Assembly (NCBI GenBank): GCA_030426545.1
Contig: JAUHYL010000031.1
Span: 1-44,246, forward strand
Reading direction: 5' to 3'
Origin: Gammaproteobacteria bacterium
Lineage (GTDB): Bacteria; Pseudomonadota; Gammaproteobacteria; Pseudomonadales; Halieaceae
Length of the DNA: 44,246 nt
Below, piece after piece: positions 1 to 44,246 of the stretch. The translations under genes and the position numbers were made by a program. The number at the start of each line of letters is the position of its first letter. Position 1 is the first letter of the stretch. Under the pieces are notes generated by a model. The model had not been told where the DNA came from. It made no database searches and saw only the letters and a list, made by a program, of their open reading frames with translations.

Positions 1-749
1 TGCGGTACCCGCACATCGGTGAAGGAAACGTGGGCGTGATCGGTGGGCATATTAAACGTCCAGAGATACTCCTCTACTTTCAAGCCGGGTGCGTCCATCG
101 GTATCAGGAATGCGGTAATGCCGCGCGCGTCACCGGGCTGCCCGGAGGTGCGCGCCATGACGAGGTCTGCATTTGCCGCATGCACACCGGTATTCCAGGT
201 CTTCTCGCCATTGACGATCCAGTCATCTCCATCGCGTACGGCCGCTGTTTCCATATAGGTCGCGTCAGAGCCGTGGGCCGGTTCCGTGATGCCGAAGGCG
301 AAGCCCTTCTGTGCATTGCGCAATCCCTCCAGCCACTCCGCTTTCTGCGCCTCCGTCCCGTACTCCAGCAGAAGCAACAGCCCGATGTTATTGCCGACGA
401 TGGAGTGTTCGTTCTGCAGGTCGTTGTGCAGGCCCAGGCCTTTCGCAGCGAGATGTTCGCGAATGATCGCCATGCCAAGATTGCTGCCGTCGCGTCCGCC
501 AAATTCGCGTGGAAAGGGGTAACTGAAAATACCGGCTTCCAGTGCCGCCTGCTTGGCTTTGTGCAGCAGTGCCTCCCACTCGGCGTTGGGCAGGCCGTCT
601 CGCTCCCAGTCGGTGCGCGCGTCTTCCCGGCGGTGGTCAAAGAAGCGGCTATTGTCATCCTGCTGTTCGAGGGGCTTGATAACCTCCTCGATAAAACGGT
701 CTACTTCCTCAAGAAATGCCCCGATCTCCTCGGGAATATCGAAATCCAT
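1..749 (-). CDS. acyl-CoA dehydrogenase family protein (partial, N-terminal 249 residues)
   Basis: Flavoprotein that would oxidise an acyl-CoA to the 2-enoyl-CoA. The reading frame opens at an ATG (complement of 747-749) and stays open to the window edge, so the C-terminal part with the catalytic base lies outside. The product starts MDFDIPEEIGAF. Around residues 140-155 it has the family flavin/substrate motif GITEPAHGSDATYMET, followed by GEKTWNTGVHAANADL and MARTSGQPGDARGITAFL, which match the middle beta-domain of acyl-CoA dehydrogenases. The helical N-terminal domain (GIFSYPFPREFGGRDGSNL) is also typical. Substrate chain length cannot be told. The nitroreductase-like gene lies just upstream on the same strand, and a crotonase follows divergently, which fits a fatty-acid or lipid catabolism setting. 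Confidence 0.93.
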   Translation of the reverse strand, partial: MDFDIPEEIGAFLEEVDRFIEEVIKPLEQQDDNSRFFDHRREDARTDWERDGLPNAEWEALLHKAKQAALEAGIFSYPFPREFGGRDGSNLGMAIIREHLAAKGLGLHNDLQNEHSIVGNNIGLLLLLEYGTEAQKAEWLEGLRNAQKGFAFGITEPAHGSDATYMETAAVRDGDDWIVNGEKTWNTGVHAANADLVMARTSGQPGDARGITAFLIPMDAPGLKVEEYLWTFNMPTDHAHVSFTDVRVP

Positions 750-796
750 AACAAGTTCCTGTCAATCAGTGGTTGCGTCATGCAGCGCTGCCGCGG

Positions 797-1450
797 TCAG
801 TTAGCTTCGGGCGAAAACCGCTCAAAGTAAAGGCATTCGTCCACCGAACGGCGCGGCGGTGTGCCGTACTTTCCAATCGGCCAGCCGATCGGGATGAGTG
901 CACAGCTGGGTGTTTCCTCGGACAGGTTGAGGTAGTCATCAATCTCGCGCTGCACGGCTGTGTGTACCGTGGTTAACGAGGCGCCCAGCCCAACGGCACG
1001 GCAGGCCAGTAGAATATTCTGGATCGCCGGAAACAATCCCTGCGTTTGCTGCTGGCCGCGGCGCGTCCAGCCCGCTACGACCAGGTGCACAGGAACCGTG
1101 TGCAGGGTGTCGGCCAGATGCATTGCGGCCCGGATATTGCGCCGCTTGCGCTCAGGAAAGTCCGGCGCCTGCGCTGCCTCCACCGCGGGTGCGATGTACT
1201 CGTGAAAAACGCGGCGGTAGCGTTCGGCGATAAATGCTCTGCGCTCCGACTCTGTCACCGCGACAAATACCCACGGCTGCCGATTGCCACCGGAAGGCGC
1301 AAAAGTGCCTGCCTCACACACTTTGCGAATTAGCGCTCGCGGAACCGGGTCGGGTTTGAGGCGGCGTATCGCACGTGTGGTACGAATCGCCTCCAATAGC
1401 GGAATGTCTTCTCCAATACGCTCAATATCCACAGCAAGGTCCGTTGGCAT
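797..1450 (-). CDS. nitroreductase family protein (FMN-dependent)
   Basis: Predicted FMN-binding NAD(P)H oxidoreductase of the nitroreductase superfamily, about 217 residues, the usual size. The N-terminal pattern EAIRTTRAIRRLKPDPVP followed by EAGTFAPSGGNRQPWVFV is the classic FMN phosphate-binding and substrate-site segment. ACRAVGLGASLTTVHTA and the C-terminal PIGWPIGKYGTPPRRSVDE complete the fold. An in-frame ATG lies six codons upstream (1468). I prefer the ATG at 1450 because a GGAGA ribosome-binding site (complement of 1456-1460) sits five bases before it. The partial acyl-CoA dehydrogenase follows on the same strand after about 47 bases, so the two may be co-transcribed. The natural substrate is unknown; proteins of this family also reduce quinones, enones and nitro compounds. 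Confidence 0.9.
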   Translation of the reverse strand: MPTDLAVDIERIGEDIPLLEAIRTTRAIRRLKPDPVPRALIRKVCEAGTFAPSGGNRQPWVFVAVTESERRAFIAERYRRVFHEYIAPAVEAAQAPDFPERKRRNIRAAMHLADTLHTVPVHLVVAGWTRRGQQQTQGLFPAIQNILLACRAVGLGASLTTVHTAVQREIDDYLNLSEETPSCALIPIGWPIGKYGTPPRRSVDECLYFERFSPEAN

Positions 1451-1602
1451 CGAAGTCTCCATTCTCATCGACTGGCGACAAATAGCAATGCATGACGGTG
1501 TTAGAGTGGTTGAGGCATGGCACGACGCTGTGCAAGGCAGAACTGGAAAACCTGGCGCAACCTTGCTGTAATCCCGGTTTGAATTTTCAGGAGCAACCCA
1601 CC

Positions 1603-2409
1603 ATGACTGACCGAGTCTCCATAACCGTCGACAATCACATAGCCGATGTGCGCCTAAATCGCGCTGACAAAATGAATGCCCTGGACAGCGCGATGTTTGA
1701 GGCGATTATTGCCGCGCAGGATGAACTGGCCAGGACAGACGGCGTGCGCGTGGTCGTACTGTCCGGGGAGGGCAGGGCATTTTGTGCCGGCCTGGACCTG
1801 AGTGCGCTGACCGGCGGCGGGGATTCCGGCAATGACACGGCCACTGCGGTGCAGTCGCTGCAGACGCGCACACACGGCAATGCAAACCTGTTTCAGGCGG
1901 TAGCCGTGGGCTGGCGTCAGGTGCCTGCTCCCGTCATCGCCGCGGTGCATGGCGTGTGCTTTGGCGGGGGGCTGCAAATCGCCAGCGGCGCCGATATTCG
2001 AATCACCGAACCCGATGCGCGCCTCGCTGTGATGGAATTGAAGTGGGGGTTGGTGCCCGACATGGGCGGCTATGCATTGTGGCGCAACACCGTGCGCGAT
2101 GATGTGCTGCGTGAGCTTACCTACACTAACCGCGAGTTCAGCGGCGAAGAGGCGCTGCAATATGGCTTTGCCACTGAGCTGAGTGACGATCCTCACGCTC
2201 GCGCCATGGCGCTGGCGGCCGACATTGCCGGCAAACATCCTGCTGCCATTCGCGAGGCGAAGCGTCTTTTCAATCAGCTGCCGGATATGCCCGAGGATGA
2301 CATCCTGATGGCGGAGAGCATTGCCCAGGAGAAGGTCATGCGCACGCCCGACCAGATTGAAGCGGTGATGGCGTCTATGGAAAAGCGCGCGGCCAATTTT
2401 TCGGAATAG
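1603..2409 (+). CDS. crotonase / enoyl-CoA hydratase-isomerase family protein
   Basis: Acyl-CoA-modifying crotonase of 268 residues. The oxyanion-hole segments are visible as GRAFCAGLDL (about 58-66) and HGVCFGGGLQIASGADIRI (about 116-134). At the catalytic positions it departs from classical enoyl-CoA hydratase: the first Glu (GGGCE in rat hydratase) is Gln125, and the segment MELKWGLVPDMGGY offers Glu145 and Asp153. By my alignment these match the Glu/Asp pair of delta3,5-delta2,4-dienoyl-CoA isomerase. An isomerase role is therefore as likely as hydration (inference). The start at 1603 is chosen over an upstream in-frame ATG (1492) because a CAGGAG ribosome-binding site lies just before it and crotonase homology begins there. 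It is divergent from the nitroreductase gene. Confidence 0.92.
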   Translation: MTDRVSITVDNHIADVRLNRADKMNALDSAMFEAIIAAQDELARTDGVRVVVLSGEGRAFCAGLDLSALTGGGDSGNDTATAVQSLQTRTHGNANLFQAVAVGWRQVPAPVIAAVHGVCFGGGLQIASGADIRITEPDARLAVMELKWGLVPDMGGYALWRNTVRDDVLRELTYTNREFSGEEALQYGFATELSDDPHARAMALAADIAGKHPAAIREAKRLFNQLPDMPEDDILMAESIAQEKVMRTPDQIEAVMASMEKRAANFSE

Positions 2410-2480
2410 GTTGTGCTGGAAAACACGGGCACGCTGGTTGGGGCAGCGGCCCGGCGCTGGCAGCGATGCTCAAGCGAGTG

Positions 2481-3368
2481 CTAGTAAAACGAAAGAAACC
2501 GCCGCAGAACGCTGACATCGTCTCTATCCTGGGCTTGCAGGAGTAGCATGTCAGCGATGCAGTTTTCGAGGCGTTCGCGAGTCAAATCGCGAATGTCATT
2601 CTGCAGTTTTTGCGATAACGTCTTGTTTTTGTACTGCCTGGTCTCGATCGGCTCGCCGATACTGACATAGGCGCGCTGCGGTCTGGGCATCAGCGTGCCG
2701 AACAGGCCGCGAGGAATGGGAGGCACCTGGTCCGAGGCCAGGTACTCTTCGGACGCGCCAAACAGCTTCAGCGCGCCACCAAGCCAGGATTGCGCCACCT
2801 CTTCGCGATCCATGTAGCGGCCAAACCATTCGTCCGGACCGACGATGCCCACTGGCACGATCGGTACGCCATGTCGGGCGGCCATGCGCACGAATCCGGT
2901 GCGCTTTTTCCATTTCAGCGTGTAGCGCTCGCGCAGGTCCTTGTTGGCTTCATAGGCGCCGCCGGGAAAAAGCAGGATGTCCTTGCCCGCCTCAAACAGC
3001 GCATCGCCTATCTCAGCGTGACCCATAACCGCGCCCATGGAAACGACCCACTCGCGTAAACCGGCATACCGATACATGATTTCGTCCGACATGCCGCGCA
3101 CAAAGCGGCCGCTCGCGCGCTGCAGGGCAGGAATAGCGACGATCACATCCATTGCCATGGTGGAGTGATTACCGATGTACAGTACAGGCCCTTCAGGGAT
3201 GTTCTCGCTGCCGACGACGGTTGGATTGGCAAAGAGCTTCACGATGCCGTGCATGCGCTCAATGTTGCGCATTTGTTTCTCTTCGTCGATAGCAAGGCTG
3301 TAGTCGATAATTTCCTGTATGACTGCCGGGTCGGTTTCACGTGCCCTGTTGCGCTGGGTGTTGCTCAA
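2481..3368 (-). CDS. lysophospholipid/glycerolipid acyltransferase family protein (MGAT/TMEM68-like)
   Basis: Predicted membrane-associated acyltransferase of 295 residues using acyl-CoA or acyl-ACP. The catalytic motif is GNHSTMAMD (His68, Asp74), with five residues between His and Asp as in MGAT-like LPLATs rather than the four of PlsC. It is followed by LLFPGGAYE (about 132-140), equivalent to the acceptor-binding FPGG motif, and by GVPIVPVGIVGPDEWF. The initiation codon appears to be TTG, supported by CAGGAG nine bases before it; no upstream in-frame ATG fits. It sits convergent to the crotonase gene and divergent from manA. Lysophospholipid, monoacylglycerol or wax-type acceptors are all possible. 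Confidence 0.87.
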   Translation of the reverse strand: MSNTQRNRARETDPAVIQEIIDYSLAIDEEKQMRNIERMHGIVKLFANPTVVGSENIPEGPVLYIGNHSTMAMDVIVAIPALQRASGRFVRGMSDEIMYRYAGLREWVVSMGAVMGHAEIGDALFEAGKDILLFPGGAYEANKDLRERYTLKWKKRTGFVRMAARHGVPIVPVGIVGPDEWFGRYMDREEVAQSWLGGALKLFGASEEYLASDQVPPIPRGLFGTLMPRPQRAYVSIGEPIETRQYKNKTLSQKLQNDIRDLTRERLENCIADMLLLQAQDRDDVSVLRRFLSFY

Positions 3369-3618
3369 AAGCAGATTCTCCTGGTTGTATTGGGCGCGCC
3401 AGTCAGCGCCGTTCTGTGCGACGACTGGCAGGCAACTGCCGCATTCTAGCGCTTTCGATAGTACGTTCGATAGTAACGCTGTAGCGGGTACAGCCTGCCT
3501 TTTGCCGGTTGAGCAAAAATGGTAGTCCGGTCTGTGATGTTGTTCCGCTTTTCTTCATCGGCTCTGGCGTTGGCGGGTGCAACTGGGTGATAGTGGAGGC
3601 CTGCCCGGTTCAGCCGGG
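3369..3618. other. intergenic divergent promoter region, acyltransferase / manA
   Basis: No convincing protein gene. Two structures stand out. A perfect 10-base direct repeat, TTCGATAGTA, occurs at 3454-3463 and 3466-3475 with a 12-base period, close to one helical turn, on the acyltransferase promoter side. A small hairpin CCCGG-TTCAG-CCGGG (3604-3618) lies in the probable manA leader. The repeat could bind a regulator; nothing in the window identifies one. Confidence 0.4.
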
Positions 3619-3669
3619 ATGAACAACACCATGAATAAAAACAGGATTTTCCGGAGTTTATCGCGATGA
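3619..3669 (+). CDS. possible 16-codon leader ORF overlapping the manA start
   Basis: A short reading frame (MNNTMNKNRIFRSLSR, stop TGA) begins right after a small hairpin, and its TGA overlaps the manA ATG in an ATGA arrangement, as in translationally coupled pairs. Its ribosome-binding site is weak (GCCGGG before the ATG). It could be a coupling leader peptide or chance; only conservation in relatives would decide. Confidence 0.2.
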   Translation: MNNTMNKNRIFRSLSR

Positions 3670-4880
3670 GTAGAGCGAAGCTGCTGCCCCTGGACAACCC
3701 GGTGCGCGACTACGCCTGGGGTGACACCGAGCGCCTGGGCGCGCTGTTCGGCCTGCAGAACCCCGAGCGGAAGCCGCAGGCGGAAATCTGGATGGGTGCG
3801 CATCCGGGCGCGCCCAGCATCGCCAGATTCCCAAGGGGTGAAGGCGAGGGCGAATCGCAGAGGCTGAATGAACTGGTGGCCGCTGCCCCTGAACAGGTGC
3901 TGGGCGAGCACACCAGTGCAAAATTTGGCGGGCAACTGCCGTTTCTATTCAAAGTACTGAATGCCGGTCAGCCGCTGTCGATTCAGTTGCATCCTACCAA
4001 GGCGCTCGCCGAAGCGGGTTTTGACCGCGAGGAAGCGGCTGGCATTCCCCGCGATGCCGCGGAACGCAATTACGTGGATGCAAACCATAAGCCCGAACTG
4101 ATCTGTGCGCTCACACCGTTTCGAGCCTTGTGCGGGTTTCGCCCGCTGGACGAGATCATCACCGACCTGTCTCGTCTGCAGAGCACGGTACTGTCAGGAC
4201 CGCTGGATTCACTGGCAGCCGGCGGCGATGCACAGGCCCTGCGCGACTTCTGCAAGTGGCTGTTGCAATTGTCGCAGTCGGAAGTGAACAGCATGCTGTC
4301 CGATGCGCTGGATGCCGCGACGCACATCGATGAGCCGGCTTTTCGCGAGCTTCTTTCGTTACATGAGTATTACCCCGCCGATCGTGGCGTCCTGTTCGGC
4401 ATTTTGCTGAACATTGTCGAACTGCAGCCGGGTGAGGCGTTGTTCATGGCGCCGGGGCACCTGCACTCGTATCTGGGTGGCGTGGGGCTCGAGATTATGG
4501 CCAGCAGCGACAATGTAATCCGCGGCGGTCTTACCCCGAAGCACGTGGATTGTGAGGAGCTCATGCGTCTTGCAACCTTCGAGCCGCTGCCGCCAACACA
4601 ACTGCTTGTGCAGCCTGAACGTCGTGGCGCGCAAACTTACTACCCCACACCGGTCGATGACTTCGCACTGGCGCTGGTGGACGTGGAGGGCGACGGCGAG
4701 ATCTGCGACATCCTCTCGGCGGAGATCCTGTTCTGCGTTAGCGGTGAAGTGTCGGTGACTTCAACGGGCGAACGCGTAACCCTCGCTGCCGGTGAAGCCT
4801 GCCTGGTGTGCGCCGATGCTGGCGGCTTTACGCTGGGTGGAAGCGGCCAGTTGGCGCGGGCAGCCGTCGCTATTCCCTGA
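3666..4880 (+). CDS. manA: mannose-6-phosphate isomerase, class I
   Basis: Zinc enzyme interconverting mannose-6-phosphate and fructose-6-phosphate in the cytoplasm, supplying or draining GDP-mannose precursors for polysaccharide. At 404 residues it has the class I length. N-terminal DNPVRDYAWGDTERLGALFG is characteristic. Zinc ligands are visible as Gln107 and His109 in SIQLHPTKALAEAGF, Glu144 in HKPELICAL, and a His in APGHLHSYLGG. LEIMASSDNVIRGGLTPKHVD near residue 280 is the conserved substrate-pocket strand. A CCGGAG ribosome-binding site precedes the ATG. The next gene starts about 190 bases downstream, so an operon is possible but not shown. No other sugar-nucleotide gene is present in the window. 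Confidence 0.96.
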   Translation: MSRAKLLPLDNPVRDYAWGDTERLGALFGLQNPERKPQAEIWMGAHPGAPSIARFPRGEGEGESQRLNELVAAAPEQVLGEHTSAKFGGQLPFLFKVLNAGQPLSIQLHPTKALAEAGFDREEAAGIPRDAAERNYVDANHKPELICALTPFRALCGFRPLDEIITDLSRLQSTVLSGPLDSLAAGGDAQALRDFCKWLLQLSQSEVNSMLSDALDAATHIDEPAFRELLSLHEYYPADRGVLFGILLNIVELQPGEALFMAPGHLHSYLGGVGLEIMASSDNVIRGGLTPKHVDCEELMRLATFEPLPPTQLLVQPERRGAQTYYPTPVDDFALALVDVEGDGEICDILSAEILFCVSGEVSVTSTGERVTLAAGEACLVCADAGGFTLGGSGQLARAAVAIP

Positions 4881-5066
4881 TTGGTGGATTTGGCCGGCCG
4901 CGACACTGTTCCCGGACAACGATCATTGGCCTGACTGGGTGGCGCGTCGCGTTGAGCAAAACGCAATCAGTGTTGTACCAATACAGAGGTACCCTAGTGC
5001 TTTGTGTATGCCTGCGGTAGGCTTGCCGATCTCACAGGATAGTGTCCGTAGCAGAGAGGCTTTGGC

Positions 5067-5963
5067 GTGAAACGTGTTGTACTCATTTTTTTGCTGGTGA
5101 TCGTGGCTGTTCCCCTGGTAATGCTGGGCATCGCGCATCGCCAGATCCGCACCATTGCCCCGGCGCTACCCACACTCGATGCCATCGTTGCGGCGCTGGC
5201 AGTGGAAGCCGCCCCCACGCGTTTGTACTACGTCAACACCGCCTCGCAGCGCAATCCTGCTGGCAGCCTGGGTCATCCGGGGGTGGTGATCGAGTGGAGC
5301 AATGGTCGCAGCTTTCTTATCGACACCGGGATGCCACCGGCGCAGGCCGTGGCCTTCGGACGGCCCATTGAGTGGTTACTGGATGCCGAACCCACGCAGA
5401 CATTCGGCAGCCTGGCGGACCAGCTGGGGGAGGGCGTGAACAAGGTCGCAGGCGTCGCGTTTACCCACCTGCACAGTGACCACACCGACGGCCTGCCGCA
5501 GATTTGTGCCCGGCAGCAGACGCCCGCCACCGTATTTCAGACGCCACTGCAATACGAGCAACGCAATTACACCACCGATATGGGTTTTGAAGCGCTCGCG
5601 GCTGCGCGGTGTGCGCGGGTGAAACTGCCGTCGGCCGACATCATACCGCTGCCGGGCTTTCCGGGGCTGGTAGCGATTTCTCTGGGAGGGCACACGCCGG
5701 GCAGCACGCTGTACGCTGCGCGGGTCGGTCAGCACTACTGGCTGTTCTCCGGTGATATCACCAACGACAAACGCTCCCTGCTGGAAGACCTGCCAAAGCA
5801 CTGGACATACAGCCTGTTGGTTGTGCCGGAAGATACGCAACGGACAGCGCTGCTGCGCAACTGGTTGCGCGCCCTCGATGAAAAACCCAATGTGACGGTG
5901 CTTCCCGCCCACGATGTTGACGTCATGGGCGAGCATCTTCTCGCACTGCAGGCCACACCATGA
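5067..5963 (+). CDS. metallo-beta-lactamase-fold hydrolase with N-terminal membrane anchor
   Basis: Metal-dependent hydrolase of 298 residues. The first 24 residues form a hydrophobic segment (VVLIFLLVIVAVPLVMLGIA) without a clear signal-peptidase site, so it is probably an inner-membrane protein with the catalytic domain in the periplasm. The dinuclear metal site is complete: THLHSDHTDG (His134, His136, Asp138, His139), His209 in LGGHTPGSTLY, Asp230 in FSGDIT and His282 in LPAHDVD. Lactonase, phosphodiesterase or thioesterase-like activities are all compatible. The last four bases overlap the start of the following HAD gene (ATGA), so the two are almost certainly co-translated. Confidence 0.9.
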   Translation: MKRVVLIFLLVIVAVPLVMLGIAHRQIRTIAPALPTLDAIVAALAVEAAPTRLYYVNTASQRNPAGSLGHPGVVIEWSNGRSFLIDTGMPPAQAVAFGRPIEWLLDAEPTQTFGSLADQLGEGVNKVAGVAFTHLHSDHTDGLPQICARQQTPATVFQTPLQYEQRNYTTDMGFEALAAARCARVKLPSADIIPLPGFPGLVAISLGGHTPGSTLYAARVGQHYWLFSGDITNDKRSLLEDLPKHWTYSLLVVPEDTQRTALLRNWLRALDEKPNVTVLPAHDVDVMGEHLLALQATP

Positions 5964-6619
5964 TTCGCGGTGTGCTGTGGGATTTTGGCGGGGTTATCAC
6001 TACCAGCCCTTTTGAAGCGTTTAACCGTTTTGAGCAGGAACGCGGCCTGCCGCAAGACTTCATCCGCTCGGTAAATGCCACCAACCCGCGCGACAACGCC
6101 TGGGCGCAGCTGGAGAGCGATGCGATCGATATCGCGAGCTTTGACGCGCTATTCGCCGAGGAGACTGCCAGGGCGGGCCATCGCATCGCCGGCGTGGAGG
6201 TGCTGGCGTTGCTTTCCGGTGACGTGCGCCCCGAGATGGTGGCCTCGCTGCGCGCGATCAAGGAGCGCTACGCGGTGGCCTGTATCACCAACAACGTTAA
6301 AAACGCCGGGAAAGGGCCCGGCATGGCCGCCGACAGCGGCAAGGCGAAACAGGTCGCTGAGGTGTTGTCGTTGTTTGATTTTGTGATCGAATCCAGTGTG
6401 GTTGGACTGCGCAAGCCGGATCCGCGTATCTACGAGCTGGCCTGCGAAAAAATGGCGATCCAGCCGGAGGAGGCGGTTTTTCTGGACGATCTGGGCATCA
6501 ACCTCAAACCAGCGCGGGCCATGGGTATGCAGACGATCAAGGTGGTGACTGCAGCGCAGGCCCTGGAGGAACTCTCCGCACTGCTCGGAATGTCGCTACC
6601 GCCGGTGGGGAATAGTTAA
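5960..6619 (+). CDS. HAD-IA family hydrolase, epoxide-hydrolase N-terminal/ACAD10-like
   Basis: Haloacid dehalogenase-superfamily protein, 219 residues. Motif I is LWDFGGVIT: the nucleophile Asp8 is present, but the usual second Asp (acid/base) is Gly. This is a known variant in the sEH-N/ACAD10-like and YihX-like branches. Motif II is CITNN (about 110), motif III the Lys in GLRKPDPRIYELA, and motif IV FLDDLGINLKPARAMGM. The MGMQTIKV ending is typical of this subgroup. It overlaps the upstream metallo-hydrolase by four bases, so the two products may act on one substrate in sequence (inference). A weak inverted repeat follows the stop codon. Confidence 0.9.
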   Translation: MIRGVLWDFGGVITTSPFEAFNRFEQERGLPQDFIRSVNATNPRDNAWAQLESDAIDIASFDALFAEETARAGHRIAGVEVLALLSGDVRPEMVASLRAIKERYAVACITNNVKNAGKGPGMAADSGKAKQVAEVLSLFDFVIESSVVGLRKPDPRIYELACEKMAIQPEEAVFLDDLGINLKPARAMGMQTIKVVTAAQALEELSALLGMSLPPVGNS

Positions 6620-6621
6620 TC

Positions 6622-6651
6622 GCCCGGTTCGCACAGACTCTGAGACCGGGC
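6622..6651. terminator. possible bidirectional hairpin between convergent genes
   Basis: GCCCGGT (6622-6628) and ACCGGGC (6645-6651) can pair around a 16-base loop between the convergent HAD and methyltransferase genes. There is no T-tract, so a terminator role is tentative. Confidence 0.3.
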
Positions 6652-6663
6652 CAGTGTGGCTGA

Positions 6664-7437
6664 TCAGCTCGCGGTTTTCTGCACCATGACGTACTGACTC
6701 AGTCCGGTTCCCTGCAGCTTATCCTTATCGACTTCCCACTGCTTGGCGAAAAACGCCGCGCCGTTTTCATTGATGAACGACATCTCGCGCCACAGTATCG
6801 GTTCAAAAAACTCACTGACCAGATCTATCAGGTTGTCTTTACTGAAGCGGCGCACCGGTAATCCCTGGGATTGTTCTTCCGGCTTCAGTTGTGCGTAGCG
6901 ATTGAATTCCTCCTCGGAAATCTTCGAGGCGTTTGGCGAATAGCTGAACGAAAACCCGCCGTACTCTGCAGGCACGTGCGTCGTTGAAATGATAGCCGTG
7001 CCATGGGGTTTCAGCAGGGTGGCAACTTCTTCCATCAGTTTGCGACTGGCCACCGTGGAAATGTGCTGCAGCACCATACCGACGACGATAAAGTCGAATT
7101 GCTTGCCCGGATTCTCTGCGATGTATTTGCTGGTGGTCTGGCACAGGACTTTACAGGCGGGGTCATCGTGCAGCGCCTCATGGCAGATCTGCCAGCGCTC
7201 TTCGTCCGGCTCCAGGGCCACCACCTCTGCCGCGCGCTCACGGGCGACGCTGGTCACCCTGCCGACACCGGCGCCGACGTCGAGGATAGCGCCCTCCCTG
7301 TACACTGACAGCAGTGTACAGATCAGCTCCAGGTAGTCGTGCTCATGATGACTGGTGGTGTCCCCGATTCTGTTGTCCAGACTGTTGGAGAAGGGATCCA
7401 GCTTGCCGTCGTCGAAATGATAGACGTACTTTTTCAT
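6664..7437 (-). CDS. class I SAM-dependent methyltransferase
   Basis: Cytoplasmic methyltransferase of about 257 residues. The SAM-binding motif I is ILDVGAGVGRVTSVARE, followed by the acidic end of strand 2 (VVALEPDEERW) and motif IV FDFIVVGMVLQHI. The substrate is unrecognised, and homology beyond the Rossmann core is not obvious. An upstream in-frame TTG at 7482 would add 15 residues. I prefer the ATG at 7437 (MKKYVYHFDDGK) because the extension is proline/leucine-rich and unlike the family. The TPR lipoprotein gene ends about 175 bases upstream on the same strand; that gap shows no terminator. Confidence 0.85.
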   Translation of the reverse strand: MKKYVYHFDDGKLDPFSNSLDNRIGDTTSHHEHDYLELICTLLSVYREGAILDVGAGVGRVTSVARERAAEVVALEPDEERWQICHEALHDDPACKVLCQTTSKYIAENPGKQFDFIVVGMVLQHISTVASRKLMEEVATLLKPHGTAIISTTHVPAEYGGFSFSYSPNASKISEEEFNRYAQLKPEEQSQGLPVRRFSKDNLIDLVSEFFEPILWREMSFINENGAAFFAKQWEVDKDKLQGTGLSQYVMVQKTAS

Positions 7438-7613
7438 AGAGGCAGGGTTCCTGCAGGGTAGGGCTGAAGGGAATAGTAGCAATTCTCAGATGTGTGCAAC
7501 ACAACGCTGGCGTGATTCGCATCGACCGGTGATAAAAGTTGGGCAGGGAGTCACAGTTTTTCCCCGGCTGCCGGAGAGTAAACAGTGGGCTTTTGCCAGT
7601 TCCACGGTGGCCC

Positions 7614-10394
7614 TCAGGGCTGCAGAGACTGCAATAGCTGCTCCGCTTCGTCACGCTCGCTGAAGCCTTTTGCCCCCGGTCCGGTCAGCTGTCGCAGCAC
7701 ATCGATTGCCTCGTCCTGCCGTTCCAGAGCGGCGAGGATCATCGCCCGGTGATATCGCAGATTGGGATTTTCCGGCTGCAGTTTTAGCGCTTTGTGCACC
7801 GTGCTCAGGGCGGCAGTGTGCTCGCCGTTGAGGTGTTGAATGACCGCCAGTGTGTCCAGGACACCTGCGTGATCCGGCGCGGATCGCTGCGCGCGCTCGG
7901 CCAGGTTGAGCGCCTGTTTAGGGCGATCGTGTCGCAGTGACCAGGCCAGGTTGTTCAGGGCTGCGAAATTTTCCGGATCCGCGTCAATGACCTGACGGTA
8001 CAGGATGCGGGCCCGCGGCTGTTTGCCCTGTGCTTCAAGCAGTTGCGCTAACGCCAGTTTGACGGGCAGTTCGTCCGGATGCTCCTGCAGCCAGTTGGTG
8101 AGGTCCTCGGTGGCCTTGTCGTAGGCCCCTGACTGCATTCGGTAGTTACTCAGATCCAGTACAAGTTCAGCCCGGGGCAGTTGCGTCAGCGCCTGCTTTG
8201 TCAGCTCGATCGCCTCGTCATAGTCCTTACCGCCGGCGGCGGCCGCGGCACGCAGACGAAGAATCAGGGGTGATTCGGGGCGCGGATGTATCTGCTCCAA
8301 CAGGCGGCTGTAGGCGGCGAGCTGATCGACATCGCCCGCCTGCTGCGCGGCGCGGGCAAGGCCCACCAGGCTGCCCATGTGGTTGGGATTACTTCTGCTG
8401 GACGCAAGCATGGCAGAGCGAACTTCCCGCAGGCGCCCGTTACGTGCGGCCGCATCCACCAGGGTGTAGTAGAAAGCTTCGCTGCCTGGCTGGGCGGTGA
8501 GCAGCGTATCAACCTGAGCCTGGGTGAGCGCGCGCTTGCCCTCGGCCATACTCGCCAGCAACTCGAGGCTGAACAGGCGTGGCGCGCGACGCTGCAGTTC
8601 GCTGAGCGGCTCAAACAGCTCTTCGATTTCGTACGGCTTGCCTTTGCCGAGGTAGAAAAGTGCCAGTTCGATACGTGGCGCCAACGCAGTGGGGTGCGCT
8701 CTCATGGCCTGCGCCATGCGACTCAGAAACGCTGCTTCATTGGCTTCGTTCAGTTCAAGTTTGGCGAAGCGCAGCAGCGTGGGCAGGTGGTAGGCGTGTT
8801 GATTGAGAATCTGCTGATAGTAAAAGCGCTCCTGACCGGACTTGCCGGCGGCGCGCGCCAGATCGGCCAACATCAGGTTGCTTACCGGGTCACTCGGCTC
8901 GCTTTCCAGTGCGCTGCGCAGGATTTTGGTGGCGTCGCTTTCACGGCCCGCGGCAAGGTAGACCTTGGCCAGGATGTGATGACCGCTAAGATCGGTGGTG
9001 TCCGAGAGCTGCATGTCGCGCGCGGTCGCCATCGCCGCCTCATAGTCCTTGTTCTGCAGAAAGCGAAGCACGGTGAGCAGGTCGTCTTCCGGGTGCGTGT
9101 TTTCCTGGCTGCTACCGGCCTTTTCTTCGGCCGTATGATCGGCCAGCGCCGCGGCTACCAGCTCAGAGTTCCTGGGCACTTTCGGTACCGGGTTGCTATC
9201 GGGCATCCTGGCTATCCAGGAGTAAAGCGATAGCGCCCGTTCCGCTTCTCCCTGGTGGGCCAGTGCGACCGCAGACATTGACAGCGCTTCGAGTTCAGTG
9301 GGGTTCTGATCCAGAATCGGTTCCAGCAGCGCCTGCGCATGAGCGTAGTCTTCGCGCCGGATTTCCAGCGCGGCGAGCAGCTTCCTGGCTTCCACATTGT
9401 TGGGAAAGGCTTTGTGGTAGGCATCGGCAAAGGTGAGCGCTTCACTTTCCTGCCCGCTCAGCAGGTACGCTTTGCCGAGGGAATAACTAATGAGCGGATA
9501 GTTCTGTGCCAGGGGAAGTGCCCGGCTCAGTGTGTCAATCGCGCCGCGATACTCACCGGCCTGCATGTGCAGCAGGCCCTGTACGTAATTGACTGCGGGA
9601 TTCCCCGGCGAGGATTGCATCATCAGCTCAGCGTCACTTCGCGCGCTGTCGAAATCGTTCATGCGCAGGCTGTGCAGCGCGCGATTGACGCGCGGGTCTA
9701 TCCACAATGGCTGCAACTCGATTGCCTTGTCGAACGCCGCGCGTGCTTCGTTATGTTGGTTGCGATCCAGCAGTACCAACCCCAGGAGTTGCCAGGCGCG
9801 TGGATTGTCGGGATCGGTTTTCACCGCAGACATCAGGGACTGCATCGATTTGCCGGCGTCTCCCTGCAGTGTCAGCAGGGTGGCGCGGGCCAGTTTACCG
9901 TCGACACCGGCGGGATCGCGCTCGTCGGCCTCGGTGGCCAGTGCCGCGGCGCGCTGCATATCCCCCAGCGACATTGCCGCAAGGGATTGTGCGCTGAGCA
10001 ACGTGGCCTCCGACGGCGGTGACAGATTGCTTGAGTCCAGTTCGAGAACGTCGCTGTAACGGCCCAGGGTGAGCAGGGTGTAGGCCAGCGTGGGCACAAT
10101 GTCATCGTCAGCCCAGCCAGATTCCTGTGCGCGTATCAGTTCTGCCTCCGCATCCTGCGGGTAACCGATGTCCAGCAGTAGCTTTCCCGTCAGCCAGCGC
10201 GCCTCGGCGGCGGTGGCGTCGATTTGCAGCGCGTTGGCCAGTTCGATTTCAGCGCTTTTAACATCGGCTTGCGCCAGCGCGGCTTTCGCGCGTTGCAAAT
10301 AGTCCTCGTCGGACGATCGACTGCAGGCGCCCGCCAGCAGTGCGCACAAGAGCAGGGCCAGCGTGCGGACGGGCAGGCGCGGTAGGTTTTTCAT
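7614..10394 (-). CDS. large TPR-repeat lipoprotein, PEP-CTERM system type (PrsT-like)
   Basis: Lipoprotein of 926 residues. The signal peptide runs to about residue 23, with lipobox LAGAC and Cys24 as the lipidation site, followed by SRSSDEDYLQRAKAALAQADVKSAEIELANALQ. From there to the C-terminus it consists almost wholly of TPR units (for example AFDKAIELQP, AYHKAFPNNVEARKLLAALE, ALNLAERAQRSAPDHAGVLDTLAV). Length, lipobox and opening sequence match the TPR lipoprotein linked to exosortase/EPS loci (PrsT family), which is thought to support exopolysaccharide assembly or export. Start supported by CGGAG before the ATG. No exosortase, PEP-CTERM protein or glycosyltransferase is visible nearby. 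The amidohydrolase gene ends only 16 bases upstream, so the two may be co-transcribed although functionally unrelated. Confidence 0.85.
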   Translation of the reverse strand: MKNLPRLPVRTLALLLCALLAGACSRSSDEDYLQRAKAALAQADVKSAEIELANALQIDATAAEARWLTGKLLLDIGYPQDAEAELIRAQESGWADDDIVPTLAYTLLTLGRYSDVLELDSSNLSPPSEATLLSAQSLAAMSLGDMQRAAALATEADERDPAGVDGKLARATLLTLQGDAGKSMQSLMSAVKTDPDNPRAWQLLGLVLLDRNQHNEARAAFDKAIELQPLWIDPRVNRALHSLRMNDFDSARSDAELMMQSSPGNPAVNYVQGLLHMQAGEYRGAIDTLSRALPLAQNYPLISYSLGKAYLLSGQESEALTFADAYHKAFPNNVEARKLLAALEIRREDYAHAQALLEPILDQNPTELEALSMSAVALAHQGEAERALSLYSWIARMPDSNPVPKVPRNSELVAAALADHTAEEKAGSSQENTHPEDDLLTVLRFLQNKDYEAAMATARDMQLSDTTDLSGHHILAKVYLAAGRESDATKILRSALESEPSDPVSNLMLADLARAAGKSGQERFYYQQILNQHAYHLPTLLRFAKLELNEANEAAFLSRMAQAMRAHPTALAPRIELALFYLGKGKPYEIEELFEPLSELQRRAPRLFSLELLASMAEGKRALTQAQVDTLLTAQPGSEAFYYTLVDAAARNGRLREVRSAMLASSRSNPNHMGSLVGLARAAQQAGDVDQLAAYSRLLEQIHPRPESPLILRLRAAAAAGGKDYDEAIELTKQALTQLPRAELVLDLSNYRMQSGAYDKATEDLTNWLQEHPDELPVKLALAQLLEAQGKQPRARILYRQVIDADPENFAALNNLAWSLRHDRPKQALNLAERAQRSAPDHAGVLDTLAVIQHLNGEHTAALSTVHKALKLQPENPNLRYHRAMILAALERQDEAIDVLRQLTGPGAKGFSERDEAEQLLQSLQP

Positions 10395-10410
10395 GTTGAC
10401 TCCGGGTTGT

Positions 10411-12141
10411 TCAGGCAGGCTGTAGCGTGGGTGCGGATTGCGGACCTCGCACCAGGCGACCGTTCAGTTCGCCTGTTGACTGGCCCTCGCGGAAGGCCAC
10501 ACGGCCAGAGATAATGGTGGCGTTATAACCGCTGGCGGTTTGCATCAATCGCCTGCCGCCTGCGGGAAGGTCGTGCACGATGTGTGGGGCATGCAGCGTG
10601 AGCCCGTCGAAATCGATGACATTGATGTCGGCTTTATAGCCGGGCTGCAGAACACCGCGGTCGCGAAGGCCAACCTGTCGCGCGGTTTCACTGGTCTGCA
10701 TGGCGATCAGCTTTTCCAGCGGCAGTTTTTCACCGCGTGTACGATCCCTGCCCCAGTGCTGGATTAATGTCGTTGGAAAACTCGCATCGCTGATCATGCC
10801 GCAGTGTGCGCCGGCGTCCGCCAGCCCGGCCACGGTGTAGGGGTGTTGCAACATGGTGCGCACGTGATCCAGATTGCCCGGTTCGTAGTTGAACAGAGGC
10901 TGGTAAATCAGCGCCTGGCCATCGTTCTGCAGCATCACATCCAGCACAACTTCCTCCGGCGCAACGCCGCGGCGACGAGCCGTCGCGCCCATGGAATCTT
11001 CTGGATCGGGTTCGTAGTTCGCCGGTTCGCCAAGACTGAACATCTTGTCAAAGCTGTACAGGACTTCGTCCATCAACTCCACGCCGGTGCGTGGGCAGGG
11101 CGTGGAGAGCAGGCGCTCGCGGAAATTCGCGTCGCGCAGGGCCGCCACCTGTTCCTGCAGCGGCTTGCCGGCGATTTCGCCGTACACCGGGTTGAGAATG
11201 AAAGGGTTGGCCGTGGCTGTCAGGCCCATCAGAACGCCCGTGGCGCGCGGTGGCACCTGGCCGTACATGGGAATACCTTCGGCTTGCGCGGCACTGATGC
11301 CATCCAGCAACTGCAGCCACCACTCGGGCCTGGCATCCTGCTGCTCAACGGTGAGGGAGATCGGCGCGCCTGACTCGCGGGCCATCTTCTTGAACAAGGC
11401 AAATTCCTGCTCAAAGTCATAGAAATCGGAGATGCCCTGCAGCACACCCTTGCCGGTGGCGCCAACGGCCCTGGCGATGCCGACCAGTTCATCTTCGTGC
11501 GCGGTGATGGAAGGCGTCAGAACACCGGAGGAGTCGCGGTGCTTTTCGGTGCGTGACGTGCTGAAGCCCAGTGCGCCGGCCTCGATGCCTTCGGTGACCA
11601 GCGCGGCCATCGCGGCGATTTCCTCGCGGGTCGCCACCTCGTGATCTGCCCCGCGCTGGCCCATGACATAGGCGCGCACCGCACCGTGCGGAACCTGGGT
11701 GGCCACATCCAGCGCCAGTTCACGCCGATCCAGTGCATCGAGGTACTCGGGGAAGCTCTCCCAGTCCCACTGGATACCTTCGTGCAGCGCCGTGCCCGGA
11801 ATATCTTCCACACCCTCCATCAGGCCGATCAACCAGTCGCGTTGCCCGGGTTTGCAGGGTGCGAAACCCACACCGCAGTTGCCCATCACGATGGTGGTGA
11901 CGCCGTGGCAGGAGGAGGGCGCCAGCAGTGGATCCCAGGTCACCTGGCCGTCGAAGTGGGTATGAATGTCGACGAAGCCGGGGGTGACGATTTTCCCTTC
12001 GGCGTCCACTTCCTGCTTCGCGCTACCGTCGATGTCACCGATGGCGACAATGCGCTCACCGTTTACGGCCACATTGGCTTTAACCGGCGCGGAACCCGTG
12101 CCGTCATAGATCAGCCCGTTGCGAATGATCAGGTCGTACAT
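10411..12141 (-). CDS. N-acyl-D-amino-acid deacylase / D-aminoacylase-like amidohydrolase
   Basis: Zinc amidohydrolase of 576 residues. It opens with the small beta-sandwich (MYDLIIRNGLIYDGTGSAP), then the metal motif GFVDIHTHFDGQ with the His-X-His pair, and GVTTIVMGNCGVGFAP, whose Cys corresponds to the metal-bridging residue of D-aminoacylase. Near the C-terminus, VAGLADAGAHCGMISDASFPT holds the catalytic Asp strand, and GYKADINVIDFDGL the returning sandwich. It probably hydrolyses N-acyl-D-amino acids, but this branch also contains other amidases. An excellent AAGGAGG precedes the ATG. Confidence 0.9.
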   Translation of the reverse strand: MYDLIIRNGLIYDGTGSAPVKANVAVNGERIVAIGDIDGSAKQEVDAEGKIVTPGFVDIHTHFDGQVTWDPLLAPSSCHGVTTIVMGNCGVGFAPCKPGQRDWLIGLMEGVEDIPGTALHEGIQWDWESFPEYLDALDRRELALDVATQVPHGAVRAYVMGQRGADHEVATREEIAAMAALVTEGIEAGALGFSTSRTEKHRDSSGVLTPSITAHEDELVGIARAVGATGKGVLQGISDFYDFEQEFALFKKMARESGAPISLTVEQQDARPEWWLQLLDGISAAQAEGIPMYGQVPPRATGVLMGLTATANPFILNPVYGEIAGKPLQEQVAALRDANFRERLLSTPCPRTGVELMDEVLYSFDKMFSLGEPANYEPDPEDSMGATARRRGVAPEEVVLDVMLQNDGQALIYQPLFNYEPGNLDHVRTMLQHPYTVAGLADAGAHCGMISDASFPTTLIQHWGRDRTRGEKLPLEKLIAMQTSETARQVGLRDRGVLQPGYKADINVIDFDGLTLHAPHIVHDLPAGGRRLMQTASGYNATIISGRVAFREGQSTGELNGRLVRGPQSAPTLQPA

Positions 12142-12270
12142 GCCGCCCTCCTTGCTGTCGTAAGGTCAGAATCACCCTGGAGAAGCGCTAAAGTATAACC
12201 GATCGGGGAGGGATAGCTGTACGGATCACGCTCGGCAGATCAGCCGGCCTGGACAGGAGTTGGTGAATAC

Positions 12271-12294
12271 GGGCGCACGCAAGTGCGTGCGCCC
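12271..12294 (-). terminator. strong hairpin downstream of the TonB-receptor gene
   Basis: GGGCGCACGC (12271-12280), loop AAGT, GCGTGCGCCC (12285-12294): a perfect 10-bp GC-rich stem about 60 bases after the receptor stop on the minus strand. It has no T-run, so it may be an mRNA 3'-end stabiliser or a non-canonical terminator. A smaller hairpin, CCCCG-ATTTAA-CGGGG, lies between it and the receptor stop. Confidence 0.5.
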
Positions 12295-12352
12295 GGTGCA
12301 GTGCAGACTGCGTTGCCGCAGCTGTTCCCCGATTTAACGGGGTGTGTTCGCC

Positions 12353-14491
12353 CTAGAAGCTATAGCGCAAACCGGCCTCGATGGATTCACCCGACTGTGG
12401 CGCAACGTTGCGCAGGAAGGACGTGGACAGGCGAATCTCTTCGTCGCCAATATTCTTCCACTTGACGAAAGCCAGCAGCTCGGAGCCCCGGTTGAACGTC
12501 CAGCGGTAATCGGCTCCGAGATCCCAGCGGGTGTAGCCCGCGGTTTCGGTTTCGAAGTCACCCGGCTCGTCCTGTTCCTCAGCATCCAGCACGTTTACCG
12601 AGACACCGAATTTGTCGCCGCGCCAGGCAAGTTCAGCGCCCAGCCGCAGCGGCGGGAGACGCGGCACATCACCCGAATCGTCAAACTCGCCCGAGATCAT
12701 GTCCCCGCGCAGGCCAAGCGCCACATCGCCGGCACCGAGTCTGAGCAGCTGGAACTCGCTGCTGAATTCGACACCGTAGAAGGTCGTATCCTCCTGGCTG
12801 TAGAGGTAGATCGGCGTTTCATCCGCGGCTTCGCCACTGTTGCTCAGAAATATGTAGTCCTCGAATGCGTTGTAGAACACGACGACCTCGGCCCACGACG
12901 TCTGATTGCTCCAGGACAGGCTTAAATCGGCATTGAGCGATGTCTCCTCGTCCAGATCAGGATCGCCGATTTCTATGATGCCGGTGGCGGCATGCGTTAC
13001 GAGGGCTTCTGCATCCGTGGCGTCGACATTGGAAAACAGCTCCTCGGTCGCGGGCGCGCGCTGTGCGTGCGACAGTGAAAGGCCGGTTGTCCAGTTCGCG
13101 TTGAAATTCCACAGGGCTGACGCGGAAAGGCTGTAGGTGAAGAAGCTCTCTTCATCTGCCCGCTCGGCATCAGGATCGCGCTGCACCCAGTCGCCGCGCA
13201 GGCCGGTTTCGAACACCCAGTCACCGTGATGAAAATCTTCCACGATGAACAGGCCGAATTCGTCGCTCAGGGTCTTGGGCACATAGGCCTCCTCGCCGAC
13301 AGCGGAGAAGTCATCAGAGCGCCACTGCAGGCCAATGACACCGTGCGCACCGAACAGGGCCTCATGCACCAGTTCCAGTCGGCCCTCCCAGGTTTCGCGG
13401 TCGAACTCCGTGCCCGTCTCCACACCTTCCAGTTCCACGTGCTCGTAATCGGTGAAGGTCATGAAGCCGCGCAACACTTCAAAGCCCTGCAGCGGATCGT
13501 GCAGATGGATCATGGCGTCGTAACGGGTCTGTTCCAGGTCGATACGGATGACTTCCTCTTCTTCGCCATGCTCCTCGTCATGTTCACCTTCCTCTTCGTT
13601 GTGTTCTTCCTCGTGTTCTTCTTCGTGGTGTCCGTGCGCGCCGGGTGGAATGCCGTACTCGGTATCCAGGTGGCTGATTGAAAAGCCTGCGAACCCTTCA
13701 TCGCCGATGTGGTAACTCACGCCCGCGGTGAATGCCTCCGTCTCGGAATCGCTGTTGGCGATGAACCCGTTGGTGTTCTCGGCCTCCTCGTGCTCGTGTT
13801 CCTCCTCGCTGTGCTCTTCTCCCTCGCCGTGTCCCTCCAGCAACTCCTCCTGCGCTTCCAGCGCTGCCTCGTCAATGGCGTAGCCCGGGATGTCCAGGTT
13901 ATCCGTCTCGCGCGCCGTGCCGCTCAGGTGGAATGCCAGCGCACCATTGCCGCCCTCCAGGCGGAACACGCCGCTGTCCATGGAGGAGGCGTCGTCATAG
14001 CGATACTCGAGTGCACCCTGTACGCCATCGATGGGCGTACGCGGGATACGGTTGTCGATGATGTTAACCACACCGCCAATGGCACCGCCGCCGTAGAGCA
14101 GGGTGGACGGACCGCGCAGCACCTCGATCGATTCTGCAAGCAGCGGTTCCACACCGACACTGTGATCGGGGCTAAGGCTGGACGCATCCGCACTTAGCGT
14201 GCCGTTCTGCAGGGTAATCGCGCGAGGACCCTGTTGCCCGCGAATCACCGGGCGGCCCACACCGGGACCGAAGGAGGCATTGGCCACCCCGGGAATACTT
14301 CCCAGCGTCTCACCGATGCTGGTCGCGACCCGGCGCTGTAATTCGTCGCCGGAAAGTACGGTGACCGGCAGCGCCGTCTCCGCCTGTTTTTTATGGATGG
14401 GTATCGACACCAGAACATGCTCCATGGGCAGAGATTCCGCGCGTGCGAACCCGCTGGCAACCAGGCCAGCGGCAATAGCTAATCGTTTCAT
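12353..14491 (-). CDS. TonB-dependent outer-membrane receptor, ZnuD-like, with His/Glu-rich loops
   Basis: Outer-membrane gated transporter of 712 residues, energised by TonB. After a signal peptide (cleavage near ARAES, about residue 20) comes the plug domain (about 35-150) with ATSIGETLGSIPGV, RPVIRGQQGPR and IEVLRGPSTLLYGGGAIGGVVNII. The remainder is a beta-barrel ending in an aromatic residue (AGLRYSF). Two extracellular-type loops, about residues 214-240 and 284-314, are extraordinarily rich in His and Glu (GHHEEEHEEEHNEEEGEHD). Such loops are typical of ZnuD-class zinc receptors, hence the proposed Zn(II) substrate (inference). CAGGAG precedes the ATG. The small Cys/His protein gene lies 44 bases upstream. 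I could not see a clear Zur operator. Confidence 0.9.
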   Translation of the reverse strand: MKRLAIAAGLVASGFARAESLPMEHVLVSIPIHKKQAETALPVTVLSGDELQRRVATSIGETLGSIPGVANASFGPGVGRPVIRGQQGPRAITLQNGTLSADASSLSPDHSVGVEPLLAESIEVLRGPSTLLYGGGAIGGVVNIIDNRIPRTPIDGVQGALEYRYDDASSMDSGVFRLEGGNGALAFHLSGTARETDNLDIPGYAIDEAALEAQEELLEGHGEGEEHSEEEHEHEEAENTNGFIANSDSETEAFTAGVSYHIGDEGFAGFSISHLDTEYGIPPGAHGHHEEEHEEEHNEEEGEHDEEHGEEEEVIRIDLEQTRYDAMIHLHDPLQGFEVLRGFMTFTDYEHVELEGVETGTEFDRETWEGRLELVHEALFGAHGVIGLQWRSDDFSAVGEEAYVPKTLSDEFGLFIVEDFHHGDWVFETGLRGDWVQRDPDAERADEESFFTYSLSASALWNFNANWTTGLSLSHAQRAPATEELFSNVDATDAEALVTHAATGIIEIGDPDLDEETSLNADLSLSWSNQTSWAEVVVFYNAFEDYIFLSNSGEAADETPIYLYSQEDTTFYGVEFSSEFQLLRLGAGDVALGLRGDMISGEFDDSGDVPRLPPLRLGAELAWRGDKFGVSVNVLDAEEQDEPGDFETETAGYTRWDLGADYRWTFNRGSELLAFVKWKNIGDEEIRLSTSFLRNVAPQSGESIEAGLRYSF

Positions 14492-14535
14492 GACAACTCC
14501 TGAGTTTCAGTAAATGCTGTAACTGATTGTGTGCT

Positions 14536-14829
14536 TCAGGTGTTGTAGGGGGGTGCTCTTGCAGGGGGGCGGAGTGTGAAGTGTGCCAGTACCAGGGCTG
14601 CAGCCATTGCCTGCGGCGTTGGCTCGGCGTACTGCGCGGGCATGCGCACGGGGGTGGAAACAAGTGCGGAATCGGCGCTGCTCTGACAAAGCAGGCACTC
14701 GGACGCGTTATCGCTGGCGGCGTGGCTGTGCTGCGCTTCCAGCATCTGGCCGCCAAACACGGCCAGTGCCGCCACCAGCATCAGGGCGCGGCACAGTGCG
14801 GTGCTGTCAGTTAGCGGTTGCTTGAGCAT
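14536..14829 (-). CDS. small secreted/membrane Cys-His protein (DUF2946-like), partner of the ZnuD-like receptor
   Basis: A 97-residue protein with an N-terminal hydrophobic segment (ALMLVAALAVFGGQML), then HSHAASDNASECLLC with His34, His36, Cys45 and Cys48 spaced like a metal-binding site, a second hydrophobic stretch (AMAAALVLAHFTL) and a C-terminal RPPARAPP. This layout (hydrophobic segment, His/CxxC centre, RAPP tail) recalls DUF2946-type proteins found beside metal-uptake receptors. It directly precedes the ZnuD-like gene on the same strand, so an operon concerned with zinc or another divalent metal is likely. The ribosome-binding site is poor, so the start is uncertain. Confidence 0.65.
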   Translation of the reverse strand: MLKQPLTDSTALCRALMLVAALAVFGGQMLEAQHSHAASDNASECLLCQSSADSALVSTPVRMPAQYAEPTPQAMAAALVLAHFTLRPPARAPPYNT

Positions 14830-15070
14830 CGTAGTGAAAAACCAGATTCGAGGCGGTAGTCTATATCAGGCGCCTGCATTAACACCACCCCCGGGAAGGA
14901 CTTCCACAGCGCTGCCTGTCTTTTCATGTTGAACACCGGTTAAGACATAGCATGCACGCTGCGGGATGCGTGTACACTGCACCGGTTGTGCGGCGTCATA
15001 CCTTGCGGTTGTCACACGATTTACCGCGCCTGCAACCCAAGTTTTTTTGACAGCCTCTGGAGCGTCGTAA

Positions 15071-15664
15071 ATGAAACTCTATTCCTTTGATATCGCCCCC
15101 AATCCCGCCCGGGTAGTTGCCTATCTCGACGAAAAAGGCATTGAGCTGGAACGCGAGGTGGTCAACCTGCTGGAGGGAGAGCAGCGCTCAGAGTCCTTTC
15201 TCAAACTCAGTCCCGCCGGGACCGTGCCGGTGCTGCAGCTGGACGACGGGGAATGTATCACCGAGAGCCTGGCGATCATCGAATACCTGGAAGAACTTTA
15301 CCCGGAGCCGCCCATGATCGGGCGCGATGCGTTGCAGCGTGCGCGCACCCGGGCCTTTGAGCGCAGTGTGGAAATGGGTGTCCTGTGGCCGATCATGCGT
15401 ATCGTTCACGCCACCAAATCGCCGCTGGGCCTGCCGCCAAGCCCTGAAGTCGAGTCGCGTGAGTGGGCGCGGCTGAAACCCGCGCTGGAGCGCCTGGAAG
15501 CAAGGTTGCCGGCGCAGGGCTTTGCGCTGGGCGACGCGCCCACCATTGTGGACTGTACCTTGTTTGCCGCGCTGCAATTTGCGCAGCTGTTTGACCTGAC
15601 GTTTTCGGATTACCCGAAGGTCGAGGCCCTGTATCAGCGCTTCAAGCAGCGTAGAACTGGCTGA
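15071..15664 (+). CDS. glutathione S-transferase family protein
   Basis: Cytosolic GST-like protein of 197 residues. The thioredoxin-fold N-terminal domain shows MKLYSFDIAPNPARVVAYLDEKGI and the cis-Pro segment LSPAGTVPVLQLDDGECITESLAIIEYLEELYP, with the Glu-Ser pair that holds the glutathione gamma-glutamyl group. The all-helical C-terminal domain carries GDAPTIVDCTLFAALQFA (N-capping box). No Ser or Tyr at the usual catalytic position is obvious; in the opening SFDIAPN, Ser4 is the only nearby hydroxyl. The last 23 bases overlap the convergent Rieske oxygenase gene. Confidence 0.92.
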   Translation: MKLYSFDIAPNPARVVAYLDEKGIELEREVVNLLEGEQRSESFLKLSPAGTVPVLQLDDGECITESLAIIEYLEELYPEPPMIGRDALQRARTRAFERSVEMGVLWPIMRIVHATKSPLGLPPSPEVESREWARLKPALERLEARLPAQGFALGDAPTIVDCTLFAALQFAQLFDLTFSDYPKVEALYQRFKQRRTG

Positions 15665-16610
15665 ACCATTTTCGGTATTTGGCGATGGGGCCGTCACCGT
15701 CACACAGTATCGGGTTTTCCACGTAGCGTTTGTTATTCCAGATGGGGATGTCCTGCTCGACGCCGCCTACCACGTTGTCGCGTGTTGCCTCCGCGAGAAA
15801 CTGGTTCATGTCTGTCTGTGTGCGCGGCATGGTGAAGGCGAAGCGCAGGTGGGTGCGTTGATCGTCGATGGGGGTCACGGTGCCCAGCATGATGACTTCG
15901 AAGGCGCGCGAGATGCGCTGCACAGTTTGTCCCGGGCCGATGTTGGTAGAGTCAACGTGAATGAATTCCCAGTCGCCTTCTGCTTCTGAAAAACTGCCGT
16001 CTTCTGTCAGGCGCGGCACCTTGTTCTTGATGCGCGTAAGCCGCCGGATGCCGTCCATGCTGACTTCGCCCTGCGGCATTTCCTGCGCATTGTGCACGAA
16101 CATGAAGTGCGCCACGTCAGCGCCATTTTCTCCACACTCCTGCACGATGGTATTGATCTCCCAATCGTAGGTATCCGGCGGTGTGAATTCCTCCGAACTG
16201 AACTCGGGTATTTCGTCCACGTCGAACGTGGGGGCTGCGCCGTTCGGATGGTACCAGGCCCAGATCATCTGGTTGCGCTCTAGCACCGGGTAACTGTGCA
16301 TCGCCGGGCCCTGCTGAACTTTTGGCGGCATGTTGTTGGCGTAGGGCACCTCGCGGCAGACGCCGTCGCCATCAAACTGCCAACCGTGAAACGGGCAGGC
16401 CACGTGCTCGCCGAGCACAGTACCGCCGTGGCCGAGGTGAGCCCCCAGGTGCGGGCAGTAGGCGTCAAGCGCCCGGGCGTGGCCGCCCTCGGTGCGAAAC
16501 AACACCAGTTCGCGGCCAAAGTAGTGCAGCGTCTTTAACGCACCGGGCGCGAGTTGATCGGAATACTCCAGGGCAAACCAGCCGAAGGGAATGGGCTTGT
16601 TGTAACGCAT
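15642..16610 (-). CDS. Rieske [2Fe-2S] non-heme iron oxygenase, KshA-like
   Basis: Oxygenase component of about 322 residues. The Rieske centre is YCPHLGAHLGHGG (Cys52, His54) and ACPFHGW (Cys72, His75). The mononuclear iron site follows as NGADVAHFMFVH (Asp165, His168, His173). Order, spacing and length resemble 3-ketosteroid 9-alpha-hydroxylase oxygenase (KshA) and the related DAF-36/cholesterol-7-desaturase group, so a steroid or polycyclic terpenoid substrate is suggested. I place the start at 16610 (MRYNKPIPFGWF), with AGGA eight bases before it, rather than at the 16640 codon. It is divergent from the P450 gene across 173 bases. No reductase partner is adjacent. Confidence 0.88.
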   Translation of the reverse strand: MRYNKPIPFGWFALEYSDQLAPGALKTLHYFGRELVLFRTEGGHARALDAYCPHLGAHLGHGGTVLGEHVACPFHGWQFDGDGVCREVPYANNMPPKVQQGPAMHSYPVLERNQMIWAWYHPNGAAPTFDVDEIPEFSSEEFTPPDTYDWEINTIVQECGENGADVAHFMFVHNAQEMPQGEVSMDGIRRLTRIKNKVPRLTEDGSFSEAEGDWEFIHVDSTNIGPGQTVQRISRAFEVIMLGTVTPIDDQRTHLRFAFTMPRTQTDMNQFLAEATRDNVVGGVEQDIPIWNNKRYVENPILCDGDGPIAKYRKWFSQFYAA

Positions 16611-16713
16611 GCTTGTCGTCCTGCCGGGTGGGCGAGCCAATCACATCCGGGCGCCTGTCGCGGTGGGCGCCGTCGGGAACGCGCTGTCCAGGCGCGATGT
16701 GACACTTGATCTT

Positions 16714-16740
16714 GAGGCTACAGACTAATAGGGTGTAGGC
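16714..16740. promoter_or_regulatory. imperfect palindrome in the Rieske/P450 divergent promoter
   Basis: AGGCTACA (16714-16721) and TGTAGGCT (16733-16740) form 8-base inverted arms with one mismatch, 11 bases apart, in the shared upstream region. Size and place suit a TetR- or GntR-type operator controlling both genes, but no regulator gene is adjacent. Confidence 0.35.
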
Positions 16741-16783
16741 TAGCTTGTCTACGATCAATTTCCCGCTTGCAAGGTAACCTACC

Positions 16784-18010
16784 ATGTCCGGATGCCCCCA
16801 TTTCGATCTCACCTCCCCAGAGACCTACCAGGGCAACGTGCCCCGCGATACGTTCCGCTACCTGCGCAACGAGGAACCGGTGTACTGGCACGAAGACCCG
16901 GAGCAGGGGGTCGGCTTCTGGGCTATCACCCGCCACGAGGATCTCGATTTCGTGTCCAAGAATCCCCAGCTGTTCTCCTCCGAGGCAAAAACCTGCTTTC
17001 TCATGGAATCGCCGCCTGAACGTCTGGAAATTCTGCGTAACCAGCTGATCAACATGGATCCTCCCCGGCACCTGAAGTATCGCCGCCTGGTGCGCAACGC
17101 CTTCACGCCGAAGAAAGTGGATAGCTACGAGCCGCGTTTCCGCGAAATTGCGCGGGAAATTGTCGATACTGCTGTCGTGGGTGGTGAGTGCGAATTCGTG
17201 GAGGACATCGCCGCGGAACTGCCGTTGATCGCCATCTGTGAACTGATGGGGGTGCCGCTGGACAAGCGTCACCGCGTGTTCGAGCTTACCAATATCATGT
17301 TGGGCCTGGATGATCCCGAGCTTTCTACCAGTGAGGAAGACGGCGAACTGGCCATGGCGGAAATGTTCTTCTTTGCGCACGAACTGGCGGAACATCACCG
17401 CGCCAATCCACAGGACGACATCGGCAACATACTGCTCAACGGTACGGTGGAGGATGAACCGTTAAATGACGAGGAGTTCTGTCACTTTTTCCTGTTGTTG
17501 ATACTGGCTGGCAACGAAACCACGCGCACCGTGACGTCCCAGGGTATGCGCAACCTGATTGAAAATCCCGAGCAGTACCAGGCGCTGGTTGATAATCCCG
17601 AGATGCTGGAAGGCGCCATCGAGGAGTTCCTGCGTTTCAATCCGGCGGTGATCGCCTTCAGGCGCACGGCAACCGAAGACATAGAACTGGGTGGCAAGCT
17701 GATCAAGGCCGGCGACAAGGTAGAATTGTTTTACCAGTCCGCCAATGGGGATGATGCGGTTTTCAGCGACCCGGACACCTTCGATATTACGCGACAAGAG
17801 CGCGAAGATGTACGCAACAGTCACCGCGCATTCGGCATCGGTGAACACTTTTGCATGGGCTCTCACCTGGCGCGGCTGGAGTTGAAGGTCATCTTCGAAG
17901 AAATTCTGCGGCGTGTGCGCAAGCCGGAATTCAATGGTGAGGTGAACTACCTGCGTTCAAACTTTATTCACGGCATCAAGAAGATGCCGATCAAGTTTGA
18001 GGTGGCCTAA
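16784..18010 (+). CDS. cytochrome P450
   Basis: Soluble bacterial-type P450 of 408 residues. The I-helix oxygen-activation motif is LAGNETTR (about 241-248), the K-helix ExxR is EEFLR (about 280-284), and the heme-binding loop is FGIGEHFCMGSHLARLEL with the axial Cys357. The MDPPRHLKYRRLVRNAF segment (about 91-107) is the C-helix region. The N-terminus has no membrane anchor. Overall it resembles the CYP125/CYP142-like branch, which oxidises sterol side chains, in keeping with the divergently encoded KshA-like oxygenase; substrate assignment remains inference. Ferredoxin and ferredoxin reductase are not encoded nearby. Confidence 0.95.
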   Translation: MSGCPHFDLTSPETYQGNVPRDTFRYLRNEEPVYWHEDPEQGVGFWAITRHEDLDFVSKNPQLFSSEAKTCFLMESPPERLEILRNQLINMDPPRHLKYRRLVRNAFTPKKVDSYEPRFREIAREIVDTAVVGGECEFVEDIAAELPLIAICELMGVPLDKRHRVFELTNIMLGLDDPELSTSEEDGELAMAEMFFFAHELAEHHRANPQDDIGNILLNGTVEDEPLNDEEFCHFFLLLILAGNETTRTVTSQGMRNLIENPEQYQALVDNPEMLEGAIEEFLRFNPAVIAFRRTATEDIELGGKLIKAGDKVELFYQSANGDDAVFSDPDTFDITRQEREDVRNSHRAFGIGEHFCMGSHLARLELKVIFEEILRRVRKPEFNGEVNYLRSNFIHGIKKMPIKFEVA

Positions 18011-18131
18011 CCCGGGCGCAACACCTGCACCGACTTCTCCCGCGACTTCGTGCTGTTTACGGAGATGCGCTGGTGCCCAGTGCAAAGCGCCGGTATTGCG
18101 GCACGGTTCTGACGATAGTTGGCTAGCGGCG

Positions 18132-19328
18132 TTACGCGATGGCGCCGGATTCGTATAGCGCATCGATCTCGGCGTGGTCGTAACCAAGGTTAAGCAATAT
18201 CTCCCGGCTGTGTTGCCCCAACTCGGCGGCAACCGCGCCATGGTTCGGCGGCGTGCCGCCAAACTGTGCGGGGTAACGGGGCTCGATCATTCGCCCCGCC
18301 GCGGGGTGCTGCGTCTCCACGAAAAGTCCGTTGGCCTGCATCTGCGGGTGTTCGGGTAGTTCGTGCAGGTGGTAGGCGCGGGCGCAGGGCACGTCGGCCT
18401 CTTCCAGTCGCGCCATGGCGTCTTCGGTGGGTACCTGTGCAGCCGCTGCCGTCACCTTTGCCAGCGTTTCCTTTAACAACTCACCGTTGACGCTGCGCTC
18501 AGTGATCGTCGCCAGCCGCGGGTCACTGGAGTCGACGCCGAAGGCCGCGCAGTAACCGTGGAAGTGGTGATCTTTCACCGGTGCAACCTGCCCGTAGCCA
18601 TCGCTGAAACGCACCAGCGGCACACCCTTGGACAGGGCAATGCCTGCTTTGGCACCGGGCTCCAGAAACGCGGCGGTTTCTGCCACGTCCGGCCACAGAA
18701 AGCTGGTGACCGCGTCGACCATCGCCAGTTGGATATGCTGGCCGCCGGCGCCGCGCTCGCGAGCGAACAGGGCAGAGGTAATAGCCTGGCAGGCGAACAT
18801 GCCGGTCATCTTGTCGCCGAACAGCTGGTAATACTGCATGGGTTCACCGGTACTGGTATCGGCCTGGCTCATGGCGACGCCGGCGAAGGCCTGGATGACA
18901 TTGTCGTAGGCGGCTTTGCCCGCCAGCGGACCCTCGTGACCGAAACCTGTCACCGAGAGATAGACCAGTTCCGGGTTGATCGCCGCCAGCGTGGCGTAGT
19001 CCACGCCCAGCCGTTCCGCTACGCCGGGGCGGAAGTTATGTGCCACCACATCGGTCTCGGCCACCAGTTTGTGCACGGCCGCCAGTGCGTCCGGCTGTTT
19101 CAAATCCAGCGCCAGCGAGCGTTTGCCGTGATTGACCGCCTGGTGCAGCGCGCTGAAGCCGTTGCGCACGGCGCCCAGGTAACGCTGCACGTCGCCAAGG
19201 CCCGGCGGCTCTATCTTGATCACATCGGCGCCCTGATCGGCGAGCAGGGTTGTTGACCAGGGTGCGGCCAGCATACTGCCGATATCCAGAATACGAACTC
19301 CCGCCATCGGGCCCTGTCGTTCGGCCAT
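18132..19328 (-). CDS. class III (CaiB/BaiF-type) CoA-transferase
   Basis: Predicted CoA-transferase of 398 residues moving CoA between carboxylic acids. The N-terminal GVRILDIGSMLAAPWSTTLLADQGADVIKIEPP is the family signature, and LALDLKQPDALAAV and AHNFRPGVAERLG follow in the usual order. The catalytic Asp that forms the acyl-anhydride is Asp142 in GKAAYDNVIQAFAG. It starts three bases after the stop of the epimerase-like gene, with GGAGG overlapping that gene's end, so the two are translationally linked. In such catabolic clusters these enzymes often activate bile-acid, terpenoid or dicarboxylic acids; the actual acid here is unknown. Confidence 0.93.
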   Translation of the reverse strand: MAERQGPMAGVRILDIGSMLAAPWSTTLLADQGADVIKIEPPGLGDVQRYLGAVRNGFSALHQAVNHGKRSLALDLKQPDALAAVHKLVAETDVVAHNFRPGVAERLGVDYATLAAINPELVYLSVTGFGHEGPLAGKAAYDNVIQAFAGVAMSQADTSTGEPMQYYQLFGDKMTGMFACQAITSALFARERGAGGQHIQLAMVDAVTSFLWPDVAETAAFLEPGAKAGIALSKGVPLVRFSDGYGQVAPVKDHHFHGYCAAFGVDSSDPRLATITERSVNGELLKETLAKVTAAAAQVPTEDAMARLEEADVPCARAYHLHELPEHPQMQANGLFVETQHPAAGRMIEPRYPAQFGGTPPNHGAVAAELGQHSREILLNLGYDHAEIDALYESGAIA

Positions 19329-19331
19329 GCG

Positions 19332-20474
19332 TTATGCCTCCTTGTCGGGTTGCTCGGTTGCGTCGGGTTCTGCGAACTCAGCCTGCGAGCGCGCTCTGCC
19401 ACCGGGCCCGCTGTAGGCCATGCCCAGTCCAGGCTCGGTAGCGCCGTCCCAGGCGGGCAGGGTATCGCATGCCGCCAGCCAGGCATCGATCAGGCGGTCT
19501 TCCGCAGCGTAGTCGAAGGGGTCCTCCAGCACCATTTCCTCGGTGCCGCCGGGCAGTGGCGGGTTGGCCAGCAGCCAGTCTACGGTATCGCGCAGTGCCT
19601 GGTGTGGGGCAACCTTGTCGCTGTAGCCCAGTTCGTGGCGCAGGGCGCTCACATCCTGCACGCGGTGGCTGGTCTGCGGTTGCATTACCAGTGGTTTCGC
19701 CGGTACCGCCAGTTCCCAGGGCATGTTGATCACCTGCACCTCGACGCCCATGTGTGCGGCAATGATGTCGGTGACCTGACGCAGTGTGAGTACCGTGGCA
19801 TCGGCCACGTTGTAGATTTTGCCCCGGCTGACTGCCGGTTTGTCTACCGCCAGCAAGATGGCGTGGGCGATATTCTCCGCGTAACCGAAGCTGTGCAGCG
19901 TCAGCCCGCCGTCCGGCAGTATGATGCGCCTGCGGCCATCGCGGAAGCGACGCACCAGCAGCCACTCCCTGGGCACCAGTTGGTAGCGCCCGTACACGTA
20001 GGGATAACGGAAGTGCGTGGCGTGGGGGATTTCCTTGAACAGGGCGCGCTCCGTGCGCACGATGCGCCAGCCCTTGGAATCCTCGGCCTCTTCTTCCACC
20101 AGGGTGTGATCTTCGCGCACGGGTACCGGCATGCCGCCAGCGCCGTAAAGTGCCGGGTTCATGTAGCCGCGGTAGGCCGGGCCGCCTCCCGCTGAAAGAA
20201 AGCGCTCACAGCGGGAGGTCATGACCTCTGCAATCGCGCGCAATCTGCCGTAGGTGGCGATGCAGAGATCAAAATGGCGCGAGGACAGCGCGAGCAGCAG
20301 GCTGTCGTAGTCGTAGGGGTCGGTGTGGATATGTTCCACTTCAGGGGGAATTTCATCCACCTCGTGACTGCCGCGGTGCAGGATTGCCACCTCGAAGCCG
20401 CGCTGCAGCAAGCCGTTGACGATGTAGGGGCCGGTGGGACCGGTGCCGCCCACTACCAGGGCCGTTTTAGCCAT
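19332..20474 (-). CDS. NAD(P)-binding epimerase/dehydratase-like protein (extended SDR)
   Basis: Rossmann-fold protein of 380 residues. The dinucleotide motif is ALVVGGTGPTGPYIVNGLLQRG (glycines at about 9-16), followed by AILHRG at the end of strand 2. The usual catalytic YxxxK is not evident; HFRYPYVYGRYQLVPREW occupies the region where extended SDRs bind nucleotide and substrate. It may therefore be an atypical reductase or dehydrogenase rather than a sugar epimerase. The AAAGGATC ribosome-binding site supports the start. It is the middle gene of a three-gene minus-strand operon (amidohydrolase, this gene, CoA-transferase). Confidence 0.85.
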   Translation of the reverse strand: MAKTALVVGGTGPTGPYIVNGLLQRGFEVAILHRGSHEVDEIPPEVEHIHTDPYDYDSLLLALSSRHFDLCIATYGRLRAIAEVMTSRCERFLSAGGGPAYRGYMNPALYGAGGMPVPVREDHTLVEEEAEDSKGWRIVRTERALFKEIPHATHFRYPYVYGRYQLVPREWLLVRRFRDGRRRIILPDGGLTLHSFGYAENIAHAILLAVDKPAVSRGKIYNVADATVLTLRQVTDIIAAHMGVEVQVINMPWELAVPAKPLVMQPQTSHRVQDVSALRHELGYSDKVAPHQALRDTVDWLLANPPLPGGTEEMVLEDPFDYAAEDRLIDAWLAACDTLPAWDGATEPGLGMAYSGPGGRARSQAEFAEPDATEQPDKEA

Positions 20475-20588
20475 AATGATCCTTTTGAACGCGCGCGGAG
20501 CATGGCTCCGGGCTTACTTGTATAACGATCGTCGAAGCCTGTGCGGGTCAGTGTTCAATCCCTCCGCGGGCGCTGACTTGCGCAACGG

Positions 20589-21851
20589 TCAGGCCGCCTT
20601 GGGCGCCTGTTTGATCTCGGCCATGTCTCGCCCGATGCGCGCTGCAGCGGCCTCAATCAACGGGCGATCAAAACCAAACACGTCCACCGCTGTCTCGCCC
20701 AGCATGGCGCGAATTTCGTTCTCGTCGACATCGTGGAACGTGGTTTGCAACTCCTGCAGGGTGTTTGGCCAGGTGCCTTCCATGTGCGGGTAATCAGAGC
20801 CCCACATCAACTTGTCTACTCCGATGTCATGGCGGAATCCCACCTCATGGCGCGGCAGGAATGAAGCACCCAGGTAGCAGTTGCGTTGAAAGTACTCTTC
20901 GGGGGTGAGTGACAGGTCCTTGGTGAAATGCGCGAAAATCGGGTTGTCGATTTTGAAGCGCAGTTTGCGCAAGGTCTCCAGAATCCAGCCACAACCGGCC
21001 TCGGTGAAGACCAGTTTGATACCCGGATGCCGCTCGAATACGCCGGACCAGAGCAGCGCGTGGAAGGGTCGCTGGGCGTAGCCGTCTACCTCGGTAATGA
21101 ACATGGGTGTCGCGCAGTGCACGTCGCCGTAATCCGGCGACCAGCCCGAGTGCGTGTGGACGGGCATATTCAGTTCTTCGCAAACCTGCCACAGCGGCTC
21201 ATAGTGCCGGTAATGGTGGTAGTAGGGGTTGTCGCCTGTACTGGTGGGCAGCAATACTCCGCCGAACAGGCCCATTTTATGCGCCTCGCGTACCTCGTTC
21301 ACGGTGACATCGATGTCGTCGACATTGACGATAGCCACGCCGGCGTGGCGGCCCGGGTTCTGTGCGCAGAGCTCTGCCAGCCAGCGATTGTAGGCCTGGT
21401 TGCCGGCAAGACTCTGCTCACGGGTGACATCGTGGCGATACTGCATCAGCCCCGCACCGAAAGGCGCCATCTGCGGGAAGATCACTTCTCCGGCGATGCC
21501 ATCGTCTTCCAGTTCCTGCAGTCTAACGTCGGGCAGGTACTCGCCGCGCCGGGGGGCAATCATACTGTCGGGATCGCAGAGAAAATCCCACAATTCCTGG
21601 TCGGAAGCCTCGTAGGCCTTTTGCGCCGACGTGGGATCCATGCGACCCGCGCCCTGTTCGCCAGAGCGGCTGTTGAACTCCGCGGCGGCCTCCTGGTCGA
21701 AAAACGTGCCCATGCGCTTCATCATTTCGCGTGCGTATTCCAGCCACCAGGCATCCGCTGCGGCGTGGAAGCGCTTATCCATATACGGCTTGTAGCCCTC
21801 GGGCAGTGCTCCGGCATGGCAATCGGAGCTGATCATTACCACTTTCGACAT
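20589..21851 (-). CDS. amidohydrolase family protein (ACMSD/amidohydrolase-2 type)
   Basis: Metal-dependent hydrolase or decarboxylase of 420 residues. The N-terminal MISSDCHAG corresponds to the metal-binding D-x-H strand, the central NMPVHTHSGWSP carries the further metal His, and KLMWGSDYPHMEGTWP holds the C-terminal catalytic Asp of the amidohydrolase-2 family. The segment GEVIFPQMAPFGAG and the C-terminal MLGETAVDVFGFD are typical of the uncharacterised members common in terpenoid- and steroid-degrading bacteria. GAGAGAAA precedes the ATG. It is first in the operon with the epimerase-like and CoA-transferase genes (114-base and 3-base gaps), suggesting one catabolic route. Confidence 0.88.
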   Translation of the reverse strand: MSKVVMISSDCHAGALPEGYKPYMDKRFHAAADAWWLEYAREMMKRMGTFFDQEAAAEFNSRSGEQGAGRMDPTSAQKAYEASDQELWDFLCDPDSMIAPRRGEYLPDVRLQELEDDGIAGEVIFPQMAPFGAGLMQYRHDVTREQSLAGNQAYNRWLAELCAQNPGRHAGVAIVNVDDIDVTVNEVREAHKMGLFGGVLLPTSTGDNPYYHHYRHYEPLWQVCEELNMPVHTHSGWSPDYGDVHCATPMFITEVDGYAQRPFHALLWSGVFERHPGIKLVFTEAGCGWILETLRKLRFKIDNPIFAHFTKDLSLTPEEYFQRNCYLGASFLPRHEVGFRHDIGVDKLMWGSDYPHMEGTWPNTLQELQTTFHDVDENEIRAMLGETAVDVFGFDRPLIEAAAARIGRDMAEIKQAPKAA

Positions 21852-22248
21852 CGGTTTCTCTCGTATGCATTAAACAGGCTACAGCAGTGTATTGAGGGTG
21901 CAGCATGGACACAAGTTACAGACTGGACAGGGTGGCGGAAGTGGCGCGAGGCAAGCCGCGAGCCCCTGCCGGGGCGGAATTCGGCGCTTTTCGAGCAGGC
22001 GTCAGCCGCCTGGATGTGAACTGCGTCACAGCGGGCTGCCGGTGGCTGTAAAAAACTTGTCATTCCTGCCTTTTTTTGGCGCTTTGAGCGCGGAAAAAAC
22101 CGACAATAAATAGAGTGGTATAACGCCTGGAGGTAGCACGGCAGGCTGGATTCTGCGGTGCCGGATACAGTGCCGGGTGCGGCGGCTATTCGACGGGTGA
22201 TTTGGCAGGTACGTATAGCGCAAGGGCCGATTAGGCCAGGAGCGAGCA
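21852..22248. other. intergenic divergent region upstream of the Lap export operon
   Basis: About 400 bases without a convincing gene. It must hold promoters for the amidohydrolase operon (minus) and lapB (plus). A short ATG frame (21905, under 50 codons) has no ribosome-binding site. An AT-richer patch around 22050-22125 contains the best promoter candidate. Confidence 0.5.
22084..22112 (+). promoter_or_regulatory. candidate sigma-70 promoter for lapB-lapC-regulator
   Basis: TTGAGC (22084-22089) and TAAATA (22107-22112) are separated by 17 bases in an A-rich stretch about 135 bases before the lapB start. The match is fair, not strong, and no start site is known. Confidence 0.35.
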
Positions 22249-24435
22249 GTGGGCGGTTTTCAGGGTCAATCCAATGCGGCACAACGCCAGGCGGCAGCGG
22301 GCGGTGCGGCGGCCGCTGGCGCTGACGATTCGTTGCTGCAATGCCTGCTCGCCCTCAGCCAGATTCACGGTAACAGCACAACGGCCGAGGCCGTCTGCGG
22401 CGGCCTGCCACTGCAGGACGGTAAACTGACGCCCGCCCTGTTCGAACGCGCCGCAAGCCGCGCAGGTCTGACCAGCCGCATCCTGCAGCGCAGTGTGACC
22501 GAAATTGAAACGGCGCTGCTACCGGCGGTAGTGCTGCTCGCCGATGAACGCGCCTGCCTGCTGTTGGGATGGGAAGACGGTGGTGCCGAGGCCCGCGTGA
22601 TTTACCCGGAACTGAACGATGCAGCCGTGACGGTGCCGCGCGAATCGCTGCAGCAGGCGGCAACCGGCGCGGTCATCCTCAGCCGTCCGCGCTACCGCTT
22701 CGATGCGCGTGCGCCGCGCAGTGCCGGGCAGGCTCGCGGGCACTGGTTCTGGGACGCGATACGCGCCAATATGCCCGTGTACCGCGATGTGTTGTTGGCG
22801 GCATTGTTTATCAACCTGTTTGCGCTGGCGCTGCCGCTGTTCACCATGAACGTCTACGACAGGGTTGTCCCGAACCAGGCCATTGAAACACTGTGGATGC
22901 TGGCGGCCGGGGTGATCATCGTGATGCTCGCGGACATTACCCTGCGCACGCTGCGCGGCTACTTTCTCGATCTCGCCAGCCGGCGCGTAGACATACGCCT
23001 GTCCGCGCTGATTATGGAGCGCGTGCTGGGGATGCGGCTTGAACACCGTCCGGCGTCTGTGGGTTCCTATGCGGTAAACCTGCGCTCGTTTGAAACGGTG
23101 CGCGATTTTATTACCTCGGCTTCCATCACCACGCTGATCGATATTCCCTTTGCGCTGATTTTCATTGCGGTGATCGGCTGGATAGCCTGGCCCGTGCTGA
23201 TACCGGTAGCGATCGGCCTGTTGCTCGTGCTGGGCTTTGCACTGACGGTTCAGACGAAACTCAAGGAACTGGCGGAAACCACCTACCGTGCCAGCGCCAT
23301 GCGGAATGCCACCCTGATCGAGAGCCTTGTCGGGCTGGACACCATCAAGTCGATGGGCGCCGAGTCACGCATGCAGAAGCGTTGGGAGGAGAGCACCTCC
23401 TTTCTCGCCCATGTCGGCGTCAAACTGCGTCTGCTGTCCAGCTCGGCGATCAACGTCACCCAGTGGGGCCAGCAGATGGTCGCCATGTTCGTCATCATCA
23501 CGGGTGTTTACCTGATTACCGCCGGTCAACTGAGCATGGGCGGGCTGATTGCCTGCACGATGTTGGCTGGTCGAATTATGGCGCCCTTCGGCCAACTCGC
23601 CGGTTTGATAACGCAGTATCACAATGCGCAGATAGCGCTGGAAAGCCTCGAAGAAGTGATGGACAAGCCGGTGGAGCGACCGGAGGGCGCGCAGTTTTTA
23701 TCGCGTGAACAGTTTCAGGGCGAGCTGGAGTTTCGCGATGTCTCGTTCAGTTATCCCGGCGCGGAGGTGGAGTCGCTCACCAGGATTTCATTTCACGTGA
23801 AACCCGGTGAGCACGTCGCCATTCTGGGCAGGGTGGGGTCAGGCAAATCCACCCTGCAGAAACTCGCGATGGGCCTGTACCAGCCTACCTCGGGCGCCAT
23901 TCTTATCGACGGCATCGATGTGCGCCAGTTGGACCCATCGGAATTGCGCTCGCGTATTGGCTACGTGCCACAGGACGTGACGCTGTTTTATGGCAGCCTG
24001 CGCGACAACCTGACGCTTTCGCATTCGCAGGTGACCGACGCGCAACTGGTGCGCGCCATGGAAATTGCGAACCTCAACGAGTTTGTCAATCATCACCCGC
24101 AGGGCATCGATATGCTGGTGGGTGAGCGCGGTGAGTCGCTGTCCGGCGGTCAGCGCAAGTCCGTCGCGCTGGCCCGGGGCGTGGTGCAGGAACCGGCGAT
24201 GGTGTTGATGGACGAACCCACCGGCTCTATGGATCACTCCACCGAGTTGGCGGTGAAGGCGCAGCTCAAGGAGTTTGTGCAGGGCCGCACGTGGCTGGTT
24301 GTAACCCATCGCAATTCACTGCTGGAAATGGTGGATCGCATTATTGTGGTCGATCGGGGCCGCATCGTCGCTGATGGCCCGCGCGATACCGTGGTGGAGG
24401 CCCTGCAGCAGGGCCGTATAGGCAAAGCGCAATGA
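22249..24435 (+). CDS. lapB: type I secretion ABC exporter for the adhesin (LapB-like)
   Basis: Inner-membrane ABC transporter (permease fused to ATPase), 728 residues, that powers export of the LapA-like adhesin. Residues about 25-150 form a peptidase-C39-like domain without the catalytic DCG motif (DDSLLQCLLALSQIHG), as in LapB/LssB exporters that bind but do not cut substrate. Membrane segments begin near residue 178 (LLAALFINLFALALPLFTM). The ATPase has Walker A GRVGSGKST (about 527), signature LSGGQRK (631), Walker B VLMDEPTG (652) and H-loop VVTHR (685). The start is GTG with AGGAGCGAG just before it. The gene overlaps the adaptor gene by four bases. Confidence 0.95.
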   Translation: MGGFQGQSNAAQRQAAAGGAAAAGADDSLLQCLLALSQIHGNSTTAEAVCGGLPLQDGKLTPALFERAASRAGLTSRILQRSVTEIETALLPAVVLLADERACLLLGWEDGGAEARVIYPELNDAAVTVPRESLQQAATGAVILSRPRYRFDARAPRSAGQARGHWFWDAIRANMPVYRDVLLAALFINLFALALPLFTMNVYDRVVPNQAIETLWMLAAGVIIVMLADITLRTLRGYFLDLASRRVDIRLSALIMERVLGMRLEHRPASVGSYAVNLRSFETVRDFITSASITTLIDIPFALIFIAVIGWIAWPVLIPVAIGLLLVLGFALTVQTKLKELAETTYRASAMRNATLIESLVGLDTIKSMGAESRMQKRWEESTSFLAHVGVKLRLLSSSAINVTQWGQQMVAMFVIITGVYLITAGQLSMGGLIACTMLAGRIMAPFGQLAGLITQYHNAQIALESLEEVMDKPVERPEGAQFLSREQFQGELEFRDVSFSYPGAEVESLTRISFHVKPGEHVAILGRVGSGKSTLQKLAMGLYQPTSGAILIDGIDVRQLDPSELRSRIGYVPQDVTLFYGSLRDNLTLSHSQVTDAQLVRAMEIANLNEFVNHHPQGIDMLVGERGESLSGGQRKSVALARGVVQEPAMVLMDEPTGSMDHSTELAVKAQLKEFVQGRTWLVVTHRNSLLEMVDRIIVVDRGRIVADGPRDTVVEALQQGRIGKAQ

Positions 24436-25853
24436 ACCGCCCCGGGCACATCAAGGATCTGCAGACCCAACCGGAGGTCGACGAGCCGTTGGCAAACGGT
24501 GTTCCGGCAGGTCGTCTCGCCGATGTGTTGGCAGGGCCGGCACAGGGCGATAAGCCGCCGCCCTTTGATTGGCAGGCCGATGCGCACCGTGCGTTCATCG
24601 AGCAGCAGCCGCTGCGCGCCCGCGCGGTCCTCTACGTGGTGGCACTGACTGTGCTGGTGTTACTGATCTGGGCGGCCCTGGCAAAAATCGATGAGGTGAC
24701 GCGAGGCACGGGGAAGGTGATTCCCTCGCGGCAGGTGCAGGTTATCCAGTCGCAGGACGGCGGCGTGGTGACCGAGCTACTGGTGCGAGAGGGTGACGAG
24801 GTGAAAGTGGGTCAGCTGCTGGTGCGCCTTGATCAGACGCGCTCGCAATCTACCCTGCGCGAGAACCGCGCTGAGTTTCAGGCGCTGTCGTTAAAGTCTG
24901 AGCGCCTGCGTGCCGTTTTGGAAGGCACCCCGTTTGCGCCGGACGAGGCGCTGGTGGCCGCGGTGCCCGATATCTTCGAACAGGAAATGGCCCTGTTCGC
25001 TTCCACGCAGTCAGAGCTGGCCAATGCGTCCCGGATTGCCAGCGAGCAGCTTACCCAGCGCCGCGAGGAATTGTCCGAAGCGCGGGCGCGCGAAAGCCAG
25101 GCGGCGCAGTCACTGGTTCTCAGCCAGCGGGAGCTGGATGTTACGCAGCCGATGGTTGCCTCCGGCGCAGTCTCTGAAGTGGAGATTCTGCGGCTGCAGC
25201 GTGAAGTCAATCAGCTGCGCGGCGAGCAAAAGCAGGCCGCGGCGCAGATCAAACGGCTGGAATCGACCATCGTTGAGGCACAGGCGAAGCTCGGCGAAGT
25301 CGAGATCGAGTTTATGAACCGCTCGCGCCGCGAACTGGCAGAAACCTTGTCGCGGCTCAATGGTCTCCGCGAAGCGGGGCTGGGCTTGTCCGACCGGGTA
25401 AAACAAACGGAAGTGCGCTCCCCGGTGAATGGCACAGTGAAGCAACTTTACTACCACACCATCGGTGGTGTGGTGCTGCCGGGTAAAGAAATTATCGAAG
25501 TAGTGCCCGCCGATGACACGCTACTGCTGGAGGTGCGCGTGCGGCCCAAAGATATCGCCTTTCTCGTGCCCGGTCAGGAAGCGCTGGTGAAATTCACCGC
25601 TTACGACTTTGTCGTCTATGGCGGCCTGAAAGGCGTGGTGGAACACATCGGCGCGGACACTGTGATGGATGAAGAGGGCAACCCCTTCTACGAAGTCAAC
25701 GTGCGCACCCACGAGTCCGGTATTGCCCCCGACAAGCCCATTATCCCCGGCATGACGGTTGAGGTGGATATTCTCACCGGCAAAAAAAGTGTACTGGCGT
25801 ACCTGATGAAGCCGGTGTTGCGGGCCAAACAATACGCCCTGACGGAGCGATGA
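24432..25853 (+). CDS. lapC: HlyD-family periplasmic adaptor of type I secretion (LapC-like)
   Basis: Membrane-fusion protein of 473 residues linking the LapB exporter to the TolC-like outer-membrane channel. A cytoplasmic N-tail of about 64 residues is followed by one membrane helix (about 65-84, VLYVVALTVLVLLIWAALA). Then come the lipoyl/barrel strand (GTGKVIPSRQVQVIQSQDGG, GDEVKVGQLLVRLD), a long coiled-coil hairpin (about 140-330) and the returning barrel (VRSPVNGTVKQLYYHTIGGVV). The C-terminus (IPGMTVEVDILTGKKSVLAYLMKPV) is the family signature. It overlaps both neighbours by four bases, so lapB, lapC and the regulator form one transcript. Confidence 0.95.
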   Translation: MNRPGHIKDLQTQPEVDEPLANGVPAGRLADVLAGPAQGDKPPPFDWQADAHRAFIEQQPLRARAVLYVVALTVLVLLIWAALAKIDEVTRGTGKVIPSRQVQVIQSQDGGVVTELLVREGDEVKVGQLLVRLDQTRSQSTLRENRAEFQALSLKSERLRAVLEGTPFAPDEALVAAVPDIFEQEMALFASTQSELANASRIASEQLTQRREELSEARARESQAAQSLVLSQRELDVTQPMVASGAVSEVEILRLQREVNQLRGEQKQAAAQIKRLESTIVEAQAKLGEVEIEFMNRSRRELAETLSRLNGLREAGLGLSDRVKQTEVRSPVNGTVKQLYYHTIGGVVLPGKEIIEVVPADDTLLLEVRVRPKDIAFLVPGQEALVKFTAYDFVVYGGLKGVVEHIGADTVMDEEGNPFYEVNVRTHESGIAPDKPIIPGMTVEVDILTGKKSVLAYLMKPVLRAKQYALTER

Positions 25854-26488
25854 TGAAACGGTTATTTCTAACCCCATCGACAAGCGCGCGTGAGCGCTGG
25901 TGCGAAGCCTTCGAAACGGTGCTGGTCGCTGATCACGGCGTGCAGCTGTCGTCTGCCGACAGCGCAGCGTACAGCAGTCTCTGGCTCGATCTGAGCACGG
26001 TCGATGAAGCCCGCAGCCTGACGTTGCTGAAAAGCGCCCTGCAGGCCGCGCGCCCGGTCGTGGCGATGAGTGCGACCCCTGATGAGTCACAGGCTTTCTC
26101 GCTGATCAAGGCGGGTGCGCACGGCTATTGCCACGTGGAAGCCGCGCCGGAGCAGTTGCGGGAAATTGCCCTCGTTGTTGAGCACGGCGGATTGTGGATG
26201 CCTCCATCCCTGATGCAGCGCTTTCTGGCGCTCTCAACCCGCGTCGCGGTAAAGCGCGCGCCGGAGTGGCAGCAAACCGAGCAGTTAACCGAGCGAGAAC
26301 TGATGGTCGGTGAGCGCGTGGGGCAGGGCGCCTCCAATCGCGAGATCGCCGCCGACCTGGGCGTCAGCGAGCGCACCGTAAAAGCCCACCTGACCGCCAT
26401 CTTCGACAAACTCGGCGTACGTGACCGCGTGCAACTGGCCCTGACAATGAACAACATCGAGGTCCCCCCGCAACGCGCAGTGCAATGA
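25850..26488 (+). CDS. LuxR-type DNA-binding regulator with degenerate receiver, in the Lap export operon
   Basis: Protein of 212 residues. The C-terminal part (about 146-200) is a clear LuxR/NarL helix-turn-helix: LTERELMVGERVGQGASNREIAADLGVSERTVKAHL. The N-terminal part has the size and rhythm of a response-regulator receiver. Asp47 (LWLDLST) sits at the phosphoacceptor place and Ser74 at the Thr/Ser position. However, the acidic pair after strand 1 is replaced by TPS, and the conserved Lys of GYLLK is missing (GYCHVE). Phosphorylation is therefore doubtful, and it may work by dimerisation or a ligand. It is coupled by ATGA overlap to lapC and lies just before the adhesin gene, so adhesin transcription is an attractive target (inference). 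Confidence 0.85.
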   Translation: MMKRLFLTPSTSARERWCEAFETVLVADHGVQLSSADSAAYSSLWLDLSTVDEARSLTLLKSALQAARPVVAMSATPDESQAFSLIKAGAHGYCHVEAAPEQLREIALVVEHGGLWMPPSLMQRFLALSTRVAVKRAPEWQQTEQLTERELMVGERVGQGASNREIAADLGVSERTVKAHLTAIFDKLGVRDRVQLALTMNNIEVPPQRAVQ

Positions 26489-26831
26489 TCCCTATCCTCC
26501 ACGCAACACCGCGGCTAACAGCGCTAACCCCTCAACACACTCTCAGCAAGCAGTCTCTCAGCATGGCCTGACGGTGTACGGGTAACGGGGTGAGTATCCC
26601 AGCCTTCCGAACCCCGTTACCCGTACACCGTCAGGCCCTGATCCAGCCCACCTCCACAGCTACCCATCCAAACCCACCCAACGCGTGAAACACATCACAG
26701 TTCCAGCAGCCAGCCCCTCCCCCTGCCCAAAAGTACAATGTGCCGCCACCCCCCAGTCCCTAGCATCAGTAACCATCACTAATAGCCGCTAAGCGCCAAC
26801 GACAAGGGCGCCGGCACAGGGGAGAAAAACC
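26489..26831. other. intergenic region between the export operon and the adhesin gene
   Basis: About 340 bases without a gene. It contains a long perfect inverted repeat (26565-26637), then a strikingly C-rich, G-poor stretch from about 26640 to 26760 on the plus strand, then the adhesin ribosome-binding site GGGGAGAAA. No good sigma-70 promoter is obvious. The C-rich tract would suit a Rho-loading site ending the export-operon transcript, or a leader controlled after initiation. Confidence 0.5.
26565..26637. repeat. long perfect inverted repeat with GAGTATC-N7-TCCGA loop (copy 1)
   Basis: Arms 26565-26591 and 26611-26637 are perfect complements over 27 bases (left arm begins GGCCTGACGG and ends AACGGGGT). 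The 19-base loop reads GAGTATC, seven bases, TCCGA. No T-run follows on either strand, so it is not a standard terminator. A second element with a different stem but the same loop signature lies at 37597-37671. Confidence 0.9.
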
Positions 26832-29800
26832 ATGGCTGAGCAAACGATCGCAACCGTCTCGTCCATCAACGGCAAGGCCTTCGCAAGAGGGGCTGATGGC
26901 GAACTGCGCGCATTGCGGGAAGGCGACGTGCTGCGTGCGGGGGAGACCCTGGTGACGCCCGCGGGCAGCAACGTGGAGCTCACGCTTGTGGACGGCACAG
27001 TGATGCCGGTGGCTGATGTTGCCGAGATGGCGATCAGCCCGGACCTGGTGGCGTCAACAGCGAGCGCTGCAGATGAAAGCGCCGTGCAGGATGAAACCGT
27101 CAAGGAAGTGTTGCGCGCACTGGAAGAGGGCGAGGATATCAGCAGTACGCTGCAGCCCACCGCCGCCGAAGGCGATCGTGCCGCGAATGATCCGCTGTTG
27201 GATAATGACGGTCACAGCTTTGTGCGCGTGGCGCGTATTGCCGAAGATGTGCCCGAGTTCAGCGCACTGGTCGGTGCGCCGGCCGCCGTGCCGGAGCCCT
27301 TTGAGCCCGAGGCCGACCTGATCTCCGTCGATGCCCAGGATGATCGCAGTAGCACCGAGCAGGGTGTACCTGTCGACATCGACGTACAGCGCAATGACAG
27401 TTTTCTTGAAGGGTCCACGGTTACCACGGTGACGCAGGCCGAGAATGGCCGCGTCGTTCTTAACAGCGATAACACGGTGACCTATATCCCGAACGACGGG
27501 TTTGTGGGTACGGATACCTTCAACTATACCGCCACCAGTGTCGATGGTAATGGCCAGGATACGGCAACCGTGTTTGTGGAAGTGACGGGAGAGCCCGTCG
27601 AACCGCCACCCCCGCCCCCCCCGCCTGCGCCAGAGGATCCGCCAACCATCAGCATCGGCGATGACATCGTGGTTGAGGGGGATAGAGCAGAGGTTGAGGT
27701 GACCCTTTCGCGCCCGTCGGAAGAATCCGTTACCGTGCGCTTTGCGACCTCCGATGATACGGCAACCGTCAGCGGCGGTGACTACGACGCCGAGACCGGT
27801 ACGATCACCTTCGCGCCCGGTCAGACCGCCGTTACCGTGACCATCCAGACCAACGATGACAGTATCCTGGAGGGCGACGAACAGTTCCTGGTCAACCTGA
27901 GTACGCCGGACAACGCCACCATTGCAGATGGTACCGGTATTGTTGTGATCCGCGATGGCACCGAGTTGCCGCCACCGCCACCTCCACCGCCGCCTATCCC
28001 GACCGATGTGCCGCAAATTTCCATCAGTGACGCCGAGCCGGTATCCGAAGGCAATATAGCCACGTTTACCGTAACGCTGAGTGAACCCAGCACCGAAGTC
28101 ATCACCGTGAACTACACCACGCAGGACGGCAGCGCGAAGGTGGTTGATGGGGACTTTCAGGCAACGGCAGGCACGCTGGTGTTTAATCCCGGCGTCACCT
28201 CCTTGCAGGTGACAGTGCAAACCGATGACGATCTTTTTGCCGAGGGCACGGAGAACTTTTTCCTGCAGCTTGGCACTCCCTCCAACGCCACGATCGCGGA
28301 CGGCCAGGGCGAAGGCAGCATTGTCGATGAAACCGACCCCGGACCCGAGGATACGGTCTACGCCAACATTGAGGTCGATCTGGCAAGTGTTGCCGAGGGC
28401 GGCCAGCTGACTTACACAGTTTCACTGGTAGACGAAGACAATATCGCCGTGAGCGTGCCGGCTGGCAAGACGGTCAATGTTGCGCTGGACTGGAGTGGCG
28501 TTGCCACACCGGGTGTTGATACCAGCGCGTTGCCCGCCTCGGTTAACGTGAGTGGCGCAAGTAGCGCACAGTTCACGGTCGATGCACTGGATGACTATCT
28601 CGACGAGGGCAGCGAATCGTTGATCGCCACCATTAGCGGTGTTACCGATGTCGACGGCACCTTTGAAGTGGCTGCAATCGGCAGCAGCAACGCGGCCAGC
28701 AGTGCGATCACGGATGAGCCGCAGCCCGGCCCCGAAGACACGGTCTACGCCAATATCGTGGTAGACCTGCCCAGCGTTGCCGAGGGCGGACAGCTTACCT
28801 ATACCGTGTCGCTGGTGGACGACGACAACAACGTCGTCAATGTACCGTCCGGCAAAACCATCACCGTTGCGCTGGATTGGAGTGGCGTTGCCACGCCCGG
28901 CGTGGATACCAGTGCGCTGCCCGCCAGCGTGGATGTGAGTGGCGCAAATTCGGTGCAGTTCACAGTCGATGCGTTGAATGACGTGCTCTCTGAGGGCTCC
29001 GAGTCCTTGATCGCGACCATTAATAGCGTTAGCGACGTCGACGGTCTTTACGAGGCCGTTGCACCCGGCAGCAGCAACGTTGCCAACAGCGCCATCATCG
29101 ACAGCGATGAGGCGGTGTACGCCAATATCGTTGTCGATGCCGCCAGCGTGGCAGAGGGTGGCCAGCTCACCTATACCGTGTCGCTGGTCGACGAGGACAA
29201 TATCGCGGTCGCCGTGCCGTCTGGGAAAACCGTTACCGTGGCACTGGAGTGGAGTGGTGTGGCAACCGCGGGTGTGGACACCAGTGCTTTGCCGGCATCC
29301 GTAAATATCTCGGGTGCAACCGACATGCAGTTTACCGTCGATGCGCTGGACGATTACCTGGCGGAGGGCAGTGAATCACTGATCGCTACCATTACTGGTG
29401 TTACCGATGTCGACAGTACGTTTGAAGTCGTTGCCATTGGCGCAAGTAACGTTGCCAATAGCGCCATCACCGATGAACCGCAGCCCGGCCCGGAAGATAC
29501 GGTCTACGCCAATATCGTGGTAGACCTGCCCACCGTTGCCGAGGGCGGGCAGCTTACCTATACCGTGTCGCTGGTGGACGAGGACAACAACGTCGTCAAT
29601 GTGCCGTCTGGCAAAACCATCACCGTTGCGCTGGATTGGAGTGGCGTTGCCACGCCCGGCGTGGATACCAGTGCGCTGCCCGCCAGCGTGGATGTCAGCG
29701 GCGCAAACTCGGTGCAGTTCACAGTCGATGCGTTGAATGACGTGCTCTCTGAAGGTGCCGAGTCCTTGATCGCGACTATTAATAGCGTTAACGACGTCGA

Positions 29801-31997
29801 CGGCCTTTACGAGGCCGTTGCACCCGGCAGCAGCAACGTTGCCAACAGCGCCATCATCGACAGCGACGAGGCGGTGTACGCCAATATCGTTGTCGATGCT
29901 GCCAGTGTGGCAGAGGGTGGCCAGCTCACCTATACCGTGTCGCTGGTCGACGAGGACAATATCGCGGTCGCCGTGCCGTCGGGGAAGACTGTCACCGTGG
30001 CCCTGGACTGGAGCGGTATGGCGACACCCGGTGTGGATACCAGCGCATTGCCGGCCTCGGTGAATGTGAGTGGCGCCAGCAGTACACAATTTACCGTTGA
30101 CGCCGTCGATGATTATTTCGCCGAGGGCAGTGAATCATTAATCGCCACCATCTCCGGGGTGACCGATGTCGACAACACGTTTCAGACGCTGGTTATCGGC
30201 GCTCAGAACATTGCCAACAGCGCCATTACCGACGAACCCCAGCCGGGCCCCGAGGATACAGTCTATGCCAACATCGCGGTAGATCTGGCCAGTGTGGTGG
30301 AGGGCGGCCAGCTCACCTACACCGTTTCCCTGGTGGATTCAGGCAATAACGCGGTCTCTGTGCCGACGGGAAAAAGCGTCAATGTTGAGCTGAACTGGAC
30401 TGGCGCCGCGGCTTCGGGAATCGACACCGACGCGCTGCCGGCGAGTGTCGACATCACGTCCGGCTCGTCCGTGCAGTTCGTGGTGACCAGTGTCGATGAC
30501 ACTGAAATTGAGGTCAGCGAATTACTCAATGCCACGATCAGCACGGTTACCGATACCGATGGCAGTTTCGAAGCCGTTGCGGTGGGTAGCAGCGCTGCCG
30601 TCAGCTCGACGATCCTGGACAACGATTCCGACAGACCCGTCGAGCTTTCAAGACTGACCCGGGTAGAGGTTGATGAGTCCGACCTGCCCCAGGGAAATCC
30701 CGGCAGCCCCGGATTCCCCGTCGCGCTGGGTACCTTCAGCTTCTCGACCCCCGATGGTTTTGACAGCTTCATTTTTGGCGGCCAGGGCGGCGCGGTGACA
30801 CTCACCGGTCTGGCTCAGCTGCTCGGCGCAATAGGCACCGGAGCGGTGGGCACCGGCACCATCTACAACCTGGGTGAGCACGGTACGCTGGAGTTTTATG
30901 ATGCCACCGGCACACCGGAAACCGGGATGACGATCAATTTTGCTTACACGCTCACCAGCGCCGAACACCATCCGCTCACTCCGCTGCCGAATGCCACCGG
31001 TATCGGTGTGGATGACGGCTTTGACGGCTTCCTGCTGCAGGTGAGGGATGCCGGGTCTGGCCCTTTGCGGTCCGCCGGTGGCGTTATCGAGGTGAAGATC
31101 GTCGATGATGTTCCCGTGCTGCATGATCCAGATACTGTACTGGTTGACGCCGGCTCGAACGTCCCCGGAACGCCTGTTGCTCTCAACTTTGGCGATGCCG
31201 CCGGTGCGGACGGTATAGGCCAGATTGTCTTTGATGGCGTTGTCGATGGCGCGGAGGCCCGCAATGTCATCGGGCAGACCCTGCACATCGGTGATGCGTG
31301 GAAACTCTATACCTATATCAATGATGCCAGGGACACGCTCTGGTTGGCCACTTCTGATCCAGAGGCGGCTGCACCCTCCCTGATTGGTTTAACGATTACG
31401 CTTGATGGTGACAGCTACAGCGTGCAGTCAAACGCGCCCTTGTTACAGGCGGTTTCACGCGCGGTCTACGATGATGGCCCCATCCACCTGCGCTTCGGCG
31501 TGTTGGGCACCGATGGAGACGGCGATGACGCGCCGACTACACCGCTGCAGGCGGACATCAACCTGAGCATCGTGCCAGGCAGCGCCAACGTTGTGCACGC
31601 GAGCGGCGCGGACGATACGCTGGCGGCTACGCTCGGGGATGATCTTTTCGTCTGGGAACTTGCCGATGCCGGCACAACGGTAGCCCCGTCGCAGGACGTG
31701 GTCACTGATTTTGGCGCAGGCGGCCTGGATACGCTCGATGTGCGCGATCTGCTGCAACTCGAGGGGGAGGGCTCTGGCAACAGTATTGGCAATCTCCTGG
31801 AGTATCTGCACGTTACCGAGGACGCTGGCAACACGGTACTGCATATCAGCAGTGAAGGTGGCTTCAGCGGCGGTGTTTTCGATCCCGGTGAGGTCAACCA
31901 GACGATCACGTTACAGGGCGTTGACCTTGTCGGCGGCAACCCGGTTCAGGATGTCATCGAAGATATGCTGTCCAGTGGTAGACTGATTACTGACTGA
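26832..31997 (+). CDS. giant LapA-like type I-secreted surface adhesin with retention module
   Basis: Cell-surface adhesin of 1721 residues. Residues 1-130 form the LapA-type retention module (MAEQTIATVSSINGKAFARG, then DGTVMPVADVAEM). PTAAEG at 109-114 supplies the di-alanine LapG cleavage site (Ala111-Ala112), followed by GHSFVRVARIAEDVPEF. Next come a cadherin-like domain (about 172-253, NGRVVLNSDNTVTYIPNDGF), a poly-Pro linker, two Calx-beta domains (about 275-375 and 395-495) split by a second poly-Pro linker, six repeats of about 126 residues (about 510-1262), and a VCA0849-type C-terminal secretion region. That region has weak RTX-like GADDTLAATLGDDLFVWE and ends with a hydrophobic/acidic tail. 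Export is expected through LapB, LapC and LapE. GGGGAGAAA precedes the ATG. Confidence 0.95.
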   Translation: MAEQTIATVSSINGKAFARGADGELRALREGDVLRAGETLVTPAGSNVELTLVDGTVMPVADVAEMAISPDLVASTASAADESAVQDETVKEVLRALEEGEDISSTLQPTAAEGDRAANDPLLDNDGHSFVRVARIAEDVPEFSALVGAPAAVPEPFEPEADLISVDAQDDRSSTEQGVPVDIDVQRNDSFLEGSTVTTVTQAENGRVVLNSDNTVTYIPNDGFVGTDTFNYTATSVDGNGQDTATVFVEVTGEPVEPPPPPPPPAPEDPPTISIGDDIVVEGDRAEVEVTLSRPSEESVTVRFATSDDTATVSGGDYDAETGTITFAPGQTAVTVTIQTNDDSILEGDEQFLVNLSTPDNATIADGTGIVVIRDGTELPPPPPPPPPIPTDVPQISISDAEPVSEGNIATFTVTLSEPSTEVITVNYTTQDGSAKVVDGDFQATAGTLVFNPGVTSLQVTVQTDDDLFAEGTENFFLQLGTPSNATIADGQGEGSIVDETDPGPEDTVYANIEVDLASVAEGGQLTYTVSLVDEDNIAVSVPAGKTVNVALDWSGVATPGVDTSALPASVNVSGASSAQFTVDALDDYLDEGSESLIATISGVTDVDGTFEVAAIGSSNAASSAITDEPQPGPEDTVYANIVVDLPSVAEGGQLTYTVSLVDDDNNVVNVPSGKTITVALDWSGVATPGVDTSALPASVDVSGANSVQFTVDALNDVLSEGSESLIATINSVSDVDGLYEAVAPGSSNVANSAIIDSDEAVYANIVVDAASVAEGGQLTYTVSLVDEDNIAVAVPSGKTVTVALEWSGVATAGVDTSALPASVNISGATDMQFTVDALDDYLAEGSESLIATITGVTDVDSTFEVVAIGASNVANSAITDEPQPGPEDTVYANIVVDLPTVAEGGQLTYTVSLVDEDNNVVNVPSGKTITVALDWSGVATPGVDTSALPASVDVSGANSVQFTVDALNDVLSEGAESLIATINSVNDVDGLYEAVAPGSSNVANSAIIDSDEAVYANIVVDAASVAEGGQLTYTVSLVDEDNIAVAVPSGKTVTVALDWSGMATPGVDTSALPASVNVSGASSTQFTVDAVDDYFAEGSESLIATISGVTDVDNTFQTLVIGAQNIANSAITDEPQPGPEDTVYANIAVDLASVVEGGQLTYTVSLVDSGNNAVSVPTGKSVNVELNWTGAAASGIDTDALPASVDITSGSSVQFVVTSVDDTEIEVSELLNATISTVTDTDGSFEAVAVGSSAAVSSTILDNDSDRPVELSRLTRVEVDESDLPQGNPGSPGFPVALGTFSFSTPDGFDSFIFGGQGGAVTLTGLAQLLGAIGTGAVGTGTIYNLGEHGTLEFYDATGTPETGMTINFAYTLTSAEHHPLTPLPNATGIGVDDGFDGFLLQVRDAGSGPLRSAGGVIEVKIVDDVPVLHDPDTVLVDAGSNVPGTPVALNFGDAAGADGIGQIVFDGVVDGAEARNVIGQTLHIGDAWKLYTYINDARDTLWLATSDPEAAAPSLIGLTITLDGDSYSVQSNAPLLQAVSRAVYDDGPIHLRFGVLGTDGDGDDAPTTPLQADINLSIVPGSANVVHASGADDTLAATLGDDLFVWELADAGTTVAPSQDVVTDFGAGGLDTLDVRDLLQLEGEGSGNSIGNLLEYLHVTEDAGNTVLHISSEGGFSGGVFDPGEVNQTITLQGVDLVGGNPVQDVIEDMLSSGRLITD
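28350..30620 (+). repeat. six tandem ~126-residue adhesin repeats, with a 759-bp duplicated double unit
   Basis: Repeat units open with (D/E)xVYANIxVD near 28359, 28738, 29113, 29500, 29872 and 30256, each followed by AEGGQLTYTVSLVD and SGVATPGVDTSALPASV (variants in units 3 and 6). Units 2-3 (about 28741-29499) and 4-5 (about 29500-30258) are nearly identical at DNA level with an exact offset of 759 bases (253 codons), showing a recent double-unit duplication. Confidence 0.93.
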
Positions 31998-32047
31998 TGG
32001 CTGGAACGAGTAACCGGTCTTTACAGAAGCAGGCGGGGTGAAGCGCG

Positions 32048-32368
32048 ATGCCGTTCGTAAAACGCGATAGCAGTGCACAAATCTGTGCCGTGGCGGCACA
32101 GGCAAACGCCGAGTGTAGCGAGGAGGTTGCGGCGGATGATGCCGATTTGCGCCGCTTTCTCGCTACGCTGGGTGAGGGTGTAGCGGCACCACTGGATGCC
32201 AGCGATCAGGATTTTATCCGGGTGCTGGAGGATTTGCTGGAGTTGCTCACAGACAAGGGTGTCATCCTGTTCACGGAGCTACCCGAATTTGCCCAGCGCA
32301 AGGTGCTCAACCGTCGTCGCTTGCGCTCAGAGCTGTCACAGGCGCTGAACTTGCTTGAGGACGAGTAG
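32048..32368 (+). CDS. small conserved protein downstream of the adhesin (often called tryptophan synthase beta-like)
   Basis: A 106-residue, acidic, probably cytoplasmic protein starting MPFVKRDSSAQICAVA. The conserved-looking core is FIRVLEDLLELLTDKGVILFTELPEFAQRKVLNRRRLR. I recall similar short proteins in marine gammaproteobacteria carrying the misleading label tryptophan synthase subunit beta-like; nothing here resembles TrpB catalysis (no PLP site, far too short). A good ribosome-binding site (GGCGGGGTGAAG) precedes the ATG 50 bases after the adhesin stop, so it is likely in the adhesin transcript. Its role, perhaps in adhesin production or localisation, is unknown. Confidence 0.75.
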   Translation: MPFVKRDSSAQICAVAAQANAECSEEVAADDADLRRFLATLGEGVAAPLDASDQDFIRVLEDLLELLTDKGVILFTELPEFAQRKVLNRRRLRSELSQALNLLEDE

Positions 32369-32370
32369 GC

Positions 32371-32400
32371 GGCGATCTGATCGCCTGAATCAGGGTTTTT
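32371..32400 (+). terminator. possible terminator after the adhesin/small-protein transcript
   Basis: GGCGA-TCTGA-TCGCC (32371-32385) forms a short hairpin, and TTTTT occurs at 32396-32400, ten bases later. The gap makes it a weak intrinsic terminator, but it lies correctly between the convergent small-protein and lapD genes. Confidence 0.4.
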
Positions 32401-32448
32401 CGACGTAGATAACGGTCGTCACAACCCGGCCTGGTGGAGACCCGGCGG

Positions 32449-34368
32449 CTATTCCGTCAACCTGATACCCGGCCCCGTGGCACCGTCCATGCCCAGTTGG
32501 CGCAGCGTAGTCCACTGTGCATCGCTGTGCACACCCTCGGCGATTACGCGCACGCCAATGGCATGTCCCAGGGTACAGAATGCGCTCAGCAAGGTCTGGC
32601 TGTTGTTGTTCCCAGTGATGTCACGCACGAAGCTGGCATCGATCTTCAGGTAGTCCAATCCCACGTCGTGCAGGCGCCCCAGCTCGGCCAGCCTGTGGCC
32701 GGCGTGCTTGATGCCCACGGTGACGCCGCGAGGCTGCACCACCGTGCACAGCTGTTTGAACGCTGCCAGGTGACGAAAAACGCTGTCTTCGGTCAGTTCC
32801 AGCCAGAGTAGGGTTGCAGCCTCTTTATTCTGCTCAAGCTGCTTGTCCAGCCAGCCCGGAAAGCGCTTGTCGTACAGCGCTGCCGCACTGAGATTTACGG
32901 CCACCGGCTGTGACTGTTCCGTTGCTCGTGCCAGGGCCATTGTTACCACGGCTTTATCGAGCTCACCTTCGAGTTTCAGGCGATGTATCCATGGGAGGAA
33001 CTGCGCGGCGGGTAAGCGGTTGGCTCCCTCTGGGAGCGTGACCGGGGATTCGAAGTGAATCAGATCGCCTTGATGGTCCAGCACAGGAAAATGGGCGAGA
33101 CCCAGTTGGTCCGATTGCAGGGCATGCTCCAGCACACTTTGCCAGTGCTCGGCCCGCTGCTGGGTGGGTTGTGCAAACGGTTCTTCGGGGGCGCAGTAGA
33201 CAAGCGTTGCGTGCTCGCCCTCCTGGGCTGTCGTCAGTGCGGTATCCAGCCGGGTGAGCAATTGCGCGACCGTATCGCCCGGTTGGTAGATCGTGGCTGA
33301 ACCGGGCGTGGAACATTCGTGATCCAGCTGGTGTTCGCTGAACACTCGGTTGATCAGTTCAAGAACGTCGCGCGCGAGCGCTTCAGCTTCGAACTCTCCC
33401 GGGGCGACCAGCGCAATGTCGGAGCCATTCAGGCGGCCGCCGGCCCAGCCGCTATTGGGCGCCAGAAATCGGATCAGCTTGTCCCCGATGTCACACAGAA
33501 TCTCATCGATTGCCTTGCGCCCGTAGTCACTGTTGAGCTGCGCAAGTCTTCCAATCCGCAACAGGACCAGGCTGCCGGAGGATTCCGCTTCGCGACTCTC
33601 CAACAGGGCGGCCAGCTTTTGCAGGTAGGGTTCGCGCTGGGTCAGGCCGGTGACGGGATCAATTTGCGCTTCACGTTGCCAGCGTTCCAGGCGCTGCGCC
33701 TCCTGGTCAAGCACGCCTTTTACGTGTGTAGACATGCCGTTCATGGCCCGCACCAGCTGTTTGAACTCCAGGGTTGCCGGTTCCGGAATCGTAATAAAGC
33801 GGCGCGCCCGCAGCGCATCCGCCTGTCTTACCACTGCATTCAGCGGTCGCAGAATGCCCTTCAATGCTCGTGCGCCAATCAGCCCGGCGAGCACGGCTGC
33901 GAGCAGGAAGATGCCCGCCTGACGGATGCTGCCGCGCCATAGCTCGCCGTAGGCAAAGCGCGAATGGCTGCGCAGGGTGAGTGTGCCCGCCTGCGTCCAG
34001 CCTGCCTGCACGCTGGCCACGCCCGGTTCTGCTTTGATGGGGAAAAGGCGCACGAACCAGTCCGGGGCGCCACGGGCCGGACGTTCATCGACGCGCAATA
34101 TGGCACTGTTCCCCTGTGGATCAGTGAGTTCGATGTGTTCGTAAAAGCCGGTGTCGAATTGTGCGGCCAGGGTCAGTTCCAGCAATACTTCGTCAGCGCC
34201 CTGCTGCGAGAGCGACAGGGCAAGTGCGCTGGCGTTATCTGCATTTTTCATGCTGAGCTGCTGATTCAGATAATCCCGTGCAGAGATTGTCGTCACCCAG
34301 ACATTGATGGTGAACACCACTGCGAGCAGCAGGGCAATCGCCACCCACAATTGCTTATACAAAGACAT
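32449..34368 (-). CDS. lapD: LapD-like c-di-GMP receptor with degenerate GGDEF and EAL domains
   Basis: Inner-membrane receptor of 639 residues that senses cytoplasmic c-di-GMP and controls periplasmic LapG. TM1 is about 7-28. The periplasmic LapD_MoxY-type domain carries QAGWTQAGTLTLRSH, with Trp124 matching the LapG-binding Trp of Pseudomonas LapD, and then FAYGELWRGS. TM2 is about 150-169, then HAMP. The GGDEF domain (about 230-390) has NGSDIA in place of GGDEF. The EAL domain (about 405-635) has FES for EAL and KHAG for the metal-binding DDFG, so neither synthesis nor hydrolysis is expected. LKIDASFVRDI and VIAEGVHSD keep the fold. GGAGAC precedes the ATG; lapG is 27 bases upstream on the same strand. 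Confidence 0.94.
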   Translation of the reverse strand: MSLYKQLWVAIALLLAVVFTINVWVTTISARDYLNQQLSMKNADNASALALSLSQQGADEVLLELTLAAQFDTGFYEHIELTDPQGNSAILRVDERPARGAPDWFVRLFPIKAEPGVASVQAGWTQAGTLTLRSHSRFAYGELWRGSIRQAGIFLLAAVLAGLIGARALKGILRPLNAVVRQADALRARRFITIPEPATLEFKQLVRAMNGMSTHVKGVLDQEAQRLERWQREAQIDPVTGLTQREPYLQKLAALLESREAESSGSLVLLRIGRLAQLNSDYGRKAIDEILCDIGDKLIRFLAPNSGWAGGRLNGSDIALVAPGEFEAEALARDVLELINRVFSEHQLDHECSTPGSATIYQPGDTVAQLLTRLDTALTTAQEGEHATLVYCAPEEPFAQPTQQRAEHWQSVLEHALQSDQLGLAHFPVLDHQGDLIHFESPVTLPEGANRLPAAQFLPWIHRLKLEGELDKAVVTMALARATEQSQPVAVNLSAAALYDKRFPGWLDKQLEQNKEAATLLWLELTEDSVFRHLAAFKQLCTVVQPRGVTVGIKHAGHRLAELGRLHDVGLDYLKIDASFVRDITGNNNSQTLLSAFCTLGHAIGVRVIAEGVHSDAQWTTLRQLGMDGATGPGIRLTE

Positions 34369-34395
34369 TAGCAGTCTCCAGTTGCCTTGTTGGTT

Positions 34396-35082
34396 TCATC
34401 CCAGTCCCTCTGCGGCGGCTCGGCGCAACACATCGCGCCAGCGAGAAAGCCTGGCGGCGGGTTTGCGCGAAGCGGGTTGGGCCGCGCCGCCAACCCAGAT
34501 GCCATTGCTGTTGAATCCATACACGGGCGTGAGATCGTTTCGCAATGACGCTTTTTGAATCTGTGGAACAATATTATCCAGCACCAGCGGGTCAGCGGTC
34601 GCGGTCGGGTAGTAGGCCAGTACCATGTGCGGCTGACTTCGCTCACCGCCGGCTCCTCCGAGCTTCGCTTTCACATAGGTGATACGCAGCCTGTCGACAT
34701 CCACGCCGGCCAATACCAGCATGGTGTATTTGGCAATCGCAAAGTCCTCACAATCGCCCATGCCGCGGCCGAGGAGTTCCAGTGGTGTCGCCCAGTAGTC
34801 GTGTTGCTGCCAGATGCTGATGTCAGTCACCCAGCGCACGCGTGAATTGAAAAAGTGGTTGGCGCGTTCCAGCTTCGCCGGTTCCGGCAAGTTTCGCATG
34901 TGTGCGATCTCGCGCTGCCAGTTGTCGACCTGCTGCGCGGTCTGTTCCCCGTAGCGGCTGGCGGCGAGTTTACGCATGCGATCAAAGTCGACTTGCGCGA
35001 CCGCTACGGCCGCTGCAAGAAGCGTTGCGTAGAGCGTGACATGCGAAAAAATGGATGGGCGGTGGATGCGGGTCAGCGACAA
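34396..35082 (-). CDS. lapG: LapG-like periplasmic cysteine protease (bacterial transglutaminase-like)
   Basis: Calcium-dependent periplasmic protease of 228 residues that cuts the LapA-type retention module after the TAA motif. A signal peptide is visible (IFSHVTLYATLLAAAVAVAQ). The catalytic triad is Cys111 in GRGMGDCEDFAIAKY, His152 in SQPHMVLAYYP and Asp169 in LVLDNIV. Asp110 and Glu112 flanking the Cys match the known calcium ligands. WVTDISIWQQHDYWATPLELLGRG is the conserved substrate-cleft segment. The start appears to be TTG (complement of 35080-35082); the only in-frame ATG lies at residue 36 and would remove the signal peptide. The gene is upstream of lapD in one transcript and divergent from the TolC-like gene. 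Confidence 0.94.
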   Translation of the reverse strand: MSLTRIHRPSIFSHVTLYATLLAAAVAVAQVDFDRMRKLAASRYGEQTAQQVDNWQREIAHMRNLPEPAKLERANHFFNSRVRWVTDISIWQQHDYWATPLELLGRGMGDCEDFAIAKYTMLVLAGVDVDRLRITYVKAKLGGAGGERSQPHMVLAYYPTATADPLVLDNIVPQIQKASLRNDLTPVYGFNSNGIWVGGAAQPASRKPAARLSRWRDVLRRAAAEGLG

Positions 35083-35349
35083 CTGATGGCACTCACTGTT
35101 GCAAAGCGCTGCACGCTGTCAGCGCCTGGTTCGTGGATGGAGGGCCGATAGTAGCTGATTTCGATCAGCGACGGGTCAGGGTGCGGACAATTACTGTAAA
35201 ACTGCCAGTATTCTGTGAAATAGTTCCCGAAGTTAAATTCCTCCCGCTGCCAAACTGCGAGAAAATGGGGAGGAAACCGACCGGCGCAACGATCATATCA
35301 TTTGAACGTCCGCGGACTAAGGCGGGCGACTGAAACAGGGGCGATAATA
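35083..35349. promoter_or_regulatory. divergent control region lapG-lapD / lapE
   Basis: The intergenic region holds two symmetrical elements: an inverted repeat TTCCTCCC (35238-35245) with GGGAGGAA (35268-35275), and a perfect 10-base palindrome GTCCGCGGAC (35308-35317). The stretch around 35185-35215 is AT-richer (ACAATTACTGTAAAACTGCC, then AGTATTCTG) and is the likely promoter zone. No regulator can be assigned. Confidence 0.4.
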
Positions 35350-36831
35350 ATGTTATTCATGGCAGGGTTTGCAAAGCAGGGCTTACTGGGGCTGATCTTT
35401 TCTTCCGGCGCTGTCGTTATGACAACTGCACAGGCGCAGGATGCAGCACAACTGCCGCCTGAAATTTCCGGGCTGCGTGAGACCGTGGTACAGGGTGTAA
35501 CGGTTAGTCCCCGCGTGAACGCAAGCTGGTATCAATTTGAAGCTTCCCGCGAAGCGGAGCGCGGCGCCTGGGGCGGATACCTTCCCAGCGTGGATCTGTA
35601 CGCGGAATATGGCGAAGAAGAGCGCGAAACGCCTCTGGTCGATCTCGGTGACTACACGCGTGATGCGACGCGTTTCAGCGTCACCCAGATGTTGTTCGAC
35701 GGATTTGCCACGCGCAACGAAGTGGCGCGTCTGGGCTTTGCCAAGCTGTCAAACTACTACGAGTTCAAGCGCACGTCCGAGGATGTGGCACAGGAGGTTG
35801 TGGATGCCTACCTCGATACCGTCCGTTATCAGCACCTGGTGTCATACGCGCAGGATAACCTCGAAGTACACCGCAGGTTATACGATCGTATTGCCGAGCG
35901 TACCGGCGGTGGCGTCAGTCAGGGAGTGGATCTCGACCAGGCCATCGCGCGGGTAAGCCTGGCGGAATCCAATCTGGTTACCGAGTCGGCGAATCTGCAT
36001 GACGTATCAATGCGCTTCTACCGCCTGGTGGGCAGCATGCCTGCGGCAGATCTCGCCGTGCCCGCAGTGCCGTCCGGGCAGATACCCGAGATGCGCAGCA
36101 GGGCATTGGAGCTGGCCTACCAGCGCAGCCCCGTGATTGACGCGGCCATAGAAAATCTGCGCTCTGCCCAGGAAGCACTGGATGGAACCAACGCACCGAT
36201 GATGCCGCGGTTGGACTTGCGCTACCGCAATGAGGTTGAGCATGACACCGACGGGCTGGACGGTCGCTTCGATGAGGAGGCAATCGAGTTGGTGCTGTCC
36301 TACAACCTGTACCGCGGCGGCTCAGACAGTGCGCGCAAACGGGAGTTTTACAACCTCTATAACGCGGCTATCGAGGAGCGCAAACAAGCCTGTATCAATG
36401 TGCGCCAGGAAGTCATGATCGATTTCAACAATATTGATGCGCTGCAGAACCAGGTAGTGGTATTGGAGCGCAATCTCAGCGCCCAGGATCGCACCCGCAA
36501 GGCCTACCGCGATCAGTTCGACATCGGCCAGCGCTCGCTGCTGGACCTGCTGGACAGTCAGAACGAGTATTTTGATACGCAGCGCGCTTATATGGCGGCG
36601 GTGACGGATCTGGTGAAAGCGCAGTCCAGCGCGTTGTCCAACATGGGCCTGCTGCTGGCCGCCATGGAAGTCGATGGGTTGAACGCAGATAAACTGGCGG
36701 AACTGGATCTTGACCTGTCTCGGGACGAGGACGACGACAATGCGCGTGATCTCTGTCCCCGCGAACCCGGTGCAACCGCAAGGGTAGACCGCGAAGCGCT
36801 GTACTCGCGCCTTGCCGGACGTGCGGACTAG
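35350..36831 (+). CDS. lapE: TolC-family outer-membrane channel (LapE-like)
   Basis: Outer-membrane efflux channel of about 493 residues, expected to complete the LapB-LapC export path for the adhesin. A signal peptide (to about TAQAQD) is followed by two TolC-type repeats: VNASWYQFEASREAERGAWGGYLPSVDLYAEYG opens the first, and YQRSPVIDAAIENLRSAQEALDGTNAPMMPRLDLRY the second. AYRDQFDIGQRSLLDLLDSQNEYFDTQRAY is the diagnostic helix-turn near the C-terminal third. A short acidic then basic C-terminal tail (SRDEDDDNARDLCPREPG) extends beyond the barrel core. I chose the ATG at 35350 (MLFMAGFAKQ) with CAGGGGCG before it over an in-frame ATG at 35302. Confidence 0.94.
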   Translation: MLFMAGFAKQGLLGLIFSSGAVVMTTAQAQDAAQLPPEISGLRETVVQGVTVSPRVNASWYQFEASREAERGAWGGYLPSVDLYAEYGEEERETPLVDLGDYTRDATRFSVTQMLFDGFATRNEVARLGFAKLSNYYEFKRTSEDVAQEVVDAYLDTVRYQHLVSYAQDNLEVHRRLYDRIAERTGGGVSQGVDLDQAIARVSLAESNLVTESANLHDVSMRFYRLVGSMPAADLAVPAVPSGQIPEMRSRALELAYQRSPVIDAAIENLRSAQEALDGTNAPMMPRLDLRYRNEVEHDTDGLDGRFDEEAIELVLSYNLYRGGSDSARKREFYNLYNAAIEERKQACINVRQEVMIDFNNIDALQNQVVVLERNLSAQDRTRKAYRDQFDIGQRSLLDLLDSQNEYFDTQRAYMAAVTDLVKAQSSALSNMGLLLAAMEVDGLNADKLAELDLDLSRDEDDDNARDLCPREPGATARVDREALYSRLAGRAD

Positions 36832-36875
36832 ATCTCTTGTTTGAAAAAGGTGCGCGTCTGCGCTGACGCTTCTCT

Positions 36876-37463
36876 CTAGGTGGTAAGGTCGCGCGGCTTG
36901 CGCCACATCAGCCACAGCGGGGGTGCCGATTTCGCAAAGCGAATCTCCCGCATCACTTCAAATCCGTGCCCCTGGTAAAAGCCCAGGTTGCGCTCCTTGG
37001 AGTTCTCAAGGTAGGCGGGCAACCCTTCGTCATCGCAGCGCCTGAGAACGTGAGAAATGAGCGACGAGCCAACACCCTGACCGCGGGCCGAGGGTAGTGC
37101 CCCGATCGCAAAAAGGTAGTAATGCGGTTCACTGGGGTGATACTTCTCCGTCACCATACCGCTTCTCGCCATACGATAGGCGCCTTTCATCCCTCCCAGG
37201 CTCAGCATCTTCCACACGTTTGAAGGACGATAGCTCCACTGCAACTTCTGGTTAGGCCCCAGCCACACGGCAGCACCGCGCTCTGCGTGATCCAGGTAGG
37301 AAAGATTGTGCTGCAGGAATGGCTCCAGCGTGATTTCGAAAAAGGGCACCAGGGTGGAGGGGTGATTGCACGACCAGTTCATGACAGGATCGTCGGCAAA
37401 GCACTCGGCGAGTATCTCGATCGTGCGTCTTTCGTTGGCGCTGTCTACCGGCGTAAAGTCCAC
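36876..37463 (-). CDS. GNAT-family N-acetyltransferase
   Basis: Predicted acetyl-CoA-dependent acetyltransferase of 195 residues. Motif A is FAIGALPSARGQGVGSSLISHVLRRC, with the pyrophosphate-binding R-G-Q-G-V-G loop, and motif B is LENSKERNLGFYQGHGFEVM. The N-terminal half (NERRTIEILAECFADDPVMNW) is like the large Pfam group of unknown GNATs. Substrate unknown. It is separated from the upstream sulfatase gene by about 290 bases that include a terminator and a long hairpin, so it has its own promoter. Confidence 0.88.
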   Translation of the reverse strand: MDFTPVDSANERRTIEILAECFADDPVMNWSCNHPSTLVPFFEITLEPFLQHNLSYLDHAERGAAVWLGPNQKLQWSYRPSNVWKMLSLGGMKGAYRMARSGMVTEKYHPSEPHYYLFAIGALPSARGQGVGSSLISHVLRRCDDEGLPAYLENSKERNLGFYQGHGFEVMREIRFAKSAPPLWLMWRKPRDLTT

Positions 37464-37596
37464 GGTATTCCCTTCGCAATACTTCTCATGCGCAGTATAG
37501 ACCGCGCAGGAGTGCGCCTGCCAACTTCCTGAAAGAACTCACTGTGGACCGGATAACTGATTCTCTGGTCTTCTACCGGCTGGAAGCGGCAGTCAA

Positions 37597-37671
37597 TGGC
37601 CCGATGTCACCGGGGTTGCGTGGCGAGTATCTTGGCAGTCCGAGCTACGCAACCCCGGTGACATCGGGCCA
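37597..37671. repeat. long perfect inverted repeat with GAGTATC-N7-TCCGA loop (copy 2)
   Basis: Arms 37597-37621 and 37647-37671 are perfect complements over 25 bases (left arm begins TGGCCCGATG). The 25-base loop is GGC, GAGTATC, seven bases, TCCGA, GCT. The loop signature is shared with the element at 26565-26637 although the stem sequence differs. It lies between the sulfatase terminator and the acetyltransferase gene, with no T-run. Confidence 0.9.
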
Positions 37672-37704
37672 ACCCCGTACCGGCCTGCAAATAAAATCAA
37701 ACCC

Positions 37705-37732
37705 AAAAAAAAGAGCCTCCAGAGAGGCTCTT
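37705..37732 (-). terminator. intrinsic terminator of the arylsulfatase gene
   Basis: On the minus strand AAGAGCCTC, a 4-base loop and GAGGCTCTT (complement of 37711-37732) run into an eight-base T-tract (complement of 37705-37712), about 25 bases after the sulfatase stop. This is a textbook Rho-independent terminator. Confidence 0.93.
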
Positions 37733-37755
37733 CAGTATCACGACGGTCCTGAATA

Positions 37756-39306
37756 CTATTGAGGACCCGACGGAACGGTGAGTTTTTCCATGACCTGGTC
37801 CAACGAGAAGCTGGCCGCTTTCTGCCGCGGGGGATACTTCTTGAACGTCGCCAGGAACTGCCCCACGTAATCCTGCGCAGGAACAAGCAGATAGGCCCTG
37901 TCGATCAGCCAGTCGAAGTAAGTGTTGGATGTGATCAGCGCGCGCTCGTAGGGATCGCGGCGCAGGTTTACGATATAGGGCAGGCGCAATGGCACGAAGG
38001 GTTCGATCCATGCCTGCAGAGTGGCCTCCGCGCGCTGCTCCATGAAGATTAACTTCCAGTCATTGTAGCGTAAAGCGGTCAGGTCGCCGTCGTCGGAGAA
38101 GTAGAAAATCTCCTTGCGCGGCCCCATTTCGTTCTCGCCCGTCAACAGCGGTAAGAAGTTATAACCGTCCAGGTGAACCTTGTAGCGGCGACCGATCGCA
38201 CGGTGACCGTCCAACAGTTTCTCCTTCACATCCGGCTCGCCGGCGGCCGCGAGGAATGTCGGCAGCCAGTCCATGTGGTGCATGATCTCGTTCGAGATGG
38301 CACCTGCCTCTATCTTTCCGGGCCACCGCACCATGGCGGGCACACGCCAACCACCTTCCCAGTTGGTGTTTTTCTCCCCACGGAAGGGCGTCATGGCCGC
38401 GTCGGGCCATGTATTCATGTGTGGGCCGTTGTCGGTGGAGTAGAACACGATGGTATTTTCGGCAATACCCAGTTCATCCAGCTTGTCCAGGAACAGGCCA
38501 ATGTGGTCATCGTGTTCCAGCATGCCGCAGGTGTATTCGTCCGCGCGCGGCTGTTTTTTCTTGCAGGCGGCCATCTTCTCTGGGCTGACGTGGGTGCGGA
38601 AGTGCATGCGCGTGCCGCTCCACCAGACGAAGAACGGCTTGTCTGCCGCGACTGCCTTCTCGATGAATTTCATGGCTTCTGCGGCGGTGTCATCGTCCAC
38701 GATTTCCATGCGCTTCTTGGTCAGCGGGCCGGTGTCTTCGATCTTGCCATCGGCCGACGAGCGAATAACGCCACGCGGACCATACTTTTCTCGGAACGCC
38801 GGGTCCGTCGGGTAGTCCTCGTTCTCCGGCTCCTCCTCGGCATTGAGGTGATAGAGGTTGCCGTAGAACTCATCGAAACCGTGGTTGGTCGGCAGGTGTT
38901 CATCGCGGTCACCGAGGTGGTTCTTGCCGAACTGTCCAGTCATGTAGCCGTGGTTCTTCAGCAGGCCAGCAATGGTCGGGTCTTCCTCCTGCATGCCCAA
39001 CTCTGCGCCGGGCAGGCCGACTTTACTTAGGCCGGTGCGGAAAACGGACTGTCCCATGATGAAAGAGGCGCGGCCCGCTGTGCAGCTTTGCTCGCCGTAG
39101 TAATCGGTGAAAATCATCCCCTCTTTGGCGATGCGGTCAATGTTGGGTGTTTGATAGCCCATCAGGCCCATGGTGTAGGCGCTGATATTGGACTGTCCCA
39201 CATCGTCACCCCAGACCACCAGGATGTTGGGTTTGTCCGCGGCTTGCGTGGCTATCGAGCAAAGCGTCAGTAGCCCTGCAAGCGCGAATCGCATAGCAGT
39301 GTTCAT
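37756..39306 (-). CDS. secreted arylsulfatase (formylglycine-dependent sulfatase)
   Basis: Periplasmic or secreted sulfatase of 516 residues hydrolysing sulfate esters. A signal peptide (MNTAMRFALAGLLTLCSIATQAA) precedes DKPNILVVWGDDVGQSN, where the paired Asp residues bind calcium. The modification motif is SCTAGRASFIMGQ, with Cys75 the residue converted to formylglycine by FGE or anSME. FGKNHLGDRDEHLPTNHGFDEFYG and YSTDNGPHMNTWPD supply the remaining conserved Lys/His and Asp/Asn metal and sulfate ligands. The VRWPGKIEAGAISNEIMHHMDWLPTFL stretch is typical of family S1. Substrate may be an algal polysaccharide or aryl sulfate (inference). No maturase gene is in the window. A terminator follows. 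Confidence 0.94.
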   Translation of the reverse strand: MNTAMRFALAGLLTLCSIATQAADKPNILVVWGDDVGQSNISAYTMGLMGYQTPNIDRIAKEGMIFTDYYGEQSCTAGRASFIMGQSVFRTGLSKVGLPGAELGMQEEDPTIAGLLKNHGYMTGQFGKNHLGDRDEHLPTNHGFDEFYGNLYHLNAEEEPENEDYPTDPAFREKYGPRGVIRSSADGKIEDTGPLTKKRMEIVDDDTAAEAMKFIEKAVAADKPFFVWWSGTRMHFRTHVSPEKMAACKKKQPRADEYTCGMLEHDDHIGLFLDKLDELGIAENTIVFYSTDNGPHMNTWPDAAMTPFRGEKNTNWEGGWRVPAMVRWPGKIEAGAISNEIMHHMDWLPTFLAAAGEPDVKEKLLDGHRAIGRRYKVHLDGYNFLPLLTGENEMGPRKEIFYFSDDGDLTALRYNDWKLIFMEQRAEATLQAWIEPFVPLRLPYIVNLRRDPYERALITSNTYFDWLIDRAYLLVPAQDYVGQFLATFKKYPPRQKAASFSLDQVMEKLTVPSGPQ

Positions 39307-39543
39307 GCACTAATCTCCGTTTGGGTTGCGCGCGCACTGAATAGTGCGAGACGGGGTAAAAGACTAGGCAACTTTCAGCCAGAAGTACAGAGGCAGGCCG
39401 AATCAGTCGTCCTGGGGCAGCGGGGATGGCAGCGTGCGGTCGCTCTCGCTCCGCCGGACATTTTGTCGTACCTTAGTGAGGATTGATTTCAGCGTCGATG
39501 GCGCGTTTTTTTAGTTCCTATCACTCGGACAAAAGGTTTACGT
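39307..39543. other. divergent intergenic region, sulfatase / HAD protein
   Basis: No gene seen. A small hairpin CGCACT-GAAT-AGTGCG (39333-39348) lies in the expected sulfatase leader, about 30 bases before its start codon. The rest shows no clear promoter. Confidence 0.4.
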
Positions 39544-40626
39544 ATGCTCAGATTTCACCCCCAGAACGTATCCGCTCGTCGACTGCCCGGATTTTTCAGT
39601 GCGGGTCTGCCGTTGAGCCAGCGAATCGCGAAAGCCGCGATCAAGGGTTGGTTGGTTACGTGGCTGCTGCTTTTCGGCGCAGCGAGCATGGCGAAATCGG
39701 CTCTCGACCCAGACGTCCTGCAGTCATGGGCCGATAGCACCGCGCGCGACCGGATAGTCACGTTTGTCGAGCAGGTAACTGACCCTGATTCGCCGCTCTA
39801 CGTGGCGCCTGCCGATCGTATAGCCACTTTTGATAACGATGGCACGCTGTGGGGCGAGCAGCCGATGTATTTCCAGGCGATTTTCGCTTTTGACCGGGTT
39901 CGTGCACTGGCTCCCGAGCATCCCGAATGGAAAACGCAGGAGCCATTCGCGTCCGTATTGCGGGGCGAGCCGGAGAAAGCACTTGCCGGCGGCACCGAAG
40001 CGTTGCTGCAGCTCGTCATGGCCACCCACGGCGGCATGACGACGACGCAGTTCGAACAGGTCGTCATGGATTGGCTGGATACCGCAAAGCATCCCGTGAC
40101 CGGGCGCCGTTACACCGAGATGGTGTACCAGCCCATGCTGGAGCTGCTGACCTACCTGCGTGCCAATGGCTTCAGCACGTGGATTGTCTCTGGCGGCGGG
40201 ATCGAATTCATGCGGCCCTGGGTGGAGCGGGTGTACGGTATCCCACCGCAGCAGGTGGTCGGTTCCAGCATCAAAACGCGCTATGAAGTACGCGACGGCG
40301 TGCCCGCACTGGTGCGACTACCGGAATTGAACTTTGTCGATGACAAAGAGGGTAAGCCGGTCGGTATCAACCAGCACATTGGCAAACGACCGATCATGGC
40401 AGTGGGCAACTCCGACGGCGATTTCCAGATGCTGGAGTGGGCCACCGCGGGAGAGGGCGCACGCCTGGGTGTGTTTGTGCACCATACCGATGCCGAGCGG
40501 GAGTGGGCCTATGACAGGGATTCGCACATCGGGCGCCTGCAGCGCGGGCTGGATGAGGCGAAGGAACGCAACTGGCTCGTTATTGACATGAAACGCGACT
40601 GGAAGCGTATCTACCCGCCGCAATAA
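39544..40626 (+). CDS. HAD-superfamily phosphatase-like protein with N-terminal hydrophobic segment
   Basis: Protein of 360 residues. A basic N-terminus and hydrophobic stretch (GWLVTWLLLFGAASMAKS, about 35-52) suggest export or membrane anchoring. The catalytic motif I is IATFDNDGTLWGEQ (DxDGT), motif II is WIVSGGGIEFMRPW, and motif IV is MAVGNSDGDFQML. A cap domain lies between motifs I and II (WKTQEPFASVLRGEPEKALAGG). The layout is like phosphoserine-phosphatase-type HAD proteins common beside sulfatases in marine bacteria; substrate unknown. It is divergent from the arylsulfatase, which may mean shared regulation. AAAGG precedes the ATG. Confidence 0.88.
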   Translation: MLRFHPQNVSARRLPGFFSAGLPLSQRIAKAAIKGWLVTWLLLFGAASMAKSALDPDVLQSWADSTARDRIVTFVEQVTDPDSPLYVAPADRIATFDNDGTLWGEQPMYFQAIFAFDRVRALAPEHPEWKTQEPFASVLRGEPEKALAGGTEALLQLVMATHGGMTTTQFEQVVMDWLDTAKHPVTGRRYTEMVYQPMLELLTYLRANGFSTWIVSGGGIEFMRPWVERVYGIPPQQVVGSSIKTRYEVRDGVPALVRLPELNFVDDKEGKPVGINQHIGKRPIMAVGNSDGDFQMLEWATAGEGARLGVFVHHTDAEREWAYDRDSHIGRLQRGLDEAKERNWLVIDMKRDWKRIYPPQ

Positions 40627-40639
40627 AACGCCATTGGTT

Positions 40640-41590
40640 TCAATGCGCCGCGGCCCTGGAGGTGGCGGCGCTGGCAATAAAGCCGCGTATCTGCGCCGTC
40701 GTTTCCTCGGGGAAGAACTCAAACGCCGCTACGTGGGTCCCCCAGCGCGCCTTCCAGGCCAGGTCGGGATGGTCGCCGGGAATGGTGGGTGCCAGCCACA
40801 GTCTGACCCGGGGGTTGCGCGCCGCCAGTTCCCTCGCATAGGGCAACCGTGTGACGGGGTCGTCAGGGTCCTGAATCAGCAGCATGGGCAGCGCCAGTTC
40901 CGCCGCCCTGTCCAGCGCCTGCGCCTTGCCCGCGGGCAGGCCGTAGAAGGTAGTGGCGGCCCAGGCAGCGGGAGCGAAGAGGGCGGCCGGCAGGCCGGTT
41001 TCCACCCAGCCTCCCCGAGCGAACACGTCGTGGCTGTGTAGCAGGGGATCCAGCAGGATCAGTGCGTCGACATCAGCGCCGTGGTGCGCGGCGTGGATGA
41101 CAGTCGCGCCGCCCATGGAAATGCCCATGGCGATAAGCGGCAGATCGGGTGTTCGCGCGCGCGCCCAGCGCAGGGCGGCGAGCGCATCCTGCGCCTCGCT
41201 GCGACCGAACTGCATACCCGGCGCATGCGCCCCCGACTCCCCGTGGTTGCGCAGGTCGATCGCCACCACGTTGATATGGCTGTCCACCATCGCCCGGTAG
41301 AATCGCAGCGAGCGGAAGAATTCACTGTGCCGGTTGGAACCTCCGCCGTGGATGAACACCAGCGTGGCTGTGGCGCTGTCTGCCGGCATCCACCATCCCG
41401 CCAGCTGCAAGTCGCTGTCGGCGGGGGTCAGGCTGAAGTTTTCATAGCGCAGGCTTACATCTGCCGGGCTGGTGGTCAGCGCAATGCGTTCAACGACCAG
41501 CGATTGGCGCGGTATCGCTATCAGGGATAACCACAGGTAGAGCAGCACCATCAGCGCTGCTGTCGCGAAGGCCAGTTTGCGAAACGTCAT
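40640..41590 (-). CDS. membrane-anchored alpha/beta hydrolase
   Basis: Serine hydrolase of about 316 residues. An N-terminal membrane helix (LAFATAALMVLLYLWLSLIAI) is followed by the hydrolase core. The oxyanion strand is LVFIHGGGSNRHSEFF, the nucleophile elbow is MGISMGGAT (Ser about 158), the acid is probably Asp in LIQDPDDPVTRLPYA, and the His is in IPGDHPDLAWKARWG. Family members act as esterases, lipases or peptidases; the sequence does not discriminate. An in-frame TTG lies two codons before the ATG at 41590; I take the ATG. Convergent with the HAD gene (13-base gap). Confidence 0.9.
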   Translation of the reverse strand: MTFRKLAFATAALMVLLYLWLSLIAIPRQSLVVERIALTTSPADVSLRYENFSLTPADSDLQLAGWWMPADSATATLVFIHGGGSNRHSEFFRSLRFYRAMVDSHINVVAIDLRNHGESGAHAPGMQFGRSEAQDALAALRWARARTPDLPLIAMGISMGGATVIHAAHHGADVDALILLDPLLHSHDVFARGGWVETGLPAALFAPAAWAATTFYGLPAGKAQALDRAAELALPMLLIQDPDDPVTRLPYARELAARNPRVRLWLAPTIPGDHPDLAWKARWGTHVAAFEFFPEETTAQIRGFIASAATSRAAAH

Positions 41591-41913
41591 GATCAAAAAC
41601 TCGGCAAGGGGCGAACGCTGAGTCTAGCTGAATAATGGCAACGCCAGCAGATCCGGCTCGCGGAAAAGTCGCGGTGCTCGCCCACACATTTTTACAGCTT
41701 TGTTGCAAAGCGTGCGTCCCGGTTGCGGCGCATCCTGATACATTGATCGACAGGCAGATCACGTCAGGCCTGGGTCAATATGATGTTCCACCTCTACCAC
41801 TCCTTAAGCAAAATGGCGTTTGCCGGAATGGCTCCGGCTCTGCAATCGCCGGGCATTTGCCTGCGCGTTGCAGCGGCCTGCGACGGGCGCATGGAAGCGG
41901 GAGGACGTGTGTA
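41591..41913. other. intergenic region upstream of the alpha/beta hydrolase and a small ORF
   Basis: About 320 bases with no supported gene. It contains a symmetrical element GCTTTG-TTG-CAAAGC (41697-41711), a plausible operator. An open frame runs across from 41635 but lacks a ribosome-binding site and protein-like composition until 41914. Confidence 0.4.
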
Positions 41914-42219
41914 ATGATGGGAAGCGGGGCAGAGGTGATTCACGCGGGTGACGAGGCGAGCGGGACGCCGCCCACCCGGCAGCACAAGGCCGGCGCAAAC
42001 GCGGCAACCGCATCTCGTGCGGAGCCCGCAACGGCAGCGATCGCCGAGCGCAGCGCCCAGCCTGTCGCGTCGCCCTCCAGCGCTCTCCCGGAGGGCTTAG
42101 GGCCCTCCGGGAAACCGGCTGAAGCGGAGCTGTCTTTCATGGTCTTCGTGACGGACGACGACTATCGTAGCGCCTGGCGACCTTGCCCGGCGTTTGACGA
42201 GGAAAAGCCGAAGGACTGA
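41914..42219 (+). CDS. doubtful small Ala-rich hypothetical protein
   Basis: Possible 101-residue protein starting MMGSGAEVIHAGDEAS, with a good GGGAGGA ribosome-binding site eight bases before the ATG. Composition is Ala-, Pro- and Ser-rich in the middle, and the end LSFMVFVTDDDYRSAWRPCPAF looks more structured. A strong 11-bp hairpin (42086-42112) lies inside the frame, and the terminator of the next gene overlaps its stop. No family recognised; it may not be coding. Confidence 0.35.
   Translation: MMGSGAEVIHAGDEASGTPPTRQHKAGANAATASRAEPATAAIAERSAQPVASPSSALPEGLGPSGKPAEAELSFMVFVTDDDYRSAWRPCPAFDEEKPKD
42086..42112. repeat. GC-rich 11-bp hairpin inside the small ORF
   Basis: TCCCGGAGGGC (42086-42096), loop TTAGG, GCCCTCCGGGA (42102-42112) is a perfect stem. 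It has no T-run and may be an RNA structure rather than coding constraint. Confidence 0.6.
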
Positions 42220-42230
42220 GGCCTTCGGCT
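42203..42230 (-). terminator. intrinsic terminator of the nitronate-monooxygenase-like gene
   Basis: On the minus strand AGCCGAAGG, a 7-base loop and CCTTCGGCT (complement of 42206-42230) are followed by TTTTCC, directly after the stop of the monooxygenase gene. The stem also spans the stop codon of the opposing small ORF, so it could serve both directions. Confidence 0.8.
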
Positions 42231-42237
42231 GTGTCGC

Positions 42238-43362
42238 TTAGGCTTGCGGTGTAATGTCGTTGATGTGCTCCAGCGCGTCGCTGTACTCCGTCAGTAACCG
42301 GAATACGATGTCGCGGCAGGATTCAATCGTGTTGATCTGGCCAACGACCTGGCCAATCGGATTAAACGCGACCTTCTGTGTTTCTCCCGCGCCGGCATAG
42401 CGGTGAGTGCGGCGCACCGCATCAAAGGTGAGGTAACCCTGCAGCGGCATGGGCAGTGGGTCAGGCGTATCGTCGCGTTCCCAGGCCTCGGTCCACTCAT
42501 TTTTCAGCACGCGCGCGGTCTTCCCGGTGAAGGAGCGCGAGCGCACCGTATCCTCTGAGGTGGCCTGCATATAGGAGTCGCGCTGAGCCGGCTCGGCGTG
42601 AGCTTCCTCGGAGTTGAGCCAGGCGGAACCCATCCACACACCCGCGGCACCCATGCCCATGGCCGCCAGCATCTGGCGGCCGTTGGCGATGCCGCCTGCC
42701 GCCAGTACCGGCAGCGGCGCCAGCGCGTCTACCATTTGCGGCCACAACACCATGGACGTGACTTCGCCCGCGTGGCCGCCACCCTCGGAGCCCTGGCAAA
42801 CGACAAAATCCAGGCCTGCTTCCTTGTGTGCGATGCCGTGTTTGAGTCTGCCCGCGAGGGCGCCTATCAAGCGCCCGGAATCCTGTACCTGTTTGATAAT
42901 GTCTGCCGGTGGTGTACCCAGGGCGTTGACGATCATGCGGCACTTGGGCCGGGTCAGCGCCTCATCCACCAGTGCCTGAGCCTGCACGGCAGAGAAGCTG
43001 AGGGTGACATCGTCGTCCTTGTCGGGCCATTCGGGCACGCCGTGATCGCGCAACAGCTTCTCCGCAAACTCGCGATGTTCGCCGGGAATTGCTTCGTTCA
43101 GCATCTGTACCAGTTCTGCGGCGCTGGTCTTTTCCATACCTTCGTACTTCTGCGGGATGGCGGTGTCCACTGCGTAGATATGGTCGCCGATATGCTCGTC
43201 GATCCAGTCCAGTTCTTCACGCAATTGCGCGGGTGAAAACCCCACCGCGCCGAGTACGCCAATGCCGCCGGCTTTGCTCACCGCCACCACTACGTCGCGG
43301 CAGTGGGTGAAAGCGAAAATCGGTGCGTCTATGCCAAGCTCTTTGCAAAAGTCGGTCTGCAT
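42238..43362 (-). CDS. nitronate monooxygenase / 2-nitropropane dioxygenase-family FMN protein
   Basis: FMN-dependent TIM-barrel flavoprotein of 374 residues. The N-terminal APIFAFTHCRDVVVAVSKAGGIGVLGAVGF is the family opening. The catalytic-site His is His197 in CQGSEGGGHAGE, and the FMN phosphate loop is VLAAGGIANGRQMLAAMGMGAAGVWMGSAWL. It may oxidise alkyl nitronates, but many members in lipid-degrading bacteria act as enoyl reductases or have unknown roles. The C-terminal extension (FNPIGQVVGQINTIESCRDIVFRLL) resembles a subgroup seen in actinobacteria and marine gammaproteobacteria. A good terminator follows. Confidence 0.92.
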   Translation of the reverse strand: MQTDFCKELGIDAPIFAFTHCRDVVVAVSKAGGIGVLGAVGFSPAQLREELDWIDEHIGDHIYAVDTAIPQKYEGMEKTSAAELVQMLNEAIPGEHREFAEKLLRDHGVPEWPDKDDDVTLSFSAVQAQALVDEALTRPKCRMIVNALGTPPADIIKQVQDSGRLIGALAGRLKHGIAHKEAGLDFVVCQGSEGGGHAGEVTSMVLWPQMVDALAPLPVLAAGGIANGRQMLAAMGMGAAGVWMGSAWLNSEEAHAEPAQRDSYMQATSEDTVRSRSFTGKTARVLKNEWTEAWERDDTPDPLPMPLQGYLTFDAVRRTHRYAGAGETQKVAFNPIGQVVGQINTIESCRDIVFRLLTEYSDALEHINDITPQA

Positions 43363-43536
43363 GGTGTTCCTCGAGTAGCGGCCACGGAAAGCGGGATTAG
43401 CTGCATCACAAGGTAACGAATCGGAAGATCATGAGGAATGGCCACAGAGGCCGTGAAAACTAGCAAATTGTGACTGCGTGGAGGGGGTTGCGTGTCAGGC
43501 TGACAGTAAGTTGCGCCCACAGGGCGTGGGGAAATC

Positions 43537-43551
43537 CAGCGAAAGTCGCTG
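43537..43551 (-). terminator. hairpin downstream of the small coiled-coil-like gene
   Basis: CAGCGA-AAG-TCGCTG (43537-43551) is a compact stem about 25 bases after the small gene's stop on the minus strand, with a second short stem CGCCC-ACA-GGGCG nearby. No proper T-run. Confidence 0.3.
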
Positions 43552-43574
43552 TCTGGGTGCCAGCGTCTGTCGTA

Positions 43575-43805
43575 TTACGGTCTCAGTTGCATGCTGAACA
43601 GGCTGCGAATGCGTCGTTCTGCCTGCAGCACCTGCTCATGGCGCTGGCGCAGCGCTCGATTGCGATTGGCGTCCTCTTCGACGCGGCTGCAGTGTCTGGC
43701 GAAATTTTCCTCGACCTGCTTGCCCATGACAGACATCCATTCCAGATGTTGTTGCCAGGTTTCGTCCCCGAGGTGCGCCGGCTTTTTCAGCTTCGATTGG
43801 TCCAT
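43575..43805 (-). CDS. small hypothetical helical protein
   Basis: About 76 residues, starting MDQSKLKKPAHLGDETWQQH, highly charged and rich in Glu, Arg and Gln (FARHCSRVEEDANRNRALRQRHEQVLQAERRIRSL), with heptad-like spacing that suggests a helix or coiled coil. The start at 43805 is preferred because GGGGGA lies eight bases upstream. Extending to 43967 would add 54 residues of poor protein character. No family recognised; its position between the permease and the flavoprotein gene gives no clue to function. Confidence 0.55.
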   Translation of the reverse strand: MDQSKLKKPAHLGDETWQQHLEWMSVMGKQVEENFARHCSRVEEDANRNRALRQRHEQVLQAERRIRSLFSMQLRP

Positions 43806-44029
43806 GACCATCGTCCCCCGCACTTCCTTGCTGGCGACAACCTGCCGCCTTGCTTGTACTGCAACATAGCAACCGGGAGTGGACAACGCGCTGCCACGAG
43901 AATTGTGAAACAGTTCGATGTATGTGCCGGGATGTGTGCGCCAGTTCTCGAAAAGCCCCGGCTGCAAGGAAGACTGAGGGGGTTGGAGTCTGTGCGGGAT
44001 CAGGCCGGAGGTGCAGGCCCGGTTCGAAG

Positions 44030-44246
44030 CTACTCCGAGCGGAGCGCCTCAATAGGGTCGAGGCTGGCAGCGTGCATGGCCGGCGATATACCGGCAACCA
44101 GTCCCACCGAACAGCTCAGTGCGAGCGAGGCCATCATGTACCCCGGGTTCAGCGTCACCGGCAGGCCGGAGGCGAAGGTGTTCAGGGCAACCACCATGAT
44201 CACCACCACGCTGATACCAAGCAGACCGCCCAGCGCGGAAAGCAGT
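44030..44246 (-). CDS. ABC transporter permease, MacB/FtsX type (partial, C-terminal end)
   Basis: The frame enters from the right edge and ends at TAG (complement of 44030-44032), giving 72 residues. It reads LLSALGGLLGISVVVIMVVA, a loop, then YMMASLALSCSVGLVAGISPAMHAASLDPIEALRSE. The last membrane helix followed by G-x-x-P-A-x-x-A-A-x-L-D-P-I-E-A-L-R is the hallmark C-terminus of MacB/LolC-type permeases in the inner membrane. Substrate unknown. Its upstream partners lie outside the window. Confidence 0.9.
   Translation of the reverse strand, partial: LLSALGGLLGISVVVIMVVALNTFASGLPVTLNPGYMMASLALSCSVGLVAGISPAMHAASLDPIEALRSE

Follow-up and report, generated by a model that had tools for sequence, protein, structure and literature searches.

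A loop-conserved, stem-variable hairpin family dispersed in a Halieaceae genome suggests a hairpin-ended mobile repeat of an undescribed kind

Two long hairpins with unlike stems and a shared loop raise the question of what kind of element keeps its loop, pairs its stem perfectly and still lets the stem sequence change. The question arose from an initial annotation of the stretch of Halieaceae DNA analysed here (44,246 nucleotides of contig JAUHYL010000031.1, hereafter the window), which had described two such hairpins 11 kb apart, both intergenic and neither with a T-run. Rereading the sequence directly and by script bore out these points, together with the perfect 27-bp and 25-bp stems. The two hairpins, their parts and their neighbours are as follows.

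26565-26637: hairpin 1 as a whole, a perfect 27-bp stem around the loop GAGTATCCCAGCCTTCCGA (direct reading and script)
26565..26591, + strand: left arm of hairpin 1, 27 nt, the right arm being its perfect complement
26592..26610, + strand: conserved loop of hairpin 1, 19 nt, GAGTATCCCAGCCTTCCGA
26611..26637, + strand: right arm of hairpin 1, its outer end taken as the element's outer edge by analogy with the relative G023
26540..26564, + strand: inner flank on the 5' side of hairpin 1, weakly conserved across the family (24-copy consensus ...CAGaAAGcgaCaCCAAAT) and diverged here
37597-37671: hairpin 2 as a whole, a perfect 25-bp stem followed inward by G.T, G-C and C-G and the loop GAGTATCTTGGCAGTCCGA
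37598..37624, + strand: left arm of hairpin 2, 25 bp perfect when T37597:A37671 is counted, with GGC opposite GCT next
37625..37643, + strand: conserved loop of hairpin 2, GAGTATCTTGGCAGTCCGA, three mismatches from the consensus loop
37644..37670, + strand: right arm of hairpin 2
37580..37597, + strand: inner flank of hairpin 2, the CTGGAAGCGGCAGTCAAT region, resembling the flank AGCGGCAACAAAT of other copies
37710..37733, - strand: T-run terminator of the sulfatase gene, separate from hairpin 2, which does not terminate this gene
25850..26488, + strand: LuxR-type regulator (GerE domain), upstream of hairpin 1
26832..31997, + strand: large Calx-beta/LapA-like protein, downstream of hairpin 1
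36876..37463, - strand: GNAT acetyltransferase, adjoining hairpin 2
37756..39306, - strand: sulfatase, adjoining hairpin 2

Among inverted repeats of the window with loops of up to 80 nt, hairpins 1 and 2 are the longest, the next arms measuring 12 and 11 bp; shuffling the window 60 times with a first-order Markov model gave a longest arm of 15 bp, against the 27 bp observed. Folded as single-stranded DNA, both hairpins gave z-scores between -10.0 and -11.0 on either strand, which 0 of 200 shuffles matched. The shared loop signature proved to be enriched well beyond the window: GAGTATC-N7-TCCGA occurs exactly 27 times in the host genome (G000; an assembly of 4.35 Mb in 141 contigs, 97.85% complete), against a single occurrence of the reversed control pattern, and 26 of the 27 matches sit in hairpins—the exception, L014, lying inside a predicted gene. 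Allowing up to three mismatches to the consensus loop added three further places, two of which are hairpins; L014 and L030 were dropped as chance loop matches, and L001 and L006, which differ by one base, are probably one hairpin broken at contig ends. The host carries about 27 hairpins, rather than only the pair in the window. Their stems are 22-31 bp long (17-38 bp in relatives, some of them cut by contig ends), and in one tandem pair, at L020, the second hairpin (L021) has a broken left arm. The initial annotation had stressed that the stems differ in sequence; this stands insofar as arms differ between copies, as detailed below, but most host stems are related to one another and share the consensus GGCCTGACGGTGCCAGGGTTGCGAGGT, so that they are not arbitrary. 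In the 24-copy consensus, AAT precedes GGCC and no tag follows.

The contrast between stem and loop is the central observation. Divergence between host copies is 32% in the arms and 6% in the loop, in a comparison of 24 copies that left out L014 as a chance match, L001 as the presumed same element as L006, and L021, whose broken arm would have added mismatches. Each hairpin in this set has 1.04 mismatches on average with its own arms, against 8.68 when arms are swapped between copies. Across the 23 complete copies (both L001 and L006 left out), 97.6% of 621 cells are paired, compared with 31.8-39.3% in slid control structures; two-sided changes occur at 22 of 28 pairs and in 110 of the 621 cells, values that 0 of 500 shuffles reach. 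Pairing that is either maintained or freshly copied, as had been proposed from two copies, is thus supported across many, with changes on both sides of the stem; copy number, divergence and covariation together strongly support a dispersed, stem-variable, loop-conserved family. The position of the few mismatches is not uniform: in a count that took L001 instead of L006, the outer 22 pairs hold 524 Watson-Crick cells and 4 others, whereas the five pairs on the loop side hold 98 and 22 (Fisher p 1e-13). Among the outer cells that depart from the commonest pair, 104 are changed on both sides to another Watson-Crick pair and 4 otherwise, with up to four pair types at a single stem position. Both G-T and A-C mismatches are rare, with 9 of each among 646 cells.

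The host, one of the marine bacteria that carry the family, falls in the same genus group as Halioglobus sp. NAT121, and Halioglobus belongs to Halieaceae. Among 57 genomes, host included—those compared being drafts or MAGs—the loop pattern matched in six and sat in hairpins in three, namely the host, NAT121 (G014) and Pseudohalioglobus sediminis NY5 (G027). Both relatives carry a near-identical loop on stems unlike those of the host (e.g., GGCCCGGGGCGGAAACGCTTTCAGGCC in NAT121), which extends the combination of one loop with unrelated stems to two related genomes. Single loop matches in G029, G054 and G056 were dropped as chance. In 85 genome-contig stretches, hairpins were found, among the matches listed, in Halioglobus NAT121 and Pseudohalioglobus NY5; viral contigs were rejected as carriers, since all five of their loop matches were not hairpins. 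The arms of relatives are less perfect, with mismatches spread along the stem rather than restricted to the loop side: A hairpins of G014 show 76 two-sided against 37 other cells, type-1 ends of G023 show 16 against 15, and type-2 ends show 34 against 57 in an ungapped count that is partly misregistered and overstates mismatches.

Relatives also reveal that the hairpin is part of something larger. In NAT121, the end hairpin bounds a longer repeat, of which a copy in L078 measures about 1 kb, and the order in relatives—and once in the host—is an end hairpin, a branched C hairpin, an inverted C hairpin and a second end hairpin, with four stems that are long, perfect or nearly so, and mutually unlike. 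The single full composite of the host (L172, 921-1550) consists of four adjacent hairpins with perfect, mutually unlike stems of 27, 31, 24 and 26 bp around loops of 19, 84, 83 and 25 nt, the second C hairpin having a diverged core; nearly all copies in the host are solitary end hairpins. The C core holds small covarying helices. End loops resemble one motif, GAG...CTTTTCGA or GAG...CCTTCCGA, of which the end loops GAGTGTGCTTTTCGA and GAGGGAGTCTGCTTTTCGACCGA of other genomes seem to be versions, and we infer a common ancestry of the A, B and C loops. Inspected by eye, the G291 halves form inverted repeats that share TTGCTAAGCGGGC... at both ends. Within one composite, at about 5465-5590 of L078, eleven tandem copies of AGCAGTCC were observed. 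Many contigs of NAT121 start or stop inside a composite, and copy number there is probably underestimated.

The boundaries of the repeat could be followed best in G023, which has 13 type-1 and 13 type-2 loops, 11 of each in facing pairs and the other four unpaired. Facing ends lie 491-718 bp apart, start to start, and seven whole composites measure 565-761 bp. Likeness between copies is 52-63% over the 40 nt inside the ends and 33-37% over the 40 nt outside, so that similarity falls at the outer boundary of each end hairpin. A scripted test on all seven composites found no target duplication at the edges above the level of random pairs. In none of ten composites was there an open reading frame of at least 60 amino acids with a positive coding score, a score trained on the window and hence weaker for relatives. 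When we looked for autonomous copies, every facing pair in G023 was shorter than 0.72 kb, and in the other genomes contigs break off within the repeat.

The distribution of the C core is narrow. The sequence GGCTCGCGACCGACYRAGGG, at up to one mismatch, was present in 6 of the 57 genomes in 1, 24, 30, 17, 1 and 2 copies, and a C core or hairpin-borne loop likewise in 6 of 57, host included. Five of 390 genomes sampled across the order matched the core—the host, G027, G291, G104 (another family, in a hairpin) and G281 (no hairpin)—and the host alone matched exactly among 369 genomes sampled across the class. Neither the host composite against 72,556 plasmid records nor the NAT121 composite against 50,697 phage records returned a match, and on these two comparisons we set aside an origin from plasmids or phages.

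We then turned to the sites themselves. At the hairpin 1 site, no such hairpin lies in the gap of the same gene pair in G004, G008, G010, G014, G015 or G019, the pair being recognised by eye; at the hairpin 2 site, none follows the sulfatase orthologue in G003, G004, G014, G015, G018 or G019, the next gene being recognisable in G015 only. This comparison, in which L279 showed a different gene arrangement and which left out L281-L284 and a second G014 match, judges insertion by presence and absence between species, not strains. With gene neighbours called by a home-made codon-usage caller trained on the window rather than taken from annotation, 43 element clusters lie between 24 convergent, 18 tandem and 1 divergent gene pairs, compared with 7, 16 and 7 for the window's own 30 pairs; the count omits L001, L006, L014 and L021, and 24 of 67 clusters have no neighbour on one side. 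As for recurring flanking genes, the largest cluster comprised 11 of 242 flanking proteins. L019 and L208 show one shared gene pair whose gap is occupied in G000 by an A hairpin and in G014 by a C hairpin.

Dispersal, loop conservation and paired stem drift characterise the family, as do discrete edges in one relative. We regard it as fairly probable that the window hairpins are end-hairpin copies of a non-autonomous, hairpin-ended (MITE-like) Halieaceae repeat that is read via its loop and copied from arm to arm. A mobilising enzyme supplied in trans would recognise the loop together with the shape of the paired stem, and would probably do so on single-stranded DNA; because stem sequence would go unread, the stem would be free to drift. 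A mismatch in the outer stem would be erased by template switching: the pairs near the loop would act as primer, and one arm would serve as template for the other. On this view, most host mismatches lie in the last five loop-side pairs because so short a stretch cannot prime such a switch. Copies between genes and away from promoters may be tolerated insertions. Arm copying is inferred from the host pattern and may not be general, since copies in two relatives (G014 and G023) fit it less well; the host genome may represent an older, corrected state, and the pattern ascribed to arm copying could also arise from selection for pairing. Going further, one may tentatively ask whether the family represents a new class of mobile DNA, whose enzyme would recognise nothing but the loop and the pairing of single-stranded ends, and whose arms would be rebuilt, one on the template of the other, while the element moves or afterwards; the stem would then be free, self-correcting and lineage specific, the loop a fixed address and the branched C hairpins a second recognition module. 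We consider this possible but doubtful.

Among the readings that the initial annotation had left open, a structured RNA or 3'-UTR element must be weighed first—an RNA hairpin with a loop-binding protein or RNA partner, shaped by ordinary compensatory evolution. It would account for the strong covariation, the conserved 19-nt loop, the preference for gene 3' ends and the covarying small helices of the inner C hairpin. However, evolving RNA stems normally pass through G-U, and single-step change is expected to leave wobble pairs behind, whereas only 4 of 528 outer-stem cells depart from Watson-Crick pairing in spite of the variety of pair types per position, and G-T is no commoner than A-C. Orientation is mixed as well: the hairpin runs with the genes at five and against them at three of eight tandem host sites. 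Searches against Rfam returned no match for the window at gathering thresholds, microRNA-precursor matches below the family cut-offs for three composite loci, and a single, unrelated cobalamin riboswitch for six loci of relatives. The near absence of wobble pairs in the variable part of the stem therefore favours a mobile composite end over a structured RNA, which we judge rather improbable.

Several features would suit a REP/REPIN family whose mover is a Y1 (RAYT) transposase. Elements of the GTAG and CGTC families (PMC3733652, PMC3116915) are likewise dispersed intergenic palindromes that occur in inverted pairs, mostly after genes, and show two-sided hairpin changes; the lack of target duplication fits too. 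The inverted doublet is seen in the halves of the composite, of which the host has one. Moreover, a Y1_Tnp gene occurs in 5 of 6 positive but only 11 of 30 negative genomes of the family. Other features part company with this explanation. REPIN ends are kept and the middle varies (PMC3733652, PMC3116915), while in the Halieaceae hairpins the loop is kept and the stem varies. Described REP stems span 5-13 bp, as opposed to 22-31 bp in the host, and G-T pairing is said to be frequent in GTAG REPs, whereas outer stems of host copies hardly ever contain it (REP values from PMC3733652). Nor does the 24-copy consensus show an unpaired GTAG or CGTC tag at the base of its stem.

The enzyme search, which covered the Y1 family, weighs further against a RAYT. 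The initial annotation had pointed to a linked recombinase; looked for as Y1/RAYT, none was found linked, and no mobilising enzyme emerged. No Y1_Tnp was found in the nearly complete host assembly, and although a RAYT gene is typically flanked by its own repeat, none of these hairpins was found when the surroundings of the Y1 genes in G012, G014, G023 and G027 were read out to about 2.1 kb. The G012 stretch contains one 9-base match to the core, which is not part of any hairpin. Beside the G027 gene stands another palindrome: REP-like copies of TCGCGGCTGTGGCCGCTCCTAC are repeated beside the Y1_Tnp match at 1708-2755 of L257, and these palindromes are a separate REP/RAYT system in the same family. 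We consider movement of the present hairpins by a RAYT unlikely. In its working, the family is most like REPINs or single-strand transposon ends, yet, the inverted doublet apart, the REP features that we tested (foot tag, short stem, RAYT gene beside the repeat) were not found. A single genome of the same order, G042, holds 49 Y1_Tnp matches, many of which show a regular pattern of truncation.

A role in the chromosome, as a cruciform that binds protein and acts in organisation, in supercoiling or as a roadblock between convergent genes, would explain the conserved loop, the perfect stem, the avoidance of promoters and the excess of convergent sites (24 of 43). We nevertheless regard it as very unlikely, with the patchy occurrence in 6 of 57 genomes, the absence at orthologous sites of relatives and the G023 edges, which behave like those of a discrete repeat, all speaking against it. 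Transcription terminators, suggested by the position after genes, are barely credible given stems without a T-run and several copies lying beyond a T-run terminator (37733-37710 next to hairpin 2 and, by eye, at L009, L010, L012 and L023).

How, then, does the hairpin-ended mobile repeat compare with other known systems? Bacterial MITEs and small repeats such as ERIC, RUP, Correia and BOX, as generally known, share its non-coding nature, size below about 1 kb, inverted halves and discrete edges; unlike them, each end here is a complete hairpin, each half carries a second, branched hairpin, and neither a target duplication (in seven copies) nor a parental transposon was found. Terminal inverted repeats and the lack of coding capacity would also suit a classical MITE of a DDE transposon, but its target site duplication was not detected in any of the seven G023 composites. 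IS200/IS605 elements, again as commonly understood, resemble the family in having subterminal hairpins read by shape and loop bases and no target duplication, and differ in that here the stems of the two ends are mutually unlike and the host genome has no Y1 enzyme. Double-hairpin and palindromic repeats of mitochondria are likewise dispersed hairpins thought to be mobile, although they belong to organelle genomes, and we know of none with a four-hairpin composite or a fixed loop. By eye, no integron attC recombination cores were recognised at the hairpin foot. Template switching has been proposed to keep hairpins of rRNA and microRNA genes paired, and that account (PMC8794818), like the present one, has both arms changing jointly and the stem returning to perfect pairing; what differs here is that the repeat is bacterial and dispersed, in some 27 parallel copies. 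The element itself was not found in the literature searched, signature sequences included, a search that covered subscription journals thinly.

The combination of a fixed loop with a free stem inverts the usual conservation of palindromic repeats, and a dispersed family of this form speaks for a type of mobile repeat, ended by hairpins, that has not been described. Some 27 copies in one genome amount to a natural experiment on how the arms of an inverted repeat stay matched, and the concentration of mismatches beside the loop makes arm copying by template switching directly testable in bacteria. It also opens a search for an enzyme that would read the loop on hairpin ends, whatever the stem sequence. 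Finally, a tandem arrangement was seen at positions 3000-3570 of L069, where three 174-bp repeats, each with one A hairpin, are followed by a solitary right half of a hairpin.
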